This document shows, one piece after another, positions 1 to 64,000 of a DNA stretch of 64,000 bases. Position 1 is the first letter of the stretch. Each line of letters starts with the position of its first letter. The stretch is from an uncultured Lachnospiraceae bacterium (GTDB lineage: Bacteria; Bacillota; Clostridia; Lachnospirales; Lachnospiraceae). The notes beneath the pieces are model-generated. The model was given only the letters and a program-made list of their open reading frames with translations, did not search any database and was not told the DNA's origin. A program made the position numbers and the translations under genes. The stretch covers positions 62,001-126,000 of the forward strand of contig CALWIA010000010.1 of NCBI GenBank assembly GCA_944380605.1, in the 5' to 3' direction.

Positions 1-164
1 ACCTCTACCACATATCCGCTGCGGACTGCGGAGCTGTTCCCGAAGGGAACCCGTACCGGCGTTCCGACAAAAATCCTGCCTTCCAGCGATTCCGGAATCC
101 GGTACTGAAAGGTCTTGTCTACATTTTCATGGGAAATATCAATGATGACGCTGGCATACATCAT
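1..164 (-). CDS. priA: Primosomal protein N' (PriA), N-terminal fragment
   Basis: Only the first 54 or so codons lie in the window; the gene continues past the left edge. The peptide begins MMYASVIIDIS and contains KTFQYRIP and TPVRVPFG, typical of the PriA N-terminal DNA-binding domain, which recognises the 3' end of the leading strand at stalled forks. PriA is a replication-restart helicase. The start is an ATG at 162-164, with AGGAGA eight bases upstream at 173-178; a second ATG follows directly. The start lies inside the end of murF, a 26-base overlap that suggests translational coupling. The helicase domain is not visible, so the call rests on the N-terminal pattern. Confidence 0.85.
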   Translation of the reverse strand, partial: MMYASVIIDISHENVDKTFQYRIPESLEGRIFVGTPVRVPFGNSSAVRSGYVVE

Positions 165-1572
165 CTGCCGCTTCTCCTAATTTCATACTGTTGGAGCCTT
201 TGAACAGCACGCAGTCTCCGGCATGGATGCCGTCCGCCAGCCACTGTTTCAGTTCTTCCAGGTTTTCGGTATGGATCCAGGTCAGGTCCGGCCGGATCTG
301 AAGGGCCCCGGTTCCGATCTGCTCTGCCAGGGTTCCGCAGGTCACCAGAAGGTCCACCGGCAGGCCGGCCAGGTACTCGCCTGTCTCCCGGTGAAACCGG
401 ACCTCTTCCTCTCCCAGTTCTTTCATATCCGCCAGCACCGCCGCCCGGCGGCCCTCCGGCTCCATGGACGCCAGAATATCCAGCGCCGCCCTCATGGATG
501 CCGGACTGGCGTTGTAGGTGTCGTCGATCACCGTAATATCTCTGCAGGGCCGGATCTGCTGCCGTCTGGCAAAGCCGGAAAAATGTGCCAGGCGCTCTGC
601 CGCCGCTTCCAGCGGCACGCCGGATATATCCGCCGCCGCCAGGGCCGCCATGGCATTGCGGACCTGATGGAGGCCGGGAACCTGCAGCGATACGCCGATT
701 TTCCGGCCGCGGCAGTCGGCGGTAAAGGACGGCATGCCGTTTTCCATATGGATGTCCAGCGCCCGGTACTGACAGGCTTCACCGGTTCCGTAGTAATAGG
801 TTCGGCATCCCGGTTTCCCGCAGGCGCGGCTTAAAAACGGGTCGTCGCCGTTTAACAGCAGAACGCCGCCGTCCCGCAGTCCGTCCTGAATGGTCATCTT
901 CTCCCGGAAAATCGCTTCCTGAGAACCCAGCTGCCCGATGTGGGATACGCCGATATTGGTAATCACCGCCAGATCCGGCCGGGCGATGCGGGCAATCACC
1001 GTCAGTTCTCCCGGTTCGCTCATGCCCAGCTCGATCACCGCCACCTCATCCTCCGGAGAAATTTCCGAGAGGGTCATGGGAACGCCCACCTGGCTGTTGT
1101 GGTTTCCCGGCGTCTGGTATACCCGAAAGCCGCCGGACAGCGCCGCGGCAATCATTTCCCTGGTGGTGGTTTTTCCAACGCTGCCGGTGATGCCCACCAC
1201 AGGGATGTTCCGCAGGGAACGGTAATAGCTTCCCAGGGCCTGCAGCGCCTGTCTGGTGTCTTCCACGGCAATCCAGGGGTGCAGCAGGCGGGGATCTCCG
1301 CCCGCGGATTCCGCCGCCGGATCCTGCCCGTCCTCCAGCACCTGTTCCAGGGTTTTGTGGCGGCTGGTCAGCACCGCCGCCGCGCCGTTTTCAAACGCCT
1401 GGCGGATAAACCGATGGGCGTCGTTTCGCTCTCCCGCCAGAGGCACAAACAGATCGCCGCCGGTCATGGACCGGGAGTCGATGCTGATATGCGCAGCCAA
1501 TATGTCTTCTTTTCCGCACAAAAGCCTGCCGCCGCAGGCTTTTGTCAGTTCTTTTATCGTTATGGGTTCCAT
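139..1572 (-). CDS. murF: UDP-N-acetylmuramoyl-tripeptide--D-alanyl-D-alanine ligase
   Basis: MurF adds D-Ala-D-Ala to UDP-MurNAc-tripeptide, the last cytoplasmic step in making the peptidoglycan pentapeptide precursor. The 477-residue product has the Mur ligase layout: an N-terminal substrate domain, the ATP P-loop GITGSVGKTTT at about 127-137, the central motif NHNSQVGVP near 158, ELGMSEPGEL near 183, and the C-terminal motif DDTYNASP near 352. Length is normal for the family. The start overlaps the end of murE by 13 bases and its own end overlaps priA, so murE-murF-priA probably form one transcript. Confidence 0.97.
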   Translation of the reverse strand: MEPITIKELTKACGGRLLCGKEDILAAHISIDSRSMTGGDLFVPLAGERNDAHRFIRQAFENGAAAVLTSRHKTLEQVLEDGQDPAAESAGGDPRLLHPWIAVEDTRQALQALGSYYRSLRNIPVVGITGSVGKTTTREMIAAALSGGFRVYQTPGNHNSQVGVPMTLSEISPEDEVAVIELGMSEPGELTVIARIARPDLAVITNIGVSHIGQLGSQEAIFREKMTIQDGLRDGGVLLLNGDDPFLSRACGKPGCRTYYYGTGEACQYRALDIHMENGMPSFTADCRGRKIGVSLQVPGLHQVRNAMAALAAADISGVPLEAAAERLAHFSGFARRQQIRPCRDITVIDDTYNASPASMRAALDILASMEPEGRRAAVLADMKELGEEEVRFHRETGEYLAGLPVDLLVTCGTLAEQIGTGALQIRPDLTWIHTENLEELKQWLADGIHAGDCVLFKGSNSMKLGEAADDVCQRHH

Positions 1573-3044
1573 GTCAGTTCCCCGCTTTCCAGTTTCTGCA
1601 CCGTTTCCTCGATGACCTGCCGGTCCAGGAACGGATACCGGACGCCTTCGATTTCCTGATAGTCCTCGTGTCCTTTTCCGATGACGGCGATCATGTCGCC
1701 GGGACGGGAATGGACAATGCTGTAGGCAATGGCCTCCCGCCGGTCGGGAATTTCCAGATACGCGCCGCCGGTTTTTTCCAGGCTGCCCCGGATATCGGCA
1801 ATGATATCCTCTGTCTTTTCATAGCGGGAATTGTCCGCCGTCAGAATGCACAGATCCGCCAGCCGGCCGCCGATTTCTCCCATGGAATACCGGCGGTCTT
1901 TGGAGCGGTTGCCCCCGCAGCCGAACACGCAGACCAGCCGCTTCGGGCGGTATTCCCGCAGAGTGGTCAGCAGGCTTTCCATGCTTACCGCATTGTGGGC
2001 GTAGTCCACCAGTACGGTGCAGCGGGGCGACGAATAGACAATTTCCATGCGCCCGTTGACCTGAAGATGTTCCAGGGCATGGCAGACATGCTCCCGGGGC
2101 AGATCCAGGAAGCTGCACACCGACACCGCCGCCAGGGCGTTGCTGACGTTGAACCGTCCCGGCACGCTGACCCGCACTTCCATCTCGCAGGCGCCGTGCA
2201 CGTCAAAATCCACGCCCACAAAGTCCGGTTCGGAAACATACCGGATGTTGTCCGCGGTAAAGTCCGCCTCCCGGTCCAGGCTGAAGGTAAACAGGCGGCA
2301 GCTCTTGCCCTCGGCAATCTCCTGAAAATGGGGATCGTCCCGGTTGACCAGCCCTACCCGGCAGCGGTTTAACAGCTGGGATTTCCAGTAGAGATATTCT
2401 TCAAAATCCGCGTGCTCGCCGGGACCGATGTGGTCCCGGGAAATATTGGTAAAAATGCCGTAATCAAACTCGATGCCGTCGGTCCGGTGCATTTTCAGTC
2501 CCTGAGAAGAGACTTCCATGATCATATATTCGCATCCCGCGTCAGCCATCATGGAAAAATACCGCTGCAGTTCATAGGATTCCGGCGTAGTGTTGGCCGT
2601 AGGATACACCTGGTCTCCGATCACGGCGCCTGCGGTTCCGATCAGCCCCGTCTTTTTGCCGGCGGCTTCCAGAATCGCCCGGATCATATAGGTGGTGGTG
2701 GTTTTGCCCTTGGTTCCGGTGACGCCGATGCAGGTCATCTTTCTGGATGGCCAGCCGAACCGGGCGGCGGAAAGCAGGGCCAGCGCCTGCCGGGAATCGG
2801 CGGTCTGCAGTACGCAGACGCCTTCCGGCATGGGGATTTCGTGCTCGGTCACCAGAACACGGGCGCCTTTTTGGACCGCCTCGCCGGCGAACTGGTGGGA
2901 ATCCACCCGCGTGCCGGAAAGGCACACAAAGACGCATCCCGGCACCACCTTCCGGGAATCGTAAACCACTTCCGAAACTTCGGTATCCGCGGTGCCGGCA
3001 AGCACCGTATACTCCATATCTTTTAACGCTTCTGCTATGTTCAT
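1560..3044 (-). CDS. murE: UDP-N-acetylmuramoyl-dipeptide diamino acid ligase
   Basis: MurE adds the third amino acid of the peptidoglycan stem to UDP-MurNAc-L-Ala-D-Glu in the cytoplasm. The 494-residue protein has the P-loop GVTGTKGKTTT (107-117), EVSSQGL near 177, a lysine at about 221 in the position that is carbamylated in the family, DYAHN near 347 and FGCGGNR near 374. The specificity loop reads DNSR at 404-407. Meso-diaminopimelate enzymes usually have DNPR, and lysine enzymes lack the arginine, so the retained Arg suggests meso-DAP as substrate. fhs lies 16 bases upstream, murF overlaps downstream. Confidence 0.95.
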   Translation of the reverse strand: MNIAEALKDMEYTVLAGTADTEVSEVVYDSRKVVPGCVFVCLSGTRVDSHQFAGEAVQKGARVLVTEHEIPMPEGVCVLQTADSRQALALLSAARFGWPSRKMTCIGVTGTKGKTTTTYMIRAILEAAGKKTGLIGTAGAVIGDQVYPTANTTPESYELQRYFSMMADAGCEYMIMEVSSQGLKMHRTDGIEFDYGIFTNISRDHIGPGEHADFEEYLYWKSQLLNRCRVGLVNRDDPHFQEIAEGKSCRLFTFSLDREADFTADNIRYVSEPDFVGVDFDVHGACEMEVRVSVPGRFNVSNALAAVSVCSFLDLPREHVCHALEHLQVNGRMEIVYSSPRCTVLVDYAHNAVSMESLLTTLREYRPKRLVCVFGCGGNRSKDRRYSMGEIGGRLADLCILTADNSRYEKTEDIIADIRGSLEKTGGAYLEIPDRREAIAYSIVHSRPGDMIAVIGKGHEDYQEIEGVRYPFLDRQVIEETVQKLESGELTWNP

Positions 3045-3060
3045 GAAAGCCTCCGGGTGA

Positions 3061-4731
3061 TCAGAACAGGCCTGTGATAACGCCGTGTTCGTCTACATCG
3101 ATGTTGTCTGCCGCCGGCTTCTTGGGAAGGCCCGGCATGGTCATAATGGCGCCGGTCAGCACGACCACAAAACCGGCTCCCGCGGAAACATAGGCGTCCC
3201 GCACCTGAATGGTAAAATCTCTGGGGCGTCCCAGTTTGGTCTGGTCGTCCGACAGGGAGTACTGGGTCTTGGCCATGCACACCGGCAGGCTGCCGAATCC
3301 CATAGCTTCGATCTTGTCGATGGCCTTCGCCGCCGCAGGCGCGTAGGCAGCGCCGTCCGCTCCGTAGATTTCTTTCGCGATGGTCTCAATCTTTTCCCGT
3401 ATGGACAAATCGTCGGCGTACAGAGGATGGTAATGGCTCTCTTTCTTTTCCAGCGTATCCAGCACTTTCTGCGCCAGCGCCTCGCCGCCTTCGCCTCCCT
3501 TTTCCCATACCTGGGACAGGGCGAATTCACAGCCCCGCTCTTCGCAGAACTGGCGGACATAGGCGTGCTCCGCCTCCGTGTCGCTGGTAAAGGCGTTTAA
3601 CGTCACCACCACCGGCACGCCGTATTTCTGCAGGTTTTCGATGTGCTTTTCCAGATTGACAATGCCGGCCTTCAGCGCTTCCAGGTTCTCCTGCCCCAGG
3701 TCCGCTTTGGCCACGCCGCCGTTGTATTTCAGCGCCCGTACCGTAGCCACCAGCACCACCGCGTCCGGCTTCAGGCCGGCTTTGCGGCATTTGATATCCA
3801 GGAATTTTTCCGCCCCCAGGTCGGCGCCGAAACCGGCTTCCGTTACCACGATATCCGCCAGCTTCAGGGCTGTCCGTGTAGCACGGACACTGTTGCAGCC
3901 ATGGGCAATGTTGACAAAGGGGCCGCCGTGCACCAGGGCGCCGGTATGCTCCAGGGTCTGGATCAGGTTGGGCTTCAGCGCGTCTTTCAGAAGCGCCGCC
4001 ATGGCGCCTACGGCGTGAAGATCGGCGGCAGTCACCGGCTCGCCTGCGTAATTATATGCGACAATGATCCGTCCGAGACGTTCTTTTAAGTCTTTCATGT
4101 CGTCGGCCAGGCAGAGGATGGCCATGATCTCCGACGCTACGGTAATGACAAAATGGTCTTCCCGCACGAAGCCGTCGGCTTTGGCGCCCAGGCCGATGAC
4201 GATGTTGCGCAGCGCCCGGTCATTCATATCCATGCACCGCTTCCACAGAATCTGGCGGGTATCGATGCCCAGGGCGTTGCCCTGCTGGATATGGTTGTCC
4301 AGAAGCGCCGCCAGCAGGTTGTTGGCAGAGGTTATGGCATGAAAATCTCCGGTAAAGTGCAGGTTTAAATCTTCCATAGGAACCACCTGGGCATATCCGC
4401 CGCCGGCGGCGCCTCCCTTGATGCCGAAGCAGGGCCCCAAAGACGGCTCCCGCAGGGCAGCCAGAGTCTTTTTCCCCAGGCGGCTTAAAGCGTCGCTTAA
4501 GCCCACGCTGGTGGTGGTCTTGCCTTCGCCTGCCGGCGTCGGGTTAATGGCCGTTACCAGCACCAGTTTTCCATCGGGACGGTTTTTTACCTGCTCCCAC
4601 AGTTCGTCGCTCAGCTTGGCCTTGTACTTGCCGTAGAGCTCCAGCTGGTCCTCGGAAATCCCGTAGGCCGCCGCCACCTGGCGGATGGGAAGCATCTGCG
4701 CTTCCTGCGCGATCTGAATATCGGTTTTCAT
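3061..4731 (-). CDS. fhs: Formate--tetrahydrofolate ligase
   Basis: This enzyme makes 10-formyl-THF from formate, THF and ATP, supplying one-carbon units for purine and other synthesis and serving the methyl branch of the Wood-Ljungdahl pathway in acetogens. The 556-residue length matches the family. The ATP-binding motif [14 protein letters not shown] lies near 65-78 and the glycine-rich [15 protein letters not shown] near 107. AAGGAGGAGG precedes the ATG. It sits between ftsK and murE in a tightly spaced minus-strand run. No other Wood-Ljungdahl gene is present in the window, so an acetogenic role cannot be inferred from context. Confidence 0.97.
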
Positions 4732-4768
4732 TGAAATCCTCCTCCTTATGTATATTGGATGCGGCCTG

Positions 4769-7378
4769 CTACTGCTTCAGCATGGCCTCAAATTCTTCCA
4801 TGGTCATCAGCACCCGGCGGGGCTTGGTTCCCTCTTCTTCTCCCACCACGCCGGCTTCCGCCAGCTGGTCCATAATTCTGGCTGCCCGGTTAAATCCGAT
4901 TTTGAACATCCGCTGCAGCATACCTATGGAACCCTTTTCTTTTTCAATCAGGAACCGTCCGGCCTGTTCAAAATACTCGTCCCGGCTGTTTCTGGCGTCG
5001 GCGCCGGAAGCGGCTGCCGGAGCGGCAATCTGGCTTTCGATCTCCTGGCTGTAGGACTCGCCGGACTCCTGGTTCTGTTCCGTCAAAAATTCCACCACCC
5101 GGGAAACCTCCTGGTCAGAGACAAAAGCGCCCTGCACCCGCTGGGGCTTGGGATAGCCGGCGGGGTAGAACAGCATGTCCCCCTTGCCCAGCAGTTTCTC
5201 CGCTCCGTTGATGTCGATGATGGTTCTGGAATCCACGCCGGAGGAAACGGCAAAGGCGATCCGGGACGGCACGTTGGCCTTGATCAGGCCGGTGATGACG
5301 TTGACGGAGGGCCGCTGGGTGGCAATCACCAGATGGATGCCGGCGGCTCTGGCCAGCTGGGCCAGACGGCAGATGGCGTCCTCCACCTCGCCCGGCGAAA
5401 CCATCATCAGGTCCGCCAGTTCGTCTACGATGATCACAATATGAGGCATCTTCCGCGGCCGGTCCGGGTCTTCTAGATCCTTGACCGCTTCCGCTTTCGC
5501 GTTGTACCCCTTCATATCCCGCACATTGTATTTGGCGAATTTCTTGTAGCGGTCCATCATCTCCGCCACCGCCCAGTTCAGCGCGCCGGACGCCTTTTTC
5601 GGGTCCGTCACCACCGGGATCAGCAGATGGGGAATGCCGTTGTAGGCGCTTAACTCCACTACTTTCGGGTCGATCATGATCATCCGCACATCTTCGGGAC
5701 TGGATTTGTAGATCAGGCTCATAATCAGCGTATTGATGCAGACGGATTTTCCGGAGCCGGTGGCGCCGGCAATCAGCAGGTGAGGCATTTTGGAAATGTC
5801 CGTCACCACCGCTTTCCCGCCGATGTCCCTGCCGACGGCGAAGGTCAGCTGCGAACGGCTGTTTTTGAATTCATCGGTTTCCAGCAGGTCCCGCAGATAT
5901 ACCACGGCGGTCTCCCGGTTGGGCACTTCGATGCCTACGGCGGATTTGCCGGGAATCGGCGCTTCGATCCGGATGTCCGAAGCCGCCAGACTCAGTTTGA
6001 TATCGTCTGCCAGCCCTACGATCTTGCTGACCTTGACGCCCTGTTCCGGATGCAGTTCGTAACGGGTTACCGCCGGCCCGCAGCTGACGTTGGTTACCGT
6101 CACGCCCACGCCGAAATTGCGCAGGGTCTGCTGCAGCTTCACCGCCGTCTCCCGGTATTCCTTGTCGGAAAAACCGCCGGCTTTCCGCCCGCTGCCCTTT
6201 AGCAGAGACAGGGGAGGAAACTGATACTCCCGCTTCGGCGCTTCCTGCGCGGAAACCGGTTCCGGAATTCCCGCTTCTTCCCGGGCTTCCTGCCGCCGGC
6301 TTTCCAGCTTTTTGCGCAGGGCCTCCGTATCGCTTTCAATGATCTTTCCTCCGGCCGTCACCACCTGGCGGCTTTCCGAAGGAATGGAAAATTCTTCCGG
6401 CGGAAGCGTCTCTTCCGGCCGGGAAACCGGTTCCTCTTCCGGTTCGGCCGCCTCCTCCGGCACAGATTCGGCTTCCGGGATTTCCTCTTCTTCAAAGGGA
6501 ACCCGGTCGTCGTCGTCTTCTATGTAAGGCTGCATCGGCTGAATCCTGCCGGTAAAGGTATCCTCCCCGGCCCAAACGGCAGGCGCTTCTTCCTCAGGCA
6601 CAGCGTCCGGCTCCGGAATTTTCTCTTCCGGCATCGGAACCTCTTCCGGAAATTCCGGCGGAACCGACAGGTCTGTGGAATCCAGATTGACCCCGCGCAC
6701 CCGCTGTTCCTCCCGCAGCCGGCGCTTCTCTTCTTTCCGTTCTTCGTGGAGTTCCCGCCGCCGGCCGGCGTCTTCTTTGGCCCGGCGGTAGGCTTTGCCG
6801 CCGCCTTTTTTCACTGCGGATACCACCGATTTTTCCGTCACGCAGACGGCGCAGATCACCAGCGCCACCACCAGAACCAGATACGTTCCTACGGTCCCCA
6901 GCGCCGCCCCCAGCGCCGTCACCAGAAGGCCGCCGGCAAATCCGCCGCCGGCGCCGTTTGCGCTGGAGCGCAGGTATATCTGCCCCAGGCTCTGTCCCGC
7001 CTGATAACCGCCGCCAAATACCATTTCCGCCAGGGCGCAGATCACCAGAAAGCCGGCGATGGCAGCCCCAAGCTTTACTGCCGCCAGAGGATTGCCTTTA
7101 TTGGCCAGGCCAAAACAGGTTCCCGCAAACAAAAGAAGAGGTGCAACAAACCCTGCGATCCCGAAGATTCCCAGTTGCACCTGCCGAAGATATTCTCCTA
7201 CGGTTCCGCACAGGCGGAAATTGCTTAAAAACAGCAGCACCGCCAGCGCGAAAGCTGCGATGATCAGCACCTCTGAGCGGATAAAGCTGGCTTCTTCCTG
7301 CCTGGCCTTTGTCCTGCTTCTGCTGCCTGCCGTTGTTTTCTTTTTGCTTTTTGAACTGCTTTTTTTCGTTCCAGCCAC
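4769..7378 (-). CDS. ftsK: DNA translocase FtsK/SpoIIIE
   Basis: A septum-located dsDNA pump that moves chromosomes during division, and in spore formers into the forespore. The 869-residue product has a basic N-terminus, four hydrophobic segments between about residues 35 and 185, an acidic Glu/Pro-rich linker (about 230-340), then the RecA-like motor with Walker A GATGSGKS near 535 and Walker [13 protein letters not shown]-terminal winged helix (gamma) ends the protein. The start is GTG at 7376-7378 with AGGAGG ten bases upstream. A promoter (TTGCAT-N17-TATACT) lies just upstream. The adjacent TepA-like gene mirrors the Bacillus tepA-spoIIIE arrangement, which favours a SpoIIIE-like role. 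Confidence 0.96.
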
Positions 7379-7422
7379 CGATGTTCTGCCTCCTGACCAA
7401 TTCCCATGGTTTCATTGAACCT

Positions 7423-7451
7423 AGTATACAAAAAATAAGGGGAAAATGCAA
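7423..7451 (-). promoter_or_regulatory. SigA-type promoter for ftsK
   Basis: On the minus strand TTGCAT (7446-7451) is followed after 17 bases by TATACT (7423-7428), about 45 bases before the ftsK GTG. The -35 box touches the 3' arm of the terminator hairpin of the preceding gene. Confidence 0.6.
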
Positions 7452-7472
7452 GCCGGCATCCGGCGCCGGCTT
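7450..7472 (-). terminator. Terminator after tepA-like gene
   Basis: AAGCCGGC and GCCGGCTT form an 8-bp perfect stem with a 7-base loop, starting two bases past the tepA-like stop codon. A T-rich tail with TTTT and TTTTTT tracts follows on the minus strand. Confidence 0.6.
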
Positions 7473-7474
7473 TC

Positions 7475-8179
7475 CTACAACTTGTTTTTCCCTTCTTTTA
7501 TCATCTGCCGCAGTTTGTTCAGCGCGTCGCGGATGCCGCCTACCGCGTCGATCAGGCCCTGCCGCACCGCTTCTTCCCCCACCAGCACCGTGCCCAGATC
7601 CCGGGTCAGCATCTCGGTATTGAGCATCAGACGCTTGATCTGGTCATAGGCAATGGAGGAATGGCCGGCAATGAAATTTAAGATCCGGTCCTGGATCATC
7701 TCAAAATACTCATAGGTCTGCGAAGCGCCGATGACCATGCCGGACATCCGCACCGGATGCACCATCATGGTACCGGTGGGGACGATAAAGGAATAATCCG
7801 TGGATACCGCCAGAGGCACTCCGATGGAATGGCTGCCGCCCAGCACCAGGGACACCGTGGGAATGCTTAACGACGCGATCATTTCCGCTATGGCAAGGCC
7901 GGCGTCCACATCCCCGCCGGAGGTGTTTAACAGCACCAGCAGGCCGGCGATGTTCCGGTCGTCTTCAATCGAAGCCAGCATGGGCAGCACGTGGTCGTAC
8001 TTGGTGGTTTTGCTGGTGCCCGGCGCGTTTTCGTGGCCCTCCACCTCACCGATGATGGACAGCAGATGGATCTTTCCCGGCCCAGGCCCCTGATCCAGGG
8101 TCATCTGTCCGCAGGCCTCCAGGTTTTCTTCTTCCTGCCGGCGGACGTCCGCCGCTTCCTTTTTGTCTTCCTGCTTCAT
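7475..8179 (-). CDS. ClpP-family serine protease, TepA-like
   Basis: The 234-residue protein belongs to the Clp protease/crotonase fold group. Residues near 100-115 read SGGDVDAGLAIAEMI, and a GGSHSIG motif near 123 carries the likely nucleophilic Ser. MVHPVRMSG near 145 carries the likely catalytic His. It resembles the Bacillus TepA/YmfB branch, which lacks a Clp ATPase partner and is encoded next to spoIIIE, as here. The first 45 residues are charged, so a cytoplasmic protein is likely. The physiological substrate is not known. AAGGAGG precedes the ATG; the Shine-Dalgarno partly overlaps a strong hairpin at 8189-8218. Confidence 0.85.
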   Translation of the reverse strand: MKQEDKKEAADVRRQEEENLEACGQMTLDQGPGPGKIHLLSIIGEVEGHENAPGTSKTTKYDHVLPMLASIEDDRNIAGLLVLLNTSGGDVDAGLAIAEMIASLSIPTVSLVLGGSHSIGVPLAVSTDYSFIVPTGTMMVHPVRMSGMVIGASQTYEYFEMIQDRILNFIAGHSSIAYDQIKRLMLNTEMLTRDLGTVLVGEEAVRQGLIDAVGGIRDALNKLRQMIKEGKNKL

Positions 8180-8184
8180 AAGCG

Positions 8185-8218
8185 CCTCCTTCTGACCGCC
8201 GTTCCGGCCGGTCAGAAG
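8185..8218 (-). promoter_or_regulatory. Leader hairpin touching the tepA-like ribosome-binding site
   Basis: CTTCTGACCG and CGGTCAGAAG form a perfect 10-bp stem around a 10-base loop at 8189-8218. The downstream arm runs straight into AAGGAGG (8185-8191), sharing three bases with it. No T-run follows, so it looks less like a terminator than a translation-modulating or RNA-stabilising hairpin. Confidence 0.45.
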
Positions 8219-8242
8219 ATAGTCTGCGCCGTATGTATGGAT

Positions 8243-8788
8243 TTAATACCTGCCCTTTTTCAAAAGCTTCCGGATGCAGGCAAAGGTCTTTTCCTCCCCT
8301 TCCCGGCTGAGCATCACCAGCAGCCGTTCCAGAAGCTTGCGGGTCTCCGGATGCATGACGATGTAAGGCCGTTCCCTGCGGTAGTATTCCAGAGGGCTGC
8401 TGTCGGTGTACTGGCTGCCTTTGTACACCCGGCAGGCGGCGATGCGGTCCATGACCATTTCCGCCACGTAGCGCACCGGCATTTTATGGCCTACCAGCCC
8501 TTTGCTCTTGTCCAGGGAAAAATCGATCCAGTATTCAAAATGATGCTTGTTGCGCCCCTTGTGATGCAGCCAGGCGGTAGAAAATCCCTTTTCCTCCCGT
8601 TCCGCGGCATTGGGGCTCCGGTTGCCCTGATAGTACCGGACGCCGATCCAGAACTCCTCCGGACTGTATTTGGACAGATCGTGCAGCAGTCCCTGCCGGT
8701 ACAGTCCTACCCGGAAGCAGTTTTTCATAACTAGAAATTTGTGCTCTGTAATTGTATAGAAATGATGCCAAAGATTCGAAAGTTTCAT
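8243..8788 (-). CDS. DUF5662 family protein
   Basis: A 181-residue protein of unknown function matching the DUF5662 pattern. It has LLHDLSKYSPEEFW near 34-47 and LHHKGRNKHHFEYW near 74-87. These His/Asp-rich motifs suggest a metal site reminiscent of HD-domain proteins. No signal peptide is seen. Two ATGs are available at 8794 and 8788; I prefer 8788 because AAGGA lies eight bases from it but only two from the first. It is transcribed away from the cold-shock gene across a short AT-rich intergenic region, and I see no convincing promoter of its own. Confidence 0.7.
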   Translation of the reverse strand: MKLSNLWHHFYTITEHKFLVMKNCFRVGLYRQGLLHDLSKYSPEEFWIGVRYYQGNRSPNAAEREEKGFSTAWLHHKGRNKHHFEYWIDFSLDKSKGLVGHKMPVRYVAEMVMDRIAACRVYKGSQYTDSSPLEYYRRERPYIVMHPETRKLLERLLVMLSREGEEKTFACIRKLLKKGRY

Positions 8789-8844
8789 ATTCATAATCCT
8801 TTTTGTTATTTATTGAAATTTTTCAGATAGTTAAGTAAAAATAT

Positions 8845-8873
8845 TTGACACTTTTTCACAGTTATGCTATTCT
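8845..8873 (+). promoter_or_regulatory. SigA promoter of the cold-shock gene
   Basis: TTGACA (8845-8850) and TATTCT (8868-8873) are separated by 17 bases. The predicted start is near 8880, giving a 55-base leader. Confidence 0.8.
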
Positions 8874-8880
8874 TAGGACA

Positions 8881-8899
8881 GCTGCAAACGGTTTGCAGC
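8881..8899 (+). promoter_or_regulatory. Palindrome at the 5' end of the cold-shock mRNA
   Basis: GCTGCAAAC and GTTTGCAGC are a perfect inverted repeat separated by one base. The palindrome begins at the predicted transcription start. As RNA it forms an 8-bp stem with a 3-base loop; as DNA it could be an operator. Confidence 0.6.
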
Positions 8900-8935
8900 C
8901 CAGACACAATCTTTTTTTATTTTGGAGGTATCATC

Positions 8936-9136
8936 ATGAGCAAAGGTACAGTCAAGTGGTTCAACAATCAGAAGGGTTACGGCTTCATCTGTGACGAAGA
9001 AGGCAAGGACGTATTCGTACATTACTCCGGCCTGAACATGGAAGGCTACAAGACCCTGGAAGAAGGCGCTGCCGTAGAGTTCGATGTTGTAGAAGGCGCC
9101 AAGGGACCGCAGGCTACCAACGTTACCAAACTTTAA
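8936..9136 (+). CDS. Cold-shock domain protein (CspA family)
   Basis: A 66-residue single-stranded nucleic-acid-binding protein that works as an RNA chaperone. It begins [17 protein letters not shown] and contains VFVHYSGL, carrying the RNP1-like (KGYGFI) and RNP2-like (VFVHYS) motifs of the CSD beta-barrel. The third helix-facing position reads HYS rather than the common HFS. The ATG at 8936 is preceded by GGAGGT. It has its own promoter and is followed by strong terminators, so it is monocistronic. Codon use is more biased than in neighbours, consistent with high expression. Confidence 0.97.
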
Positions 9137-9216
9137 GTTTTACTGATCAGTGTACCTTTCCATTCTATATACATTCTGCAGTTAAGAGAATATAGAGTCA
9201 CACCGTACATGATTAC

Positions 9217-9250
9217 AAAAAGAACCGCCCTCCGGGTCCGGTTCTTTTTT
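9217..9250 (+). terminator. Terminator of the cold-shock gene
   Basis: AAAAAGAACC and GGTTCTTTTT form a 10-bp outer stem, ending in a T6 run. It lies 80 bases after the stop codon. Confidence 0.85.
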
Positions 9251-9287
9251 GTACGATAGGAAATTTCATTTCCTATCGTACAAAAAA
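9245..9287. terminator. Perfect 20-bp palindrome, bidirectional terminator
   Basis: The T6 run of the previous terminator starts a second hairpin: GTACGATAGGAAAT and ATTTCCTATCGTAC around a TTC loop, extended by T6 and A6 to a 20-bp perfect stem. T-runs on both strands mean it can serve both the plus-strand cold-shock gene and the minus-strand hslO transcript. Confidence 0.75.
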
Positions 9288-9304
9288 GACGCTCCGCTGA
9301 GGAT

Positions 9305-9383
9305 GCGCACTCGCGCATGAGGCAGATGTTGCCTGACGGCAACTGCGCTCGGCGCGAGTGTGCGCCAAGGCGCACACTTTTTT
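9305..9383 (+). terminator. Third terminator with competing upstream hairpin
   Basis: GTGTGCGCC (9358-9366) and GGCGCACAC (9369-9377) form a stem followed by TTTTTT. Bases overlapping its 5' arm (GCGCGAGTG, 9352-9360) can instead pair with CACTCGCGC upstream, enclosing a small TTGCC/GGCAA hairpin. The whole stretch 9291-9380 is GC-rich, contains no gene and resembles the palindromic sequence at 19.0-19.5 kb (shared GGATGCGCAC). Confidence 0.55.
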
Positions 9384-9401
9384 ATTTGCGCAGGGCAGGC
9401 T

Positions 9402-10280
9402 TCAGCCGCCGGCCCTCTGAAGCAGGGACTGCAGGTCCTCTACGGAAAATACGTAGCTGTTTTCGCAGAACTGACAGTTGACGGTCACCGGCTTCCCGTC
9501 CTGAATCATGTCTTCCAGTTCTTTTTTCCCGGTGCTGATCAGCGCCCGTTCCACCCGGATCCGGCTGCACCCGCAGTAAAACCGGGTTTCCATCCGGTCC
9601 AGAATTTCCAGGTCCTGGTCGCCCAGCAGCTGGTTTAAAATATCCTCCGGCATCATGCCTGCCTCCAGCATGGAGGTGACGGAAGAAACGGTTTTCAGTT
9701 TTTCCTCCAGCCGGCAGATGGACTCCTCTGACGCGCCCGGCATCAGCTGGATAATAAAGCCGCCGGCCTGCCGCACCGTATTGTTCCGGTTCATCAGCAC
9801 GCCCAGGGCCACCGAAGAAGGCACCTGTTCGGAAACGGCATAATAATAGGTCAGGTCTTCGGCGATTTCTCCGCTGACCAGATCCGTCTGTCCCACATAG
9901 GGCTCCTTCAGTCCGATATCCTGCACCACACTGAGCACGCCCTTTCCAATGGCGCCGCCCACGTCCAGCTTGCCGGCGGCGCTGGGAGGCAGCATCACTT
10001 CCGGCTGGTAGACGTAGCCCTTGACATCGCCTTTGGAGTCGGCGGTCACTGTCAGCCCTTCCATGGGGCCGTCTCCCTGGATCTTAATGGTGAGAATGTC
10101 CTGTTCTCCCTTCATCATAACGCCCATCATGCCTGCCGCCGTCAGAAGGCGGCCCAGGGCGGCCGTGGCCACCGGGCTGGTGTTGTGGGCTTTTCTGGCC
10201 GTTTCGGTCAGTTCCGTGGTAACCGAGGCGAAGGCGCGGATGTCGCCGCCTGCCGCCGATGCGCGGATGATATAATCCAT
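9402..10280 (-). CDS. hslO: Hsp33 redox-regulated chaperone
   Basis: Hsp33 is a cytoplasmic holdase activated by oxidation and unfolding stress. The 292-residue product has the N-terminal core (DYIIRASAAGG, then VATAALGRLLTA near 37) and a C-terminal redox switch with CGC near 236 and CQFC near 269, the four zinc-binding cysteines. Length is normal. AGGAGA precedes the ATG inside the end of the upstream methyltransferase gene, which ends 6 bases away, so the two are probably cotranscribed. The bidirectional terminator at 9245-9287 would end the transcript. Confidence 0.97.
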   Translation of the reverse strand: MDYIIRASAAGGDIRAFASVTTELTETARKAHNTSPVATAALGRLLTAAGMMGVMMKGEQDILTIKIQGDGPMEGLTVTADSKGDVKGYVYQPEVMLPPSAAGKLDVGGAIGKGVLSVVQDIGLKEPYVGQTDLVSGEIAEDLTYYYAVSEQVPSSVALGVLMNRNNTVRQAGGFIIQLMPGASEESICRLEEKLKTVSSVTSMLEAGMMPEDILNQLLGDQDLEILDRMETRFYCGCSRIRVERALISTGKKELEDMIQDGKPVTVNCQFCENSYVFSVEDLQSLLQRAGG

Positions 10281-10286
10281 ATCTGT

Positions 10287-11069
10287 TCAATCTCCTTTTT
10301 TGTCTGGCATGGGTTTGCCCTGTTCTCTGAGAACCACGTAAATCCGCTGGCTGTCTTTCTTTGGCGGCTCGTGGGTAAAGGCGTCGTAAACCGCCTCCGC
10401 CTTCATGCCGCCCTCTTCTGCCGCCCGCAGAACATCGGATATTTCATAGGCGCGCTGCAGATGGGTCTCGTCAAACCGGCGGTACAGCGCCTCCTTCTCC
10501 GATTCCCGGACAAACAGCGTCAGGTCGTACTGGTTGATGCCGGTTTCCGGGTCAAAAAAATTGTCCCAGATAAAGCTGCAGGCTTCCCGGCTTTCCGCGA
10601 TGGTGCTGTCTCCGATCACGTCCCGGTATTTGTAGGCGGTATTCATGTCAAAAATAAACACGCCGCCGGGATCCAGATAATTGTTGACCAGCCGGAATAC
10701 CCGGACCAGGTCCTGGTATTCCAGCAGATAGTTCATGGAATCGCAGAGGCTGACCACCGCTGCCGTAGTGCCGTACAGCTCCATTTCCCGCATATCCTGG
10801 CAGAGATAGAGAATGTCCAGGCCGGACTGTTCCCGCTTTTCCATGGCGATCTGCAGCATCTCCTGGGAACTGTCCAGGCCGATCATGTCATATCCCTTCC
10901 GGGCCAGCAGCTGGGTCAGCGTGCCGGTGCCGCAGCCCAGATCCAGCACGATTCCCTGCTCCACTCCGTATTCCCGCAGCAGCCCGGCAAGGTATTCCGT
11001 CCAAGCCTCATAGGGGATGTTGTCCATAAACGCGTCATAGACTTCCGCGAAACTGGTATAGGCATCCAT
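10287..11069 (-). CDS. Class I SAM-dependent methyltransferase
   Basis: A 260-residue Rossmann-fold methyltransferase. Motif I is VLDLGCGTGTLTQLLA at about 42-57, followed by the acidic motif II GLDSSQEML near 64 and DMRE near 92. The middle reads FIFDMNTAYKY, as in the YqeM-like methyltransferases of Firmicutes. Substrate is unknown. It lies directly upstream of hslO. The start MDAYTSFAEVYD is typical of this group and follows AAAGGAGACGCC. Confidence 0.88.
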   Translation of the reverse strand: MDAYTSFAEVYDAFMDNIPYEAWTEYLAGLLREYGVEQGIVLDLGCGTGTLTQLLARKGYDMIGLDSSQEMLQIAMEKREQSGLDILYLCQDMREMELYGTTAAVVSLCDSMNYLLEYQDLVRVFRLVNNYLDPGGVFIFDMNTAYKYRDVIGDSTIAESREACSFIWDNFFDPETGINQYDLTLFVRESEKEALYRRFDETHLQRAYEISDVLRAAEEGGMKAEAVYDAFTHEPPKKDSQRIYVVLREQGKPMPDKKGD

Positions 11070-11118
11070 ATCCGGCGTCTCCTTTTTGCCGCTTTCGCGG
11101 CATATGCTTCACAGTCTG

Positions 11119-11152
11119 AAAAAGGGAGGGTGCGCAGGCATCCCCCCTTTAT
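11119..11152 (-). terminator. Terminator after SEC-C gene
   Basis: Just past the SEC-C stop codon the minus strand reads AAAGGGGGG, an 11-base loop, CCCTCCCTTT and further T residues: a GC stem with one bulge and a short T tail. Confidence 0.5.
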
Positions 11153-11155
11153 GGC

Positions 11156-11665
11156 TTATTTGTTTTTGCCGCAGCACTTTTTGTATTTTAAGCCGCTGCC
11201 GCAGGGACAGGGATCGTTTCTGCCGATCTTGGGTCCCTTTACAATGGTTCCGGAAGCCTTCTGCTGCTTGTACAGCTCTTTGCGCCGTTCTTCCGTCAGA
11301 ATCTGATCCCACATGGGCAGGTTGTACAGCCAGTCCGCTTTCGCCGCTACCATGTTGTAATACAGCTTTTCCGGATCGATCTGAATCTTTACCACGGTAT
11401 CTTCATCCATGGTCTCGATGGGATTTTCATATCCCAGCAGGCTTTCGCTGATGCCGTCCAAAAAGCCGGTCATAATCAGCACTTCCGTGTGATACTTCTC
11501 CGCCAGTTCCTTGACGGTGCCTTCCACAACCTGAGACGGATCCGAAAGGATCTGCTCGTAAATACCTTTTTCAATGGCAAAATAACCAGACCAGAGCCGC
11601 TCTCTCTCTTTATCATTCAGGCCATCGCCGTACGCAAGACTGCGCCAGTTTTCCAATAACGTCAT
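11156..11665 (-). CDS. SEC-C zinc-binding motif protein
   Basis: A 169-residue protein with an unrecognised, mostly helical, acidic N-terminal region of about 130 residues. The C-terminal SEC-C motif reads [19 protein letters not shown], the Cys-rich zinc site also found at the end of SecA. Such proteins may attach to ribosomes or SecB-like partners; the function of this one is unknown. An ATG at 11671 is also in frame, but AAGGA lies nine bases from the ATG at 11665 and only three from the other. It has its own promoter at 11724-11752. Confidence 0.8.
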
Positions 11666-11723
11666 AATCATCCGTCCTTCTTTTTCAGGTCCGCAGCGGG
11701 ACCCATTCATAAATTCGTCTCTT

Positions 11724-11752
11724 AGTATATAACAAGTCCCCGGAATTTGCAA
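11724..11752 (-). promoter_or_regulatory. SigA promoter for the SEC-C gene
   Basis: TTGCAA (11747-11752), 17-base spacer, TATACT (11724-11729) on the minus strand, between the pfp stop codon and the gene. Confidence 0.7.
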
Positions 11753-11762
11753 TGAAATCTTT

Positions 11763-12980
11763 TCATCGGTACAGATACAGCGGAAGTCCGTTTTCCATGG
11801 GGCGCTGCACCTCGCCCTGAATCAGGGGCAGGGCGTAAGACAGGAACTCCTCGGCGATATCCATGCCGCCATCCGTAATCCATTCCGCCGGGAACTTCTT
11901 TTCCTGGTTGCAGATCCGGCTGACGTCTTCCATGGTGCAGCGAATCTCGTAGGGAGAACTGCCGGTTCTCTGAAACGCGGCCATGGCTTCCGTAACGCCC
12001 TCCAGCGCCTGCGACAGGCCAAAGGAGCCGGCCAGAGCCGCTTCTTCCAGGTCTGTACGGGACGCCGCCAGGCCGCTGCACCGCTGGCAGATATTCAGTT
12101 CCACGCTGCGGGCCTTGATGCCGAACCGGCTGCGGACAAACTGCTCCAGCACCTTTCCACACCCCGCCAGCATTTTGTGGCCGAAGGTGTCCACGCCCGC
12201 GTCGGAACCGTACTCGCAGAGAAACCGGCCTTCGGCATCGGCGATGCCCTCGGAGACACAGACCACCACGTCCGGACGCTCCTGCAGCGCCTGCTCCAGG
12301 CGGCGGCCGAAGGCTTCCAGGTCAAAGACCTGTTCCGGCAGGCAGATCAGCATCGGGTTGTCTCCCGGATATTTGCGGGCCAGGGCGCCGGCGGCCGTCA
12401 GCCATCCCGCATGCCGGCCCATGATCTCCACAATGGTCACTGCCGGCTGCCGGTACACCGCGCAGTCCAGGCCGATTTCCCGGACGGAAGAAGCCACGTA
12501 TTTGGCCGCGCTTCCATATCCGGGCGTATGGTCGGTGCACACCAGATCGTTGTCGATGGTTTTGGGAATGCCCACAAACCGGATAGAACTGCCCTGCCGG
12601 CTGCCGTAGGCCGAAAGCTTGCTGACGGTGTCCATGGAATCGTTGCCGCCGATGTAGCAGAAATATCCCACGGAAAGGGCTTCCAGCTTTTCAAAGATCG
12701 CCGGATACACCGGATCCGACAGATCCGCGGGAAGCTGATACCGGCAGGAGCCCAGATACGCCCCAGGCGTCACCCGCAGAATCTCCCGCTGCCGCGGCGA
12801 AAGGGTTTCAGAAAGGGACACGATGGAATCCTTTAAAAACCCTTCGATTCCGTTGCACATGCCGTACACCTGCCCCACCTGTCCGCTCCGGCGCGTTCCT
12901 TCCTCCAGCACGCCGTACAGGCTGGCGTTGATGGCCGCCGTGGGGCCGCCCGACTGTCCTGCCAAAACATTCTTTTTCAT
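11763..12980 (-). CDS. pfp: Diphosphate-dependent phosphofructokinase
   Basis: Converts fructose 6-phosphate to the 1,6-bisphosphate in glycolysis. The 405-residue product has [13 protein letters not shown] at 8-20, GGNDS at 111-115, PKTIDND at 139-145 and MGRHAGW at 187-193. ATP enzymes have GGDGS; the bulky Asp at the fourth position, with Lys in PKTIDND, marks the PPi-dependent form, which can run reversibly. A longer frame begins at 13079, but the ATG at 12978-12980 follows GGAGAG and begins [12 protein letters not shown] as in homologues. No promoter was convincing in the 180 bases upstream. Confidence 0.93.
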
Positions 12981-13160
12981 ACGTCCGTTCTCTCCTTTAC
13001 GGTAATTTTCCGCCTGACGCGTTTTTTTATATTCCATGTGTATAGATTTCCAGAACAGGACCATACTATAGACATACACCAGAGAAAATAAATACTTATC
13101 CTCCCCTTTTTTGATACCCTGTTCACTGCGAAACCGCGGCGGGCGGGGTATTTTTTAATT

Positions 13161-15425
13161 CTACAGCAGTTCCTCTATGGTGATTCCATCAAAGAAAAAT
13201 TCCAGGATCTCTTTGTAATTCATTCCCGCCTGGGCCATGCCCTGGGCGCCGTTCTGGCTCATGCCCACGCCGTGGCCGTAGCCGCCTCCGTAAATGGTAA
13301 ACACCGTTACCCCGTTTTCGTCCGGCTCCGAACGCTCCACAGCAATAAAGGCGCTGGGCAGGGAGTCCCACCCCGATACGGTGGTGCCGTCCTGCCGGGT
13401 GATCACCAGGTCCGGATGGCCCAGCACGGAGCGGATCCGGCTCTCTCCCTGGATGGTCCGGACTCCGCCGGTCCCCTCGATTTCCATGACCATACCGATT
13501 CCGCCGACGGAACGTTCCCGCATGGTGATCTTCGTTATGGTCCCGATATCGGAGATTTCTTCCTCCAGCCGGCTGCTGGTGGTCTGCGTCTGCCAGCGGT
13601 ACATGGGAAATCCGGATTCATAGCCGGCGGGGCAGCTTTTGATATATTCAGAAAAGACCACGTTGCTGGTCAGATCCAGCACGCCTCCCCCTTCCCGCAC
13701 CGCGGTGCCTTTCAGATACGGCACATCCGACAGGTCCGCACCCCAGATGGTGCCGTCGGTGGTGTGTCCGCAGGAAGTGGAAAAATAAAAGACTTCCGCC
13801 GCTTCTCCTTCATAAAACAGCAGCTTTCCATAGGTCTCATTGACCGCCACGTTGGAAGACTCGTAGGTCTGGATGTTGTTGTACACCTGGAAATTGGTGC
13901 TGTCGTCCACATGGGCGCCGTACTGCCGGTAACTGTTGCCCTGAATCTGCCGGTAGGCGTAGGTTCTGGCGCATACGGCCTGGGCCTTTAACGCCTCTTT
14001 CTCATAGCTGGCCGGCATCTCGCTGGGCACCACCCGCTTCAGATAGTCTTCCACATAAGTTTCATTGATCAGCACCAGGGCGCCGTCTTCTTCCGTAATT
14101 TCCAGCCGCCCGGGATACACCGGCATGCCCTGGGACCGTTCCAGAGAACGGACGCGGATGCCCGCTTCCGGATCCTCCGGCTGGTAGATGACACGTCCCT
14201 CCTGCAGAATCGGGTCGCCGGGGGACAACGTCACTGTTTCGCCGGGGAAAAACTCCTGCTCTTCTTCACCGATGATCCGGGTTCCGCCGCTTAAGAATTC
14301 CAGTTCCACCGTATCGTGAAACAGCGAGCCGAATCCCTCCGACATGATCAGCACCCGGATGGTGTCCGCGTTAAATTCCCGCACCGTCAGCGCCGCGCAC
14401 AGCTTTCCATCGGCGGTCACAAATTCCTGGGAATCATAGCCCACCAAAAGCTCCGACATGCTCTGCCGGCGGAACTCGCCGTACAATTTGTAGACGCCGA
14501 AATTTTCGTCCAGCGGCACCTGGCCGTATCCTTCGATTTCTATGGAATCCTCCCGGACCGACAGGATTTTCCCGTGGATGGTGTCTTTTTTCAGCACCAC
14601 TTTTTCCACCGTCCCCGCCTTCAGCGTCACATCCGCCAGCTGACTGGTCATGGCTTCCGGGTCGTCGATGGTCTTGTTCACCGGCAGACGGCGGGTAATG
14701 GCTCCTACATAGCCGGTAATGGCCTCCTCTCCCGCCGAAAAAATCCAGACATTCTTGTACGTCACCTGATCCGACACCAGTTCCACCACCCGCAGAATTT
14801 CCTGCCCGCTGACCAGCACCCGGATTTCCCGGTCTATGTAGGGAGAAAGGGCCAGGCCCTCAAATCCAAAGCTTCCCCGGTTGGTATAGGCGGTCCAGGC
14901 CGGCGCGTCCTCCACGTTGTCCGGCGTGCCGAAAATCTGCAGCGTTTCTTCCGTCACCAGGCAGTTCTCCGTCCGCTGCCTTATGGCGTCGTACAGATAC
15001 CACCACTGTTCTTCCGGAATCGGCCGGTCCCGGTTCTGACGGGTCAGGCCCACATAGCCTTCCAGTTCCGGCGCGGCCTGCGCCGCCAGATAGTCCGCTT
15101 CTTCGTAGGTGAGAAACCCTTCCGCCGTCTCCTCGTCGGCAGGCGTCAGCTCCTGGGAAATCCATCCCCGCCGGTACAGGCAGTCCATATAGACGGCGTA
15201 CCATCGGTCCTGGCTTCCGGCGGGGAAATAGGAATCCGCCCCGGCGGCTTCTTCCCGGCACTGCTGCGCGGAAGCGGTCAGAAGCGCCGCGGCTCTGCAG
15301 GCGGACGCCCGGGAAATCCCCTCCCGTTCCGGTTCCAGCAGCCAGATTACCGCGATCAGGATAACGGCGGTAAAGGGGATGCCAAGCAGCCATCCCATCA
15401 TTCGTCTTTTTCTAGCAGATCCCAT
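13161..15425 (-). CDS. SpoIID/LytB-domain protein with long N-terminal extension
   Basis: A 754-residue membrane-anchored protein, with one N-terminal transmembrane segment at about 11-29. The last 320 residues form a SpoIID/LytB domain: YLKRVVPSEMPASYEKEALKAQ near 470, ARTYAYRQ, a Cys in STSCGHTTDG, and GYGHGVGMSQNGAQGMA near 715. SpoIID is a peptidoglycan glycosidase of forespore engulfment. Typical SpoIID proteins are near 340 residues, so the roughly 430-residue extracytoplasmic region ahead of the domain is unusual and unrecognised. AGGAGA lies seven bases from the ATG. It lies downstream of the 6S RNA gene, away from any sporulation operon, so it may instead act on vegetative or spore-cortex wall. 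Confidence 0.85.
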   Translation of the reverse strand: MGSARKRRMMGWLLGIPFTAVILIAVIWLLEPEREGISRASACRAAALLTASAQQCREEAAGADSYFPAGSQDRWYAVYMDCLYRRGWISQELTPADEETAEGFLTYEEADYLAAQAAPELEGYVGLTRQNRDRPIPEEQWWYLYDAIRQRTENCLVTEETLQIFGTPDNVEDAPAWTAYTNRGSFGFEGLALSPYIDREIRVLVSGQEILRVVELVSDQVTYKNVWIFSAGEEAITGYVGAITRRLPVNKTIDDPEAMTSQLADVTLKAGTVEKVVLKKDTIHGKILSVREDSIEIEGYGQVPLDENFGVYKLYGEFRRQSMSELLVGYDSQEFVTADGKLCAALTVREFNADTIRVLIMSEGFGSLFHDTVELEFLSGGTRIIGEEEQEFFPGETVTLSPGDPILQEGRVIYQPEDPEAGIRVRSLERSQGMPVYPGRLEITEEDGALVLINETYVEDYLKRVVPSEMPASYEKEALKAQAVCARTYAYRQIQGNSYRQYGAHVDDSTNFQVYNNIQTYESSNVAVNETYGKLLFYEGEAAEVFYFSTSCGHTTDGTIWGADLSDVPYLKGTAVREGGGVLDLTSNVVFSEYIKSCPAGYESGFPMYRWQTQTTSSRLEEEISDIGTITKITMRERSVGGIGMVMEIEGTGGVRTIQGESRIRSVLGHPDLVITRQDGTTVSGWDSLPSAFIAVERSEPDENGVTVFTIYGGGYGHGVGMSQNGAQGMAQAGMNYKEILEFFFDGITIEELL

Positions 15426-15486
15426 GCGATGCTCTCCTGTTTGTATTGTTTGCTCTTTGCTGAATGGGAATCAGAAATTTCCTGTG

Positions 15487-15524
15487 AAAAGATAAAGCAG
15501 CGATTGCTCGCTGCCTTTATCTTT
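15487..15524 (-). terminator. Terminator of the 6S RNA transcript
   Basis: AAAAGATAAAGGCAGCGA pairs with TCGCTGCTTTATCTTTT around GCAA, with a single bulge, and ends in TTTT. The 5' arm shares bases with the 6S closing helix, so the two may be mutually exclusive. Confidence 0.75.
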
Positions 15525-15726
15525 TGCAAAACCCCGAAATGCCGGTTCTTACTGTTTGACGCCTAGCCAAGCTAGGTGGGCAACCGCACTCTGGCTTCTG
15601 CCTTCCACTCGTACGGAGGCCTGACATCCACCAGAAAATATAGGAATCCCTTATGTCATAATGTAGGTTCAAAGAAAGTAAGAGTTGTCGAACATTCCAG
15701 GAAAACTGCAATAAGATTTGTTCTCT
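15519..15726 (-). ncRNA. ssrS: 6S RNA
   Basis: 6S RNA mimics an open promoter and sequesters SigA RNA polymerase. About 208 bases follow a consensus promoter. The 5' strand has CCTGGAATGTTCG and the 3' strand has CGGCATTTCGGGG; these pair and match the conserved AUGUUCG...GGCAUYUCGG signature seen in E. coli 6S. The ends close by ATCTT/TTGCA pairing with TGCAA/AAGAT, and TCTTAC pairs with GTAAGA further in. A large central region forms smaller hairpins such as CCTAGC-TTG-GCTAGG. The 349-base gap between pdp and the SpoIID-like gene is fully explained by this RNA, its promoter and terminator. Confidence 0.85.
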
Positions 15727-15732
15727 ACGGCT

Positions 15733-15761
15733 ATTATACAATACCGGTTATAGATTTTCAA
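15733..15761 (-). promoter_or_regulatory. SigA promoter of 6S RNA
   Basis: TTGAAA (15756-15761), 17 bases, TATAAT (15733-15738). It begins only 13 bases after the pdp stop codon, and start is predicted near 15726. Confidence 0.85.
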
Positions 15762-15774
15762 TCCTGTTTTCATT

Positions 15775-17097
15775 TCAAAATCTGTCAATTCCTGCATCGG
15801 AAACCAGCGCGTAAATCAGCTTCCGCTGCGGCGGCTGTTCTGTGCCGATGACAAAAGCCGCGGCCGTTTTTGCTTCTGCTTCCGGGAAACGGGACGGATC
15901 GGAGCTGTGCAGTTTTGCCAGCACATCTCCCGCCTGGACGTATTCGCCGTATTTCCGTTTCAGGATCATGCCGGCCAGCGGGTCCACCGTGTCTTCCTTC
16001 CTGGCCCTTCCGGCTCCCAGAATCATGGAAGCGATGCCGCAGGCCTCCGCGTCCATATGGACAATCCAGCCGCTTTTTAAAGCCCGCACCTCGCGGCAAT
16101 AGGGGGCCTGCCCCAGCCGCTCCGGTTCCCGGATGCAGCCGGCGTCTCCGCCCTGGGCCTCGGTCATGGCCGCCAGCGTGCGCAGGCCGCTGCCATCTTC
16201 CAGGGCTTTTTCAGCCTGGGCCAGACACGCCTCCCGGCTGCCTTTCCCCGCCAGAAACAGCATGCAGGCCGCCAGCTGCAGGCTGACCTGGGTCAGGTCT
16301 TCCGGTCCCCGGCCCTGTAAGACTTCCACGGCTTCTTTTACTTCCAGGGCATTGCCGATGGCATGGCCCAGCGGCACGTCCATATCGGTAATCAGCGCGC
16401 AGCACCGCCGCCCTGCCCGGGTGCCGATGTCCACCATCTCCCGGGCCAGCGCCAGCGAATCTTCCAGGGTTTTCATAAACGCGCCGCTGCCGGTTTTTAC
16501 GTCCAGCACAATGCAGTCGCTGCCAGCCGCCAGCTTTTTGCTCATAATGGAAGAAGCGATCAGCGGAATGCTGTCCACCGTCGCCGTTACGTCCCGCAGG
16601 GCGTAGAGTTTTTTGTCTGCGGGAACCATGTTGCCGGTCTGGCCGATGACGGCGATGCCGGTCTGCCGTACGATTTCAAAAAAACGCTCCCGGGAAACCG
16701 ACGTCTGAAACCCGGGAATGGATTCCAGCTTATCCAGCGTGCCGCCGGTATGGCCCAGGCCGCGGCCGGACATTTTGGCCACCCGGACGCCGCAGGAAGC
16801 CGCTATCGGACCGGCAATCAGCGTAGTCTTGTCTCCCACGCCTCCGGTGCTGTGCTTATCGGCCTTGACGCCGGGTATGGCGGACAAATCCGCCCGGTCC
16901 CCGGAATCCGCCATCTCTTCTGTAAGATATGCGGTTTCTTCTGGATTCATGCCCTGAAAACAGATGGCCATCAGCATGGCGGCCATCTGATAGTCGGGAA
17001 TCTCTCCGCTGACAAAACCGGAAATCATCTGATGAATTTCTTCCCGGCTCAGCGCCCCGCCCCGCTTTTTCTTTTCGATCAGGTCATACATCCGCAT
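15775..17097 (-). CDS. pdp: Pyrimidine-nucleoside phosphorylase
   Basis: Splits thymidine, deoxyuridine or uridine with phosphate to free base and (deoxy)ribose 1-phosphate. The 440-residue protein begins [14 protein letters not shown], with KHSTGGVGDKTTL near 80-92 carrying the phosphate site, and SGRGLGHTGGTLDKLESI near 110. Length is standard. A longer frame reaches 17217, but the ATG at 17095-17097 has AGGGGGGA just upstream and overlaps the end of cdd by 14 bases. Last gene of deoC-cdd-pdp. Confidence 0.95.
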   Translation of the reverse strand: MRMYDLIEKKKRGGALSREEIHQMISGFVSGEIPDYQMAAMLMAICFQGMNPEETAYLTEEMADSGDRADLSAIPGVKADKHSTGGVGDKTTLIAGPIAASCGVRVAKMSGRGLGHTGGTLDKLESIPGFQTSVSRERFFEIVRQTGIAVIGQTGNMVPADKKLYALRDVTATVDSIPLIASSIMSKKLAAGSDCIVLDVKTGSGAFMKTLEDSLALAREMVDIGTRAGRRCCALITDMDVPLGHAIGNALEVKEAVEVLQGRGPEDLTQVSLQLAACMLFLAGKGSREACLAQAEKALEDGSGLRTLAAMTEAQGGDAGCIREPERLGQAPYCREVRALKSGWIVHMDAEACGIASMILGAGRARKEDTVDPLAGMILKRKYGEYVQAGDVLAKLHSSDPSRFPEAEAKTAAAFVIGTEQPPQRKLIYALVSDAGIDRF

Positions 17098-17536
17098 GGG
17101 AATCCCCCCTTTTTGACGGCCCCAGATTTTCCGGTCCGAATCCTTCCGGCAGCAGCTGCCGCAGGGAAAACGTCCGAAACTCCTCCGGAGATTTTGCCAG
17201 CAGAATCTGAAAATCATCCGGGCTGCAGAATTCCCGCATCACCTGGCGGCATACGCCGCAGGGCGCGCAGAAATCCACCGGTGTCCCGTCCGGGCCGCCG
17301 CAGATGGCAATGGCCCGGAAATCCCGTTTTCCATCGCACAGCGCCCGCACAAACGCGCTGCGCTCCGCGCAGATGGTAGGGGAAAACGCGGCGTTTTCAA
17401 TATTAAAGCCGGTATAGACGCTGCCGTCTCCGCATAACAGCGCCGCCGCCACGTGAAACCGTGAATAGGGCGCGTAGGCGCGGGGAAGCGTCTCCCACGC
17501 TTTTTGGATCAGCATTCTGGCTTCGTCCGGGCTCAT
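17084..17536 (-). CDS. cdd: Cytidine deaminase
   Basis: Zinc enzyme converting cytidine and deoxycytidine to uridine and deoxyuridine, feeding the phosphorylase encoded next. The 150-residue protein has [14 protein letters not shown] near 21, [17 protein letters not shown] near 48-64 with the catalytic CAE, and PCGVCRQ near 94 with the two zinc cysteines. It is about 15 residues longer than usual because of a C-terminal tail read over the start of pdp. Its ATG overlaps the deoC stop as ATGA, indicating coupled translation. Confidence 0.95.
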
Positions 17537-18219
17537 GGCGTTTCTCCCTTCTCCGGATTCCGGGAAGCGGCCTCCGCTTTGGCAAGCTTCACGATCCGGC
17601 TGGTACCCAGACGGCTGGCTCCCAGTTCCAGAAACCGCTGCGCGTCCGCAAAGGACGAAATGCCGCCGGCGGCTTTGACTCTGACCTGGGGCCCCACATG
17701 CTGCGCCAGCAGCGCCACATCCTCAAACGTAGCCCCGCCGGTGGAAAATCCGGTGGAAGTTTTGATAAAATCGGCGCCGGATTCCGTTACCACCTGGCAC
17801 ATCCGGATTTTTTCTTCCCGGGTCAGCAGGCAGGTTTCCACGATCACCTTCAGCACCGCGGAGGAACACAGCGTGCGCAGGGACCGGATTTCTTCCAGGA
17901 TCCGGTCATAGCGGCCGCTTTTCAGCCAGCCCAGGTTGATGACCATATCGATCTCCGACGCGCCGTTTTCCAGCGCCTCTTCGGTTTCAAAGGCTTTTAC
18001 CGCCGTGGTATTGTATCCGTTGGGAAATCCGATGACGGTGCAGACCGGCAGCCGTCCCTCCAGATAAGCGGCAGCTTCCGCCACGTAAGAAGGCGGAATG
18101 CAGACCGACGCCGTATGATAAAAAAGCCCGTCGTCGCAGACCTGGCGGATGTCCTCCCAGACAGCGGCAGGATTCAGCAGCGTGTGATCCACTGCCCGAA
18201 AAATCTGTTCCCGATCCAT
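17533..18219 (-). CDS. deoC: Deoxyribose-phosphate aldolase
   Basis: Cleaves deoxyribose 5-phosphate into glyceraldehyde 3-phosphate and acetaldehyde, completing deoxynucleoside breakdown. The 228-residue class I aldolase has DHTLLNP at 11-17, [17 protein letters not shown] near 62-78, EIDMVINLG near 88, [10 protein letters not shown] near 122 and the Schiff-base region [15 protein letters not shown] near 149-163 with the active Lys. AGGGAGG precedes the ATG. First gene of the catabolic operon; a phosphopentomutase is not present in the window. Confidence 0.96.
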
Positions 18220-18232
18220 AACACGCCTCCCT

Positions 18233-19024
18233 TTACACGTCTTCCAGTTCCCGCAGCTGGTACACCTGATATTCCCGGTCGTACACGTAGCCTAGTTTTT
18301 CCGCCAGCCCCACCGACTGCAGGTTCACCGCGTCCCAGTTGGGCACCAGGTTTCTCTCCAGGCACTCCAGCAGAAACGCCGCGCTGCAGGCCAGGGCCAG
18401 TCCCTGTCTGCGGAAGTCCTTGCGGGTGTCCACCTGTATCTCCATCATGCCTTCGCTGGAACCGTAAGCGGAACACCCCGCCGCCAGTTCCCGGCCCTTC
18501 ATGGCCACGTAGCCGAACCCGCTTTCCAGAAAATGTCTGGCGTCTTCAAAGTTGGCGCACAGATCCCGACTCCACTCTTCCTTCAGCGTCAGATGGTACA
18601 GCCGTTCGTCGATGCGGCGGATCCGGATGCCTTTGGGCACCGCGTCAATATATCCTTTCAGCACATCCATATCAAAATGATGCTCGTCCTTTTTCAGGGC
18701 GTACCGGCTGACCAGCCGCAGCTGGCCGGAGAAGGTGTCTTCCAGCCAGTCCTTCCAGCGGTCGTCCGCCGGATACAGGTAGGCGCGGGAAGCCGATTCG
18801 TAGATCTGGCTCTTCAAATCCAGCGCCGGAGCTCCTTTGGGCGGAAGGCCGAACAGGTAGGCAAAGTCTCCGGTGACAATCAGACAATAGGAGGAATTTT
18901 CCAGTTTCGGAACCCAGACCCGGCCCATTGTTCCTTCTACGGCGCCCCGCACCAGAACCTCTCTGCTCCCCTCGCACAGGGAACGTATGGAATCTCGTTT
19001 CTTTCTGCCCAGTTCAATCATCAT
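18233..19024 (-). CDS. GNAT-type acetyltransferase (PF12746-like)
   Basis: A 263-residue protein resembling the GNAT_acetyltran family of Firmicutes. The C-terminal half carries the acetyl-CoA signature: [22 protein letters not shown] near 200-220, with RRQGLA in place of the RxxGxG/A loop. The substrate is unknown. Two starts are possible. The ATG at 19022-19024 is ten bases from AGGAGG, whereas the earlier one at 19033 is one base away, so the shorter form is preferred. It ends 13 bases before deoC and may be cotranscribed with it. Confidence 0.8.
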
Positions 19025-19069
19025 GAAAGTCATTCCTCCTTTGCGCAGATATTGCTGCAGAAGCAGTGC

Positions 19070-19256
19070 GCGGGCTTGCGCCGCCTGCGCAGTGCGCGCT
19101 CGGGAACTTCGTTTCCTCGCTCACGGGCTTGCGCCGCTCTCCGACGGCGCAGTGCGCGCTCGGAAACTTCGTTTCCTCGCTCACGGGCTTGCGCCGCTCT
19201 CCGACGGCGCAGTGCACGCTCGGGAACTTCGTTCCCTCGCTCACGGGCTTGCGCCC
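19070..19256. repeat. Tandem 60-bp repeat, three copies, with hairpins
   Basis: Copies at 19081-19140, 19141-19200 and 19201-19255 are nearly identical, preceded by a partial copy from 19070. Each has a GGRAAC-TTC-GTTYCC hairpin (19102-19116, 19162-19176, 19222-19236). At the third pair the copies show G-T, A-T and G-C, so base pairing is kept. A second hairpin, GCGCCG-N8-CGGCGC, lies at 19131-19150 and 19191-19210. The period is a multiple of three, which keeps frames open on both strands, but no ribosome-binding site supports a protein. Confidence 0.85.
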
Positions 19257-19356
19257 TATGGCATCTGCCAGCTGTCTGGATGCTTACGTGCAAGCACGAC
19301 GCATCCACGACCACTGTCATCTGCCGCACTGCTTAATGCATTCGTGAACATTATAC

Positions 19357-19377
19357 CATGTCTGCTGCGCAGACATG
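19357..19377. repeat. Intergenic 9-bp palindrome
   Basis: CATGTCTGC and GCAGACATG around TGC. Part of the 525-base gene-free region 19025-19549, which besides the 60-bp repeats and palindromes holds a further CGGTTCGG...CCGAACCG inverted pair (19400-19440) and no gene I can support. Confidence 0.6.
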
Positions 19378-19444
19378 AACCCTCCGGGGGATGCGCACGG
19401 TTCGGTTCGGAGTTTACCTCGCTTTGCTCGGCCCGAACCGGCGC

Positions 19445-19472
19445 TGGTATAATATCTTTCGATATTATACCA
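19445..19472. repeat. 12-bp perfect inverted repeat upstream of the ECF sigma gene
   Basis: TGGTATAATATC and GATATTATACCA with a TTTC loop, about 78 bases before the sigma factor GTG. It contains TATAAT-like sequence on both strands, so it may be a hairpin or an operator overlapping promoters. Confidence 0.65.
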
Positions 19473-19549
19473 TAAATTAAATCTTCTGGGGAGGATATTT
19501 TTTTGAAGACAAATGGGAGAATGATTCGTTATAATGGGCAGGAAGGGAG

Positions 19550-20074
19550 GTGAGGAGAACGAGCCCTGATAAACAGCTGGAACTTTGGATTGACCGGTAC
19601 CAGAATCTGATCTATTCCATATGTTTCCAGATGACGCGGGATTCTTTTGAAGCCCAGGACCTGACGCAGGAAACGTTTCTTTCCGCGTACAGGCGGTGCG
19701 CCTTTTTTGACGGCGCCAATGAGAAAGCCTGGCTGTGCCGCATTGCCGCCAACAAGTGCCTGGATTATCTGAAAGCGGCCGGCCGAAGGCAGATTCCTAC
19801 GGAGGAGCTTTTTTTCCTCGCCAGCGGGAAATCCGACGAAGAACCGGAACGGCAGTATACCCAGCAGGAAACGAAGCAGGAACTGTACCAGTGCTGCATG
19901 AAGCTGAAGCCGCCGTACCGGGACGCTGCCCTGGATTATTTTTACCGGGAAATGACCATTCGGGAAATGGCGGAAAAGACCGGTGAGAATCCAAAAACGC
20001 TGCAGACCCGCGTATACCGCGCCAGGGCCTTGCTGCGGAACCTGTATCGAAAGGAGGACCTTCTGAATGGATAA
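19550..20074 (+). CDS. ECF-type sigma-70 family RNA polymerase sigma factor
   Basis: A 174-residue sigma factor with only regions 2 and 4. Region 2 is LIYSICFQMTRDSFEAQDLTQETFLSAYRR near 20-50 (the DLTQETF core-binding motif), and region 4 is near 115-165 (REMAEKTGENPKTLQTRVYRARALL helix-turn-helix). The start is GTG at 19550; upstream the frame closes at 19532. AGGAAGGGAG lies immediately ahead, giving short spacing, so the start is less certain than the frame. It overlaps the downstream anti-sigma-like gene by 8 bases. Which genes it controls is unknown. Confidence 0.9.
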   Translation: MRRTSPDKQLELWIDRYQNLIYSICFQMTRDSFEAQDLTQETFLSAYRRCAFFDGANEKAWLCRIAANKCLDYLKAAGRRQIPTEELFFLASGKSDEEPERQYTQQETKQELYQCCMKLKPPYRDAALDYFYREMTIREMAEKTGENPKTLQTRVYRARALLRNLYRKEDLLNG

Positions 20075-20498
20075 TTCGCATCTGAATGATCTGGATCTGG
20101 ACGCGTTCGCCCAGGCCCTTGCCGACGCCGCGGAAAGCCGGGGACTGCTGCAGGCTCCCGCCAATCTGAAGGAGTCCATCCTGGAGCGGAGCCGCCAGCC
20201 GGATATGGTGCTGCAGGCGCAGTCCAACCGCCTGTCCCGGAAACTGACGCTTCTAGGATACGGGCTGCGGGTAGCCGCCGCTGCCGCCGCTTCCGTCGCC
20301 TTTATCCTCATGGTTCCTGCCGCGGATTCCGGTTTTCAAAGAGAGGAACTAAAGCAGCAGGCGCTGGAAGATATTTCAGACCTGACCCGGCGCCGGCGGC
20401 AAACAGCGGTGCCGGTGTACCGGCGGATTCAGGACGCCTTCGGCGTTCTGTCCCGTGATTCAATTTTCAATCTGGAGGAATGGATCGATGACAAATAA
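20067..20498 (+). CDS. Probable anti-sigma factor, single-pass membrane protein
   Basis: A 143-residue protein with a soluble acidic N-terminal region, one hydrophobic segment at about 67-84 and an outer Arg-rich C-terminal part of about 60 residues. There is no HxxxCxxC zinc motif. The call as anti-sigma comes from position: its ATG lies within the end of the ECF sigma gene with AAGGAGG nine bases upstream, and its membrane topology fits. An alternative is an unrelated operon partner. The last codons overlap the start of the next gene by 11 bases. Confidence 0.6.
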   Translation: MDNSHLNDLDLDAFAQALADAAESRGLLQAPANLKESILERSRQPDMVLQAQSNRLSRKLTLLGYGLRVAAAAAASVAFILMVPAADSGFQREELKQQALEDISDLTRRRRQTAVPVYRRIQDAFGVLSRDSIFNLEEWIDDK

Positions 20499-21084
20499 AA
20501 AGAACGCGTTTTTTACTTTCTGCTTTTCCCTGCTGCCCGGTGTCGGAGAGATGTACCTGGGCTTTTACCGGATGGGCGGAAGCATCATGTTTCTTGCCGC
20601 GGTAACCCTGGCTCTAGCCGAGTCCCTGTTTCCGCCTATGGGATACCTGCTTCCCATTTTCTGGTTTTACAGCTTTTTCCATACCCATAACTTAAACCAT
20701 CTGCCCGATGAGGAATTTTACGCCGTGGAAGACGCATACCTGTTTCATCTGCAGCCGGACGTGCTGCTGCGGGGCGCCTGGCTGAAACAGTACCGCCGTC
20801 CCACTGCCGCCCTGCTGGTGGTTTTCGGCGCGGCCATCGCCTGGAACGCCGTGTGGAACGTGATCCGCACCTTCCTGTTCCAGTTTGCGGTTTCCGACGC
20901 GGTCATCGAAATGGTCTACGTCATCGGCCGGGCCGTACCGCAGCTGGCTGCCGCCGCGTGCATTGTGTGGATGGGACTGCTTCTGATCCGCAGAAAAAAA
21001 GAGGAGCTGATTCCTGCTCCCCCTTATCTGGAAGACCGGCAGGCCGCCGGCCGTCCGGACGCTACGGATTCGCCTTCCGATTGA
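20488..21084 (+). CDS. Multi-pass membrane protein of the sigma operon
   Basis: A 198-residue protein of unknown function. The N-terminal segment LLPGVGEMYLGFYRMGGSIMFL resembles the TM2-type GxxHxYLG pattern. Hydrophobic segments lie near 8-24, 30-46, 50-64, 102-122 and 135-165. The C-terminal 30 residues are charged and cytoplasmic-like. The ATG at 20488 has GGAGG nine bases upstream; the longer frame from 20455 starts inside the anti-sigma gene. It forms the third member of a sigma/anti-sigma/membrane triad, and its end overlaps the convergent CLC gene by 23 bases. Confidence 0.75.
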   Translation: MTNKKNAFFTFCFSLLPGVGEMYLGFYRMGGSIMFLAAVTLALAESLFPPMGYLLPIFWFYSFFHTHNLNHLPDEEFYAVEDAYLFHLQPDVLLRGAWLKQYRRPTAALLVVFGAAIAWNAVWNVIRTFLFQFAVSDAVIEMVYVIGRAVPQLAAAACIVWMGLLLIRRKKEELIPAPPYLEDRQAAGRPDATDSPSD

Positions 21085-22318
21085 TAAACTCGGTGCGGAT
21101 CTTGGAATATACAAATTTCTGGCTTTTATACAGCCCGTAATAGCCGGACAGCGTAAAGCTCACCGCAATGGACAGGGCGAAATACGGCATGGCCTCAAAG
21201 CCGCACATTTCAAAGATCAGCAGGGCACTGGTAATGGGACAGTTGGTGACTCCCACAAACAGCGCGGCCATGCCGCAGGCGGCGCACAGAGACGGAGAAA
21301 GCCCCGTAACCATGCCAAACAGCCCTCCGAAAGAGGCCCCTACGCACAGGGTCGGCACAATCTCGCCGCCCCGGTAGCCGGCTCCAATGGTCAGCGCCGT
21401 AAACAGGGCCTTGATCAGAAACGCGCCCCAGAACACCCGGCCTTCCATGGCCGCCTCGATCAGCCCCATGCTGCTTCCGTTGTAATCGCGGGTTCCCGCT
21501 GCCGCCGTCAGCACAATGAGAAACAGCGCCGCGGCGCAGATCCGCAGGTAAGGATTTTCAAAATACTTCCGGTACAGTTGTTCCGTCCGGTGCAGCAGCA
21601 TGCAGAAACCGATGCTGACCACGGCGCACAGTATACCTAAAACCACCGCTGCCGCGGCTCCTTTCCAGCCGAATGCCGGAACCGAAGACACCAGGAACTG
21701 CTCGCCGGAAAGCCCCAGGCTCTCGGCGATGCCGGCGCCCAAAAAGGACGCGAATACACAGGGAACCAGCGCGGCATAGTACATGACGCCGACGCTGATG
21801 ACCTCCATGGAAAACACGCCGGCAGCCAGCGGCGTTCCGAACAGCGCGGCAAAGCAGGCGCTCATGCCGCACATCACCGCGATTTTGGCGTCCTTTTCAT
21901 CCAGCCGCATGCCCCGTCCCACCAGGCTGCCGATGCTGCCGCCCAGCTGCAGGGCCGCGCCCTCTCTTCCGGCGGAGCCGCCGGTCAGATGAGTCAGTAT
22001 GGTGCTGACAAAAATCAGCGGGCCGGTGGCCGGCGTAATGTGGTCGTTGGAAGAAATGGAATCCAGCACCATATTGGTGCCGCGGTTTTTTTCTTCATGA
22101 AACATCTGGTATAGAAAGACGATGATCAGGCCGGAAACCGGCAGGCAGTACAACAGCCAGTCATACCGGGCGAACAGGTCCGCCGCCGCCTGGATTCCCA
22201 GGCCGAACAGGGTTCCCGCCAGTCCCCCGGCGGCGCCGATGAGGCAGGAAATCACCGTCCATTTCACAAAATACTTGAGATTTGACCCCAGAGGGGCAAT
22301 CATTTCAAATCGGTTCAT
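21062..22318 (-). CDS. CLC-family anion exchanger, fluoride-type (CLC-F-like)
   Basis: A 418-residue membrane protein of the CLC family. The gating-glutamate motif is GGSAGREGAALQLGGSIG at 113-130 (Glu near 119). Where chloride CLCs have GSGIP, this protein reads GTNMV near 80-84, and the GREGP proline is replaced by Ala; both fit the CLC-F branch of fluoride/proton antiporters that expel fluoride. Assignment to fluoride is from motif memory, not an alignment. The ATG overlaps the threonine deaminase stop (ATGA), so there is no room for a fluoride riboswitch directly upstream. Confidence 0.8.
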   Translation of the reverse strand: MNRFEMIAPLGSNLKYFVKWTVISCLIGAAGGLAGTLFGLGIQAAADLFARYDWLLYCLPVSGLIIVFLYQMFHEEKNRGTNMVLDSISSNDHITPATGPLIFVSTILTHLTGGSAGREGAALQLGGSIGSLVGRGMRLDEKDAKIAVMCGMSACFAALFGTPLAAGVFSMEVISVGVMYYAALVPCVFASFLGAGIAESLGLSGEQFLVSSVPAFGWKGAAAAVVLGILCAVVSIGFCMLLHRTEQLYRKYFENPYLRICAAALFLIVLTAAAGTRDYNGSSMGLIEAAMEGRVFWGAFLIKALFTALTIGAGYRGGEIVPTLCVGASFGGLFGMVTGLSPSLCAACGMAALFVGVTNCPITSALLIFEMCGFEAMPYFALSIAVSFTLSGYYGLYKSQKFVYSKIRTEFINRKANP

Positions 22319-23538
22319 TCCGTATAGGTCCCCGTGGTTTTCACCAGTTTCGGCCGGTATCCGGCGTCGTTCAGCGCCTGGACAATGGCCCTCTTATGCT
22401 CCGTTCCGTAGGCTTCCAGCGTAATCCGCAGTTCCACCGCCGCGTTCCGGTTGATGCTGATGAACTGGTTGTGCTCCAGCTTGATTACGTTGCCCTTTTC
22501 TTCCGCCAGCAGCGCCGACACCTTGGCCAGTTCGCCGGGCTTGTCCGGCAGCAGCACCGACACCGTAAAGACGCGGTCCCGCTGGATCAGGCCGTGCTGC
22601 ACGATGGACGCCATGGTAATGACGTCCATGTTGCCGCCGCTTAACACCGAAACGATTTTCTTGCGCTTCACATCCAGGTGCTTCAAGGCCGCCACCGTCA
22701 GAAGGCCGGAATTCTCCACGATCATCTTGTGATTCTCCACCATGTCCAGAAACGCCACGATCAGTTCGCTGTCGTCCACAGTGATAATGTCGTCCACATT
22801 CTGCTGAATATAGGGGAAGATCTTCTCACCGGGGCATTTTACCGCCGTGCCGTCGGCGATGGTGTCCACCGAAGGCAGTTCCACCACGTGGCCGGCCTTT
22901 AAAGATTCCTGCATGCAGTTGGCGCCTGCCGGCTCCACGCCGATGATCCGGATCTTGGGATTGAGCAGCTTGGCCAGGGTGGCCACGCCGGCGCACAGGC
23001 CGCCGCCGCCGATGGGCACCAGTATGTAGTCTACCGTAGGCAATTCCTTAATGATTTCCATGGCAATGGTGCCCTGGCCGGTGGCCACCGCCAGATCGTC
23101 AAAGGGATGGACAAAAGTCAGCCCCTTTTCTTCCGCCAGTTCATAGGCGCGGGCGCAGGCCTCGTCAAATACGTCGCCTGCCAGCACCACTTCCGCTCCG
23201 TAGCTTTTGGTGCGGTTGATCTTGATTAAAGGCGTGGAAGACGGCATCACAATGGTAGCCGGTATTCCCGCCAGTTTGGCCGCGTAGGCCACGCCCTGGG
23301 CGTGGTTTCCCGCGGAGGCGGCAATCAGTCCTCTCTTTTTCTCTTCCTCAGACAGGGTGCTGATCTTGTAATAGGCGCCCCGCACCTTGTAGGCGCCGGT
23401 GTACTGCATGTTTTCCGGCTTGAAATACACCCGGTTTCCCGTCTGCTCGGAATAATACTCGCTATATACCAGTTTGGTCTCCAGGGTCACTTTGCTGACC
23501 GCTTCGGCGGCCTCTTCAAAACTCTCCAGTGTCATCAT
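22315..23538 (-). CDS. ilvA: Threonine ammonia-lyase with ACT domain
   Basis: PLP enzyme deaminating threonine (and serine) to 2-oxobutyrate, for isoleucine synthesis or catabolism. The 407-residue protein has the PLP lysine in MQYTGAYKVRGAYYKI near 45-60, AGNHAQGVA near 75, the glycine-rich PIGGGGL near 173 and a single C-terminal ACT-like domain from about 330 (VSVLLPDKPGELAKVSALLAE). The short one-ACT form resembles TdcB/YkvE-type enzymes. tdcB would be an equally acceptable name. It ends in overlap with the CLC gene. Confidence 0.92.
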   Translation of the reverse strand: MMTLESFEEAAEAVSKVTLETKLVYSEYYSEQTGNRVYFKPENMQYTGAYKVRGAYYKISTLSEEEKKRGLIAASAGNHAQGVAYAAKLAGIPATIVMPSSTPLIKINRTKSYGAEVVLAGDVFDEACARAYELAEEKGLTFVHPFDDLAVATGQGTIAMEIIKELPTVDYILVPIGGGGLCAGVATLAKLLNPKIRIIGVEPAGANCMQESLKAGHVVELPSVDTIADGTAVKCPGEKIFPYIQQNVDDIITVDDSELIVAFLDMVENHKMIVENSGLLTVAALKHLDVKRKKIVSVLSGGNMDVITMASIVQHGLIQRDRVFTVSVLLPDKPGELAKVSALLAEEKGNVIKLEHNQFISINRNAAVELRITLEAYGTEHKRAIVQALNDAGYRPKLVKTTGTYTE

Positions 23539-23542
23539 TCGT

Positions 23543-24487
23543 TTATGCCTCTTTTCTTTCTTTTACGTCAAACAGCGCGTTGATAAATTCGTCCGCGTCA
23601 AACTTCTGCAGGTCGTCGATTTTTTCTCCGATTCCCACGTATTTTACCGGAATGCCCAGTTCCGACTGAATCGCCACGGCGATGCCTCCTTTGGCGGTGC
23701 CGTCCAGCTTGGTCAGAATAATGCCGGTCACCTCCGCCACTTCCATAAACTGGCGGGCCTGGGCCAGGGCGTTCTGGCCCGTGGTGCCGTCCAGCACCAC
23801 CAGCGTCTCCCGGAACGCGTCCGGATACTCCTTTTCAATGATGCGGTTGATCTTTTTCAGTTCTTCCATCAGGTTCTTTTTGTTATGCAGCCGGCCGGCG
23901 GTATCGCAGATCAGCACGTCCGCCCCTCTGGACTTGGCCGCCGCCACCGCGTCGTACACCACCGCCGCCGGGTCGGAACCTTCCTGCTGGGAAATGATCT
24001 CCACGCCGGCCCGGTGCGCCCACTCCGTCAGCTGCTCGATGGCCGCTGCCCGGAAAGTGTCCGCCGCCGCCAGAATCACCTTTTTCCCTTCTTCTTTCAG
24101 CTGTCCCGCCAGCTTGCCCACCGACGTGGTCTTGCCCACGCCATTGACGCCGATCACCAGAATCACCGATTTTCTGTGTTCAAACTCGTAGGCGTTCTCT
24201 CCCAGATCCATCTGCTTTTTCATGCTTTCCATCAACAGGGCCTTGCACTCCGAAGGGTCTTTGATATGCTGCTCTTTTACCTTTTCCCGCAGGTCTTCCA
24301 CGATGGACATGGTGGTCTGGATCCCCAGATCGCCCATGATCAGCGTCTCTTCGATTTCCTCGTAAAAATCATCGTCTATGGCGGAAAATCCGCTGAATAT
24401 GGAATCCATACCGGAGATAATGTTGTTCCGGGTTTTGGTCAGGCCTTCCACCAGCCTGCCGAAAAAGCCTTTCTTTTCTTCAGCCAT
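23543..24487 (-). CDS. ftsY: Signal recognition particle receptor FtsY
   Basis: Membrane-associated SRP receptor GTPase that targets ribosomes to the translocon. The 314-residue product lacks the long acidic A domain and goes quickly into the NG domains. GTPase motifs are GVNGVGKTTSVGKL near 114-127, DTFRAAA near 144, DTAGRL near 195 and TKLDGTAKGG near 259. AAGGAGG precedes the ATG. It follows smc by 18 bases in the conserved rnc-smc-ftsY order. Confidence 0.97.
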   Translation of the reverse strand: MAEEKKGFFGRLVEGLTKTRNNIISGMDSIFSGFSAIDDDFYEEIEETLIMGDLGIQTTMSIVEDLREKVKEQHIKDPSECKALLMESMKKQMDLGENAYEFEHRKSVILVIGVNGVGKTTSVGKLAGQLKEEGKKVILAAADTFRAAAIEQLTEWAHRAGVEIISQQEGSDPAAVVYDAVAAAKSRGADVLICDTAGRLHNKKNLMEELKKINRIIEKEYPDAFRETLVVLDGTTGQNALAQARQFMEVAEVTGIILTKLDGTAKGGIAVAIQSELGIPVKYVGIGEKIDDLQKFDADEFINALFDVKERKEA

Positions 24488-24505
24488 ACGCTCCTCCTTT
24501 TCTCC

Positions 24506-27500
24506 CTAGTGTTCCAGAGAGTCTTCGATCAGACTTACCGACACCAGCGCCGATACGCCTTTTTCCTGCATGGTAATGCCGTAAAGCCGGTCCGCCGCCA
24601 CCATGGTGCCTCTCCGGTGGGTAATGACAATAAACTGGGTATACCGAATCAGCTTGTGCAGATAGCGGGCAAAGCGGTCTACGTTGGAATCGTCCAGCGC
24701 CGCCTCAATTTCATCCAGAAGGCAAAACGGCGACGGCTTTAAGTTCTGAATGGCAAACAGCAGGGAAATGGCCGTCAGGGCTTTTTCTCCGCCGGACAGC
24801 TGCATCATGTTCTGCAGCTTTTTCCCCGGCGGCTGGGCGATGATCTGGATCCCCGCTTCCAGCAGATCCTCTCCCTCCGTCAGTTCCAGGGTACCGTGTC
24901 CGCCGCCGAACAGTTCCCGGAACACCTTGTCAAATTCTTTCTGGATCTCCTGGAATTTTTCCGCGAACTGCCGGCGCATGCCTGTATCCAGTTCTTCAAT
25001 AATCTTCACAAGGGCCGCCTCCGCCCGGGTCAGGTCCTCATACTGGGACTTCATAAACCCATGGCGCTGCGAAATCTCTTTGTAGTCCTCTATGGCGTTG
25101 ACATTGACATTTCCCAGCGCCCGGATGGCGGCCTTCAGCTGGTCGATGTGCTTTTTTAAGTCTCCGGAAGCCTCCGGCTCCGGCAGTTCCTTCGCTGCAG
25201 AAAGGGTCAGCTGGTATTCGTTCCACATGTATTCGGTGTGCTGCTCCATCCGGTCCGACAGCTTCTCCCGCTGGTTCTGCAGCCGGAACAGATCCCGGTC
25301 CAGCGCCGTCATCCGCTCCGACAGTTCTTCTCTCCGGGCGAACAGGCCCTTCTGGCGGCCGGCGGTCTGTTCCCGCTGTCCGGCCATCTGGGATTCTTCT
25401 TCTTCCAGCGCCTGCTTCTGCCGGTCCATATCGGCGATCTGCTCCTCCAGACGGCTGATTTCCTGCTGCCGCTGTGCAATGGCCGCGTCGGTGCCGCCGG
25501 TCTTTTCCTCCAGCTGCTGCTTTTCTTCTTCCAGTCTGCGGATTTCTTCCTGCACCCGTTCCCGGTTTTCCCGGGCAAACTGGTACTGCTGCCGCAGCGC
25601 GGCGGCGCGCAGCTGGATCTCCGACAGGTTTTTAAACAGTTCTTCCCGCGTTTCTCTGGCCGTTTCCAGCTGCCGGGTCAGTTCCTGGATGTCCAGGTCC
25701 GCCTGCTGCCGGCGGCTGTCCATATCCTCGACTCCCTCTGACAGTTCTTTCTGGTTCTGGCCGATCTCCCGGATCTGTTCCTCCAGCTGCCGGTTTTCCA
25801 GTTCCAGATCCTTCGCGGAATCCTGAATATCCTGAATTTTCTCTTCCAGCTGAGCCACGTTCATGCGGAAGGTGTTCTGCTGCAGCACCGCCTGCTGCCG
25901 CTGTCCCTGCAGCGCTTCCAGTTCTTCCCGCTTTTCCTTCAGCTGGGCTTCTGCCATCTGTACATCCGCTTCCAGCTTCTCCGCCTGGGTCATGGAACGG
26001 CTGCACCGTTCTTCCAGTTCCTCGATTTCCCGCTTCCGGCCCAGAAGGTTGCTGCTGTTTTTAAAGGCGCCGCCGGTAATGGAACCGCCGGTACTCAGCA
26101 GTTCGCCGTCCAGGGTGACGATCCGGAAGGAATACCGGTATTTTCTCGCCAGAGCAATGGCGTGGTCCATGTTGTCCGTCACCACCACCCGGCCCAGCAG
26201 ATATCCGACCAGTCCGGCGTACTCCCGGGCCGCCTCCACCAGGCTGCTTGCCAGCCCGATGACGCCGGGTTCTGAAAGGGCCTGCCGCTTTTCAAATTCG
26301 CCCCGCTGTCCTACGCTGGTCAGCGGAAGGAAGGTGCATCTGCCGTACCGGTTCTTTTTCAGATACTGAATCAGCTGTTTGGCCGTAGTTTCCGAATCGG
26401 TGACGATGTGCTGAATGCTGCCCCCCAGGGCGGTCTCTATAGCTGTCTCATATTCTTTCTTTGTCGTAATAATATCCGCCACGACGCCGTGGATGCCGCC
26501 GATACGGTCCCGGGTTTCCATGACGCGGCGGATGCTGCCTCCGTATCCGTCGTAGCGCTCCGCCAGGTTCCGCAGAGATTCCAGACGCACCGAATCCGAC
26601 CGGTATTCCTGCTGCTTCTCATTGAGGTTCCGGTTCAGTCTGCGGATGGTATCCTCCATCTGACGGATCTGATCTTCCCATTCCGTCTGGCGCAGGCTCA
26701 GTTCTTCCACCAGCCGGGTGCTCTCTTCCAGCCGGCCCTCTTCCGCCTGTTTCTGTTCTTCCTGAACGGACTCGTCGCTTTTGATCCGCAGCAGCCGCTG
26801 GCTGACCTCCGCCCGCCGCACCTGCACCTGCTCCAGCATGGCGCCGTAGCGCTGCTGCCGGGCCGTCAGGTCCGCCCGCTCGTTGAGGGCCAGGATCATA
26901 TTCCCCTTGCCGGTTTCGATCTGCTGATCCAGCAGCATAATGGCTTCATCCCGCTGCCGCAGATGTTCTTCCGCCGTCTCCTGCTGCTGTTTTTCCTGAT
27001 CCGCCTGCAGGGCCAGTTCCTGATACCGGTCCTGATACTCCTGCAGCTGCCGGCTTTTCTCTTCCGTCTCCTGCGCAATGGCCTGGATCCGCGTCTCATA
27101 ATGCCGGGCGTTGGCCTTTTCTGTATTGATCTGCTCCAGAAGGACGCTGACCTGTCCTGCCATGCCGCCCTTTTCCATATCGCAGGCATTTTTCCGGTTC
27201 CGGCATTCCTCGATCTGCCGGTTCAGCCCGGACAGTTCCTCATCCAGCGCTTCATAGGTGGCCTTCACCTGATCTGATTCCCTGCGCACGTCTTCCAGAT
27301 CGCCGGAAACCAGGGATTCCCGGCTGGCCGTCTGCTGCAGCTGTTCCTCCAGTTCTCCCATTTCACGGACAAACCGGCTGACCTCGCAGCCTTTCAGTTC
27401 TTCCTTCAGGCGCAGATATTCCCTGGCAGTCTCCGCCTGGCGGGCCAACGGCCCCACCTGCTTTTCCAGTTCTGCCAGAATATCCGCCACCCGCACCAGA

Positions 27501-28060
27501 TTCTGCTTCTCGTCTTCCAGCTTTTTCTGGGCAATGGCCTTGCGCCGCTTGAATTTGACAATACCGGCGGCTTCGTCAAACAGTTCCCGCCGTTCTTCCG
27601 GCCGGCCGCTTAAGATCCGTTCGATCTGGCCCTGGCCGATGATGGAGTAGCCCTCTTTGCCGATACCGGTGTCATAGAACAGTTCCTGAATGTCCTTCAG
27701 ACGGCAGGCGTTTCCGTTGATCCGGTATTCGCTCTCTCCGGAACGGTACAGACGCCGGGACACCGTCACCTGGTCGTAGTCGATGGACAGCTGATGGTCC
27801 GAATTGTCCAGAGTAATGGCCACGGAGGCAAAGCCCTGGGGCTTCCGGCTTTCCGTGCCGGCGAAAATCACGTCCTGCATGCTGGCGCCCCGCAGCTGGC
27901 GGACCCGCTGTTCGCCCAGCACCCACCGCACCGCGTCGGCCACGTTGCTTTTGCCGCTGCCGTTGGGGCCCACGATGCCGGTGATGCCGTTGTGAAATTC
28001 CAGCACGATTTTGTTGGCAAAGGATTTGAATCCCTGTATTTCAATGCTCTTTAAGTACAT
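24506..28060 (-). CDS. smc: Chromosome segregation protein SMC
   Basis: Condensin ATPase that loads with ScpA/ScpB and organises the nucleoid. The 1184-residue product has Walker A GPNGSGKSN near 32-40, long coiled coils (about 170-500 and 680-1010), a hinge near 520-640 containing GGS and GGAF elements, the C-motif LSGGEKALTAI and Walker B CLLDEIEAALDD. The length is typical. The ATG overlaps the rnc end by 10 bases. scpA and scpB are not in the window. Confidence 0.98.
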   Translation of the reverse strand: MYLKSIEIQGFKSFANKIVLEFHNGITGIVGPNGSGKSNVADAVRWVLGEQRVRQLRGASMQDVIFAGTESRKPQGFASVAITLDNSDHQLSIDYDQVTVSRRLYRSGESEYRINGNACRLKDIQELFYDTGIGKEGYSIIGQGQIERILSGRPEERRELFDEAAGIVKFKRRKAIAQKKLEDEKQNLVRVADILAELEKQVGPLARQAETAREYLRLKEELKGCEVSRFVREMGELEEQLQQTASRESLVSGDLEDVRRESDQVKATYEALDEELSGLNRQIEECRNRKNACDMEKGGMAGQVSVLLEQINTEKANARHYETRIQAIAQETEEKSRQLQEYQDRYQELALQADQEKQQQETAEEHLRQRDEAIMLLDQQIETGKGNMILALNERADLTARQQRYGAMLEQVQVRRAEVSQRLLRIKSDESVQEEQKQAEEGRLEESTRLVEELSLRQTEWEDQIRQMEDTIRRLNRNLNEKQQEYRSDSVRLESLRNLAERYDGYGGSIRRVMETRDRIGGIHGVVADIITTKKEYETAIETALGGSIQHIVTDSETTAKQLIQYLKKNRYGRCTFLPLTSVGQRGEFEKRQALSEPGVIGLASSLVEAAREYAGLVGYLLGRVVVTDNMDHAIALARKYRYSFRIVTLDGELLSTGGSITGGAFKNSSNLLGRKREIEELEERCSRSMTQAEKLEADVQMAEAQLKEKREELEALQGQRQQAVLQQNTFRMNVAQLEEKIQDIQDSAKDLELENRQLEEQIREIGQNQKELSEGVEDMDSRRQQADLDIQELTRQLETARETREELFKNLSEIQLRAAALRQQYQFARENRERVQEEIRRLEEEKQQLEEKTGGTDAAIAQRQQEISRLEEQIADMDRQKQALEEEESQMAGQREQTAGRQKGLFARREELSERMTALDRDLFRLQNQREKLSDRMEQHTEYMWNEYQLTLSAAKELPEPEASGDLKKHIDQLKAAIRALGNVNVNAIEDYKEISQRHGFMKSQYEDLTRAEAALVKIIEELDTGMRRQFAEKFQEIQKEFDKVFRELFGGGHGTLELTEGEDLLEAGIQIIAQPPGKKLQNMMQLSGGEKALTAISLLFAIQNLKPSPFCLLDEIEAALDDSNVDRFARYLHKLIRYTQFIVITHRRGTMVAADRLYGITMQEKGVSALVSVSLIEDSLEH

Positions 28061-28764
28061 ACCTCACCTGCGTTTTCCTGGTTTTTCCGGATTTTCAGAA
28101 TTCCCTGATAGGCCGCCAGGGCCTCCGCGGCCTTTTTGGTGCGGCCGGAGCCCCGTCCGATTTCCTGCCCGCCCACTTTTACCAGCACCTCAAAGGTCTT
28201 GTTGTGGTCCGGTCCCTTTTCTCCGATGACCTCATAGGAAAGCGATTCCTCTCCCATGGCCTGGACCATCTCCTGTAAAATAGTCTTGCTATCATAAAAG
28301 AGCTGCTTGTGTTCAATGTCGTCCAGTACAAACCGGCAGACAAACTCTTTTGCGCTAGCAAAACCACCATCCAGATAAATCGCGCCGATCAGCGCCTCCA
28401 TGGCGTCGGATACCACGGAATTGCGGTGCCTTCCGCCGGTGGCCTCTTCTCCCCTTCCCAGCAGCAGGTACTCGCCCAGTTCCAGCTGGGAGGCGCAGAA
28501 CGCCAGCGTCGGTTCGCATACAATGCTGGCCCGTATTTTGGTCAGCTCGCCTTCCGGCTTTTTTTCATATTTATGAAACAAAAAATCGCTGGAAATCACT
28601 TCCAGCACCGCGTCACCCAGAAATTCCAGACGTTCATTGCAGTCGGATTTCTCCATTTTATGTTCATTGGCGTAAGAACTGTGCACCAGGGCCTGCCGCA
28701 GCAGTTCCGGCCGGCGGAAGGTGTATCCGGTTCTTGCCTCCAGTTCCCGATAGTCTCTGTTCAT
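28051..28764 (-). CDS. rnc: Ribonuclease III
   Basis: Double-strand RNA endonuclease processing rRNA and structured mRNAs. The 237-residue protein has the RNase III signature NERLEFLGDAVLEV near 43-56 with catalytic acidic residues, the second acidic group DAMEALIGAIYLDGG near 120, and a C-terminal dsRNA-binding domain ending GSGRTKKAAEALAAYQGI. GAAGGA lies upstream of the ATG. A large hairpin (28788-28830) separates it from acpP and may itself be an RNase III substrate or attenuator. Confidence 0.97.
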   Translation of the reverse strand: MNRDYRELEARTGYTFRRPELLRQALVHSSYANEHKMEKSDCNERLEFLGDAVLEVISSDFLFHKYEKKPEGELTKIRASIVCEPTLAFCASQLELGEYLLLGRGEEATGGRHRNSVVSDAMEALIGAIYLDGGFASAKEFVCRFVLDDIEHKQLFYDSKTILQEMVQAMGEESLSYEVIGEKGPDHNKTFEVLVKVGGQEIGRGSGRTKKAAEALAAYQGILKIRKNQENAGEVCT

Positions 28765-28787
28765 AGTTCCTTCTTTCTCATGAAAGG

Positions 28788-28830
28788 AAGCAGGCGCGGC
28801 GGCATTTCGGGCCGCGGCGCCCGCCTGCTT
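28788..28830. terminator. GC-rich hairpin between acpP and rnc
   Basis: AAGCAGGCG and CGCCTGCTT form the outer stem with further GC pairing inside around an ATTTCGG loop. On the minus strand the tail is TTCCTTTC, a weak T tract, so partial termination or RNA processing between acpP and rnc is likely. Confidence 0.5.
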
Positions 28831-28835
28831 TCTTT

Positions 28836-29060
28836 TTATGCGTTCCGGATCTGTTCCACAGCGTCTCCCACCGTCACAATGTGCTCGGCGGCTTCCTGCG
28901 GAATCTCGATGTCAAATTCCTCCTCGATTCCCATAATGATCTGGAAAATATCCAGAGAGTCCGCCCCCAGATCGTCCACAAACGTGGTGGACATGGTGAT
29001 GTCCTCCGGATCTACGTTGAGCACATCCGCGATGATTCTCTGAAGTTTTTCAAATTCCAT
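28836..29060 (-). CDS. acpP: Acyl carrier protein
   Basis: The 74-residue acidic carrier of growing fatty acyl chains. DLGADSLD near 30-37 contains the serine (about 35) that receives 4'-phosphopantetheine, and the following helix reads [25 protein letters not shown] precedes the ATG. It lies 38 bases after plsX. No fabD, fabG or fabF gene follows; the operon turns instead to rnc and smc. Confidence 0.97.
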
Positions 29061-29098
29061 GGCAATACCCCTTCCTTCTTGCTGTTGCTGAATACGTT

Positions 29099-30118
29099 TT
29101 ATATTTTTTCGGAAGAGTCCTGGCTGACCTGCAGACTCTCCTGAATTTTCTCATTGATCTTCTGCTCCTGGAACGTCAGGCACTGCAGAATGGAGTTTTT
29201 CACTTCCAGTGCTTTGGAATTTCCGTGGGTCTTCACCACCAGCCCCTTCAGGCCCAGAAGCGGCGCGCCGCCGTACTGGCTGGCGTCAAAGGCTTTCAGA
29301 GTTTCCTTCAGCGCCGGCTTGACCAAAAGGGCGCCGATCTTGCTGCGGGTGCTGCGCATCATTCCCTGCTTCACCATGGAAATCAGAGTGGCGCCGACGC
29401 CTTCGTACAGTTTCAGAATCACGTTTCCCACAAAGGCCTCGCTGACAATCACGTCCGCGCCGCCGTGGGGAATCTCCCGGGCTTCAATGCTGCCGATAAA
29501 GTTGATGTCGCTGCAGGCCTTTAACAGCGGATAGGTTTCCTTTACCAGGGCATTGCCCTTTTCCTCTTCCGCGCCGATGTTGACAATAGCCACCCGGGGA
29601 CGGGAAATGCCTACCACGTGCTCCATATAGATGGAGCCCATCCGGGCGAACTGCACCAGGTGCGAAGGTCTGGCGTCCACGTTGGCTCCGCAGTCGATCA
29701 GCAGGGACACGCCCTTTTCCGTGGGAATCAGCGGCGCCAGCGGCGGCCGTTCCACGCCTTTGATCCGTCCTACGATTACCTGTCCGCCTACCAGTATGGC
29801 GCCGGAACTGCCGGCGGAGACAAAGGCGTCCGCCTCCTGCTTCCGGACCATATTCATGCCCACCACGATGGAGGAATCCTTCTTCTGGCGGATGGCGTGC
29901 ACCGGCGGTTCTCCCGTCTCAATCACCTCCGAGGCGTGCACCACGGAGATCCGATCCTTTGGATACTCCTTGCCTGCCAGTTCCCTCTGGATATCTTCCT
30001 GGCGTCCCACCAGAATCACATGTATCTGTTCTTTTTCCTTTACAGCCGCCACGGCTCCGGCAACCATCTCCGCCGGAGCGTAGTCGCCTCCCATGGCGTC
30101 CACTGCCACCTGTATCAT
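29099..30118 (-). CDS. plsX: Phosphate acyltransferase PlsX
   Basis: Converts acyl-ACP to acyl phosphate for the PlsY pathway, starting phospholipid synthesis. The 339-residue product has [16 protein letters not shown] at 4-19, ATGS-like [12 protein letters not shown] near 101 and [11 protein letters not shown] near 123. AAGGAG precedes the ATG, and a SigA promoter lies 50 bases upstream. In most Firmicutes plsX follows rpmF or fapR directly; here a cupin-MATE-GH127 cassette separates them. Confidence 0.97.
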
Positions 30119-30165
30119 GTCCTTATATGCTCCTTCCGGCCCATGCCCGTATAAATCTATTACCT

Positions 30166-30194
30166 AATATACTAGATATCGTTTTATAAATCAA
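30166..30194 (-). promoter_or_regulatory. SigA promoter of plsX
   Basis: TTGATT (30189-30194), 17 bases, TATATT (30166-30171). A near-palindrome, CTAGTATATTAG, covers the -10. It is not a clear match to the Bacillus FapR operator. Confidence 0.75.
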
Positions 30195-30247
30195 CTAGTT
30201 TCAAATAGGATAGGGGAAGTTTCCTCCCGCTGCCCGCCGGGCACACC

Positions 30248-30290
30248 AAAAAAGATCCCGGCCGGTTTCCAGACGAAACCAGCCGGGACC
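30248..30290 (-). terminator. Terminator after the cupin gene
   Basis: A 16-bp stem beginning GGTCCCGGC with two G-U pairs and a 6-base loop, followed by TTTTTT on the minus strand. Confidence 0.85.
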
Positions 30291-30329
30291 TTTTCGTTGT
30301 ATAAGGGGAGGGTACGGATTATATCCGTG

Positions 30330-31106
30330 TTACTGCTCTTTGCCGGGTTTGAATTTCTCCTCGTCGGTGAAGTGCTCAAACCAGATGTAGTATACTTCTT
30401 TTCCGGGATCGGAAACCAGGTCGTGGTCCGCGCCGGCGGGAATGAAGCTCCAGTCGCCCGCTTTCTGGGAAACGGTCTCCATCTCTCCTTTTTCCTTGTA
30501 GCCTACGCTCATGTGGAAATCGGAATTGCCCAGGCAGTAGTTCCACTGATGCACTGCCGGATGTCCTTTCTCTACCGTGCCTTCGCCGTTGGCTCTGGTG
30601 GTGCCTACCAGCACGCGGCCCATCCACTTCGGGCACAGGATCATGCGGGCTTCCGTATTGGGTCCCTTGCAGTCCTGAATGTACTGGGTGCACTCGCTGT
30701 GCAGACGGAAATAGGGCAGGCGGATATGCCATGCGTCATAGGCGGCCTTGTCCCACTGGTTCATTTCCACAACGTTGAAAACGAACTCCATCTCCTCTTT
30801 CGCCTTGATCTCGTAGGGTTCTTTATCCAGATAAGGAACGTAGAAGGCAACTTCCGTAATGGCATGGGTTCCGTCGCAGTCGATCAGTTCGCCTTCGCCC
30901 TTGCCGAAGAAGATCACAACGGTCTTGTCCGCGTACAGCTCCGGTTTTACGCTGCAGCCGGGCTTCAGGAAGCACTTGTAGCTTCTGATGCCGCCATCGT
31001 ATACGCCGGGAAGCAGTTCGGTTTTGGAAAAGCCGTTGTCGTCAAAGTGCTTTTCTACGTCTTCCGCTTTTACCACGTAAAAATTCTTGTCGTATTCCTT
31101 TTTCAT
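30330..31106 (-). CDS. Cupin-domain protein of unknown substrate
   Basis: A 258-residue bicupin-like protein, soluble, with no signal peptide. The C-terminal cupin shows HQWNYCLGNSDFHMSVGYKEKGE near 185-207 and AGDWSFIPAGADHDLVSD near 217, with His residues fit for a metal site. The N-terminal cupin is VVIFFGKGEGELIDCDG near 63. Cupin isomerases and epimerases of sugar acids are common near glycosidases, and a GH127 gene is nearby, but I cannot name the reaction. The ATG at 31104-31106 lies eight bases from AAGGAGG; the longer frame is less likely. Confidence 0.75.
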   Translation of the reverse strand: MKKEYDKNFYVVKAEDVEKHFDDNGFSKTELLPGVYDGGIRSYKCFLKPGCSVKPELYADKTVVIFFGKGEGELIDCDGTHAITEVAFYVPYLDKEPYEIKAKEEMEFVFNVVEMNQWDKAAYDAWHIRLPYFRLHSECTQYIQDCKGPNTEARMILCPKWMGRVLVGTTRANGEGTVEKGHPAVHQWNYCLGNSDFHMSVGYKEKGEMETVSQKAGDWSFIPAGADHDLVSDPGKEVYYIWFEHFTDEEKFKPGKEQ

Positions 31107-31204
31107 GTTTTCATCCTCCTTGGAGAAATTCATTTGCTGGTATCATAGTAACGGATTTCTCCCTATTTCTACACACACATTTTTGACAAAAAGGAGGACA
31201 ATTT

Positions 31205-32602
31205 TCACCTTTCGCCGTCCAAAGTTCCTCCGCGCCGCTGCTGCAGGTCCGCCTGCCGGCAGATTTCTTTCCAGTGGTCCGTGAAAAAATAGGCCAGCAT
31301 GCAGACCAGTCCGAAGAGATAGCTTATGGAAACGCTGAAGGAGACGTCGGTGCCGTCGAAAAACCGCACGATGATCCATCCGCAGGGAAGCCGCACCGCC
31401 CACAGCGTCAGCAGGTTCACCACCGTGGGAAACTGGATCACCCCCATGCCGTTGACAAAGTCAATCAGGGTGTTAAACACCGCGTATACCGCCAGAAACG
31501 GCAGGGTCAGCCAGGTGCAGTGCACCGCCAGGTCCAGCACCTTCGGGTCCTGGCTGAACAGCGCCAGCACCGGGCGGCAGCCCAGGGTCAGCGCCAGGCA
31601 GGCGCATCCCGGCACCAGCGCCGATACCCACAGAAGCTGCCGGCAGCCTTTTTTCAGATACACATAGTTGCCGGCCCCGTGATTCTGGCCGGCAAAAGTG
31701 GTGGAGGCGGAAGCCAGAGCCATAATGGCGATGTTGGCGATGCCGGTGAGCTTGCCGCTGATGGCCGCCGCCGCAATAAAGGCGGAACCCTGCAGATTCA
31801 CCAGCACCTGCATCAGGATGTGTCCTACGGAATAGATAGAGCTGTTCAGTCCCAGCGGCAGCCCGATTTTCAGAATCGAAAGCAGGATCCCTCGGTTCAT
31901 CCGTCTGGGAAGAACGGAAAATTCCAGTTCCGGGTAGTGCTTCCGGATATAAAAAATGCTGAAAAACCAGGAACTGAACATGGCGATGGCGGTGGCCAGG
32001 GCCGCTCCGGCGGTGTCCATGCCGAAACCGGCCACAAACAGCAGGTCCAGCACGATGTTGACCACGCAGGAAATCATCAGAAACAGCAGGGAAGCACGGC
32101 TGTCCCCCAGCCCCCGCAGTATGCCGGCGTTCATATTGTATCCCATGTTGCCAAGCGTTCCCCAGAAAACAAACCGGATGTAGTCGGCAGCCAGGCCGCT
32201 GGCTTCTTCCGGCACCTGCATAAACTGCAGGATCACCGGTCCCAAAAACTGTCCCAGAACCGTCAGGGGCACGCCGCAGAGGAAGAGAAAACACGTCGCC
32301 GTGGCGATCACCTCCGCCAGCCCTTTTGTATCCCCTCTTCCCATGTACTGGGACACCAGAATGGACACGCCGGTGCCCAGGCCCAGAAACACGCACAGCA
32401 GGATTTCCACCGGCTGGGTGCTGGTGCCCACCGCAGCCAGGGAAACCGAGCCGCAGAAATTGCCGATTACCAGGGTGTCCACCATGCCGTACAGCTGCTG
32501 CAGCACGTTTCCCAGGCAGATGGGAAGGGCGAACAGAAATACGTTTTTCATAATGGGTCCCCGGGTCATATCAATGGTTTTTACCGCTGCCGCAGTCTTC
32601 AT
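31205..32602 (-). CDS. MATE-family efflux transporter
   Basis: A 465-residue protein with twelve hydrophobic segments, arranged as two six-helix halves. The start MTRGPIMKNVFLFALPICLGNVLQQLYGMVDTLVIGNFCG is typical of the DinF/NorM-like branch, including the ALPI-x-QLY motif and the second-half equivalent IGLPLGLNSSIYSVGH. MATE proteins export drugs or metabolites using Na+ or H+ gradients; the substrate cannot be predicted. It lies 26 bases after GH127 and 98 bases before the cupin gene. Confidence 0.9.
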   Translation of the reverse strand: MKTAAAVKTIDMTRGPIMKNVFLFALPICLGNVLQQLYGMVDTLVIGNFCGSVSLAAVGTSTQPVEILLCVFLGLGTGVSILVSQYMGRGDTKGLAEVIATATCFLFLCGVPLTVLGQFLGPVILQFMQVPEEASGLAADYIRFVFWGTLGNMGYNMNAGILRGLGDSRASLLFLMISCVVNIVLDLLFVAGFGMDTAGAALATAIAMFSSWFFSIFYIRKHYPELEFSVLPRRMNRGILLSILKIGLPLGLNSSIYSVGHILMQVLVNLQGSAFIAAAAISGKLTGIANIAIMALASASTTFAGQNHGAGNYVYLKKGCRQLLWVSALVPGCACLALTLGCRPVLALFSQDPKVLDLAVHCTWLTLPFLAVYAVFNTLIDFVNGMGVIQFPTVVNLLTLWAVRLPCGWIIVRFFDGTDVSFSVSISYLFGLVCMLAYFFTDHWKEICRQADLQQRRGGTLDGER

Positions 32603-32628
32603 GTCTCATCCCTCTTGTCTTCTTATTG

Positions 32629-34563
32629 TCAGCTTCTGCGCACCCAGACCGTCATTTCTCCCTCTTCCCGGTTGGCCCAGGCATAATAGGGAATCCAGAG
32701 CAGCTCCTGCTCTTGGAAGATTTCGCCGTCCCAGTCACGGTACAGTTCCTCGCCCTCCCGGCAGATTCTCCTTCCCAGCGCCCGGATCCCGATCATTCCG
32801 GCGGCCAGATCGTCTCTGCGTATTTCCGTAAGGGGCGCGTCCGCAGCCATTTCCAGGCCGTGCAGATCGTTTCCGTTGTCCGCCTCTTCCAGGCAGTACA
32901 CCACTGGCCCCCGCATCACCGCGATTTTCCCGATGGCGCTTCGCACCTGCGGGTCCGCCCGCACCACCCGGGGCGGCATCTCCATGGAGATCCGGACTTG
33001 GTGGGTCCCCTTCCAGCTTCTCTTTAGCTTCCAGTACCCCTTTTCCACGGTACCTTCCGCCTCTTTCCCGTCTATGGACACCCGGAAGCCGCGGCACCAG
33101 GCAGGCACGTGCAGAGCCAGGGTCCATTCCCGGTCAGAGCCGCTTTCCACCTGCAGACAGGGATCCCCCTTCCAGGGATAGCGGCTTTCCATTTCCACCC
33201 GGGTATCTTCTGCCGCCTGCTTCACTTCTGCCCGGCTTCCGATATACAGATGGACAAACAGCTGCCCTTCCCGTTCCATATAGATATAGTCTCCCACCGA
33301 TTCCATCAGCCGGGCCAGGTTGGGCGGGCAGCAGGCGCAGGCAAACCAGGCCTGCCGGCGGGTCTTGGCATGGCGCAATTCCTGTACCTTCCGGTTCCGC
33401 TCCGGATACGCCTCCAGGGGATTGACGTAGAAAAACTTCGTGCCGTCCAGGGACATGCCGCTTAAAATCCCGTTGTACAGCACCTTTTCCAGCACATCCG
33501 CATATCTTCCGTCGGGGTCCATCCGAAGCATCCGTCTGGCAAAAAAGGCCAGGCCCACCGACGCGCAGGTTTCGCCGTAGACCAGGTCCGGCGGCAGGTC
33601 ATAGTCCATGGTAAAGGATTCCCCGTAAGCGGAAGACCCGATGGCTCCGGTCAGGTACATCCGTTTCTGCGTGACGCTGTCCCACAGGGTCCGGCAGGCC
33701 TGATACAGCGAATCGTCTCCGGTCAGCCGGGCCGCGTCCGCCATGCCGGAATACAGGTACACCGCCCGCACCGCGTGGCCCACCGCGTCCTTCTGTTCCC
33801 GGACAGGAGCCGCAGCCTGGTAATAGCCGAACCGGAACGGACTGTCCTTCCACGGGTATTCCCTTCCCTGCCTTCTGGCCTCTTCCGCGAAAAAGCAGGG
33901 CTGCTTTCCCCGTTCTTCTATAAAATACCGGGCCAGCCGCAGATATTTGGGATCCGGCTCCATCTCGTACAGCCGAAGCAGAGCCATTTCGATGATCTCA
34001 TGACCCGGATAGCCGTGCAGCTTTCCTTCTTCCGGCCCGAATACCTGATCGATATAGTCCACAAACCGCGTCATGGCCTGAAGCAGCCGGTCTTTTCCCG
34101 TGGCCTGGGCATAGGCAATGGCGGCTTCCAGCAGATGGCCGGCGCAGTACAGTTCATGATTGCTGGTTACATCGGTCCAACGCTTTTCCAGCCCGTTTAT
34201 GGTGTAATAGGTGCCGATGTAGCCATCCGGCTGCTGGGTCTGCAGAATCAGATCGATCAGCTGATCCGCCCGGGCTTCCAGTTCCGGATCCGGATGCTGT
34301 CTTAAGGAATACGCCGCCGCCTCGATCCATTTGGCCGCGTCGCTGTCCTGAAACACAAAGCCCTGAAATTCTCCCGTTTCCAATCCCGCCGCAATCCGGA
34401 AGTTCTGGACGCAGTGACTGGGTTCAGCCCCCGGAATCTCGTCGTGCAGCGCCTTCCACTGATACGGAAGCATCCGTGTCCGGACGGTCTCCATCACCGG
34501 GCTGAAAAACGTATCGCTGACGGAAACGCCGGTCACCGGGTCACAGAATAACGCAGGATTCAT
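32629..34563 (-). CDS. GH127 beta-L-arabinofuranosidase-like glycosidase
   Basis: A 644-residue cytoplasmic protein (no signal peptide) of the DUF1680/GH127 family, which removes beta-L-arabinofuranose from plant glycans. The catalytic layout matches HypBA1: Glu331 and Cys333 in YGETCASVG, and Cys411/412 in CACCPPN, which hold zinc and the nucleophilic cysteine. Length is close to the 658 residues of HypBA1. An intracellular enzyme would act on imported short arabino-oligosaccharides. AAAGGAGG precedes the ATG. A strong terminator lies only about 25 bases upstream, so its promoter is unclear. Confidence 0.9.
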   Translation of the reverse strand: MNPALFCDPVTGVSVSDTFFSPVMETVRTRMLPYQWKALHDEIPGAEPSHCVQNFRIAAGLETGEFQGFVFQDSDAAKWIEAAAYSLRQHPDPELEARADQLIDLILQTQQPDGYIGTYYTINGLEKRWTDVTSNHELYCAGHLLEAAIAYAQATGKDRLLQAMTRFVDYIDQVFGPEEGKLHGYPGHEIIEMALLRLYEMEPDPKYLRLARYFIEERGKQPCFFAEEARRQGREYPWKDSPFRFGYYQAAAPVREQKDAVGHAVRAVYLYSGMADAARLTGDDSLYQACRTLWDSVTQKRMYLTGAIGSSAYGESFTMDYDLPPDLVYGETCASVGLAFFARRMLRMDPDGRYADVLEKVLYNGILSGMSLDGTKFFYVNPLEAYPERNRKVQELRHAKTRRQAWFACACCPPNLARLMESVGDYIYMEREGQLFVHLYIGSRAEVKQAAEDTRVEMESRYPWKGDPCLQVESGSDREWTLALHVPAWCRGFRVSIDGKEAEGTVEKGYWKLKRSWKGTHQVRISMEMPPRVVRADPQVRSAIGKIAVMRGPVVYCLEEADNGNDLHGLEMAADAPLTEIRRDDLAAGMIGIRALGRRICREGEELYRDWDGEIFQEQELLWIPYYAWANREEGEMTVWVRRS

Positions 34564-34586
34564 CTGCCGTGCCTCCTTTTTCTGCC

Positions 34587-34623
34587 AAAAAAGACCGATG
34601 GAACCTAAACTCCATCGGTCTTT
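34587..34623 (-). terminator. Terminator after rpmF
   Basis: AAAGACCGATGGA and TCCATCGGTCTTT form a 13-bp perfect stem with an 8-base loop, followed by T6 on the minus strand. Confidence 0.9.
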
Positions 34624-34636
34624 CTATCATACATCA

Positions 34637-34819
34637 TCAGTCCTCAACCTTGACGATCTCGCGCTTGTTGTAAGATCCGCAGGCCTTGCATACTCTGTGA
34701 GGCATCATCAGCGCGCCGCATTTGCTGCACTTTACCAGATTCATCGCGCTCATTTTCCAGTTGGCTCTGCGCTTGTCTCTTCTGGCTTTGGAAGATTTAT
34801 TCTTCGGGCAGATAGACAT
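34637..34819 (-). CDS. rpmF: 50S ribosomal protein L32
   Basis: A 60-residue zinc-ribbon ribosomal protein, starting MSICPKNKSSKARRDKRRANW. CSKCG and CKACG form the zinc site, so it is the zinc-containing form. The ATG follows GGAGGTGT three bases after the DUF177 stop, a conserved arrangement in Bacteria. The terminator at 34587-34623 ends this transcript. Confidence 0.97.
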   Translation of the reverse strand: MSICPKNKSSKARRDKRRANWKMSAMNLVKCSKCGALMMPHRVCKACGSYNKREIVKVED

Positions 34820-34822
34820 GGT

Positions 34823-35350
34823 TTACACCTCCTTAAACTGTTTGAAAATATCCTGGATCACAGACATTCTGGGGTCAGGTGAACTCCTGTCGCAGCCGCA
34901 TGTCTCATAATTGAGATTCGCCCCACATCTATTGCAGATTCCTCTGCAGTCTTCCCTGCACAGAACCTTCATAGGCAGGTTCAGCAGCAATTCACTGCGG
35001 ACGAACTGGTCAACATCCAGATTATAACCCTGCAGATAGGACTGCTCATTCAGATCCGCGATCCGTTCTTCTTCGGTCATGTTCATATCCAGTACCGATT
35101 CCAGCGGAATCGAAAAGGGAACTTTTACCGGCTCCAGACACCGGCTGCAGGGAATCATCAGGGCCAGTTCCGCCCTTCCGCTCACATGCAGCACCCGATT
35201 GCTGGCGTGCTCGATATGAAGAATCACCGGCCGAACGTCCACCGCTTCATATACGCCTTCCGGCATATCGAAACAGCTTTCCTCCAGCTGCACCGAATAA
35301 TCCTTTGCTTTTCCCTCTCTGGTAAGCAGTTCTGTCAGATTGATGCGCAT
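34823..35350 (-). CDS. DUF177 (YceD) family protein
   Basis: A 175-residue protein of the YceD family, nearly always encoded before rpmF and implicated in 23S rRNA accumulation. It shows MIPCSRCLEPVKVPF near 92 and a C-terminal pair CREDCRGICNRCG near 137-149, likely a zinc site. No membrane segments. AGGAGA lies upstream of the ATG, and the leader is only about 20 bases from the predicted start site. The gene has a perfect-consensus promoter wrapped in a palindrome. Confidence 0.88.
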   Translation of the reverse strand: MRINLTELLTREGKAKDYSVQLEESCFDMPEGVYEAVDVRPVILHIEHASNRVLHVSGRAELALMIPCSRCLEPVKVPFSIPLESVLDMNMTEEERIADLNEQSYLQGYNLDVDQFVRSELLLNLPMKVLCREDCRGICNRCGANLNYETCGCDRSSPDPRMSVIQDIFKQFKEV

Positions 35351-35364
35351 ACAGTCTCCTGATA

Positions 35365-35405
35365 CACACCTATGCTATTATACATAGGTGTGCCTGGTTT
35401 GTCAA
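35365..35405 (-). promoter_or_regulatory. Consensus promoter and operator-like palindrome
   Basis: TTGACA (35400-35405), 17 bases and TATAAT (35377-35382) match SigA consensus fully. CACACCTATG (35365-35374) and CATAGGTGTG (35383-35392) are perfect 10-bp arms on either side of the -10. Transcription should start inside the palindrome, so it is best read as a DNA operator for an unknown repressor. Confidence 0.85.
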
Positions 35406-35435
35406 CCAGATATTTCATAATGTTGATCGGGTTTC

Positions 35436-36632
35436 TTACTGTACCAGAGCCAGCGTCTCCCGGGCAATGGCCAGTTCTTCGTTGGTGGGAATCAGCATCA
35501 CCTTCACCTTGGAATCCGGCGCGGAAATCATGGTGCGCTTTCCTCTCACGTCGTTGGCCTCGTCGTCGATCTTGACGCCCAGATAGCCCAGATACTCGCA
35601 GACCGCTTTTCTGGTCACCTTGTCGTTCTCGCCTACGCCGGCGGTAAAGGCAATGGCGTCCACGCCGTTCATGGCTGCCGTATAGGCGCCGATGTATTTG
35701 GCTACCCGGTATACAAAGGCGTCCATGGCCACTTCCGCCAGGTGGTTGCCTTCGTTCTTGGCCTTTTCAATATCGCGGAAGTCGCTGGAAATGCCGCCGC
35801 TCATGCCCAGAACACCGGACTTCTTGTTGAGGATGTTCAGCACTTCGTTGACGTCCTTGCCTTCCTTATTGCAGATAAACTGCACCACTGCCGGGTCGAT
35901 GTCGCCGCTTCTGGTGCCCATGATCAGGCCTTCCAGAGGAGTCAGACCCATGCTGGTATCCACGCACTTGCCGCCAATGGAAGCGGAAACGCTGGCGCCG
36001 TTGCCCAGGTGGCAGACGATAACTTTGGCCTTTTCCGGATCCAGCTGGCCGAACTTAATGGCTTCGCCGGAAACGAACATATGGCTGGTGCCGTGGAAGC
36101 CGTAGCGGCGGATGCTGTATTTTTCAAAGTATTCGTGAGGAATCGCGTACAGATACGCCTTTTCCGGCATGGCCATGCCGAAAGCCGTATCAAATACCGC
36201 TACGTTGGGCGTGCCGGGCATGGCCTCTTCGCAGGCCTCGATGCCCATAAGGTTGGCGGGATTGTGCAGCGGTCCCAGATCGAAGCATTCCCGGATGACC
36301 CGCTTCACGTCATCGTTGACAATAATGGAATCGCTGTATACCGTGCCGGCGTGCAGAACCCGATGGCCCACCGCGGAAATCTCACTGGTATCCCGGATTA
36401 CTCCGTATTCCGGATCCACCAGCGCGTCCATAACCATCTGAATGGCCACCGTATGGCTGGGCATGGCCTTTTCCACTACATATTTGTCCTTGCCTTCCGC
36501 CTGGTGGGTCAGCTTGGAGCCTTCGATGCCAATACGCTCGCACAGGCCCTTGGCGATCACCCCTTCGTGCTCCATGTCAATCAGCTGGTATTTCAGCGAA
36601 GAGCTTCCGCAGTTGATTACTAAAATTTTCAT
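35436..36632 (-). CDS. ackA: Acetate kinase
   Basis: Makes ATP and acetate from acetyl phosphate. The 398-residue protein has VINCGSSSLKYQ at 4-15, HRVLHAG near 89, FDTAFG near 145, HLGNGASVSA near 206 and GLTPLEGLIMGTRSGDIDP near 224. Length is standard. It follows pduL by 24 bases, so the pair PduL-AckA would convert acetyl-CoA to acetate with ATP gain. GGAGAAGG precedes the ATG. Confidence 0.98.
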   Translation of the reverse strand: MKILVINCGSSSLKYQLIDMEHEGVIAKGLCERIGIEGSKLTHQAEGKDKYVVEKAMPSHTVAIQMVMDALVDPEYGVIRDTSEISAVGHRVLHAGTVYSDSIIVNDDVKRVIRECFDLGPLHNPANLMGIEACEEAMPGTPNVAVFDTAFGMAMPEKAYLYAIPHEYFEKYSIRRYGFHGTSHMFVSGEAIKFGQLDPEKAKVIVCHLGNGASVSASIGGKCVDTSMGLTPLEGLIMGTRSGDIDPAVVQFICNKEGKDVNEVLNILNKKSGVLGMSGGISSDFRDIEKAKNEGNHLAEVAMDAFVYRVAKYIGAYTAAMNGVDAIAFTAGVGENDKVTRKAVCEYLGYLGVKIDDEANDVRGKRTMISAPDSKVKVMLIPTNEELAIARETLALVQ

Positions 36633-36656
36633 GGCAATCCTTCTCCTTTATTTCTC

Positions 36657-37226
36657 TTATTTCACGATCTCGCCGTATACTTCTCTGCCGCAGCCGGCCG
36701 CGTTGGACTCGTCGGTGTCAATGTGCATGGCCAGCGCGTAGGAGCTGCTGACGCGAACCACTACTTCGCCGAAAATCAGGCTTCTTTCTCCGGTATCTAC
36801 CTTTACGGAAACCACGTCTTTATCTTTTACGCCCAGTGCCTGCGCGTCCTCGGGAGTCGCGTGGATGTGGCGCTTCGCCGCGATTACGCCCTCGGCCAGG
36901 TCGATCTCGCCGCAGGGTCCGATGATCTTGCAGGCGCCGCTTCCGGCAATGTCGCCGGACTCGCGGATGGGAGCCGTTACGCCGATGGAACGGGCGTCGG
37001 TCAGAGACAGCTCTACCTGAGTCGCCTTTCTCACCGGTCCCAGAATGGAAACGCCCTTCAATTCCTTCTTGGTTCCCACGATGGTCACTCTCTCTTCACA
37101 GGCGTACTGGCCGGGCTGGGACAGGTCTTTCTTCTTGGTCAGTTCATATCCTTTGCCGAACAGGATTTCCAGATGCTCCTGAGTCAGATGTACGTGACGC
37201 GCGCTGGTTTCAACAATGAATTTCAT
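36657..37226 (-). CDS. pduL: PduL-type phosphotransacylase
   Basis: Exchanges CoA and phosphate on acetyl or propionyl groups, without relation in fold to Pta. The 189-residue protein has the zinc motifs SARHVHL at 8-14 and AAKRHIHATPEDA near 112-124, and MHIDTDESNAAG near 168. No N-terminal encapsulation peptide is seen (the first residues are MKFIVETSARHVHL), so it is cytoplasmic and not packed in a microcompartment. It has its own promoter and sits directly upstream of ackA. No pta gene is present. Confidence 0.93.
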   Translation of the reverse strand: MKFIVETSARHVHLTQEHLEILFGKGYELTKKKDLSQPGQYACEERVTIVGTKKELKGVSILGPVRKATQVELSLTDARSIGVTAPIRESGDIAGSGACKIIGPCGEIDLAEGVIAAKRHIHATPEDAQALGVKDKDVVSVKVDTGERSLIFGEVVVRVSSSYALAMHIDTDESNAAGCGREVYGEIVK

Positions 37227-37287
37227 ACCGTATTCTCTCCTCTTTTCACAAATTTAAATCAACAGACTTCTTGTGATTCTAGTCTTA

Positions 37288-37316
37288 TTTTAGGTTCTTC
37301 AGCCATTTTTTTCAAG
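37288..37316 (-). promoter_or_regulatory. SigA promoter of pduL-ackA
   Basis: TTGAAA (37311-37316), 17 bases, TAAAAT (37288-37293) on the minus strand, about 60 bases before the pduL ATG. Confidence 0.8.
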
Positions 37317-37334
37317 TGGTGTATACAAATTCCT

Positions 37335-37363
37335 TTGCATTTTTTACAAAACAATGGTATATT
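37335..37363 (+). promoter_or_regulatory. SigA promoter of tmcAL
   Basis: TTGCAT (37335-37340), 17 bases, TATATT (37358-37363). It is back-to-back with the pduL promoter, the two -35 boxes being 18 bases apart. Confidence 0.7.
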
Positions 37364-37405
37364 TCAGAGAAACAACTGCCAGATTTGGCAAAAGGGAGCC
37401 GCCCT

Positions 37406-38713
37406 ATGGATGTTTACAGTCATTCTCAATCCCAGCCGCTTTCCGCCGTCGGCGTGATCGCGGAATACAACCCGTTTCACAACGGACATGCCTACCACCT
37501 GCGGCAGGCAAAGGAACTGTCCGGCGCCCGCTTCTGCGTCGTGGTAATGAGCGGCGATTTTGTGCAGCGGGGCGCGCCTGCCATCTATGATAAATACCTG
37601 CGGACGGAAGCGGCGCTGCGCTGCGGCGCGGACCTGGTGCTGGAAATGCCGCCGGCTTTCGCCCTCAGCAGCGCCCGGGATTTTGCCGCCTGCGGCGTCT
37701 CCCTGCTGGACCGGCTGGGGGTAGTCACCCATCTCTGCTTCGGCATGGAAGACGGCGATCCGGAAGCGGTTTCCCGGCTGGCCCGGTTTCTGCTGCAGGA
37801 GCCGGAGGCCGTGTCTGCCCCGCTGCGGCAGGCCTTAAAAAACGGGCATTCCTACCCCAAAGCCCTGGCGGACGCGGTGGCGGCGGTTCCGTCGGACACG
37901 GCAACCCCCGCAGCGGCTGCCGCCCCGCTGCTTTCCCGCCCCAACACCATTCTGGCGGTGGAATATGAAAAAGCGCTGCTTGCGCGGCACAGTTCCATCC
38001 TCCCTCTGCCCATCCGGCGGGAAGGAAGCGGCTATCACGATACGCGGCTGTCCGACGCGCCGAACCCCAAAGCCGGTCCAGGCGCCGGATTCAGTTCCGC
38101 CTCCGCCATCCGTTCCGCGCTGGCCGGCGGCACTGCCGCCGCGGCCCTTGCCCATCAGGTGCCGGCTGAGGTACTGCCCCTTATGGAAGCGTCCGTTCCT
38201 CTGTTTCCCGGCGATTTTACGTCGATGCTGCTTTTCCGGCTTCTGGAGATGGAGCGGCAGCAGATCCCGCCGGAGAGGTTCTGGGACGTGCCGGAGGGGC
38301 TGGCGGGCCGGATCCGCCGCAGCCTTCTGCGGTTTTCTTCCATAGAGCAGCTGACGGAAGAACTGAATACCCGGGCCTTTACCGCCAGCCGCGTCCGCCG
38401 CGCTCTGATGCACATTCTGCTGGATATCCGGACGGAAGACGTGCTGCTTCGAAAATCCAGGGATTACGGATCCTTTGTGCGGGTTCTGGGATTCCGCAAA
38501 GACGCGGCGCCTCTGCTTTCCGCCATCAAAAAAGCATCCGCCCTGACCCTGGTGGTCAAAACAGCGGATGCCCCGCAGATCCTGGACCCGGAGGCCCTGT
38601 CCTTTTTCCGGCAGGACCTGTACGCTTCCCACGTCTATCAGGCGGCCCTTGCCGGCAGAACCGGCCGGCCGGTTCCCAATGAATATACCCGTTCCCCGGT
38701 GCGCGTCGGCTGA
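37406..38713 (+). CDS. tmcAL: tRNA(Met) cytidine acetate ligase
   Basis: Uses acetate and ATP to form N4-acetylcytidine at the wobble base of elongator tRNA-Met (Bacillus YlbM/TmcAL). The 435-residue product has the nucleotidyltransferase motif GVIAEYNPFHNGHAYHL near 16-32, SGDFVQRGAPA near 57, DLVLEMPPAFALSSARDFA near 84 and FSSASAIR near 232. The ATG at 37406 follows AAAGGGAG; the longer frame is not needed. Its divergent neighbours make and use acetate, a fitting but unproven metabolic link. The stop codon lies in the loop of its terminator. Confidence 0.92.
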   Translation: MDVYSHSQSQPLSAVGVIAEYNPFHNGHAYHLRQAKELSGARFCVVVMSGDFVQRGAPAIYDKYLRTEAALRCGADLVLEMPPAFALSSARDFAACGVSLLDRLGVVTHLCFGMEDGDPEAVSRLARFLLQEPEAVSAPLRQALKNGHSYPKALADAVAAVPSDTATPAAAAAPLLSRPNTILAVEYEKALLARHSSILPLPIRREGSGYHDTRLSDAPNPKAGPGAGFSSASAIRSALAGGTAAAALAHQVPAEVLPLMEASVPLFPGDFTSMLLFRLLEMERQQIPPERFWDVPEGLAGRIRRSLLRFSSIEQLTEELNTRAFTASRVRRALMHILLDIRTEDVLLRKSRDYGSFVRVLGFRKDAAPLLSAIKKASALTLVVKTADAPQILDPEALSFFRQDLYASHVYQAALAGRTGRPVPNEYTRSPVRVG

Positions 38714-38727
38714 CGCGCACCCTTTTA
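38699..38727 (+). terminator. Terminator overlapping the tmcAL stop codon
   Basis: GTGCGCGTC and GACGCGCAC form a perfect 9-bp stem whose GGCT loop holds the first base of the TGA stop. CCTTTTATT follows. Confidence 0.7.
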
Positions 38728-39888
38728 TTCCCGGATGCCCAGTTCTTTTTCCAGTGTGCATTCCACGTGCAGAAAAGAAAGCAGCTGCCGGAGTTTCCGG
38801 CCGTTGTCCGCCGGCTTTCCGGTTTTCTGCGCCCGGATCAGGATGTTTTTGGGCGTATGTTCCATGTCGATAAATTCCAGGATCTGGGTGCGGTACCCGT
38901 GATTTTCCAGAATCTGCGCCCGAATGGCGTCGGTATACAGCGCCGCCATCCGTTCCCGGATCAGCCCGTATTCCAGCGCCGGCTCCAGAATCTCGCTGCG
39001 GATCTGCCGGTTCAGTTCGTGCTGGCAGCAGGGAACGCTTAAAATCACCGACGCGCCCCACTGCACGGCTCTGGCCAGGGCGTAGTCGGTGGCCGTATCG
39101 CAGGCGTGCAGCGTCACCACCATGTCTACCGCGTCTTCTCCCTCGTAGGAGGCGATATCCCCGTGGAGAAATTCCAGTTTTTCATAGCCGTACTGCTTCG
39201 CCAGGGCCGAGCACCGGGCGATTACCTCCTGTTTTAAATCCAGGCCGGTGATGCGCACGTCCCTGCCCTGCAGTTCGTGAAGATAGTAGTACATGGCAAA
39301 GGTCAGATAGGATTTGCCGCAGCCAAAGTCGATGATCCGGATCTCCCTTCCCTTTGGCAGCGCCGGCACCACATCTTCCAGAAATTCCAGAAACCGGTTG
39401 ATCTGGCGGAATTTGTCATAGCGGGCATGGACTACCGCTCCTTCCGCCGTCATGACCCCCAGGTCCCTCAGAAACGGCACCGGTTTCCCTTCTTCCAGGA
39501 TGTACCGTTTTTTCCGGTTATGGCTGAGCCGCGCTTCTCCCTCCGGCGCCGGAGCGCCGGCAGCCGCCCGGCTGCGGATCTTTACCGTCTGCTTTCCGGA
39601 CTTGCTCACCAGTACGTGCATGGTGCCCTGCTCCGACTGCAGCTCCATCTGCCGGTAGGCGCCTGACATGGCCCCGCGCAGGTACTCCATGGTCTCTTCC
39701 CGGCTCATATTGCGATGAAACACCTGATTTCCCCGCTGTTCTTCCGCCTGAAACTTCAGTTCTTTCTGCAGCAGCAGCGGGCGGATCCGGATTTTAGTCG
39801 CTTCCTGGGATCCGCGGGGGCCGCTGATCACAATCTGGCGCAGATGTTCATTTAAAAACTTCTCTGCCTGTGTTATAGACGCTTCCAT
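38725..39888 (-). CDS. SAM-dependent methyltransferase, Methyltransf_32-like
   Basis: A 387-residue protein with an N-terminal domain of about 170 residues and a C-terminal Rossmann methyltransferase. Motif I is RIIDFGCGKSYLTFAMYYYL near 184-203; later LHACDTATDYAL near 255 and SVPCCQHELN near 278 are hallmarks of the Methyltransf_32 group (GSTCD/METTL25-like). RNA is a probable substrate, but unproven. The N-terminal region reads RIRPLLLQKELKFQAEEQRG and may bind nucleic acid. GGAGGAA precedes the ATG. It runs convergent with tmcAL. Confidence 0.8.
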   Translation of the reverse strand: MEASITQAEKFLNEHLRQIVISGPRGSQEATKIRIRPLLLQKELKFQAEEQRGNQVFHRNMSREETMEYLRGAMSGAYRQMELQSEQGTMHVLVSKSGKQTVKIRSRAAAGAPAPEGEARLSHNRKKRYILEEGKPVPFLRDLGVMTAEGAVVHARYDKFRQINRFLEFLEDVVPALPKGREIRIIDFGCGKSYLTFAMYYYLHELQGRDVRITGLDLKQEVIARCSALAKQYGYEKLEFLHGDIASYEGEDAVDMVVTLHACDTATDYALARAVQWGASVILSVPCCQHELNRQIRSEILEPALEYGLIRERMAALYTDAIRAQILENHGYRTQILEFIDMEHTPKNILIRAQKTGKPADNGRKLRQLLSFLHVECTLEKELGIRE

Positions 39889-39905
39889 CTCGTTCCTCCG
39901 GCCTG

Positions 39906-40544
39906 TCAGTTCTCTGTATCTACCCAGCTGCCGCGCAGCAGCTGCGGATAGGGTTCCAGGTGGGCGTAGTCATTGAAGCGCTCCACGGTAAAACGCCCGC
40001 TGTCCTTATGGTAGTTCAGTTCCGTAATGCTGCAGTTTTCCAGCCCGGAACCCAGAATCCGGACTTTTGCCAGATCCATGCCCAGAATCCAGGCCGTCAG
40101 GCTGCGGATGACGCCGCCGTGGGTGATAACGGCCGCCGGGCCGGGTCCTTCCGCAATGGTCCGCAGCGCCGGCAATGCCCGCCGCACCACGTCGCCGGCG
40201 GACTCGCCTCCCGGATAGGGAAGGTCCTCTTCCATCCGCTGCTGGCGGACTTTAAAGTCCGCGAACCGCTCCGCGATCACGTCGTCGCTTAAGCCTTCCA
40301 TATCGCCGAAAGAGATTTCCCGCAGCTGCGGCATCACCACATGTTCGGCGCGCCAGCGTTGGTTGGCGGTTTCGGCGGTCTGCACCGCCCGGAAATAATC
40401 GCTGGAATACACCGCGGCAATTCCTTTATCCGCCAGCCGCTCTCCCAAAAGCTCCGCCTGGCGGTATCCTTCTTCGCACAAATCCACATTGACATTGCAC
40501 AGTTTGCTGCACTGTCTTCCGTGGCGGATCAGATAGATCTTCAA
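39906..40544 (-). CDS. Histidine phosphatase family protein
   Basis: A 212-residue enzyme of the phosphoglycerate mutase-like branch. The phospho-His motif is LIRHGRQ near 5-11, with SSDYFRAVQTAE near 47 and the second catalytic His in VITHGGVIRSL near 138. Substrate is unknown; cobalamin phosphatase or sugar phosphatase roles are common in this family. A GTG at 40553 is in frame, but the TTG at 40544 has AGGTGA five bases upstream and gives the usual MKIYLIRHG start. It is followed closely by the methyltransferase gene. Confidence 0.82.
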   Translation of the reverse strand: MKIYLIRHGRQCSKLCNVNVDLCEEGYRQAELLGERLADKGIAAVYSSDYFRAVQTAETANQRWRAEHVVMPQLREISFGDMEGLSDDVIAERFADFKVRQQRMEEDLPYPGGESAGDVVRRALPALRTIAEGPGPAAVITHGGVIRSLTAWILGMDLAKVRILGSGLENCSITELNYHKDSGRFTVERFNDYAHLEPYPQLLRGSWVDTEN

Positions 40545-40556
40545 CGTCTTCACCTC

Positions 40557-41921
40557 TCAGTTTTTAAAGCTGTGAATCGGCGCCGGAATCCGTCCGCCTC
40601 TGGTCACAAATTTCTCGCAGGAATAGGAGTTCACCGGCATCACCGGCGCATAGCCCAAAAGGCCGCCGAATTCCACCGAATCGCCCACTTCCTTGCCGGC
40701 CACGGGAATGATCCGCACCGCCGTGGTCTTCTGATTGACCATGCCGATGGCGGCTTCGTCGGCGATGATGCCGGAAAGGGTGGAAGCCGGCGTGCTGCCC
40801 GGCACGGCGATCATATCCAGACCCACGGAGCAGACGCAGGTCATGGCCTCCAGCTTTTCCAGAGTCAGGGCGCCGGCGGATACCGCGTCGATCATGCCCT
40901 GGTCTTCGCTGACGGGAATGAAGGCGCCACTTAAACCGCCCACATAGGAGGACGCCATGACGCCGCCTTTTTTCACCTGGTCGTTGAGCATGGCCAGCGC
41001 CGCGGTGGTGCCAGGAGCGCCCACCCGCTCCAGTCCGATTTCCTCCAGAATTTCTGCCACGCTGTCCCCCACCGCCGGCGTGGGAGCCAGCGACAGGTCG
41101 ATGATGCCGAAGGGCACGCCCAGGCGCCGGGACGCTTCCTGCGCCACCAGCTGTCCCACACGGGTGATTTTAAAGGCGGTTTTCTTGATGGTTTCGCACA
41201 GCACCTCAAAATTCTGGCCTCTGGCGGCTTCCAGCGCCACCTTCACCACGCCGGGGCCGCTGACGCCTACGTTGATCACCGCGTCGGCTTCCGTCACGCC
41301 GTGAAACGCCCCTGCCATAAAGGGGTTGTCGTCCGGCGCGTTGCAGAATACCACCAGCTTGGCGCAGCCCAGAGAATCCTGATCCCGGGTGGCTTCCGCC
41401 GTCTCCTTGATGATCTGCCCCATCAGGCAGACCGCGTCCATGTTCAGCCCCGTCTTGGTGGAACCCACGTTGACGGAACTGCAGACCCGCTCCGTCACCG
41501 AAAGGGCCTCCGGAATGGAACGGATCAGATTTTCATCTGCCTGGGTCATGCCTTTGCTCACCAGCGCCGAATAGCCGCCGATAAAATTCACGCCCACATC
41601 TCTGGCGGCCCGGTCCAGGGTCCGGGCGATGGAGACAAAGTCTTTGGGCGTCCGGCAGGCGCATCCGCCCACCAGCGCCGCGGGAGTGACGGAAATCCGC
41701 TTGTTGACAATGGGCACGCCGAAATCCCGGGCAATGGCCTCTCCCACCGACACCAGATTTTTGGCCTTTTCCGTAATCTTCTGGTAGATTTTCCGGTTCA
41801 TGGCCTCCAGATCGGAATCGCAGCAGTCCAGCAGGCTGATGCCCATGGTGATGGTGCGCACGTCCAGCTTTTCATGCTCGATCATGTGGTTGGTTTCAAT
41901 CACTTCAAACATATTCAGCAT
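40557..41921 (-). CDS. UPF0210 (PFL) family protein
   Basis: A 454-residue conserved cytoplasmic protein of unknown function, of the UPF0210/DUF711 group with remote resemblance to pyruvate formate-lyase folds. Typical stretches are [28 protein letters not shown] near 97, [18 protein letters not shown] near 121, [16 protein letters not shown] near 196 and [28 protein letters not shown] near 370-397. It is paired with an ACT-domain gene 18 bases upstream, as in nearly all genomes that carry it, so the ACT protein probably senses a ligand for it. GGGAGA precedes the ATG. Confidence 0.9.
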
Positions 41922-41939
41922 AGCGTTCTCTCCCGTCTC

Positions 41940-42212
41940 TTAAATTCTGTGCATGCTGGTGAAAATTTCTTCCCGCTGGCACTTGATTTTCACGCCGATT
42001 TCGTCTCCCAGCCGCTCCAGTTCCAGCGACGCGGTCTCAAAGGACTTGGTGGATTTTTCCATGTCTACGATCATCATCATATTGAAAAATCCCTGGACAA
42101 TGGTCTGGGAAATGTCCAGAATGTTGATCTGCGCGTCCGCCAGATAGGTGCACACCCTGGCGATGATTCCCACCGTGTCTTTTCCCACTACCGTAATAAT
42201 CGTTCTGCTCAT
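41940..42212 (-). CDS. ACT domain protein (UPF0237)
   Basis: A 90-residue single ACT domain, starting MSRTIITVVGKDTVGIIARVCTYLADAQINILDISQ. ACT domains bind amino acids or similar small ligands as dimers. UPF0237 proteins are linked to UPF0210 partners. AAAGGAGAG precedes the ATG. It lies between walJ-like and UPF0210 genes on the same strand. Confidence 0.93.
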   Translation of the reverse strand: MSRTIITVVGKDTVGIIARVCTYLADAQINILDISQTIVQGFFNMMMIVDMEKSTKSFETASLELERLGDEIGVKIKCQREEIFTSMHRI

Positions 42213-42225
42213 GCTTCGCTCTCCT

Positions 42226-43023
42226 TTACAGATTGATGATCTGGGACATGGTCTCGCGGCCCGCTACGGAAATGGAAAAATCCGAAGCCCGATAGCCATG
42301 GTCTCCCTGGTCGATTTCCAGCCGCACCGTCTCATAGGCCAGCTCCTCATAGTTGTTTTCCTTGCTTAAATGCCCCAGCAGAATGTACTTCAGCTGGTCG
42401 TGGAGAATGCAGTTGAGCAGCTGTCCGGCGCTGTCGTTGGACAGATGCCCGTGGTCTCCCAGGATCCTCCGCTTCAGATAATACGGGTACGGACCGGTTT
42501 CCAGCATCCGCACGTCGTGGTTGGATTCCAGCAGAATCGCGTCCAGCCCCTGGAGATGGTCGATGATATACTGGTCAAAATGGCCCATATCCGTGGCCAC
42601 CGCCACAGACCGCCTGCCGCCCCGGATCCGGTATCCCACCGGGTCCGCCGCGTCGTGGTCGATGCGGAACGGCTCCAGAACCATATCCCCTATGGCAAAA
42701 TCCACGTCCGGCCGCACCGGCGTCAGCAGTTCTTCCGGATATTCTCCCAGACACTTCATGCCCCGGATTTCCTCCAGCGTCCCTTCCGTGCTGTAAATGG
42801 GGATTCCGAACTTTCGGGCCAGCACTCCCAGCCCCTTTACATGGTCAGAATGTTCATGGGTAATGACGATCCCGTCCAGTTCGCTTCCCTTGACGCCGAT
42901 GTCGGCAAGCCCCTGCTCCATCCGCCGGGCGCTGATGCCCGCGTCAATCAGAATATGGGTGTTTTCGGTTCCCGCGTAGATGCAGTTTCCGCTGCTTCCG
43001 CTGGCAATACTGACAAATCTCAT
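42226..43023 (-). CDS. walJ: MBL-fold metallohydrolase, WalJ/YycJ-like
   Basis: A 265-residue metallo-beta-lactamase-fold protein. It begins MRFVSIASGSSGNCIYAG, and carries HEHSDH at 56-61 for the binuclear metal site, DHDAADPVGYRI near 123 and ATDMG near 142. WalJ coordinates division and replication in pneumococcus and has exonuclease-like activity in some reports; here it lies with coaE and polA rather than with walKR. Its ATG overlaps the coaE end by 4 bases. Confidence 0.85.
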   Translation of the reverse strand: MRFVSIASGSSGNCIYAGTENTHILIDAGISARRMEQGLADIGVKGSELDGIVITHEHSDHVKGLGVLARKFGIPIYSTEGTLEEIRGMKCLGEYPEELLTPVRPDVDFAIGDMVLEPFRIDHDAADPVGYRIRGGRRSVAVATDMGHFDQYIIDHLQGLDAILLESNHDVRMLETGPYPYYLKRRILGDHGHLSNDSAGQLLNCILHDQLKYILLGHLSKENNYEELAYETVRLEIDQGDHGYRASDFSISVAGRETMSQIINL

Positions 43024-43601
43024 CCTGCTTTTCCCTCTGTTATCTGCCTGATCTGCTGCTTGGTCTCTTCAAAATCTCCGCTGTTGTCGATGACCCGGTC
43101 CGCTCCGGCCCGGTACGCCTCTTCCGGCAGCTGCCGCTCCATCACCTGCAGGGACTTTTCCCTGCTGTAGCCGCGGCTTTCCATAAGACGTTGGATCCGG
43201 ACCTCTTTCCGTGTATAAACATACCATACTTCGTCATAAATGTCATTGGGATTTTGGTCCGGCACCGCCGACTCCACCACCACAAGCGGGGCTTTGGAGG
43301 CCCTGGCCTGCCCATGGATCCGGTCCCAGACCATGGGGTGGATGCTGCTGTTGACGGCTTCCAGCGCCGCCGGATCTTGAAACAGCCGCCGGGCCGTTTT
43401 CTCCCGGTCCAGCTGCCCGTCCGGCCCCAGAATGCCGTCTCCCAGGATCTCCACCATCTTCCGGAAGCCTTCTTCCCCTTTTTGCTGCAGCTGCCGGGCC
43501 GTCTCGTCGGTCTGTAAAATCTCCGCTCCGTATTCTTCTTTTAAAAACTCCAGGATCCGGCTTTTTCCGCTGCCTACGCCGCCGGTCAGTTCTACGATCA
43601 C
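43020..43601 (-). CDS. coaE: Dephospho-CoA kinase
   Basis: Phosphorylates dephospho-CoA at the 3' hydroxyl, the last step of CoA synthesis. The 193-residue P-loop kinase has LTGGVGSGKS at 5-14, DETARQLQQKG near 32, RRLFQDPAALEAVNSSIHPMV near 66 and ADRVIDNSGDFEETKQQI near 170. It lies 27 bases after polA, the same order as in many Clostridia. Confidence 0.95.
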   Translation of the reverse strand: MIVELTGGVGSGKSRILEFLKEEYGAEILQTDETARQLQQKGEEGFRKMVEILGDGILGPDGQLDREKTARRLFQDPAALEAVNSSIHPMVWDRIHGQARASKAPLVVVESAVPDQNPNDIYDEVWYVYTRKEVRIQRLMESRGYSREKSLQVMERQLPEEAYRAGADRVIDNSGDFEETKQQIRQITEGKAG

Positions 43602-43628
43602 TCCGGTCCTCCTTCTTTTGCCGCGTCT

Positions 43629-46265
43629 TTATTTGGCGTCAAACCAGGTGTCCCCGGTGTGGGCCTCCACCTCCAGAGATACCTTCAGATCCGCCGCGTG
43701 CTTCATCTTTTCCGTCAGAATTTCCAGTACCTGATCCGTTTCTTCCTTCCAGGTCTCCACCAGCAGTTCGTCGTGCACCTGCAGCACCACCCGGGATTTC
43801 ATCTGTCTCCGGCGCAGCTCCTGGTCCACGGCGATCATGGCGATTTTCATAATATCCGCCGCCGTGCCCTGAATAGGAGAATTCATGGCCACCCGCTCCC
43901 CGAAGGACCGCTGCATGAAGTTGGCGGATTTCAGTTCCGGTATGGGCCTTCTGCGGCCGAACAGGCTGGTGACAAACCCCTGTTCCTTCCCCTCCTGCAC
44001 CTGCCGGTCCAGAAACTCCTTTACCTGGGGATAGGTGCGGAAATACTGTTCAATATAGGCCATGGCCTCCTGGCGGGTAATGCTTAAGTCTTCGCTTAAG
44101 CCGAAGGCGCTGATGCCGTAGACAATGCCGAAGTTCACCGCCTTGGCGTTGCGCCGCTGCAGCGGCGTCACCTGGCTTAAGGGGGTGTGGAATACTTCGG
44201 AGGCCGTTATGGCGTGGATGTCCTGGGCATTCCGGTAGGCTTCGATCAGCTTCCGGTCTCCGGACATATGGGCCAGGATCCGCAGCTCGATCTGGGAATA
44301 GTCGGCGTCCGCGAAGGTATATCCCTCTTCCGGAACAAATACTTTCCGGATCTCCCGCCCCAGTTCCATGCGCACCGGAATGTTCTGCAGGTTGGGCTCC
44401 GTGCTGCTGATGCGGCCGGTGGCGGTAATGGTCTGGTTGAAGGTGCCGTGAATCCGCCCGTCTTCCCGGATAAACCCGTACAGCCCTTCCGCGTAGGTGG
44501 AATTTAACTTGGTCAGCTGCCGGTAGTCCAGAATCTTCTGCACCACCGGATACTCCGGCGCCAGTTTTTCCAGCACGTCGGCGGCGGTGGAATACCCGGT
44601 CTTTGTCTTTTTCCCGTGGGGCAGCTGCATGCGGCCGAACAGCACCTCGCCCAGCTGCTTGGGGGAATTGATGTTGAAGGTCTCCCCTGCCAGCTGATAG
44701 ATCTCCTGTTCCAGGCTGCCGATCTGTTCCTTCAGGCGGTTTCCGTAGGCCTTCAGGGTCTCTTTTTCCACCCGGATGCCCGCCTGTTCCATGTGATAGA
44801 GGCTGTACACCAGCGGCATCTCCACGTCCTGGTACAGTTTCCACATATCCGTTTCTTTCAGCCGCTTTTCCAGTTCCGCCCAGGCCTTCCGGGCCGTATA
44901 GGCCATATAGCACAGGCAGACCGCCGCGGCTTCCTCTTCCTCCGCAAACCCCTGCCCCGGCGTCCGCTTCCCCAGCAGGTCCGTCTGGGAAGGCAGGGAT
45001 TCTCCCAGGTAATCTCTGGCCAGGTCGTCGTATTCATAGGTATCTTTCAGCGGATTCAGCAGATAGGCGGCAATCTGGGCGTCCGCGGCCCGGCTGCCGT
45101 AATCCGCCTGCAGAAACGGCAGTTCCTGCTTCAGTCCCAGGGTCACGGTGCGGCCGGCTTTCTCCACGATCTCCGCGGCATGGCCCGCGATCCAGGCGCC
45201 GGTGAGAAATCCGCCGGCCGGAACGCAGAACGCCTCCCTGCCGTCCAGGCACACCGCCGCGGCCTCCAGCACGTCTTCCCGGAACGCCAGCTGCAGGCCG
45301 GAACATTCCGCCTGCTTTGCCATGGCAAACACGTGCTCCGCCTGGGCCAGGTCCCGGACCATGTGAAACCCTTCTTCCACCGCCGGCTGCTCCTTCACCG
45401 CCTGGTCAAACCGGGCCAGGATGGATTTAAACTCCAGCCGTTTCATATACCCGTAGGCCTCCGGCGTATACAAACTCTTGATTTTCATAGCTTCAAAGGA
45501 ACACTCCACCGGGCAGTCCGTATGGATCCGGGCCAGATCCCGGCTCATCCACGCCAGGTCCCGGTGCTCTTCCAGGGCCTTCTTCGCCCGGGGAGGACGC
45601 ACCTCCTCCAAATGGGCGTATACATTTTCCAGGCTTCCGTAAGCGGCAATCAGGGCGGTGGCCGTCTTTTCCCCTATGGAAGGCACGCCGGGAATGTTGT
45701 CCGACGCGTCGCCCATCAGCGCCTTGACGTCGATGAATTCCTCCGGCGTCACCTGGTATTCCCGCTTCACGTCTTCGGGATAGTAGTCGTGGATTTCCGT
45801 GGTTCCCCGGCTGGTTTTGGGGATCCGGATTTTGATATGGGCGTCCGCCAGCTGCAGCAGATCCCGGTCTCCGGAGACGATGGACACCTCCGCGCCCGCC
45901 GCCGCGGCCCGTTTGCCCAAGGTACCCAGAATGTCGTCCGCTTCATAGCCCGCCAGGGTGATCACCGGGATCTCCATGGCCGCCAGCACCTCCTGCATCA
46001 GCGGCACCTGCTGGCGCAGTTCCTCCGGCATGGGCTTGCGGGTCCCCTTGTACTCCTGGTACATCGCATGGCGGAAGGTCGGCTCTTTCCGGTCAAAGGC
46101 CACCGCCAGGCCATCCGCCTGCTCTTCCTCCAGAATTTTAAACAGAATATTGAGGAACCCGTACACCGCGTTGGTGTGAAGTCCCTCAGAATTGGTCAGA
46201 TCCGGCACGCCGTAAAAGGCCCGGTTCAAAATGCTGTGTCCGTCGATCAGTACGAGTTTGTCCAT
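43629..46265 (-). CDS. polA: DNA polymerase I
   Basis: Repair and Okazaki-fragment polymerase, 878 residues. The 5' nuclease (about 1-290) has LLIDGHSIL-like LVLIDGHSILNRAFYG and DASDNIPGVPSIGEKTA. The middle domain (about 300-470) lacks the DxE, NxxxD and YxxxD motifs, so proofreading is probably absent, as in Bacillus. The polymerase has DADYSQIELRILAHMSG near 650 (motif A), RRNAKAVNFGIVYG near 708 (motif B) and VLQVHDELLVE near 836 (motif C). Confidence 0.98.
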   Translation of the reverse strand: MDKLVLIDGHSILNRAFYGVPDLTNSEGLHTNAVYGFLNILFKILEEEQADGLAVAFDRKEPTFRHAMYQEYKGTRKPMPEELRQQVPLMQEVLAAMEIPVITLAGYEADDILGTLGKRAAAAGAEVSIVSGDRDLLQLADAHIKIRIPKTSRGTTEIHDYYPEDVKREYQVTPEEFIDVKALMGDASDNIPGVPSIGEKTATALIAAYGSLENVYAHLEEVRPPRAKKALEEHRDLAWMSRDLARIHTDCPVECSFEAMKIKSLYTPEAYGYMKRLEFKSILARFDQAVKEQPAVEEGFHMVRDLAQAEHVFAMAKQAECSGLQLAFREDVLEAAAVCLDGREAFCVPAGGFLTGAWIAGHAAEIVEKAGRTVTLGLKQELPFLQADYGSRAADAQIAAYLLNPLKDTYEYDDLARDYLGESLPSQTDLLGKRTPGQGFAEEEEAAAVCLCYMAYTARKAWAELEKRLKETDMWKLYQDVEMPLVYSLYHMEQAGIRVEKETLKAYGNRLKEQIGSLEQEIYQLAGETFNINSPKQLGEVLFGRMQLPHGKKTKTGYSTAADVLEKLAPEYPVVQKILDYRQLTKLNSTYAEGLYGFIREDGRIHGTFNQTITATGRISSTEPNLQNIPVRMELGREIRKVFVPEEGYTFADADYSQIELRILAHMSGDRKLIEAYRNAQDIHAITASEVFHTPLSQVTPLQRRNAKAVNFGIVYGISAFGLSEDLSITRQEAMAYIEQYFRTYPQVKEFLDRQVQEGKEQGFVTSLFGRRRPIPELKSANFMQRSFGERVAMNSPIQGTAADIMKIAMIAVDQELRRRQMKSRVVLQVHDELLVETWKEETDQVLEILTEKMKHAADLKVSLEVEAHTGDTWFDAK

Positions 46266-46280
46266 AATCCCTCCGCCGTT

Positions 46281-46634
46281 CTAAAAAATCCCGTTCTGCC
46301 ACCAGAGCCTGGCCTGCAGCATCAGCATCACCGCGATGCAGAGCACCGCCAGGGTGTCGGCGGCGTAGCGGGCGATGGTCAGCATCCGGACCTGATAGAT
46401 CTGCTGCCGGGAAGCCTGGATATCCGCTTCCATGTCGCCCTTGATGTTGTAGTGGCCTGTATCGGAATCCAGCTGCCGGATTCCGGCTTCCACTGTGTAG
46501 TAGATTTCCAGCTCCTCCCGGCATTCTTCGCAGCCGTCGATATGGTCCAGAAACGCTTCCATGGTCTCCTCGTCCAGCTGGTGCCGGATATAGGGAATCA
46601 CCAGCCGCTGCGCCTCTTTGCAGGTCATCTGCAT
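46281..46634 (-). CDS. Zinc-finger anti-sigma-like membrane protein
   Basis: A 117-residue protein with an N-terminal ZAS-type zinc motif: Cys5 and HIDGCEEC near 28-35 (HxxxCxxC), then one hydrophobic segment near 90-108. This layout is that of anti-sigma factors of the zf-HC2 group, but no sigma gene is adjacent, and it stands alone upstream of polA. Frame extends further upstream, but the ATG at 46632-46634 has AAAGG five bases ahead and starts MQMTCKEAQRL. It has its own consensus promoter and may be cotranscribed with polA. Confidence 0.75.
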   Translation of the reverse strand: MQMTCKEAQRLVIPYIRHQLDEETMEAFLDHIDGCEECREELEIYYTVEAGIRQLDSDTGHYNIKGDMEADIQASRQQIYQVRMLTIARYAADTLAVLCIAVMLMLQARLWWQNGIF

Positions 46635-46655
46635 CACCGCCTTTCTTTCTTCTCT

Positions 46656-46684
46656 ATCATACAATACCGGCCCCTGGTTTTCAA
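46656..46684 (-). promoter_or_regulatory. SigA promoter of the zinc-finger gene
   Basis: TTGAAA (46679-46684), 17 bases, TATGAT (46656-46661) on the minus strand; predicted start about 15 bases before the ATG. Confidence 0.8.
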
Positions 46685-46693
46685 CGAAAACAC

Positions 46694-46722
46694 TTGCCAA
46701 ACCCAAGAACATATGCTAGAAT
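46694..46722 (+). promoter_or_regulatory. SigA promoter of tRNA-Leu
   Basis: TTGCCA (46694-46699), 17 bases, TAGAAT (46717-46722). The -35 box is ten bases from the -35 of the divergent zinc-finger gene. Confidence 0.75.
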
Positions 46723-46741
46723 AACACCGTTGCAGGACTCA

Positions 46742-46824
46742 GCCGGCCTGTCGGAATGGCAGACGAGGTGGACTCAAAATCCATTGGCAGCGATGTCGTG
46801 CGGGTTCAAGTCCCGCGGCCGGCA
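46742..46824 (+). tRNA. tRNA-Leu (anticodon CAA)
   Basis: 83 bases with acceptor stem GCCGGCC/GGCCGGC, anticodon loop CTCAAAA, a long variable arm typical of type II tRNAs and T-loop GGTTCAAGTCC. Discriminator A; the CCA end is not encoded. Reads UUG codons. Confidence 0.97.
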
Positions 46825-46842
46825 CTCCTTGGCAGGGGCAAA

Positions 46843-46878
46843 GGAAGCTTGTTTCTTTCAGAAACATGCTTCCTTTTT
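46843..46878 (+). terminator. Terminator after tRNA-Leu
   Basis: GGAAGC-T-TGTTTC pairs with GAAACA-T-GCTTCC around a 5-base loop with one T:T mismatch, followed by TTTTT. Confidence 0.8.
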
Positions 46879-46899
46879 CTTTGCCGGAAACGGCGTTTC

Positions 46900-48045
46900 C
46901 TATTCCTCTTTTTGGGCCAGCCTCTTTACCGCGATGGAAAACAGCAGCATGCCCGCGCAGGGAACCGCGTTGGAGGCCATGCCCGCCGTCAGGCCCAGAT
47001 GTTCGGCGATGATGCCGATCAGCCAGGGCATCACAATGGCGCCGGCACTGGCCGCAGGCAGCATGACGCCCATGGTGGTTACGTTGGTCATCCGTCCGGC
47101 GCAGGCCACCGCCGTGGGATTCATGCCGGCCATGGCGAAGGCAAAGGCAAACAGCAGCACAATGGCCATGGTCTGGGTTCCCGCCGTCATCAGCAGGGCG
47201 TAGAACAGAATGCAGCCAAGGCTCATTTTGATCATGGCTCCGTAAACGTCTTTTAACGGCAGCACAAAGGCGATCAGCATGCGGGCGATCAGCGTGGCGC
47301 CCCACATCACCGTCACCGTATAAGTGCTTAACGTCCCGGAGATGATGCCGCTGTCCTTAAAGTAGGTGACCATCCATCCGGTGACGCTGGTCTCCGCCGC
47401 GTTCTGGCAGAAAATCAGCCCGGTCAGCAGCCAGAACTTCCGGTTTTTCAAAAAGCTCCAGTCAGTCTTCTGCTTCTCCTTCCCGCCCCCTTCTTCCATG
47501 GGCACCGCAAGAAACAAAAGCCACAGCCCCGCTCCGCAGGCCGCCAGCAGATACATGGGCACCCACTGCCCGGCTCCCAGCGCCGCGGCTATGAGAAACG
47601 GGCACAGCAAAGCGCCAAGCGCGTAGCAGCCATGCATGATATTCATGCCCCGGGTGCGGTTTTTCGAATGGTTTCCCACCAGTATGGTGCACATGTTGAT
47701 GGTCGTTCCCTTGGCCACGCCCACCAGGAAAAAGGCCGCCGCCAGCACCGCCAGGGCTCCGGTGACGCCCATCAGCAGATATCCCACGCAGTATCCGGCC
47801 GTCAGGATCCCCGCCGTCTTTTTCATGCCGATTTTTCCCGGAAATACGCCGGCGGCGAAGCCGGAGATCAGGTTGCCGATGCTCATCAGCGACAGCAGCG
47901 TGCCGGTCATTCCATAGGCAAATCCGTAGGCCTCCTGCAGAATCGTCACCACCACCCCGGTGCTGATGGCGCAGATGCCGCTGATCAGGAAGATCAGAAA
48001 TCCTGTGTTCCGCTGCAGATTCGCTCTGTTGTCTGACGTTTCCAT
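46900..48045 (-). CDS. MFS transporter
   Basis: A 381-residue major-facilitator protein with about twelve hydrophobic segments. The N-half loop reads GFAAGVFPGKIGMKKTAGI near 58, in the place of the family motif between helices 2 and 3. A charged central loop (EEGGGKEKQKTDW) lies near 190. Substrate is not predictable. It ends close to the tRNA-Leu terminator, and its start region diverges from the lipoprotein gene. Confidence 0.88.
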   Translation of the reverse strand: METSDNRANLQRNTGFLIFLISGICAISTGVVVTILQEAYGFAYGMTGTLLSLMSIGNLISGFAAGVFPGKIGMKKTAGILTAGYCVGYLLMGVTGALAVLAAAFFLVGVAKGTTINMCTILVGNHSKNRTRGMNIMHGCYALGALLCPFLIAAALGAGQWVPMYLLAACGAGLWLLFLAVPMEEGGGKEKQKTDWSFLKNRKFWLLTGLIFCQNAAETSVTGWMVTYFKDSGIISGTLSTYTVTVMWGATLIARMLIAFVLPLKDVYGAMIKMSLGCILFYALLMTAGTQTMAIVLLFAFAFAMAGMNPTAVACAGRMTNVTTMGVMLPAASAGAIVMPWLIGIIAEHLGLTAGMASNAVPCAGMLLFSIAVKRLAQKEE

Positions 48046-48084
48046 GTTGCTTGTTCCTCCCGTGTTCTTTCGAATATCTTAAGC

Positions 48085-48134
48085 ATTATATAATAATATT
48101 CTCTATTTTAAAAGCCTTTTTCTTCGTGTATAAT
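48085..48134. promoter_or_regulatory. Overlapping divergent promoters, MFS and lipoprotein
   Basis: TATAAT lies at 48085-48090 on the minus strand and at 48129-48134 on the plus strand. Each has TTTTAA 17 bases upstream, and these two weak -35 boxes overlap at 48106-48113. Confidence 0.45.
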
Positions 48135-48164
48135 AAAAGAAACATGCTGCAAAGGAGAATGCCT

Positions 48165-49001
48165 ATGAAACGTACCATCCCGATTCTGCTTTTGGCTGCG
48201 GCTTCCGTCTGCGTCCTGTACGGCTGCAAAGGCAAGGGAGACGACAAACTGGACGTCAGTTCCATTCACACCACTGCCGCGGAGTCGCTCCGGGAGACCA
48301 TGGCCCCCCAGACCACGGCAAAAGAGACCACCGCTGCCGAGACCGAACCGGCATCTTCCGAAGAATCCGAAAGCGGGCAGGCCGCTTCGGTTTCCTATGA
48401 AGTTCTGACCTGGCATCCCCAGGGGCAGAACGGCGTCTCGGTGCAGTATCCCCGGATCTCCGGTCTGGGCGACGATTCCAGAGAAGAACAGATCAACACG
48501 CTGCTGGAGGAAAACGCCCTGGCCCTTTTCCATTCCATGGAAGAGGCTCCCGCGTCCATGGAGATCAACTGCCGGGTGGATTCCCTGGACCGCAGCCGGC
48601 TGACCGCGGTCTACGACGGCTCCTATACCGGCAAAGACGCCGCTCACCCGGTTCGGGTCTTCTACACCAACACCGTGGACCTGGATGAAATCCGCTCCCT
48701 GGGATTCAACGACTATTCCGACGCCTACACCATGGCCGGATACGTGATGTCGGAAGACGTGGAATTTTTCGGCGCCGACCCGCTGCTGACGGAAGAACTG
48801 CTGAAATACCGGGCGGACCAGAGCCTGGAGTATTTCACCGCCCTGTTCAATCAGGCGGACTTCCCTCTGGATCCCGACGGGGACGCCGCGTTTCCGGAGT
48901 CTTTCAGCTACACCGGCGGCAGCATGCTGTATTTTTCGATTCCGGTGCCTCACGCCCTGGGCGACTACGCCCTGATCCAGTTCCCTCTGGACGGCAAATA
49001 A
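48165..49001 (+). CDS. Lipoprotein of unknown function
   Basis: A 278-residue exported lipoprotein. The signal peptide MKRTIPILLLAAASVCVLYGC ends in a lipobox, with Cys21 as the likely lipidated residue. A Thr/Ser/Glu-rich linker follows (about 32-75), and a folded domain of about 200 residues begins at SVSYEVLTWHP. Its general pattern recalls the DUF3298/DUF4163 proteins (PdaC, RsiV), but I am not sure. The ATG at 48165 has GGAG seven bases upstream; one at 48159 is too near. It precedes upp by 42 bases. Confidence 0.75.
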   Translation: MKRTIPILLLAAASVCVLYGCKGKGDDKLDVSSIHTTAAESLRETMAPQTTAKETTAAETEPASSEESESGQAASVSYEVLTWHPQGQNGVSVQYPRISGLGDDSREEQINTLLEENALALFHSMEEAPASMEINCRVDSLDRSRLTAVYDGSYTGKDAAHPVRVFYTNTVDLDEIRSLGFNDYSDAYTMAGYVMSEDVEFFGADPLLTEELLKYRADQSLEYFTALFNQADFPLDPDGDAAFPESFSYTGGSMLYFSIPVPHALGDYALIQFPLDGK

Positions 49002-49043
49002 ACCGTCTTTTACTGCACACAAACCAAAGAAAGGACCTTTCTC

Positions 49044-49673
49044 ATGGAAAACGTACACATTATCGACCACCCGCTGATCCAGCACAAAATCTCCATGCTC
49101 CGGGACAAGCACACCGGCACCGCCGAATTCCGGGCCCTCATCGAGGAAATCGCCATGCTGATGGCCTATGAGGCCCTGCGGGACCTGCCGTTAGAAGAAA
49201 TCGAGGTGGAAACCCCCATCGAAACCTGCATGACGCCGGTGATTGCCGGCAAGAAGCTGGCGGTGGTGCCCATCCTCAGGGCCGGCCTGGGTATGGTAAA
49301 CGGCATCCTGGCCCTGGTGCCCACGGCCAAAGTGGGACACATCGGCCTGTACCGGGATGAAACCACCCACGAACCCCACGAATATTACTGCAAGCTTCCA
49401 AGCCCCATTGAGCAGCGGACCATCGTCGTCACCGATCCCATGCTGGCCACCGGCGGCTCCGCGGAAGCGGCCGTGGACTTTATCAAACAGCACGGCGGAA
49501 AGAATATCAAGTTCATGTGCATCATCGCGGCCCCCGAGGGACTGGCCCGTCTGCAGAAGGCCCATCCGGACGTGCAGATCTATGTGGGCCACCTGGACCG
49601 CTGCTTAAACTCCGACGCCTATATCTGCCCTGGTCTGGGCGACGCCGGCGACCGGATTTTCGGCACAAAATAG
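49044..49673 (+). CDS. upp: Uracil phosphoribosyltransferase
   Basis: Salvages uracil to UMP using PRPP. The 209-residue protein has [19 protein letters not shown] near 75, the PRPP-binding loop [19 protein letters not shown] near 131-149 and the C-terminal [14 protein letters not shown]. Length is exact for the family. AAAGGA lies upstream of the ATG. A strong bidirectional terminator follows at 49687-49737. Confidence 0.98.
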
Positions 49674-49686
49674 AGCTGCAAAATGC

Positions 49687-49737
49687 AAAAAAGCTGTGGA
49701 AGCAGACGTCTTAGACGCCGGCCTTCACAGCTTTTTT
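49687..49737. terminator. Bidirectional terminator between upp and the beta-helix gene
   Basis: AAAAAAGCTGTG and CACAGCTTTTTT form a 12-bp outer stem, with inner GACGTC/GACGCC pairing. T-runs on both strands serve both convergent genes. Confidence 0.9.
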
Positions 49738-49745
49738 CTGCCGTT

Positions 49746-50423
49746 TTACCGCTCTTCTTTCTTTACGATTTCGCCTTCCCGCTTATAAATAGAATCCGCG
49801 TCTACGCAGCCCCGCACGCTGGACAGGGGGTAGATATTGCTGCGGGGACCCACCACGCTTCCGGGATTCAGTACGGTTCCGCATCCCACTTCCACAAAAT
49901 CTCCCAGCATGGCGCCGAATTTCTTCAGGCCGGTCTCGATGTCGCCATCGGCTCCGTGGACCTTCACCAGCTGCTTGTCCGACTTTACATTGGAGGTAAT
50001 GGAACCGGCTCCCATATGGGCCTTGTATCCCAGAATGGAATCCCCCACGTAGTTGTAGTGGGGCACCTGCACGCCGTCAAACAGGATCACGTTTTTCAGT
50101 TCCGTGGAGTTGCCGACCACCGCGCCGGCGCCCACCAGCACGCTGCCCCTCAGATACGCGCCGGTACGGATCTCCGCGCCCTCGCAGATAATGGTGGGGC
50201 CGCCCAGGCAGGCCGTAGGCGGAATCTTTACGGAATTGTGGATCCAGATGTTCTTGCCTACGCATTTGTACTGGTCCTTCGGCAGGTTTTCACCCAGGGT
50301 CTCGATGATTTCCCGGATATGGGGAAGCACCTCCCACGGATACTCATAGGCTTCCAGCATCGCTCCCGCCATGGTTTTGCTGGTGTCGAACAGCTTTTTT
50401 ATGGTCATTTCTGCCTTTTTCAT
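49746..50423 (-). CDS. Left-handed beta-helix protein, GlmU C-terminal-like
   Basis: A 225-residue protein dominated by hexapeptide repeats (from about 55 to 200) that form a left-handed beta-helix, as in GlmU and LpxA acyltransferases. Residues VGNSTELKNVILFDGVQVPHYNYVGDSILG resemble the GlmU acetyl-CoA-binding helix. There is no pyrophosphorylase domain, so it probably acetylates or simply binds a nucleotide sugar; the substrate is unknown. AGAGGAGA precedes the ATG. Its first 80 bases overlap the end of topB. Confidence 0.82.
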   Translation of the reverse strand: MKKAEMTIKKLFDTSKTMAGAMLEAYEYPWEVLPHIREIIETLGENLPKDQYKCVGKNIWIHNSVKIPPTACLGGPTIICEGAEIRTGAYLRGSVLVGAGAVVGNSTELKNVILFDGVQVPHYNYVGDSILGYKAHMGAGSITSNVKSDKQLVKVHGADGDIETGLKKFGAMLGDFVEVGCGTVLNPGSVVGPRSNIYPLSSVRGCVDADSIYKREGEIVKKEER

Positions 50424-52464
50424 GTCGTCTGTCTCCTCTGCTCATAGATGATTGGGAATAATAAACCGCGGCGGCGTCAAAACAGTCCCGCAGTGCGTAT
50501 TGGTTCTGCAGGTTTAAGACCTGATAAGTCCTTCCCGCCACAAAATGTTCCAGTTTGGTCATATATTCTTCGGAAGTGATGCTTCCTTCCGCCACATAAG
50601 ACAGGCCCTTTTCCCAGCTGGCCGTCAGTTCCGGATTCAGCAGCTGGCGGATGGAGGCGTTGACCACCTCGTACACCAGCTCGCCCAGCAGCGTCGGTGT
50701 GATCACCTGGGTCTTCTTATTCAGCGCCAGGTACTGGATGTGCACCAGTTTCTTTAAGATCTCCGCCCGGGTCGCGCTGGTTCCGATGCCGCTGCCCTTG
50801 ATCTGGGCCCGCAGTTCTTCGTCTTCAATCAGCTGGCCGGCATTTTCCATGGCCAGTATCATGGAACCGGAGGTATAGCGCTTAGGCGGCGAAGTCTCTC
50901 CCTCTTTTATGGAAAAGCCCCGGACCGCCAGTTTCTGTCCTTTGCGGAGGGATGCCAGCATCTGCAGAAACTCCGGGCTGTCCGCGTCGGTTCTGTCGGA
51001 TTCTCCTTCTCCATCCCCGTCCTTTTTCCGGTTCTGGGGCGGCAGCACCCGCAAATAGCCGGGATCGGTCAGCACCTTGAACGTGGAGAAAAAGTGCTCT
51101 CCCATCCGTACCATCTCCAGACTGGTCTTCTGGTATACCGCCGGCGGAAGAAAAATAGCAAGAAACCGCCGGGCAATGACCTCGTAGACCTTCGCCGACA
51201 GCGGCGGCAGGCTCTTTAGGGCAGCCAGTCCCTGTCCCGTAGGCACCAGCGCGTAGTGGTCCGTAATCTGTTTGTCGTTGACATAGCGGCTTTTCCGGAT
51301 GGTTTCGCAGGCGCCGGATTCCAGCACCTCTCCGGCCAGGCCGGAAAGAGGCGCAAACGATTTCAGTCCCGCCACGTTCCGGCGAATTTCCTTGGCAGCC
51401 GCCGTGGACAGCACCCGGGCGTCGGTCCGGGGGTAGGTCACCAGCTTGCGCTCATACAGTTCCTGCACCACCCGCAGCGTCTCGTCCGGGCTGATTTTAA
51501 ACATCCGGGAGCAGTCGTTCTGCAGTTCCGCCAGGTTGTACAGAAGCGGCGGGTTCTTCAGTTCCTTTTTCCGCTCCGCCGACAGCACTTCCATGGTCAG
51601 AGGCGGCTGGGAAGACAGATACGCCGTCAGTTCTTCCGCGGTCTTTCTCTCTTTCAGTCCGTTGTCCTTGTACAGAAACGGCGTCTCAAAATAGCGGGAC
51701 CCTTTTACGGCCCGCCATTCCGCTTCAAACGTCAGATCCGTCCGGGGTTCCGGCCCGGCCACGTCGGCAGTGACCCGGTAAAACGGGGTCTTTACGAAAT
51801 TGCGGATCTCCCGCTCCCGCCGCACCGTCATGCCCAGCACGCAGGTCATCACCCGGCCCACGGACAGCACCGTCCGCTTTCCGCTTTTTAAATAGCCGGA
51901 AACCGTCTCTCCGTACTTCAGCGTCAGAAGCCGGGAAAAATTGATGCCCATCAGATAGTCTTCCTTGGCCCGCAGATAAGCGGAAGCCGACAGATTGTCG
52001 TATTCGCTCCAATCTCTGGCCTCCCGGATTCCCCGCAGGATCTCTTCCTCCGTCTGGGAGTCGATCCAGACCCGGCGGCGGGTCTTGCCGCGGACGCCGG
52101 CCATCTGGTCCACCAGCCGGTAAATATACTCCCCTTCTCTTCCGGAGTCGGTGCAGATATAAATGGTATCCACATCCGCCCGGTTTAAGAGGCCGCTGAC
52201 AATCTGGAACTGCCGGGATACGGCCTCGATCACCTGGTATTTAAATTCTTTCGGAAGAAACGGCAGCGTCTGCAGGCTCCAGCGGCGGTATTTGGGGTCG
52301 TAGGCCTCCGGATAGCTCATGGTCACCAGATGGCCGACGCACCAGGTGACCACCGCGTCCTCCGCCTCCAGATACCCGTCCTTTCTGCGCCAGTCCTTTT
52401 TCAGAGCGGCGGCAAACTGCTGGGCCACGCTGGGCTTTTCCGCGATATACAGGGATTTTGTCAT
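50344..52464 (-). CDS. topB: DNA topoisomerase III-like type IA enzyme
   Basis: A 706-residue type IA topoisomerase, relaxing and decatenating DNA through a 5' phosphotyrosine. It begins SLYIAEKPSVAQQFA, has TDSGREGEYIYRLV (TOPRIM acidic motif) near 107-120, and the catalytic Tyr in VTYPRTDARVLS near 340. Unlike TopA there are no C-terminal zinc ribbons. The last 26 or so codons run out of frame across the start of the downstream gene, an 80-base overlap with low-complexity basic residues. The start directly follows the galM stop, and no clear ribosome-binding site is seen, so coupling is likely. Confidence 0.9.
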   Translation of the reverse strand: MTKSLYIAEKPSVAQQFAAALKKDWRRKDGYLEAEDAVVTWCVGHLVTMSYPEAYDPKYRRWSLQTLPFLPKEFKYQVIEAVSRQFQIVSGLLNRADVDTIYICTDSGREGEYIYRLVDQMAGVRGKTRRRVWIDSQTEEEILRGIREARDWSEYDNLSASAYLRAKEDYLMGINFSRLLTLKYGETVSGYLKSGKRTVLSVGRVMTCVLGMTVRREREIRNFVKTPFYRVTADVAGPEPRTDLTFEAEWRAVKGSRYFETPFLYKDNGLKERKTAEELTAYLSSQPPLTMEVLSAERKKELKNPPLLYNLAELQNDCSRMFKISPDETLRVVQELYERKLVTYPRTDARVLSTAAAKEIRRNVAGLKSFAPLSGLAGEVLESGACETIRKSRYVNDKQITDHYALVPTGQGLAALKSLPPLSAKVYEVIARRFLAIFLPPAVYQKTSLEMVRMGEHFFSTFKVLTDPGYLRVLPPQNRKKDGDGEGESDRTDADSPEFLQMLASLRKGQKLAVRGFSIKEGETSPPKRYTSGSMILAMENAGQLIEDEELRAQIKGSGIGTSATRAEILKKLVHIQYLALNKKTQVITPTLLGELVYEVVNASIRQLLNPELTASWEKGLSYVAEGSITSEEYMTKLEHFVAGRTYQVLNLQNQYALRDCFDAAAVYYSQSSMSRGDRRHEKGRNDHKKAVRHQQNHGGSDAGSL

Positions 52465-52466
52465 GC

Positions 52467-53525
52467 TTATTTCACGTCAAATTTGTAAATGGTTGTAGTC
52501 TTGTACTCCTCGCCCGCTTTCAGAATGGGGGAAGCAAACTGGGGCTTGTTGGCCGCGTCCGGGAAATACTGGGTCTCAAAGCAGTATCCCGGCCGGTCTT
52601 TGTAGACGGCGCCGCCCTTGCCCGTATCGGTGTTCAGGGAATTGGCGGTGTACAGCTGCACGCCCGGCAGATCGGTATACACTTCCATGAGGCGGCCGCT
52701 TTTTTCATCCCAGGCTTTGGCGGAAAGGGCCAGTTCGCCCGGCGCGTGGTTTAACGCCCAGTTGTGGTCGTAGCCGCCGGCCTGCTTTAAGGGCTCGTAG
52801 TCCGCCCCGATATCCCGGGACAGAGGCTTCATCTCGGTAAAGTCCATGGGCGTGCCTTTGACCGGAACCAGTTCCCCGGTGGGAATGGAATCCGCGTCGG
52901 TAATGGTAAAGAAATCCGCGTCCACCCAGACCTGCTGGTCCATGGCGCAGCCGCTGTCGTGGCCCGCCAGGTTAAAGTAGGCGTGGTTGGTGAAGTTGGC
53001 GATGGTATCCGCGTCCGCCACTAGATGATAGTCCAGCTTCAGGCTGTTGTCCGGCGTCAGGGTGTAGGAAACCGCGATGTTGGCATTGCCCGGATAGCCC
53101 TGGTCTCCGGCGGGACTGAACAGGGAGAAGGTGATCTTCGTGCCCAGGCCGTCCTCTTCCACCGACGCGTCCCAGAGGCGCTCCCTGTAAAAATGAGGAC
53201 CGCTGTGCAGGTTGTGGCGTCCGGCGGAGTTTTTCTCCAGCACGTAGGTGATGCCGTCGATGGTCAGGCGGGCATTGCCGATGCGGTTGGCGTTGCGGCC
53301 CACCGGCTCTCCCGGATGGCCGGGGCCGGTCAGAATATGGTCTACCGTATCATAGCCCAGCACCACGTCGGCCATGCGGCCTTCCCGGTCCGGCACCATC
53401 ATGGTCAGCCAGATGGCGCCCAGGTTGGTAAAGGACGCGGACACCCCCTGTTCATTGGTCAGCGTATAGCGGTACACCGGCTCCCCGGCTGCCGTGCGGC
53501 CGAATTCTGTTTTTGTGTAACCCAT
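52467..53525 (-). CDS. galM: Aldose 1-epimerase
   Basis: Interconverts alpha and beta anomers of galactose and other aldoses. The 352-residue protein has the catalytic His in NFTNHAYFNLAGH near 175-187 and the catalytic Glu in CFETQYFPDAAN near 317. AAGGAGG precedes the ATG. It stands between asd and topB on the same strand, with no Leloir-pathway genes nearby, so its role may be general sugar use. Confidence 0.93.
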   Translation of the reverse strand: MGYTKTEFGRTAAGEPVYRYTLTNEQGVSASFTNLGAIWLTMMVPDREGRMADVVLGYDTVDHILTGPGHPGEPVGRNANRIGNARLTIDGITYVLEKNSAGRHNLHSGPHFYRERLWDASVEEDGLGTKITFSLFSPAGDQGYPGNANIAVSYTLTPDNSLKLDYHLVADADTIANFTNHAYFNLAGHDSGCAMDQQVWVDADFFTITDADSIPTGELVPVKGTPMDFTEMKPLSRDIGADYEPLKQAGGYDHNWALNHAPGELALSAKAWDEKSGRLMEVYTDLPGVQLYTANSLNTDTGKGGAVYKDRPGYCFETQYFPDAANKPQFASPILKAGEEYKTTTIYKFDVK

Positions 53526-53538
53526 ACTGCACTCCTCC

Positions 53539-54624
53539 TTATTTTGCCTGAATATATCCCCGGGCAGTCAGAAGCTCCGCGCACAGCACCGCGCCGCCGG
53601 CAGCTCCCCGCACCGTGTTGTGGGACAGGCCCACAAATTTGTAATCGTAAACCGTATCCTCCCGAAGGCGTCCGATGGACACGCCCATGCCCCGTTCAAA
53701 ATCCACGTCCAGGGCCACCTGGGGACGGTTGTCCTCTTCCAGATACTGGATAAACTGCGCCGGCGCGCTGGGAAGCTTCAGTTCCTGAGGCACGCCTTTA
53801 AAGGTTACCAGTTTTTCAATCAGCTGCTCTTTGGACGGCTTTTTGCGGAATTTGACAAACACCGCCGCCGTATGGCCGTTGAGCACCGGCACCCGGATAC
53901 ACTGACAGGTAATCACCGGCGAGGACGCCTTGACGATCTGCCCGTTTTCAATGGTTCCCCACAGCCGCAGCGGCTCCTGCTCGCTCTTTTCCTCTTCGCC
54001 GCCGATGTAGGGAATGATATTGCCTTCCATCTCCGGCCAGTCCTTAAAGGTCTTGCCGGCTCCGGAAATGGCCTGATACGTGGTGGCCACCACCTCGTAG
54101 GGCTCAAATTCCTTCCACGCCGTCAGCGCCGGCGCGTAGCTCTGAATGGAGCAGTTGGGCTTGACGGCCACAAAGCCCCGGCGGGTGCCCAGACGCTTCT
54201 GCTGGAAGGGAATCACGTCAAAGTGCTCCGGATTGATCTCCGGCACCACCATGGGCACGTCCGGCGTCCAGCGATGGGCGCTGTTGTTGGACACCACCGG
54301 CGTCTCCGTCTTCGCGTAGGCGTCTTCAATGGCCCGGATCTCTTCCTTGGTCATGTCCACGGCGCTGAACACAAAATCCACCTGGGAAGCTACCGCCTCC
54401 ACCTCGTTGACGTTAAGCACCTTCTGGTTCTTGACCGCTTCCGGCATAGGCGTATCCATTTTCCAGCGTCCGCCTACCGCCTCCTCGTAGGTTTTGCCGG
54501 CGGAACGGGGGCTGGCCGCCACCGCGGCCACTTCATACCAGGGATGGTTCTCCAGAAGCGCCAGAAACCGCTGTCCCACCATGCCGGTGGCGCCTAACAC
54601 TCCAACTTTCAGTTTTTTATCCAT
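53539..54624 (-). CDS. asd: Aspartate-semialdehyde dehydrogenase
   Basis: Reduces aspartyl phosphate to the semialdehyde, feeding lysine/DAP, threonine and methionine synthesis. The 361-residue protein has the NADP-binding GVLGATGMVGQRFLALL near 8-24, the catalytic Cys in VKPNCSIQ near 155, and GHTAAVFVKF with the catalytic His near 248. The PNCSIQ context and length mark the fungal/archaeal-type branch, which also occurs in Clostridia. Its DAP product would supply MurE. A promoter lies upstream. Confidence 0.95.
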   Translation of the reverse strand: MDKKLKVGVLGATGMVGQRFLALLENHPWYEVAAVAASPRSAGKTYEEAVGGRWKMDTPMPEAVKNQKVLNVNEVEAVASQVDFVFSAVDMTKEEIRAIEDAYAKTETPVVSNNSAHRWTPDVPMVVPEINPEHFDVIPFQQKRLGTRRGFVAVKPNCSIQSYAPALTAWKEFEPYEVVATTYQAISGAGKTFKDWPEMEGNIIPYIGGEEEKSEQEPLRLWGTIENGQIVKASSPVITCQCIRVPVLNGHTAAVFVKFRKKPSKEQLIEKLVTFKGVPQELKLPSAPAQFIQYLEEDNRPQVALDVDFERGMGVSIGRLREDTVYDYKFVGLSHNTVRGAAGGAVLCAELLTARGYIQAK

Positions 54625-54659
54625 AGTCCAGACTCCTTCTTTTCTCGTAGTTATGTCTT

Positions 54660-54688
54660 ATCCTATACCATGGGCTGTGAAATTGCAA
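54660..54688 (-). promoter_or_regulatory. Probable promoter of asd
   Basis: TTGCAA (54683-54688), 17 bases, TAGGAT (54660-54665). The -10 is only a moderate match. Confidence 0.5.
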
Positions 54689-54696
54689 CCGTTTTT

Positions 54697-55419
54697 CTAT
54701 TCCAGGGACAGGGCCACCTGCATCATATCGGTAAAGGTCTTCTCCCTTTCCTGGGCTGTCGTAGCCTCTCCGGTCACCGTGGAATCCGATATGGTCACCA
54801 TGCACAGCGCCCTGGCTCCCGCCGCCGCGGCGTTGGCATACAGAGCCGCCGCTTCCATTTCCACCGCCAGCACGCCCATATCCGCCCAGGTCATGCCGCC
54901 GGCCGCCGGCTTTGCCGGTCCGTAAAACATGTCGGAACTGACCACATTGCCCACGTGATAGGACAGCCCCATGGACCGGGCCGCCGCCACCGCCTGTTCC
55001 AGCAGTTCGTAGCTGGCGATGCAGGAATAATCGCCCGGAAGTCCCAGAAGCCGCACGTAGTTGGACGTGGTGCAGGCGCCCATGGCAAATACCAGGTCCC
55101 GGATCTTCGTCTTTTCCGTCAGGGCTCCGGCGGTTCCCACCCGGATCAGGTTCCGGCAGCCGTAGAAATGAATCAGTTCATAGGAATAAATGCCCATGGA
55201 CGGGCAGCCCATGCCGGTGCCCATAACCGAAACCGGCCTGCCTTCATACCGGCCGGTAAACCCCAGCATATTCCGGGTGGCGTTGAACTGTTTTACATCT
55301 GTGAGAAAATGGTCCGCGATATACCGGGCCCGCAGCGGGTCTCCCGGCAGCAGAATGGTTTCGGCAATCTCTCCCGCAAGGGCCTCGATATGGGGCGTGG
55401 GTACATTGGGATTCGGCAT
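54697..55419 (-). CDS. deoD: Purine-nucleoside phosphorylase, DeoD type
   Basis: Phosphorolyses purine (deoxy)nucleosides to base and (deoxy)ribose 1-phosphate. The 240-residue protein has PTPHIEALAGEIAETILLPGDPLRARYIAD at 7-36 (phosphate site), GTGMGCPSMGIYSYEL near 67, VEMEAAALYANAAA near 183 and ISDSTVTGE near 206 with the catalytic Asp. This is the hexameric bacterial form. AAGGAGG precedes the ATG. It complements pdp and deoC in the window, though it lies far from them. Confidence 0.96.
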   Translation of the reverse strand: MPNPNVPTPHIEALAGEIAETILLPGDPLRARYIADHFLTDVKQFNATRNMLGFTGRYEGRPVSVMGTGMGCPSMGIYSYELIHFYGCRNLIRVGTAGALTEKTKIRDLVFAMGACTTSNYVRLLGLPGDYSCIASYELLEQAVAAARSMGLSYHVGNVVSSDMFYGPAKPAAGGMTWADMGVLAVEMEAAALYANAAAAGARALCMVTISDSTVTGEATTAQEREKTFTDMMQVALSLE

Positions 55420-55440
55420 AAAACGTTCCTCCTTTTCTTT

Positions 55441-57672
55441 TTAAAGACGGACTTTGGTTCCCTTTCCATCCCGCTTCGCCGTCCGCAGGCGGTTCAGCTG
55501 GATCTCTTTTTTCTTATACACCGCGGTGTGGTCTTCCTGCACCAGATACAGCGCTTCCAGCCGGTCCTCCGGCTCCAGCCGGATGCCCCGCACACCCCGG
55601 GAATTTTTCTTCATCTCGGAAATTTCCTCCGAGGAAAACCGCAGGAAATATCCGCCGGCGGTCTGCAGCACCACGTCGCCCTCGCCGGCAAAACGCACCG
55701 CCGCCAGCCGGTCTTCCTCCTGCAGCTTGGTGGCCGCCACCAGCCGGTTGGCCGTCAAAAACTCTTCCGCCGGCACCCGCTTCACCAGGCCCATCTCCGT
55801 GGCAAACAGCAGGCTCTTTCCCTGCATCTGCTCCTGGCAGGAGACAAACAGCACCCGCTCCTTCGTGCCGTCGAACCGGCTTAAATTGTCCAGCGGCTGT
55901 CCCCGGTCCCGCAGCTTCGCCATGGGAATGTCCGCCGCCTTTACCTGCAGCATGTTTCCCGTATCCGTAAACAGGCAGATCCGGTCCGTGCTCATGCACC
56001 GCACCGTCCAGACGTTTTCCGTTTCCACCGTCTCCTGGTTCCTTTCGTAGGTGGAACGGTCCAGCAGCCGGCAGTAGCCGAAGCGGTCCATGACGAAGAC
56101 CACCTCCTGTACCTGCACCGGTTCCTCGGTATACACCGCCTCTTTCTCGTCTTCCAGGTCCGTCATGCGGATCATGGCAAATTCTTCCTTAATGGCCTCC
56201 AGATCCTCCAGAATCACCTGGTTCATCCGGCTGCGGTCTTCCAGAATCCGGCTGTATTCCCGGATTTTCTTAAGGGTTTCCTTGTGCTCCTTTTCCAGCG
56301 CCAGAATCTCCAGACCGATCAGGCGGTACAGCCGCATCTCCAGAATGGCCGTGGCCTGCTTTTCTGTAAAGTGCAGTTCTCTAGCCTCTTTTTCAAGTTC
56401 CGGCGTCCGGAACCGGATCCCCTCCGTTTCCCCGCAGGTCAGGCACTGCCTGGCCTCCTTCAGGCTTTTGGAGCCCCGCAGAACGGCGATAATCAGGTCG
56501 ATGACGTCGCAGGCCGCGATCAGGCCTTCCTGGATCTCCTTCTTCTCCTGTTCCTTTTCCAGCAGCACCTGATACTTGCGGGTATTGTTCTTGTACTGGA
56601 AATCCAGATAATTTTTCAGAATGCCCCGGAGGTTTAAGGTCTCCGGCCTGCCGTCCGCGATGGCCAGCATGTTGACGCCGTAGGTATCCTCCAGCTTGGT
56701 CTTCTTGTAGAGGATGTTTTTGATTTTCTCCACATCGGCATCCTTTTTCAGTTCCAGGACGATGCGGATTCCCTCTTTGCTGGACTGGTTGGAAATGTCC
56801 GTCACGTCCGGCAGCTTTTTGCTCTCCGCCAGCTCCGCCACATCCATCAGGAACTTGTTGATGCCGGCGCCGATCATGGTGTAGGGGATTTCTTTGATAA
56901 TCAGCTTATCCTTGTCGCTTTTTCTCCTGCCCAGCTCCACTTCCACCCGGCCCCGCAGGCGGATTTTGCCGGTGCCGGTCTCGTAGATCTGCAGCAGGTC
57001 CTTTTTATTGGCAATGATGCCGCCGGTGGGAAAATCCGGCCCCGGCATCCATTTCATCAGTTCTTCCATGGAAATCTCCGGATTGGCGATGTAGGCCTTT
57101 ACCGCGTCGATCACTTCTCCCAGATTGTGGGGCGGAATGCTGGTGCTCATGCCTACGGCGATGCCCTCGGCGCCGTTGATCAGCAGGTTGGGCACCCGCA
57201 CCGGCAGCACCTCCGGCTCCTTTTCCGTCTCATCGTAGTTGGGCACAAAGTCCACGGTCTTGTCCAAGTCTTTTAAATACACCTCTTCCGCGAACTTTTC
57301 CAGCCTGGCTTCCGTATACCGCATGGCGGCGGCTCCGTCGCCTTCGATGGAACCGAAATTGCCGTGGCCATCGATCAGGGCCATGCCCTTTTTGAAACTC
57401 TGGGACATCACCACCAGGGTATCGTATATGGAACTGTCGCCGTGGGGATGGTATTTACCCATGGTATCGCCGACGATACGGGCGGATTTCCGATGGGGCT
57501 TGTCGTGGCCCAGCTTCAGTTCGCTCATATCGTACAGCACGCGGCGCTGCACCGGCTTTAAGCCGTCTCTGGCGTCGGGAATGGCTCTGGCCGTAATGAC
57601 GCTCATGGAGTAGTTCATGTAGCTGCGCTGCATCTCTTCTGAATATTCAGTGGTAACGATCTTTTCAGCCAT
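55441..57672 (-). CDS. parC: DNA topoisomerase IV/gyrase-like subunit A
   Basis: A 743-residue type IIA topoisomerase subunit that cuts and rejoins DNA. It begins with [31 protein letters not shown], has the quinolone-resistance region [13 protein letters not shown] near 76-88, and the catalytic Tyr in [10 protein letters not shown] near 117. The C-terminal half lacks the GyrA-box QRRGGKG, which suggests topoisomerase IV (ParC) rather than gyrase. A true gyrA-gyrB pair is not in the window, so the parC name is an inference. It follows parE by 25 bases. Confidence 0.88.
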
Positions 57673-57697
57673 GTCTCATCCTCGTTTCCTGTCGGTT

Positions 57698-59617
57698 TTA
57701 CGCGTCGATTTCCGCCTCGTCGGCGTGATCGTAAATAAACTGCCTTCTGGGGGCCACGTCGCTGCCCATAAGCATTTCCGTGACTTCCGACGCCATCCGG
57801 GCGTCCTCGATCTCCACCCGCTTCAGCACCCGGTTTTCCGGGTCCAGCGTGGTTTCCCACAGCTGAGCGGCGTCCATCTCGCCCAGGCCCTTGTACCGCT
57901 GCAGAATAAAATCGCCCTTGTGGGTCTTCCGGTACTTTTCCAGTTCCCGTTCGTCGTACAGATACTGTTCCGGTCCCTTCTTGGGAATCACCTTAAACAG
58001 CGGCGGCATGGCGATGTACACATGGCCGTTGTAGATCAGTTCCGGCATGAACCGGTATAAAAAGGTCAGCAGCAGGGTGTCGATATGGCTTCCGTCCACG
58101 TCCGCGTCGGTCATGAGAATAATCTTGTGGTACCGCAGTTTGCTGATGTCAAAATCGTTGCCGTAGCCTTCGGAAAAGCCGCAGCCGAAGGCGTTGATCA
58201 TGGTCTTGATCTCCGCGTTGGCCAGCACCTTGTCAATGGAGGCCTTTTCCACGTTGAGAATCTTGCCCCGGATGGGCAGGATGGCCTGGTACATCCGATC
58301 TCTGGCAGATTTGGCGGAGCCGCCGGCAGAATCTCCCTCTACAATAAAAATCTCGCATTTTTCCGCGTCCCGGCTTTCGCAGTTGGCCAGCTTTCCGTTG
58401 CTGTCGAAGGAGAAGCGGGACTTGGTCAGCAGATTGGTCTTGGCCTTTTCCTCCGCCCGGCGGATCTTGGCCGACTTTTCCGCGCAGCCGATGACCCCTT
58501 TGAGCACTTCCAGGTTGCGGTCAAAGTACAGCTGCAGTTCGTCTCCCGTAATGGAAAAAACCGCCCGGGTGGCGTCGGCGCTGGCCAGCTTGGTCTTGGT
58601 CTGTCCTTCAAAAATCGGATCCGGATGCTTCACCGCCACAATGGCCGTCATGCCGTTTCTGGTGTCGGCGCCGGTAAATTTGGCGTCCTTGTCTTTTAAG
58701 ATGCCCAGTTCCTTGGCGTAATTGTTGATCAGCATGGTAAAGCGGGTTTTAAAGCCCACCAGATGGGTGCCGCCTTCCTGGGTGAAAATGTTGTTGCAGA
58801 AGCCCAGAATGTTTTCCTCAAAGGTATCCACGAACTGAAACGCCGCTTCCACCTGAATGCCGTCCGCTTCCCCTTTAAAGTAAATGGGATCGTGCACCGG
58901 CGTCTTGCCGGCGTTGAGTTCCTTTACGTAGGCCACAATGCCCTCCGGCTCCGAGTAGACCCGGGTCTCTTCCTCCCCCGGCCGGCGGTTGGCATAGGTG
59001 ATGGTCAGCCCCGGATTCAGATACGCCGTCTCGTGGAGCCGGCTTTTCAGCCATTCGGCCTTGAACCGGGTCTTTTCAAAAATCTCCCCGTCCGGCAGGA
59101 AGTTGATCTCCGTGCCGGTCTCCTTGGTCTTTCCCAGCACCGGCAGCAGGCCGTCCTGCAGTTCCACCGCCGGCACCCCTCTCTCATAGGCGTCGTGGTA
59201 GATTTTGCCGTCCTGATACACGTTGACGCGCATCCGCTCCGACAGGGCGTTGACCACCGACGAACCCACGCCGTGTAGTCCGCCGCTGGTCTTGTAGGCC
59301 TGGTTGTCAAATTTGCCGCCGGCGTGCAGCGTCGTAAACACCACCCGCTCCGCGGAGACCCCTTTGGCGTGCATGCCCACGGGAATGCCGCGGCCGCTGT
59401 CCCGCACCGTGCAGGAGCCGTCCGCTTCCAGTGTGACCCAAATCTGGCTGCAGTACCCCGCCAGGTGTTCGTCCACCGCGTTGTCCAGGATTTCATAGAT
59501 CAGATGGTTGAGACCCTTGGTCCCTACGCTTCCGATATACATGCCCGGCCGTTTCCGGACCGCCTCCAGTCCCTCCAGCACCGTAATGCTGTCGGCGTTG
59601 TATTGTGCCTTTGCCAT
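57698..59617 (-). CDS. parE: DNA topoisomerase IV/gyrase-like subunit B
   Basis: The ATPase subunit, 639 residues. It starts MAKAQYNADSITVLEGLEAVRKRPGMYIGS, and has EILDNAVDEHLAGY near 39, GRGIPVGMHAKG near 77, GLHGVGSSVVNALSE near 117, the TOPRIM motif EGDSAGGSAKSARDR near 430 and DADVDGSHI near 503. GGAGGAA precedes the ATG. The pair with an A subunit lacking the GyrA-box favours ParE; the name would be gyrB if no other pair exists in the genome. I see no sure promoter in the 165 bases upstream. Confidence 0.88.
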   Translation of the reverse strand: MAKAQYNADSITVLEGLEAVRKRPGMYIGSVGTKGLNHLIYEILDNAVDEHLAGYCSQIWVTLEADGSCTVRDSGRGIPVGMHAKGVSAERVVFTTLHAGGKFDNQAYKTSGGLHGVGSSVVNALSERMRVNVYQDGKIYHDAYERGVPAVELQDGLLPVLGKTKETGTEINFLPDGEIFEKTRFKAEWLKSRLHETAYLNPGLTITYANRRPGEEETRVYSEPEGIVAYVKELNAGKTPVHDPIYFKGEADGIQVEAAFQFVDTFEENILGFCNNIFTQEGGTHLVGFKTRFTMLINNYAKELGILKDKDAKFTGADTRNGMTAIVAVKHPDPIFEGQTKTKLASADATRAVFSITGDELQLYFDRNLEVLKGVIGCAEKSAKIRRAEEKAKTNLLTKSRFSFDSNGKLANCESRDAEKCEIFIVEGDSAGGSAKSARDRMYQAILPIRGKILNVEKASIDKVLANAEIKTMINAFGCGFSEGYGNDFDISKLRYHKIILMTDADVDGSHIDTLLLTFLYRFMPELIYNGHVYIAMPPLFKVIPKKGPEQYLYDERELEKYRKTHKGDFILQRYKGLGEMDAAQLWETTLDPENRVLKRVEIEDARMASEVTEMLMGSDVAPRRQFIYDHADEAEIDA

Positions 59618-59782
59618 ATGTTCCTCCGCAAGCGAAATTTTATTCTATTCGGCACGCCGCGCGGCCCCGCGCGTAAAAAAGCCTCTGAATCATACAGCAA
59701 GCCTGGAAAGCCCGGACGCGGATGGCGCGGCCGGTGCGCATCAGAAAAACGCGGACGGCGGCAGAATGCCGAAAAAAATAAA

Positions 59783-59853
59783 AGCACGTGACGGGAATCG
59801 AACCCGCCTCTCCAGCTTGGGAAGCTGGCGTTCTACCGATGAACTACACATGC
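59783..59853 (-). tRNA. tRNA-Gly (anticodon CCC)
   Basis: 71 bases with acceptor stem GCATGTG/CACGTGC containing one T-G pair, anticodon loop TTCCCAA and T-loop GGTTCGATTCC. CCA is not encoded. The T-rich run TTTTATTTTTTT follows directly and may terminate transcription. The 333-base gap 59618-59950 holds this gene, its promoter and the nrdJ terminator. Confidence 0.97.
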
Positions 59854-59867
59854 TTAAAAACAAAATT

Positions 59868-59895
59868 ATTATATCATATTTCCCCCAAAATGCAA
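59868..59895 (-). promoter_or_regulatory. Promoter of tRNA-Gly
   Basis: TTGCAT (59890-59895), 16 bases, TATAAT (59868-59873); it starts about eight bases ahead of the tRNA. Confidence 0.75.
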
Positions 59896-59896
59896 G

Positions 59897-59930
59897 GAGA
59901 AAATGCGGCGGGGAAAGCTGCCCCGCCGCA
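59897..59930 (-). terminator. Terminator after nrdJ
   Basis: TGCGGCGGGG and CCCCGCCGCA form a perfect 10-bp stem with a 7-base loop, followed by TTTT. Confidence 0.85.
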
Positions 59931-59950
59931 CGGCGTCTCCCGGTTCTTTC

Positions 59951-62215
59951 TTACATGCACTTGCTCCATCCGCAGCTCTTGCAGATGTTGCAGCCACCTT
60001 CAAAAATCAGAGGTTCTCCGCATTCCGGACACAGCGGCCGGTCCTTTTTCAGGCTGACGGCCCTGGGCTTCTCCGGCTTTTTCATCACCGGCACCTGGTT
60101 CTTGTTCCGATGGGCGATTTCCATCTGCACTTCGTTGTACATATCCAGCAGCGCGTTGCCCACCGCCATGGGACAGCAGGCGCCCTTGCTGGTATCTCCC
60201 TTGGTGGCCTTGCGCACCGTGTAGGACGGGCAGGAGCCGGTGGAGTTGAGCTGGTCGATGATGGTGTAGATATCCACGCCGCCCCGGGCGCTGATGGAAA
60301 TCATCCGGGACAGGCCGATCATAAAGTTGTTGCAGCCGCCGGTGGAGCCTTTGCTAAGGTAGATCTCCAGCAGCGCTCCCGTATGGGGATCAAACAGCGC
60401 GATGCAGTGCAGGCTGCCGCAGCCGGTAATCAGCTTGCGTTTTTTGCCCACCACATCGTCGGTTACCAGAATGATCTCGCCCCGGGCCAGGCCCTCTCCC
60501 GCTTTGGCCACCGGCTTGGTGTCGGTAGACAGAATCGACGTGCGCCGGCATCCATCCCGGAAAATGGTAATGCCCTTCAGTCCCTTTTCATAGGCGTACA
60601 AATACAGATCCTCGGTCTCTTCCACAGTGAAGTGGGAAGGCACGTTGACCGTAGAACTGATAGAGGCGTCAATGTGGTTCTGCCACGCCGCCTGCATGTC
60701 GATGCGCTGATGGTATTCCAGGGTCATGGCGGTGACAAAATACTCCGGCAGGTCCCGGTCGTCCTGGATCTTGTGGTCCCGCATATACTGCTCCACGATC
60801 TTGGTGTACACCTTGTAGTATACGTCGCTGCCGTGGAGGGACTCGGTCTTGCGCTCGTAATAATTTGCGTAAATCGGCTCGATGCCGCCGGAAATTCCCA
60901 GCATGGTAGACAGGGTTCCCGTCGGCGCGATGGTCAGCAGCTGGGAGTTGCGCAGGCCGTACTTGCGCACCAGCTCCGCCGTGGCCTCCGATGCGTTGGC
61001 CTTAAAATACGGCGTTTCCATAATGTCGTCGATGGAGCACCGGGGATAAGCGCCCAGTTCCTTTGCCAGCAGCGCCGAAGAGGCCATTGCCGTATCTGCC
61101 ATGGCAAAGCCGATCTGATCGCTGAGGGACAGGGCTTCTTCCGAACCGTAGGTGATGCCCAGCTTGATCATCATGTCCGCCAGGCCCATGATGCCCAGGC
61201 CGATCTGACGCCAGTCGGATACGCTGTCCTGCTGTTCCTTTAACGGGTGCAGCGGCAGTCCCTCTTCCAGCACCTCGTTCAGCGCTCGGACGGAAGCGCG
61301 GACGCACTTTTTAAATCCTTCAAAATCAAAAGACGCGTGATCCGTAAAGGGATCCCGGACAAACTCCGCCAGGTTGATGCTGCCCAGCAGGCAGCTGCCG
61401 CCGGCGGGAAGGGGCTCCTCGGCGCAGGGATTGACCCCGGCGTAGGAGAAATCCTTGGTATTGCTCAGCAGGTTCCATTCCTTCACCCGGTCCCAGAACA
61501 GGGCGCCCGGTTCCGCGTAGTCCCAGTTGACCTCCGCGATGTGGTGGAACAGCTCTCTGGCCTGTATCTCCCGGCGGATCTCCTCTCCTGTGGCCTTCCG
61601 GCGGTAATACAGTTCAAACGGCTGGTTGTTTTTCACCGCTTCCATAAATTCCCGGCTGATGCGCACGGAAATATTGGCCTTGGTCACCTTGTTTAAGTCG
61701 GTTTTCAGATTGACGAACTCCACCACGTCCGGATGGGCGCAGTCGATGGAGATCATCAGCGCTCCCCGGCGGCCGTTCTGTCCGATCAGCTCCGTCACCA
61801 GGGAATACAGATCCATAAAGGATACCGCGCCGCTGGTTTCCTTGGCCGCGTTGTTGATCTTCGCTCCCCGGGGGCTCAGTCCCGAGATGTCCACGCCGCA
61901 TCCGCCGCCGTAGCTGTAGGTGCGGGCCAGCTTCTTGGCACACTCGAAAATGCTCTCAATATCGTCTTCCGGCGGCTCCACCACATAACAGTTGGAAAGG
62001 CTGACTTTTCTGCCCTGATACTCCAGACCGCGGTTGGAGAGAATCCGGCCGCCGAACAGGAACTTCTTTTCCCGGATCAGCTGGGCGATTTCCTCGTTGC
62101 CCGCCGTAATGCGTCCCAGCCACTGTTCAAAGTTTTCTTCTCCGTCCCGATACTTCTTATTCCATATGTCGATCCCCAGCTGATTATCTTTTCCAAGCCA
62201 CTCCTCTAATTCCAT
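59951..62215 (-). CDS. nrdJ: Adenosylcobalamin-dependent ribonucleotide reductase (class II)
   Basis: Makes deoxyribonucleotides for DNA synthesis using coenzyme B12 as radical source. The 754-residue protein has SLSNCYVVEPPEDD near 72, SYGGGCGVDISGLSPRGAKI near 95-114, NPCAEEPLPAGGSC near 265 with the radical-site Cys, and PTGTLSTMLGISGGIEP near 427. A TSCPB-type domain and a C-terminal zinc ribbon (CPECGE...CKSCGWSKC) with reducing cysteines end the protein. AGAGGAGA precedes the ATG. Control is likely by NrdR; the boxes are described separately. Confidence 0.93.
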   Translation of the reverse strand: MELEEWLGKDNQLGIDIWNKKYRDGEENFEQWLGRITAGNEEIAQLIREKKFLFGGRILSNRGLEYQGRKVSLSNCYVVEPPEDDIESIFECAKKLARTYSYGGGCGVDISGLSPRGAKINNAAKETSGAVSFMDLYSLVTELIGQNGRRGALMISIDCAHPDVVEFVNLKTDLNKVTKANISVRISREFMEAVKNNQPFELYYRRKATGEEIRREIQARELFHHIAEVNWDYAEPGALFWDRVKEWNLLSNTKDFSYAGVNPCAEEPLPAGGSCLLGSINLAEFVRDPFTDHASFDFEGFKKCVRASVRALNEVLEEGLPLHPLKEQQDSVSDWRQIGLGIMGLADMMIKLGITYGSEEALSLSDQIGFAMADTAMASSALLAKELGAYPRCSIDDIMETPYFKANASEATAELVRKYGLRNSQLLTIAPTGTLSTMLGISGGIEPIYANYYERKTESLHGSDVYYKVYTKIVEQYMRDHKIQDDRDLPEYFVTAMTLEYHQRIDMQAAWQNHIDASISSTVNVPSHFTVEETEDLYLYAYEKGLKGITIFRDGCRRTSILSTDTKPVAKAGEGLARGEIILVTDDVVGKKRKLITGCGSLHCIALFDPHTGALLEIYLSKGSTGGCNNFMIGLSRMISISARGGVDIYTIIDQLNSTGSCPSYTVRKATKGDTSKGACCPMAVGNALLDMYNEVQMEIAHRNKNQVPVMKKPEKPRAVSLKKDRPLCPECGEPLIFEGGCNICKSCGWSKCM

Positions 62216-62241
62216 ATCGTCTCCTCTTTCATCTGTAAATT

Positions 62242-62288
62242 CCGCAATATATTGTGTGCTTCACTTATACTATCACGATATATAGACA
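62242..62288 (-). promoter_or_regulatory. Two NrdR-box-like sites at nrdJ
   Basis: Reading on the minus strand, a site resembling the ACACwATATATwGTGT consensus lies at 62242-62257 (ACACAATATATTGCGG, 13 of 16 matches) and a weaker one at 62273-62288 (TGTCTATATATCGTGA, 11 of 16). Start-to-start spacing is 31 bases, about three helical turns, as usual for NrdR pairs. Confidence 0.75.
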
Positions 62289-62295
62289 GTTTCAA
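62267..62295 (-). promoter_or_regulatory. SigA promoter of nrdJ
   Basis: TTGAAA (62290-62295), 17 bases, TAGTAT (62267-62272). The distal NrdR-like box fills the spacer and the proximal box lies just past the start site, an ideal repressor arrangement. Confidence 0.8.
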
Positions 62296-62388
62296 GAGGG
62301 ATTTGGATCGTTTTTAATTTAACAGGGAATCGGGGGTCCGGATGCCCGCCGATGCAGGCACGGCGGCCGCCCGGCCGGCGGACCGCAC

Positions 62389-62418
62389 AAAAAAAAATCC
62401 CGCGCACCGCAGGATTTT
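62389..62418 (-). terminator. Terminator of the tRNA cluster
   Basis: AAATCCTGCG and CGCGGGATTT pair around GTG with one wobble, followed by a long T run on the minus strand. Confidence 0.85.
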
Positions 62419-62425
62419 AAACAAA

Positions 62426-62498
62426 AGCCATTGACGTGATTCGAACACGCGACCCCTTCATTACGAGTGAAGTGCTCTACCGGCTGAGCTACAATGGC
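62426..62498 (-). tRNA. tRNA-Thr (anticodon CGT)
   Basis: 73 bases with acceptor stem GCCATTG/CAATGGC, anticodon loop CTCGTAA and T-loop TGTTCGAATCA. CCA is not encoded. Last tRNA of the Pro-Glu-Thr cluster; reads ACG codons. Confidence 0.97.
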
Positions 62499-62519
62499 AC
62501 ATAAATTTTCGTAAAAATT

Positions 62520-62543
62520 GCTGCCGCATAAATACGCGGCAGC
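62520..62543 (-). terminator. Hairpin between tRNA-Glu and tRNA-Thr
   Basis: GCTGCCGC and GCGGCAGC form a perfect 8-bp stem with an 8-base loop, followed by AATTTTT on the minus strand. It may be a leaky terminator or RNA-processing element within the cluster. Confidence 0.5.
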
Positions 62544-62547
62544 GAAA

Positions 62548-62619
62548 TGACCTCACCGGGAATCGAACCCGGGTTTACGCCGTGAGAGGGCGTCGTCTTG
62601 ACCGCTTGACCATGAGGCC
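62548..62619 (-). tRNA. tRNA-Glu (anticodon CTC)
   Basis: 72 bases with acceptor stem GGCCTCA/TGAGGTC, one pair being a wobble, anticodon loop CTCTCAC and T-loop GGTTCGATTCC. CCA is not encoded; reads GAG codons. Confidence 0.96.
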
Positions 62620-62624
62620 TTCAA

Positions 62625-62698
62625 TCGAGGCGACAAGATTCGAACTTGCGGCCTCTGCGTCCCGAACGCAGCGCTCTACCAAACTGAGCCACGCCTCG
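62625..62698 (-). tRNA. tRNA-Pro (anticodon CGG)
   Basis: 74 bases with acceptor stem CGAGGCG/CGCCTCG, anticodon loop TTCGGGA and T-loop AGTTCGAATCT. CCA is not encoded; reads CCG codons. First tRNA of the cluster. Confidence 0.97.
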
Positions 62699-62709
62699 AT
62701 ACCTACGAT

Positions 62710-62738
62710 AGTATAATATGAATTGTGTCAATTGTCAA
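62710..62738 (-). promoter_or_regulatory. SigA promoter of the Pro-Glu-Thr tRNA cluster
   Basis: TTGACA (62733-62738), 17 bases, TATACT (62710-62715). A second TTGACA lies inside the spacer. Confidence 0.85.
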
Positions 62739-62757
62739 TAAGATTTTCAAAATTTTT

Positions 62758-62786
62758 TTGCCATTCCTCTTCCCACGTGCTATAAT
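62758..62786 (+). promoter_or_regulatory. SigA promoter of the AEC transporter gene
   Basis: TTGCCA (62758-62763), 17 bases, TATAAT (62781-62786), about 50 bases before the ATG. Confidence 0.8.
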
Positions 62787-62838
62787 CCCATTGGCCGTCC
62801 GATACGGCCCATACCGACACCGCAAAGGAGGAATTTCC

Positions 62839-63762
62839 ATGCTCTCTGTTCTGCTGGCGCAGCAGCTGGCTGTGCTGTTTCTGATTATGGGATGCGGGTT
62901 TGTCCTGGTAAAAACCGGACTGGTACAGTCCCGGGAAAGCCGGACCCTCTCCGTCATCACCCTGTATCTGATCATGCCCTGCGTCATCTTAAACGCCTTT
63001 CAGATCGATTACTCGGACCAGATCCGGGACGGCCTGATTCTGGCCTTTCTGGCGGGCGCCGCCATCCACGCCGTTCTCTTTGCCCTGGTGGGGCTTTTGG
63101 GGCGCGTATTCCGGCTGGAGGCCGTGGAAAAAGCCTCGCTGATCTATTCCAATGCCGGCAATCTGATCATCCCGCTGGTCACTTCGGTCCTGGGTCCCCA
63201 ACAGGTCATCTACGCCAGCGGCTTTCTCTGCGTGCAGACCGTCTTCCTCTGGACCCACGGCCAGTCCCTGATGCGGGGCACCGCCTCCATCAGCTGGAAA
63301 AAGCTGCTGTGCAATATCAACCTGCTGGCCAGCCTGGCCGGCATCCTTCTGTTTGTCACCGGCACCCATCTGCCCCTGGTGCTGGAAGACACCCTAAGTA
63401 CCCTCGCTTCCACCATCGGCCCCGTCAGCATGCTGGTGGTAGGCATGCTGCTGGCCGACGTCTCCTGGAGCCAGGTACTGGCCCGGAAGCGGATTTACGG
63501 AATTGTGTTTTTGAAAATGATAGTCATTCCCGGCACGGTGCTGCTTCTGCTGCGGGCCGCGGCGCCGTTCGTGCCGGTGGCGGGCGCCTCCGACATTCTG
63601 TTTATCAGCCTGATGGCGGTCATCACGCCTTCGGCCACCACCATTACCCAGATGGCCCAGATCTATGACCGCGGCGCCTCTTACGCCAGCTCCATCAACG
63701 TGCTGACCACCCTGGTCTGCATCGCTACCATGCCCCTTATGGCCTTTTTCTACATGCTTTAG
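62839..63762 (+). CDS. AEC-family transporter
   Basis: A 307-residue membrane protein of the auxin efflux carrier group, which in bacteria moves malate or other organic anions. About ten hydrophobic segments are seen, in two five-helix halves. Typical pieces are TLYLIMPCVILNAF near 41-54 and SNAGNLIIPLVTSVLG near 100, with the crossover Asn and Pro residues; the second half has SLMAVITPSATTITQMA near 263. AAAGGAGG lies eight bases from the ATG at 62839. Its end overlaps the convergent polC end by 4 bases. Confidence 0.88.
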   Translation: MLSVLLAQQLAVLFLIMGCGFVLVKTGLVQSRESRTLSVITLYLIMPCVILNAFQIDYSDQIRDGLILAFLAGAAIHAVLFALVGLLGRVFRLEAVEKASLIYSNAGNLIIPLVTSVLGPQQVIYASGFLCVQTVFLWTHGQSLMRGTASISWKKLLCNINLLASLAGILLFVTGTHLPLVLEDTLSTLASTIGPVSMLVVGMLLADVSWSQVLARKRIYGIVFLKMIVIPGTVLLLLRAAAPFVPVAGASDILFISLMAVITPSATTITQMAQIYDRGASYASSINVLTTLVCIATMPLMAFFYML

Positions 63763-64000
63763 GCAAAATCAAACAGCGACAGCTGGTTGGTCTCCGGCAG
63801 GTCGCCCAAAAGCCCCAGATCTCCCATCAGGTCGCAGATGGTCTTGCTGACTTTGGTACGGTTGCGGAAATCCTCCCGGGACAGGAAGGGGCCGTCTTTG
63901 ACGGCGTCCACCACGCCTTCCGCGGCCTTGTCTCCCATGCCGTCGATGCTGGCCAGAGACGGCATCAGCTTTCCGTCGAGAATCTGGAAATCCTTGGCCT
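63759..64000 (-). CDS. polC: DNA polymerase III PolC-type, C-terminal fragment
   Basis: The last 80 residues of the Gram-positive replicative polymerase; the rest lies past the right edge. The fragment reads SLASIDGMGDKAAEGVV (a helix-hairpin-helix-like region) and ends GDLPETNQLSLFDFA, with the typical PETNQLSLF tail that contains the sliding-clamp-binding motif QLSLF. Orientation is minus. Only the C-terminus is seen, so the family is inferred from this tail. Confidence 0.85.
   Translation of the reverse strand, partial: AKDFQILDGKLMPSLASIDGMGDKAAEGVVDAVKDGPFLSREDFRNRTKVSKTICDLMGDLGLLGDLPETNQLSLFDFA

Follow-up and report, generated by a model that had tools for sequence, protein, structure and literature searches.

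A dispersed four-helix RNA with tandem 60-bp duplications of its 3' half lies in sense at the start of many Lachnospiraceae transcription units

Introduction

A short intergenic region in an uncultured Lachnospiraceae bacterium (GenBank assembly GCA_944380605.1) carries three tandem 60-bp units, which raises the question of what the units are, on which strand they are read, and which gene they accompany. The initial annotation of this DNA placed them beside an ECF sigma operon and offered three readings: a structured RNA, a DNA-binding array, or a mobile palindromic repeat. We studied the units in a 64,000-nt stretch of DNA (contig CALWIA010000010.1, positions 62,001 to 126,000; hereafter, the window), in the host genome (2.53 Mb, 93.6% complete, 34 contigs), and in genomes of the same genus, family, and class.

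Results

The 60-bp units duplicate the 3' half of a four-helix RNA

We found three 60-nt copies without gaps at positions 19081 to 19260, with 95% and 85% identity to the first copy. Tandem Repeats Finder reported the array at 19087 to 19255 (period 60, 2.8 copies, 96% matches) with a score of 317, the highest of its seven rows in the window, the others scoring 50 or less; the exact-period, three-copy array described initially was thus borne out. Both hairpins described with it are present, GGRAAC-TTC-GTTYCC in all three copies and GCGCCG/CGGCGC twice. On the plus strand, the third pair of the former does read G-T, A-T, and G-C, as claimed, but the further claim that the three copies preserve pairing failed: the G-T copy is an A.C mismatch on the transcribed minus strand (GGAAAC-GAA-GTTCCC at 19102 to 19120), so that, taken alone, the three tandem copies say little about preserved pairing. 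The covariation that does exist comes from other loci.

The array was also said to contain neither ORFs nor spacers. Spacers are indeed absent; ORFs do cross it, since a 60-nt period spans exactly 20 codons and keeps the frame. Long ORFs run through the repeats at 18533 to 19336 and 18987 to 19475 on the plus strand and at 19030 to 19329 on the minus strand, and such ORFs probably get annotated as spurious hypothetical proteins. We rejected a protein-coding repeat, given that four array-crossing ORFs have no Pfam family, and a CRISPR array, given that the units are contiguous, without spacers or variable inserts.

Read in register, copies of the element share one layout, on the strand opposite to the one that had been read. 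From 5' to 3', ATGGTATAAT comes first and, a few nucleotides on, CACGAAAGCATTAAGCAGTGC; next are a hairpin that is long and variable and CATAGGGCGCAAGCCCGTGAGCGAGG.AACGAAGTT.CCGAGCGCGCACTGCG. The last ~60 nt then recur 0 to 2 more times, ahead of an SD and a start codon. What the array repeats is the 3' half (P3, P4, and the 3' strand of P1, hereafter P1') of a four-helix minus-strand RNA of ~130 nt (Table 1). The initial annotation was mistaken about both the strand of the repeats and the gene they accompany: the element points away from the ECF sigma operon, into GNAT-deoC-cdd-pyn.

Table 1. Features of the leader RNA and its surroundings (window positions)
Feature	Position	Strand	Remark
ECF sigma gene (Pfam Sigma70_r2)	19550-20074	+	Adjoins the element but diverges from it
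Extended -10 TATGGTATAAT	19464-19474	-	Outer edge of inserted DNA
Module B	19360-19475	-	Different dispersed hairpin-rich repeat, upstream of RNA
-10 element ATGGTATAAT	19350-19359	-	Directly before RNA
-10 and four-helix RNA	19208-19359	-	Full-length match to covariance model R1, 181 bits
P1 5' strand	19326-19332	-	GCAGTGC
P2	19260-19325	-	Long covarying hairpin, apex GTGCTTGCAC
P3	19245-19256	-	GGGC-GCAA-GCCC, near-invariant tetraloop hairpin
P4	19218-19240	-	GCGAGGGAAC-GAA-GTTCCCGAGC, covarying hairpin; the first hairpin of the initial annotation
P1 3' strand (P1')	19209-19215	-	GCACTGC
Extra 60-bp unit 1	19148-19208	-	Copy of P3, P4, and P1'; stretch begins one base before the unit
Extra 60-bp unit 2	19088-19147	-	P4 with one A.C mismatch
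Remnant of further unit	19060-19087	-	GGCGCAAGCCC ... GCACTGC
GNAT acetyltransferase gene	18233-19033	-	Headed by the leader; orthologs begin at inner ATGATG near 19024
deoC	17533-18219	-	
Cytidine deaminase gene (cdd)	17084-17536	-	
Pyrimidine-nucleoside phosphorylase gene (pyn)	15775-17217	-	

We counted duplications in 17 host copies, 54 of 61 genus copies, and 76 of 86 family copies. The 3' half is repeated downstream in 11, 16, and 20 of them, respectively, and the 5' half in 1, 7, and 8. An upstream repeat of the 3' half occurs in none of the 147 copies, and shuffled flanks never contained the 3' half. The 60-bp units are local, polarized duplications of this half, placed invariably downstream of the RNA and ahead of the gene. 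Each unit in the window keeps a P1' strand, and a thermodynamic fold of the whole window leader predicts that P1 pairs with the last of four P1' strands (mean probability 0.94).

The RNA is dispersed in the host genome and across the family

Searched against the host genome, a 187-bp query gave 21 matches and the whole intergenic region 43, while the 16-mer CTCACGGGCTTGCGCC, with up to two mismatches, gave 36 matches versus none for a reversed control. The covariance model found 17 full copies and one truncated copy (L014/L091) there, which excludes a single degenerate duplication without other copies. The initial annotation had suggested a copy-number search and a covariance model, and the model (R1) matches copies both in the host and in relatives. 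In a first set of 41 genomes, at least 25 match R1 among the matches listed: 24 of 25 of the same genus (host included) and 1 of 16 from other families. Across the host family, R1 matches 121 of 397 genomes, in 112 of 334 genera; across the class, it matches 13 of 391, five of them outside the host family. Both of these scans scored seven candidates per genome, so their copy numbers are lower bounds. A degenerate pattern matched at least 113 stretches, in records titled Lacrimispora, Hungatella, Enterocloster, Cuneatibacter, Parablautia, and Lachnoclostridium, among others, and, among the stretches listed, in Roseburia, Coprococcus, Dorea, and Merdimonas MAGs. Applied to 90 of the pattern loci, R1 gave 93 matches, of which 84 were used for gene orientation and nine, truncated or partial, were left out. 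The copies counted throughout are loci, not independent events.

Many copies are inherited in place. Thirty cross-species pairs of copies share flanking genes, and their elements are more alike than unrelated pairs (identity 0.83 versus 0.65). At some orthologous places (L288, L294, L312) the elements are dissimilar; therefore, replacement or re-insertion also occurs. Of 61 copies, 49 have their nearest relative in another species; the 12 whose nearest relative shares their genome compare to a shuffled mean of 6.0 and a maximum of 17, and we rejected a recent within-genome expansion in the relatives on this ground.

The fold is under selection for pairing

We aligned the 17 full host copies with MAFFT, without using structure and leaving out the truncated eighteenth. 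RNAalifold gave 37 pairs, 16 of them with both sides changed, and 98.9% of cells paired. None of 500 shuffles reached the observed percentage paired, number of both-side pairs, number of both-side cells, or covariation score; the count of further pair types, reached by 429 of the 500, is not distinctive. Sliding the pair partners leaves only 1 to 4 both-side pairs. P3 is a 4-bp tetraloop hairpin in all 17 copies, and the fold of the window copy has a z-score of -6.3 on the minus strand (19208 to 19341) and -5.4 on the plus strand.

Two wider alignments were fitted to the covariance model and lean towards the structure: in one, of 68 sequences drawn from nine further species of the genus, both sides changed in 29 of the 37 pairs, and in the other, of the 93 family-wide matches, the covariation score was 0.534 versus 0.127 when shuffled. 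Both-side pairs in the latter were close to expectation (26 versus 23.7 shuffled), 6 of 500 shuffles reaching 26. The three alignments together have 119 G.U cells versus 34 A.C cells, and the structure-free one alone has 7 versus 0; the element (minus) strand is therefore the RNA strand. Of 71 base pairs that changed between orthologous loci, 48 retain their pairing, compared to 18% in a neutral simulation (maximum 31%). This count comes from 20 hand-chosen pairs of the 30; the other ten are third group members and low-identity pairs, some of which are perhaps replacements rather than descent. The structured-RNA reading is thus strongly supported: the element is a folded RNA under selection for pairing, in sense at the start of many transcription units.

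Most copies follow a -10 and precede a gene on the same strand

Ahead of the CACG core, at a distance of 0 to 6 nt, a -10 with at least five of six matches is present in 13 of 13 host copies, 27 of 30 copies from the genus, and 74 of 85 from the family, compared to 5 to 9% of control windows; scoring was limited to anchor-pattern copies (13 of 17, 30 of 61, and 85 of 86, respectively). The gap between -10 and core is usually 3 nt, sometimes 0 to 1, and a -35-like hexamer is modestly enriched upstream. A promoter is not obligatory, because eleven family copies lack a -10. In five of these (L152, L162, L175, L193, L208), the T-tract of an apparent intrinsic terminator directly precedes the element; the others are L147, L149, L151, L197, L207, and L212. 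The five copies after T-tracts keep the same polarity, and T-tract and -10 are both transcript ends.

All 18 host copies are followed by a gene on their own strand. For 84 family copies, the next gene is on the same strand in 62, opposite in 5, and undecidable in 17; for 61 genus copies (of 68 rows), the counts are 44, 6, and 11. The opposite-strand calls come from a crude ORF caller, which missed the right start at the window copy and at L079, L081, and L083, where we placed starts by hand. P1 lies a median of 127 nt, and typically 50 to 240 nt, from the start codon in the 84 family copies. In the window leader, there is no terminator-like site between the RNA and the gene.

The host genes headed by the RNA are unrelated to one another, and many are housekeeping genes (dnaE, holB, pyrH, murA, and an S1-like gene). 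The others encode a response regulator, GlgC, a protein with a weak nucleotidyltransferase match, a histidine kinase, a pectinesterase, an MgsA/RarA-type AAA ATPase, a cytidylate kinase-like protein, a phosphorylase, an SH3 protein, a DUF3298 protein, Asp23, and, at L087, a protein without a Pfam family. Among 57 proteins downstream of family copies, we found 100 Pfam families, the commonest in four proteins. No regulatory logic is visible, because the downstream genes have no common function, and we rejected a ligand or riboswitch theme since neither these 57 proteins nor the host genes share a metabolic one. A type III toxin-antitoxin RNA was considered as well; no ToxN-type toxin is among the families downstream of host copies.

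The element was added upstream of the GNAT gene in the host

A GNAT ortholog is present in all 26 genus genomes, and the full element lies upstream of it in the host only (1 of 26); a further ortholog (L245) has a low-scoring element fragment (18.9 bits) after TATACT. On this evidence we rejected a conserved leader of the GNAT gene itself, and because orthologs in 25 other species of the genus lack the full element, the gene does not need it. The divergent GNAT/ECF intergenic regions of L263, L267, and L268 align with the window and lack the element; L265 aligned poorly. In the first three, a -10 (TATGGTAAAAT, TATGGTAAAAT, and TGTGGTATACT, respectively) aligns to the window TATGGTATAAT at 19474 to 19464, and a short native leader follows directly. 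Since the -10 occupies the same aligned place where there is no element, ~380 bp (module B, the RNA, and the extra units) were added between the ancestral promoter and the SD. In four GNAT orthologs (L248, L249, L250, L252), a single in-frame TGA falls within the match. A 6S RNA (RF00013, 73.5 bits) closely follows the operon, at 15527 to 15706 on the minus strand.

Module B opens with a TATGGTATAATATCGAAAGATATTATACCA palindrome and is a separate dispersed repeat. It has at least 16 matches in the host genome and, among the matches listed, occurs in 20 of 26 genus genomes, with up to 30 per genome; it is sometimes tandem, at ~114-bp steps (G013:C52, G018:C11). A third module (gagcgcttggcgaggttttttcgagcctagtgcga...agcagacatggtataat) is found at L018 366-460 and L010 1415-1520, where it begins and ends at GGTATAAT. 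It can stack between other modules, and the module joints are extended -10 sequences.

The RNA resembles Clostridiales-1

No known RNA family matched the array region at its own cut-off. Clostridiales-1 (RF01699) scored 23.3 to 29.6 bits in four of six host loci and is not listed for the other two; one of the six, L018, holds no copy of the window RNA. The RF01699 model aligns end to end (model 1-166) with the window copy at 19.5 bits and with L359 at 40.5 bits. Its best score elsewhere in the genus is 47.8 bits, at L357 in a genome search; an ordinary cmscan of L357 gave no RF01699 match, perhaps owing to filter handling. R1 scores L359 and L357 at 94 and 98 bits. All copies scored miss the Rfam gathering cut-off of 48 bits for membership, and the similarity suggests a distant relative of Clostridiales-1 within the same superfamily.

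True Clostridiales-1 RNAs occur in the host genome (five matches over the cut-off, in three places) and in 15 of 26 genus genomes. We analyzed 19 strong loci of 30. The next gene is on the same strand at 12, opposite at 6, and missing at 1. A -10 that reaches 5 of 6 matches occurs at 7 of the 19 (control 7.5%), a weaker signal than for the window RNA. Seven loci (L338, L339, L341, L351, L355, L362, L364), in mixed orientation to genes, have terminal inverted repeats of ~21 bp (GATGCCAGGGTCAAAAGGT type) around a unit of 182 to 193 bp. In the target-duplication test, run on these seven, the 7-bp flanks are identical in five, agree at 6 of 7 bases in one, and are out of register in one; mismatched flank pairings agree on average at 3.5 of 7. 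Therefore, part of Clostridiales-1 is MITE-like. The window element family shows no excess of target duplications (5% versus 6.5% in mismatched flanks, n = 120), and the ends of the element are paired by P1 (7 bp) alone, without further inverted ends in the copy alignment. The Y1 transposase (PF01797) has no match in 16 of the 26 genus genomes, among them the host genome, at its 93.6% completeness, and we rejected an IS200/605 mover because the host gave no match.

Discussion

We consider it probable that the window element is a dispersed, promoter-proximal leader RNA of the Clostridiales-1 superfamily that acts in cis on the mRNA it heads. The -10 at 19350 to 19359 would start minus-strand transcription near 19343. 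The nascent RNA would fold into a four-helix junction closed by P1, with a long P2 (apex GUGCUUGCAC), a P3 of the form GGGC-GNRA-like-GCCC, and a P4 flanked by GA/GA. Meeting no terminator, the mRNA would continue through the extra P3-P4-P1' copies into the SD and start codon of GNAT-deoC-cdd-pyn, each extra unit adding a P1' strand able to close P1 around a larger structure. The same RNA heads 17 other genes in the host genome. Such a general-purpose leader would most likely shield the 5' end from decay and insulate or tune elongation or initiation. A ligand-specific switch is less likely, because the downstream genes share no theme. That P1 is closed near the start and that the leader is indifferent to gene function both agree with a role in protecting the 5' end and insulating the SD; antitermination fits nearly as well.

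Alternatively, the element could be a selfish, non-autonomous interspersed repeat of the BOX or MITE kind, whose fold serves mobility and whose place at 5' ends reflects target preference or tolerance without benefit to the host. It is dispersed, modular, and internally duplicated, it is absent at orthologous GNAT sites, the genes downstream have no theme, and of the seven true Clostridiales-1 relatives that bear 21-bp terminal inverted repeats, five have exact 7-bp target duplications. The initial annotation's mobile palindromic repeat is partly right, in that the element is dispersed and has such relatives, but the window element is not palindromic, shows neither a target duplication (5% versus 6.5%, n = 120) nor, in the copy alignment, a terminal inverted repeat, and has many copies inherited at orthologous places. 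Its host has no Y1 transposase, and nearest relatives in other species (49 of 61) are the reverse of what recent bursts would leave. A purely selfish repeat is hard to square with the sense orientation (62 versus 5 in family copies) and with the retention of orthologous copies through compensatory changes, and we judge it unlikely.

The RNA might instead modify RNA polymerase soon after initiation and thereby let it pass pausing or Rho-type sites within the operon, in the manner of processive-antitermination leaders of the put-, EAR-, or LoaP-like kind. Its place right after the start site, its compact multi-helix fold, the absence of its own terminator, and the diverse operons downstream would suit this role; many copies, however, head genes without visible need of it, and some lie after terminators, not before them, which makes the role quite improbable. 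The weak similarity to RF01699, which Rfam types as "Gene; sRNA", would allow a trans-acting small RNA made from many loci, with incidental read-through into genes. The missing terminator between RNA and gene in the window and the sense placement, with a start codon typically 50 to 240 nt downstream, render this highly improbable. We give hardly any credence to a DNA-level device such as a protein-binding array or transcription-factor sites: the tandem 60-bp spacing would suit one, but base pairs are conserved rather than letters, P2 and P4 changing in sequence while keeping their pairing, and G.U exceeds A.C on one strand. The DNA-binding array proposed initially accordingly found no support.

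As a tentative and somewhat unlikely scenario, a mobile structured RNA lineage may have been domesticated, Clostridiales-1 being the MITE, in mixed orientation, and its end-less sister a family-wide general-purpose leader behind housekeeping -10s, varied in size by duplication of the 3' half. If so, a transposon-derived 5' UTR module would be in use across a bacterial family. Clostridiales-1 has been a structure without a function since 2010, and the sister family offers a consistent place for one: at the start of mRNAs, in sense, before core genes. It is also a test system, with many natural copies per cell and selection for pairing at orthologous loci. If the leader acts in cis, a large share of the Lachnospiraceae, which are dominant gut bacteria, share a common mRNA leader, for which we found no assay in the literature, and their gene annotations may contain spurious repeat ORFs. 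The Clostridiales-1 copies with terminal inverted repeats suggest that some Rfam "sRNA genes" are mobile elements.

In the literature available to us, partly as excerpts, we found no paper on the window element, and the relevant mention of Clostridiales-1 there is a table row that lists it as not cis-regulatory (Weinberg et al. 2010, PMC2864571). The motif may be among the 3161 candidate RNAs from human microbiomes that PMC8040213 reports. Like Clostridiales-1, the window RNA has a closing P1, a long P2 with a GUGCUUGCAC-type apex, P3, and P4 with purine internal loops, in the same order, and true Clostridiales-1 copies in the same genome are also partly duplicated in tandem. It differs in P3, a 4-bp tetraloop hairpin in place of a long bulged arm, and in showing none of the ~183-bp units, terminal inverted repeats, and 7-bp target duplications of some Clostridiales-1 RNAs in the genus.

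REP/RAYT and other IS200/IS605-linked palindromes are likewise multicopy intergenic hairpin DNA; the window element differs from REP/RAYT in being a four-helix RNA, not a single palindrome. BOX of Streptococcus pneumoniae (PMC3049150) is also dispersed, structured, multicopy, and often transcribed, and it too contains an internal tandem unit whose number varies. BOX is enriched between convergent genes and bears both terminal inverted repeats and target duplications; the window element, unlike BOX, lies in sense ahead of genes, shows no target duplication, and retains compensatory changes where copies are orthologous. MITE-derived small RNAs such as those of Coxiella (PMC5896051) share with it the idea that small mobile elements yield functional RNAs, but on the window element we detected neither inverted repeats nor target duplications.
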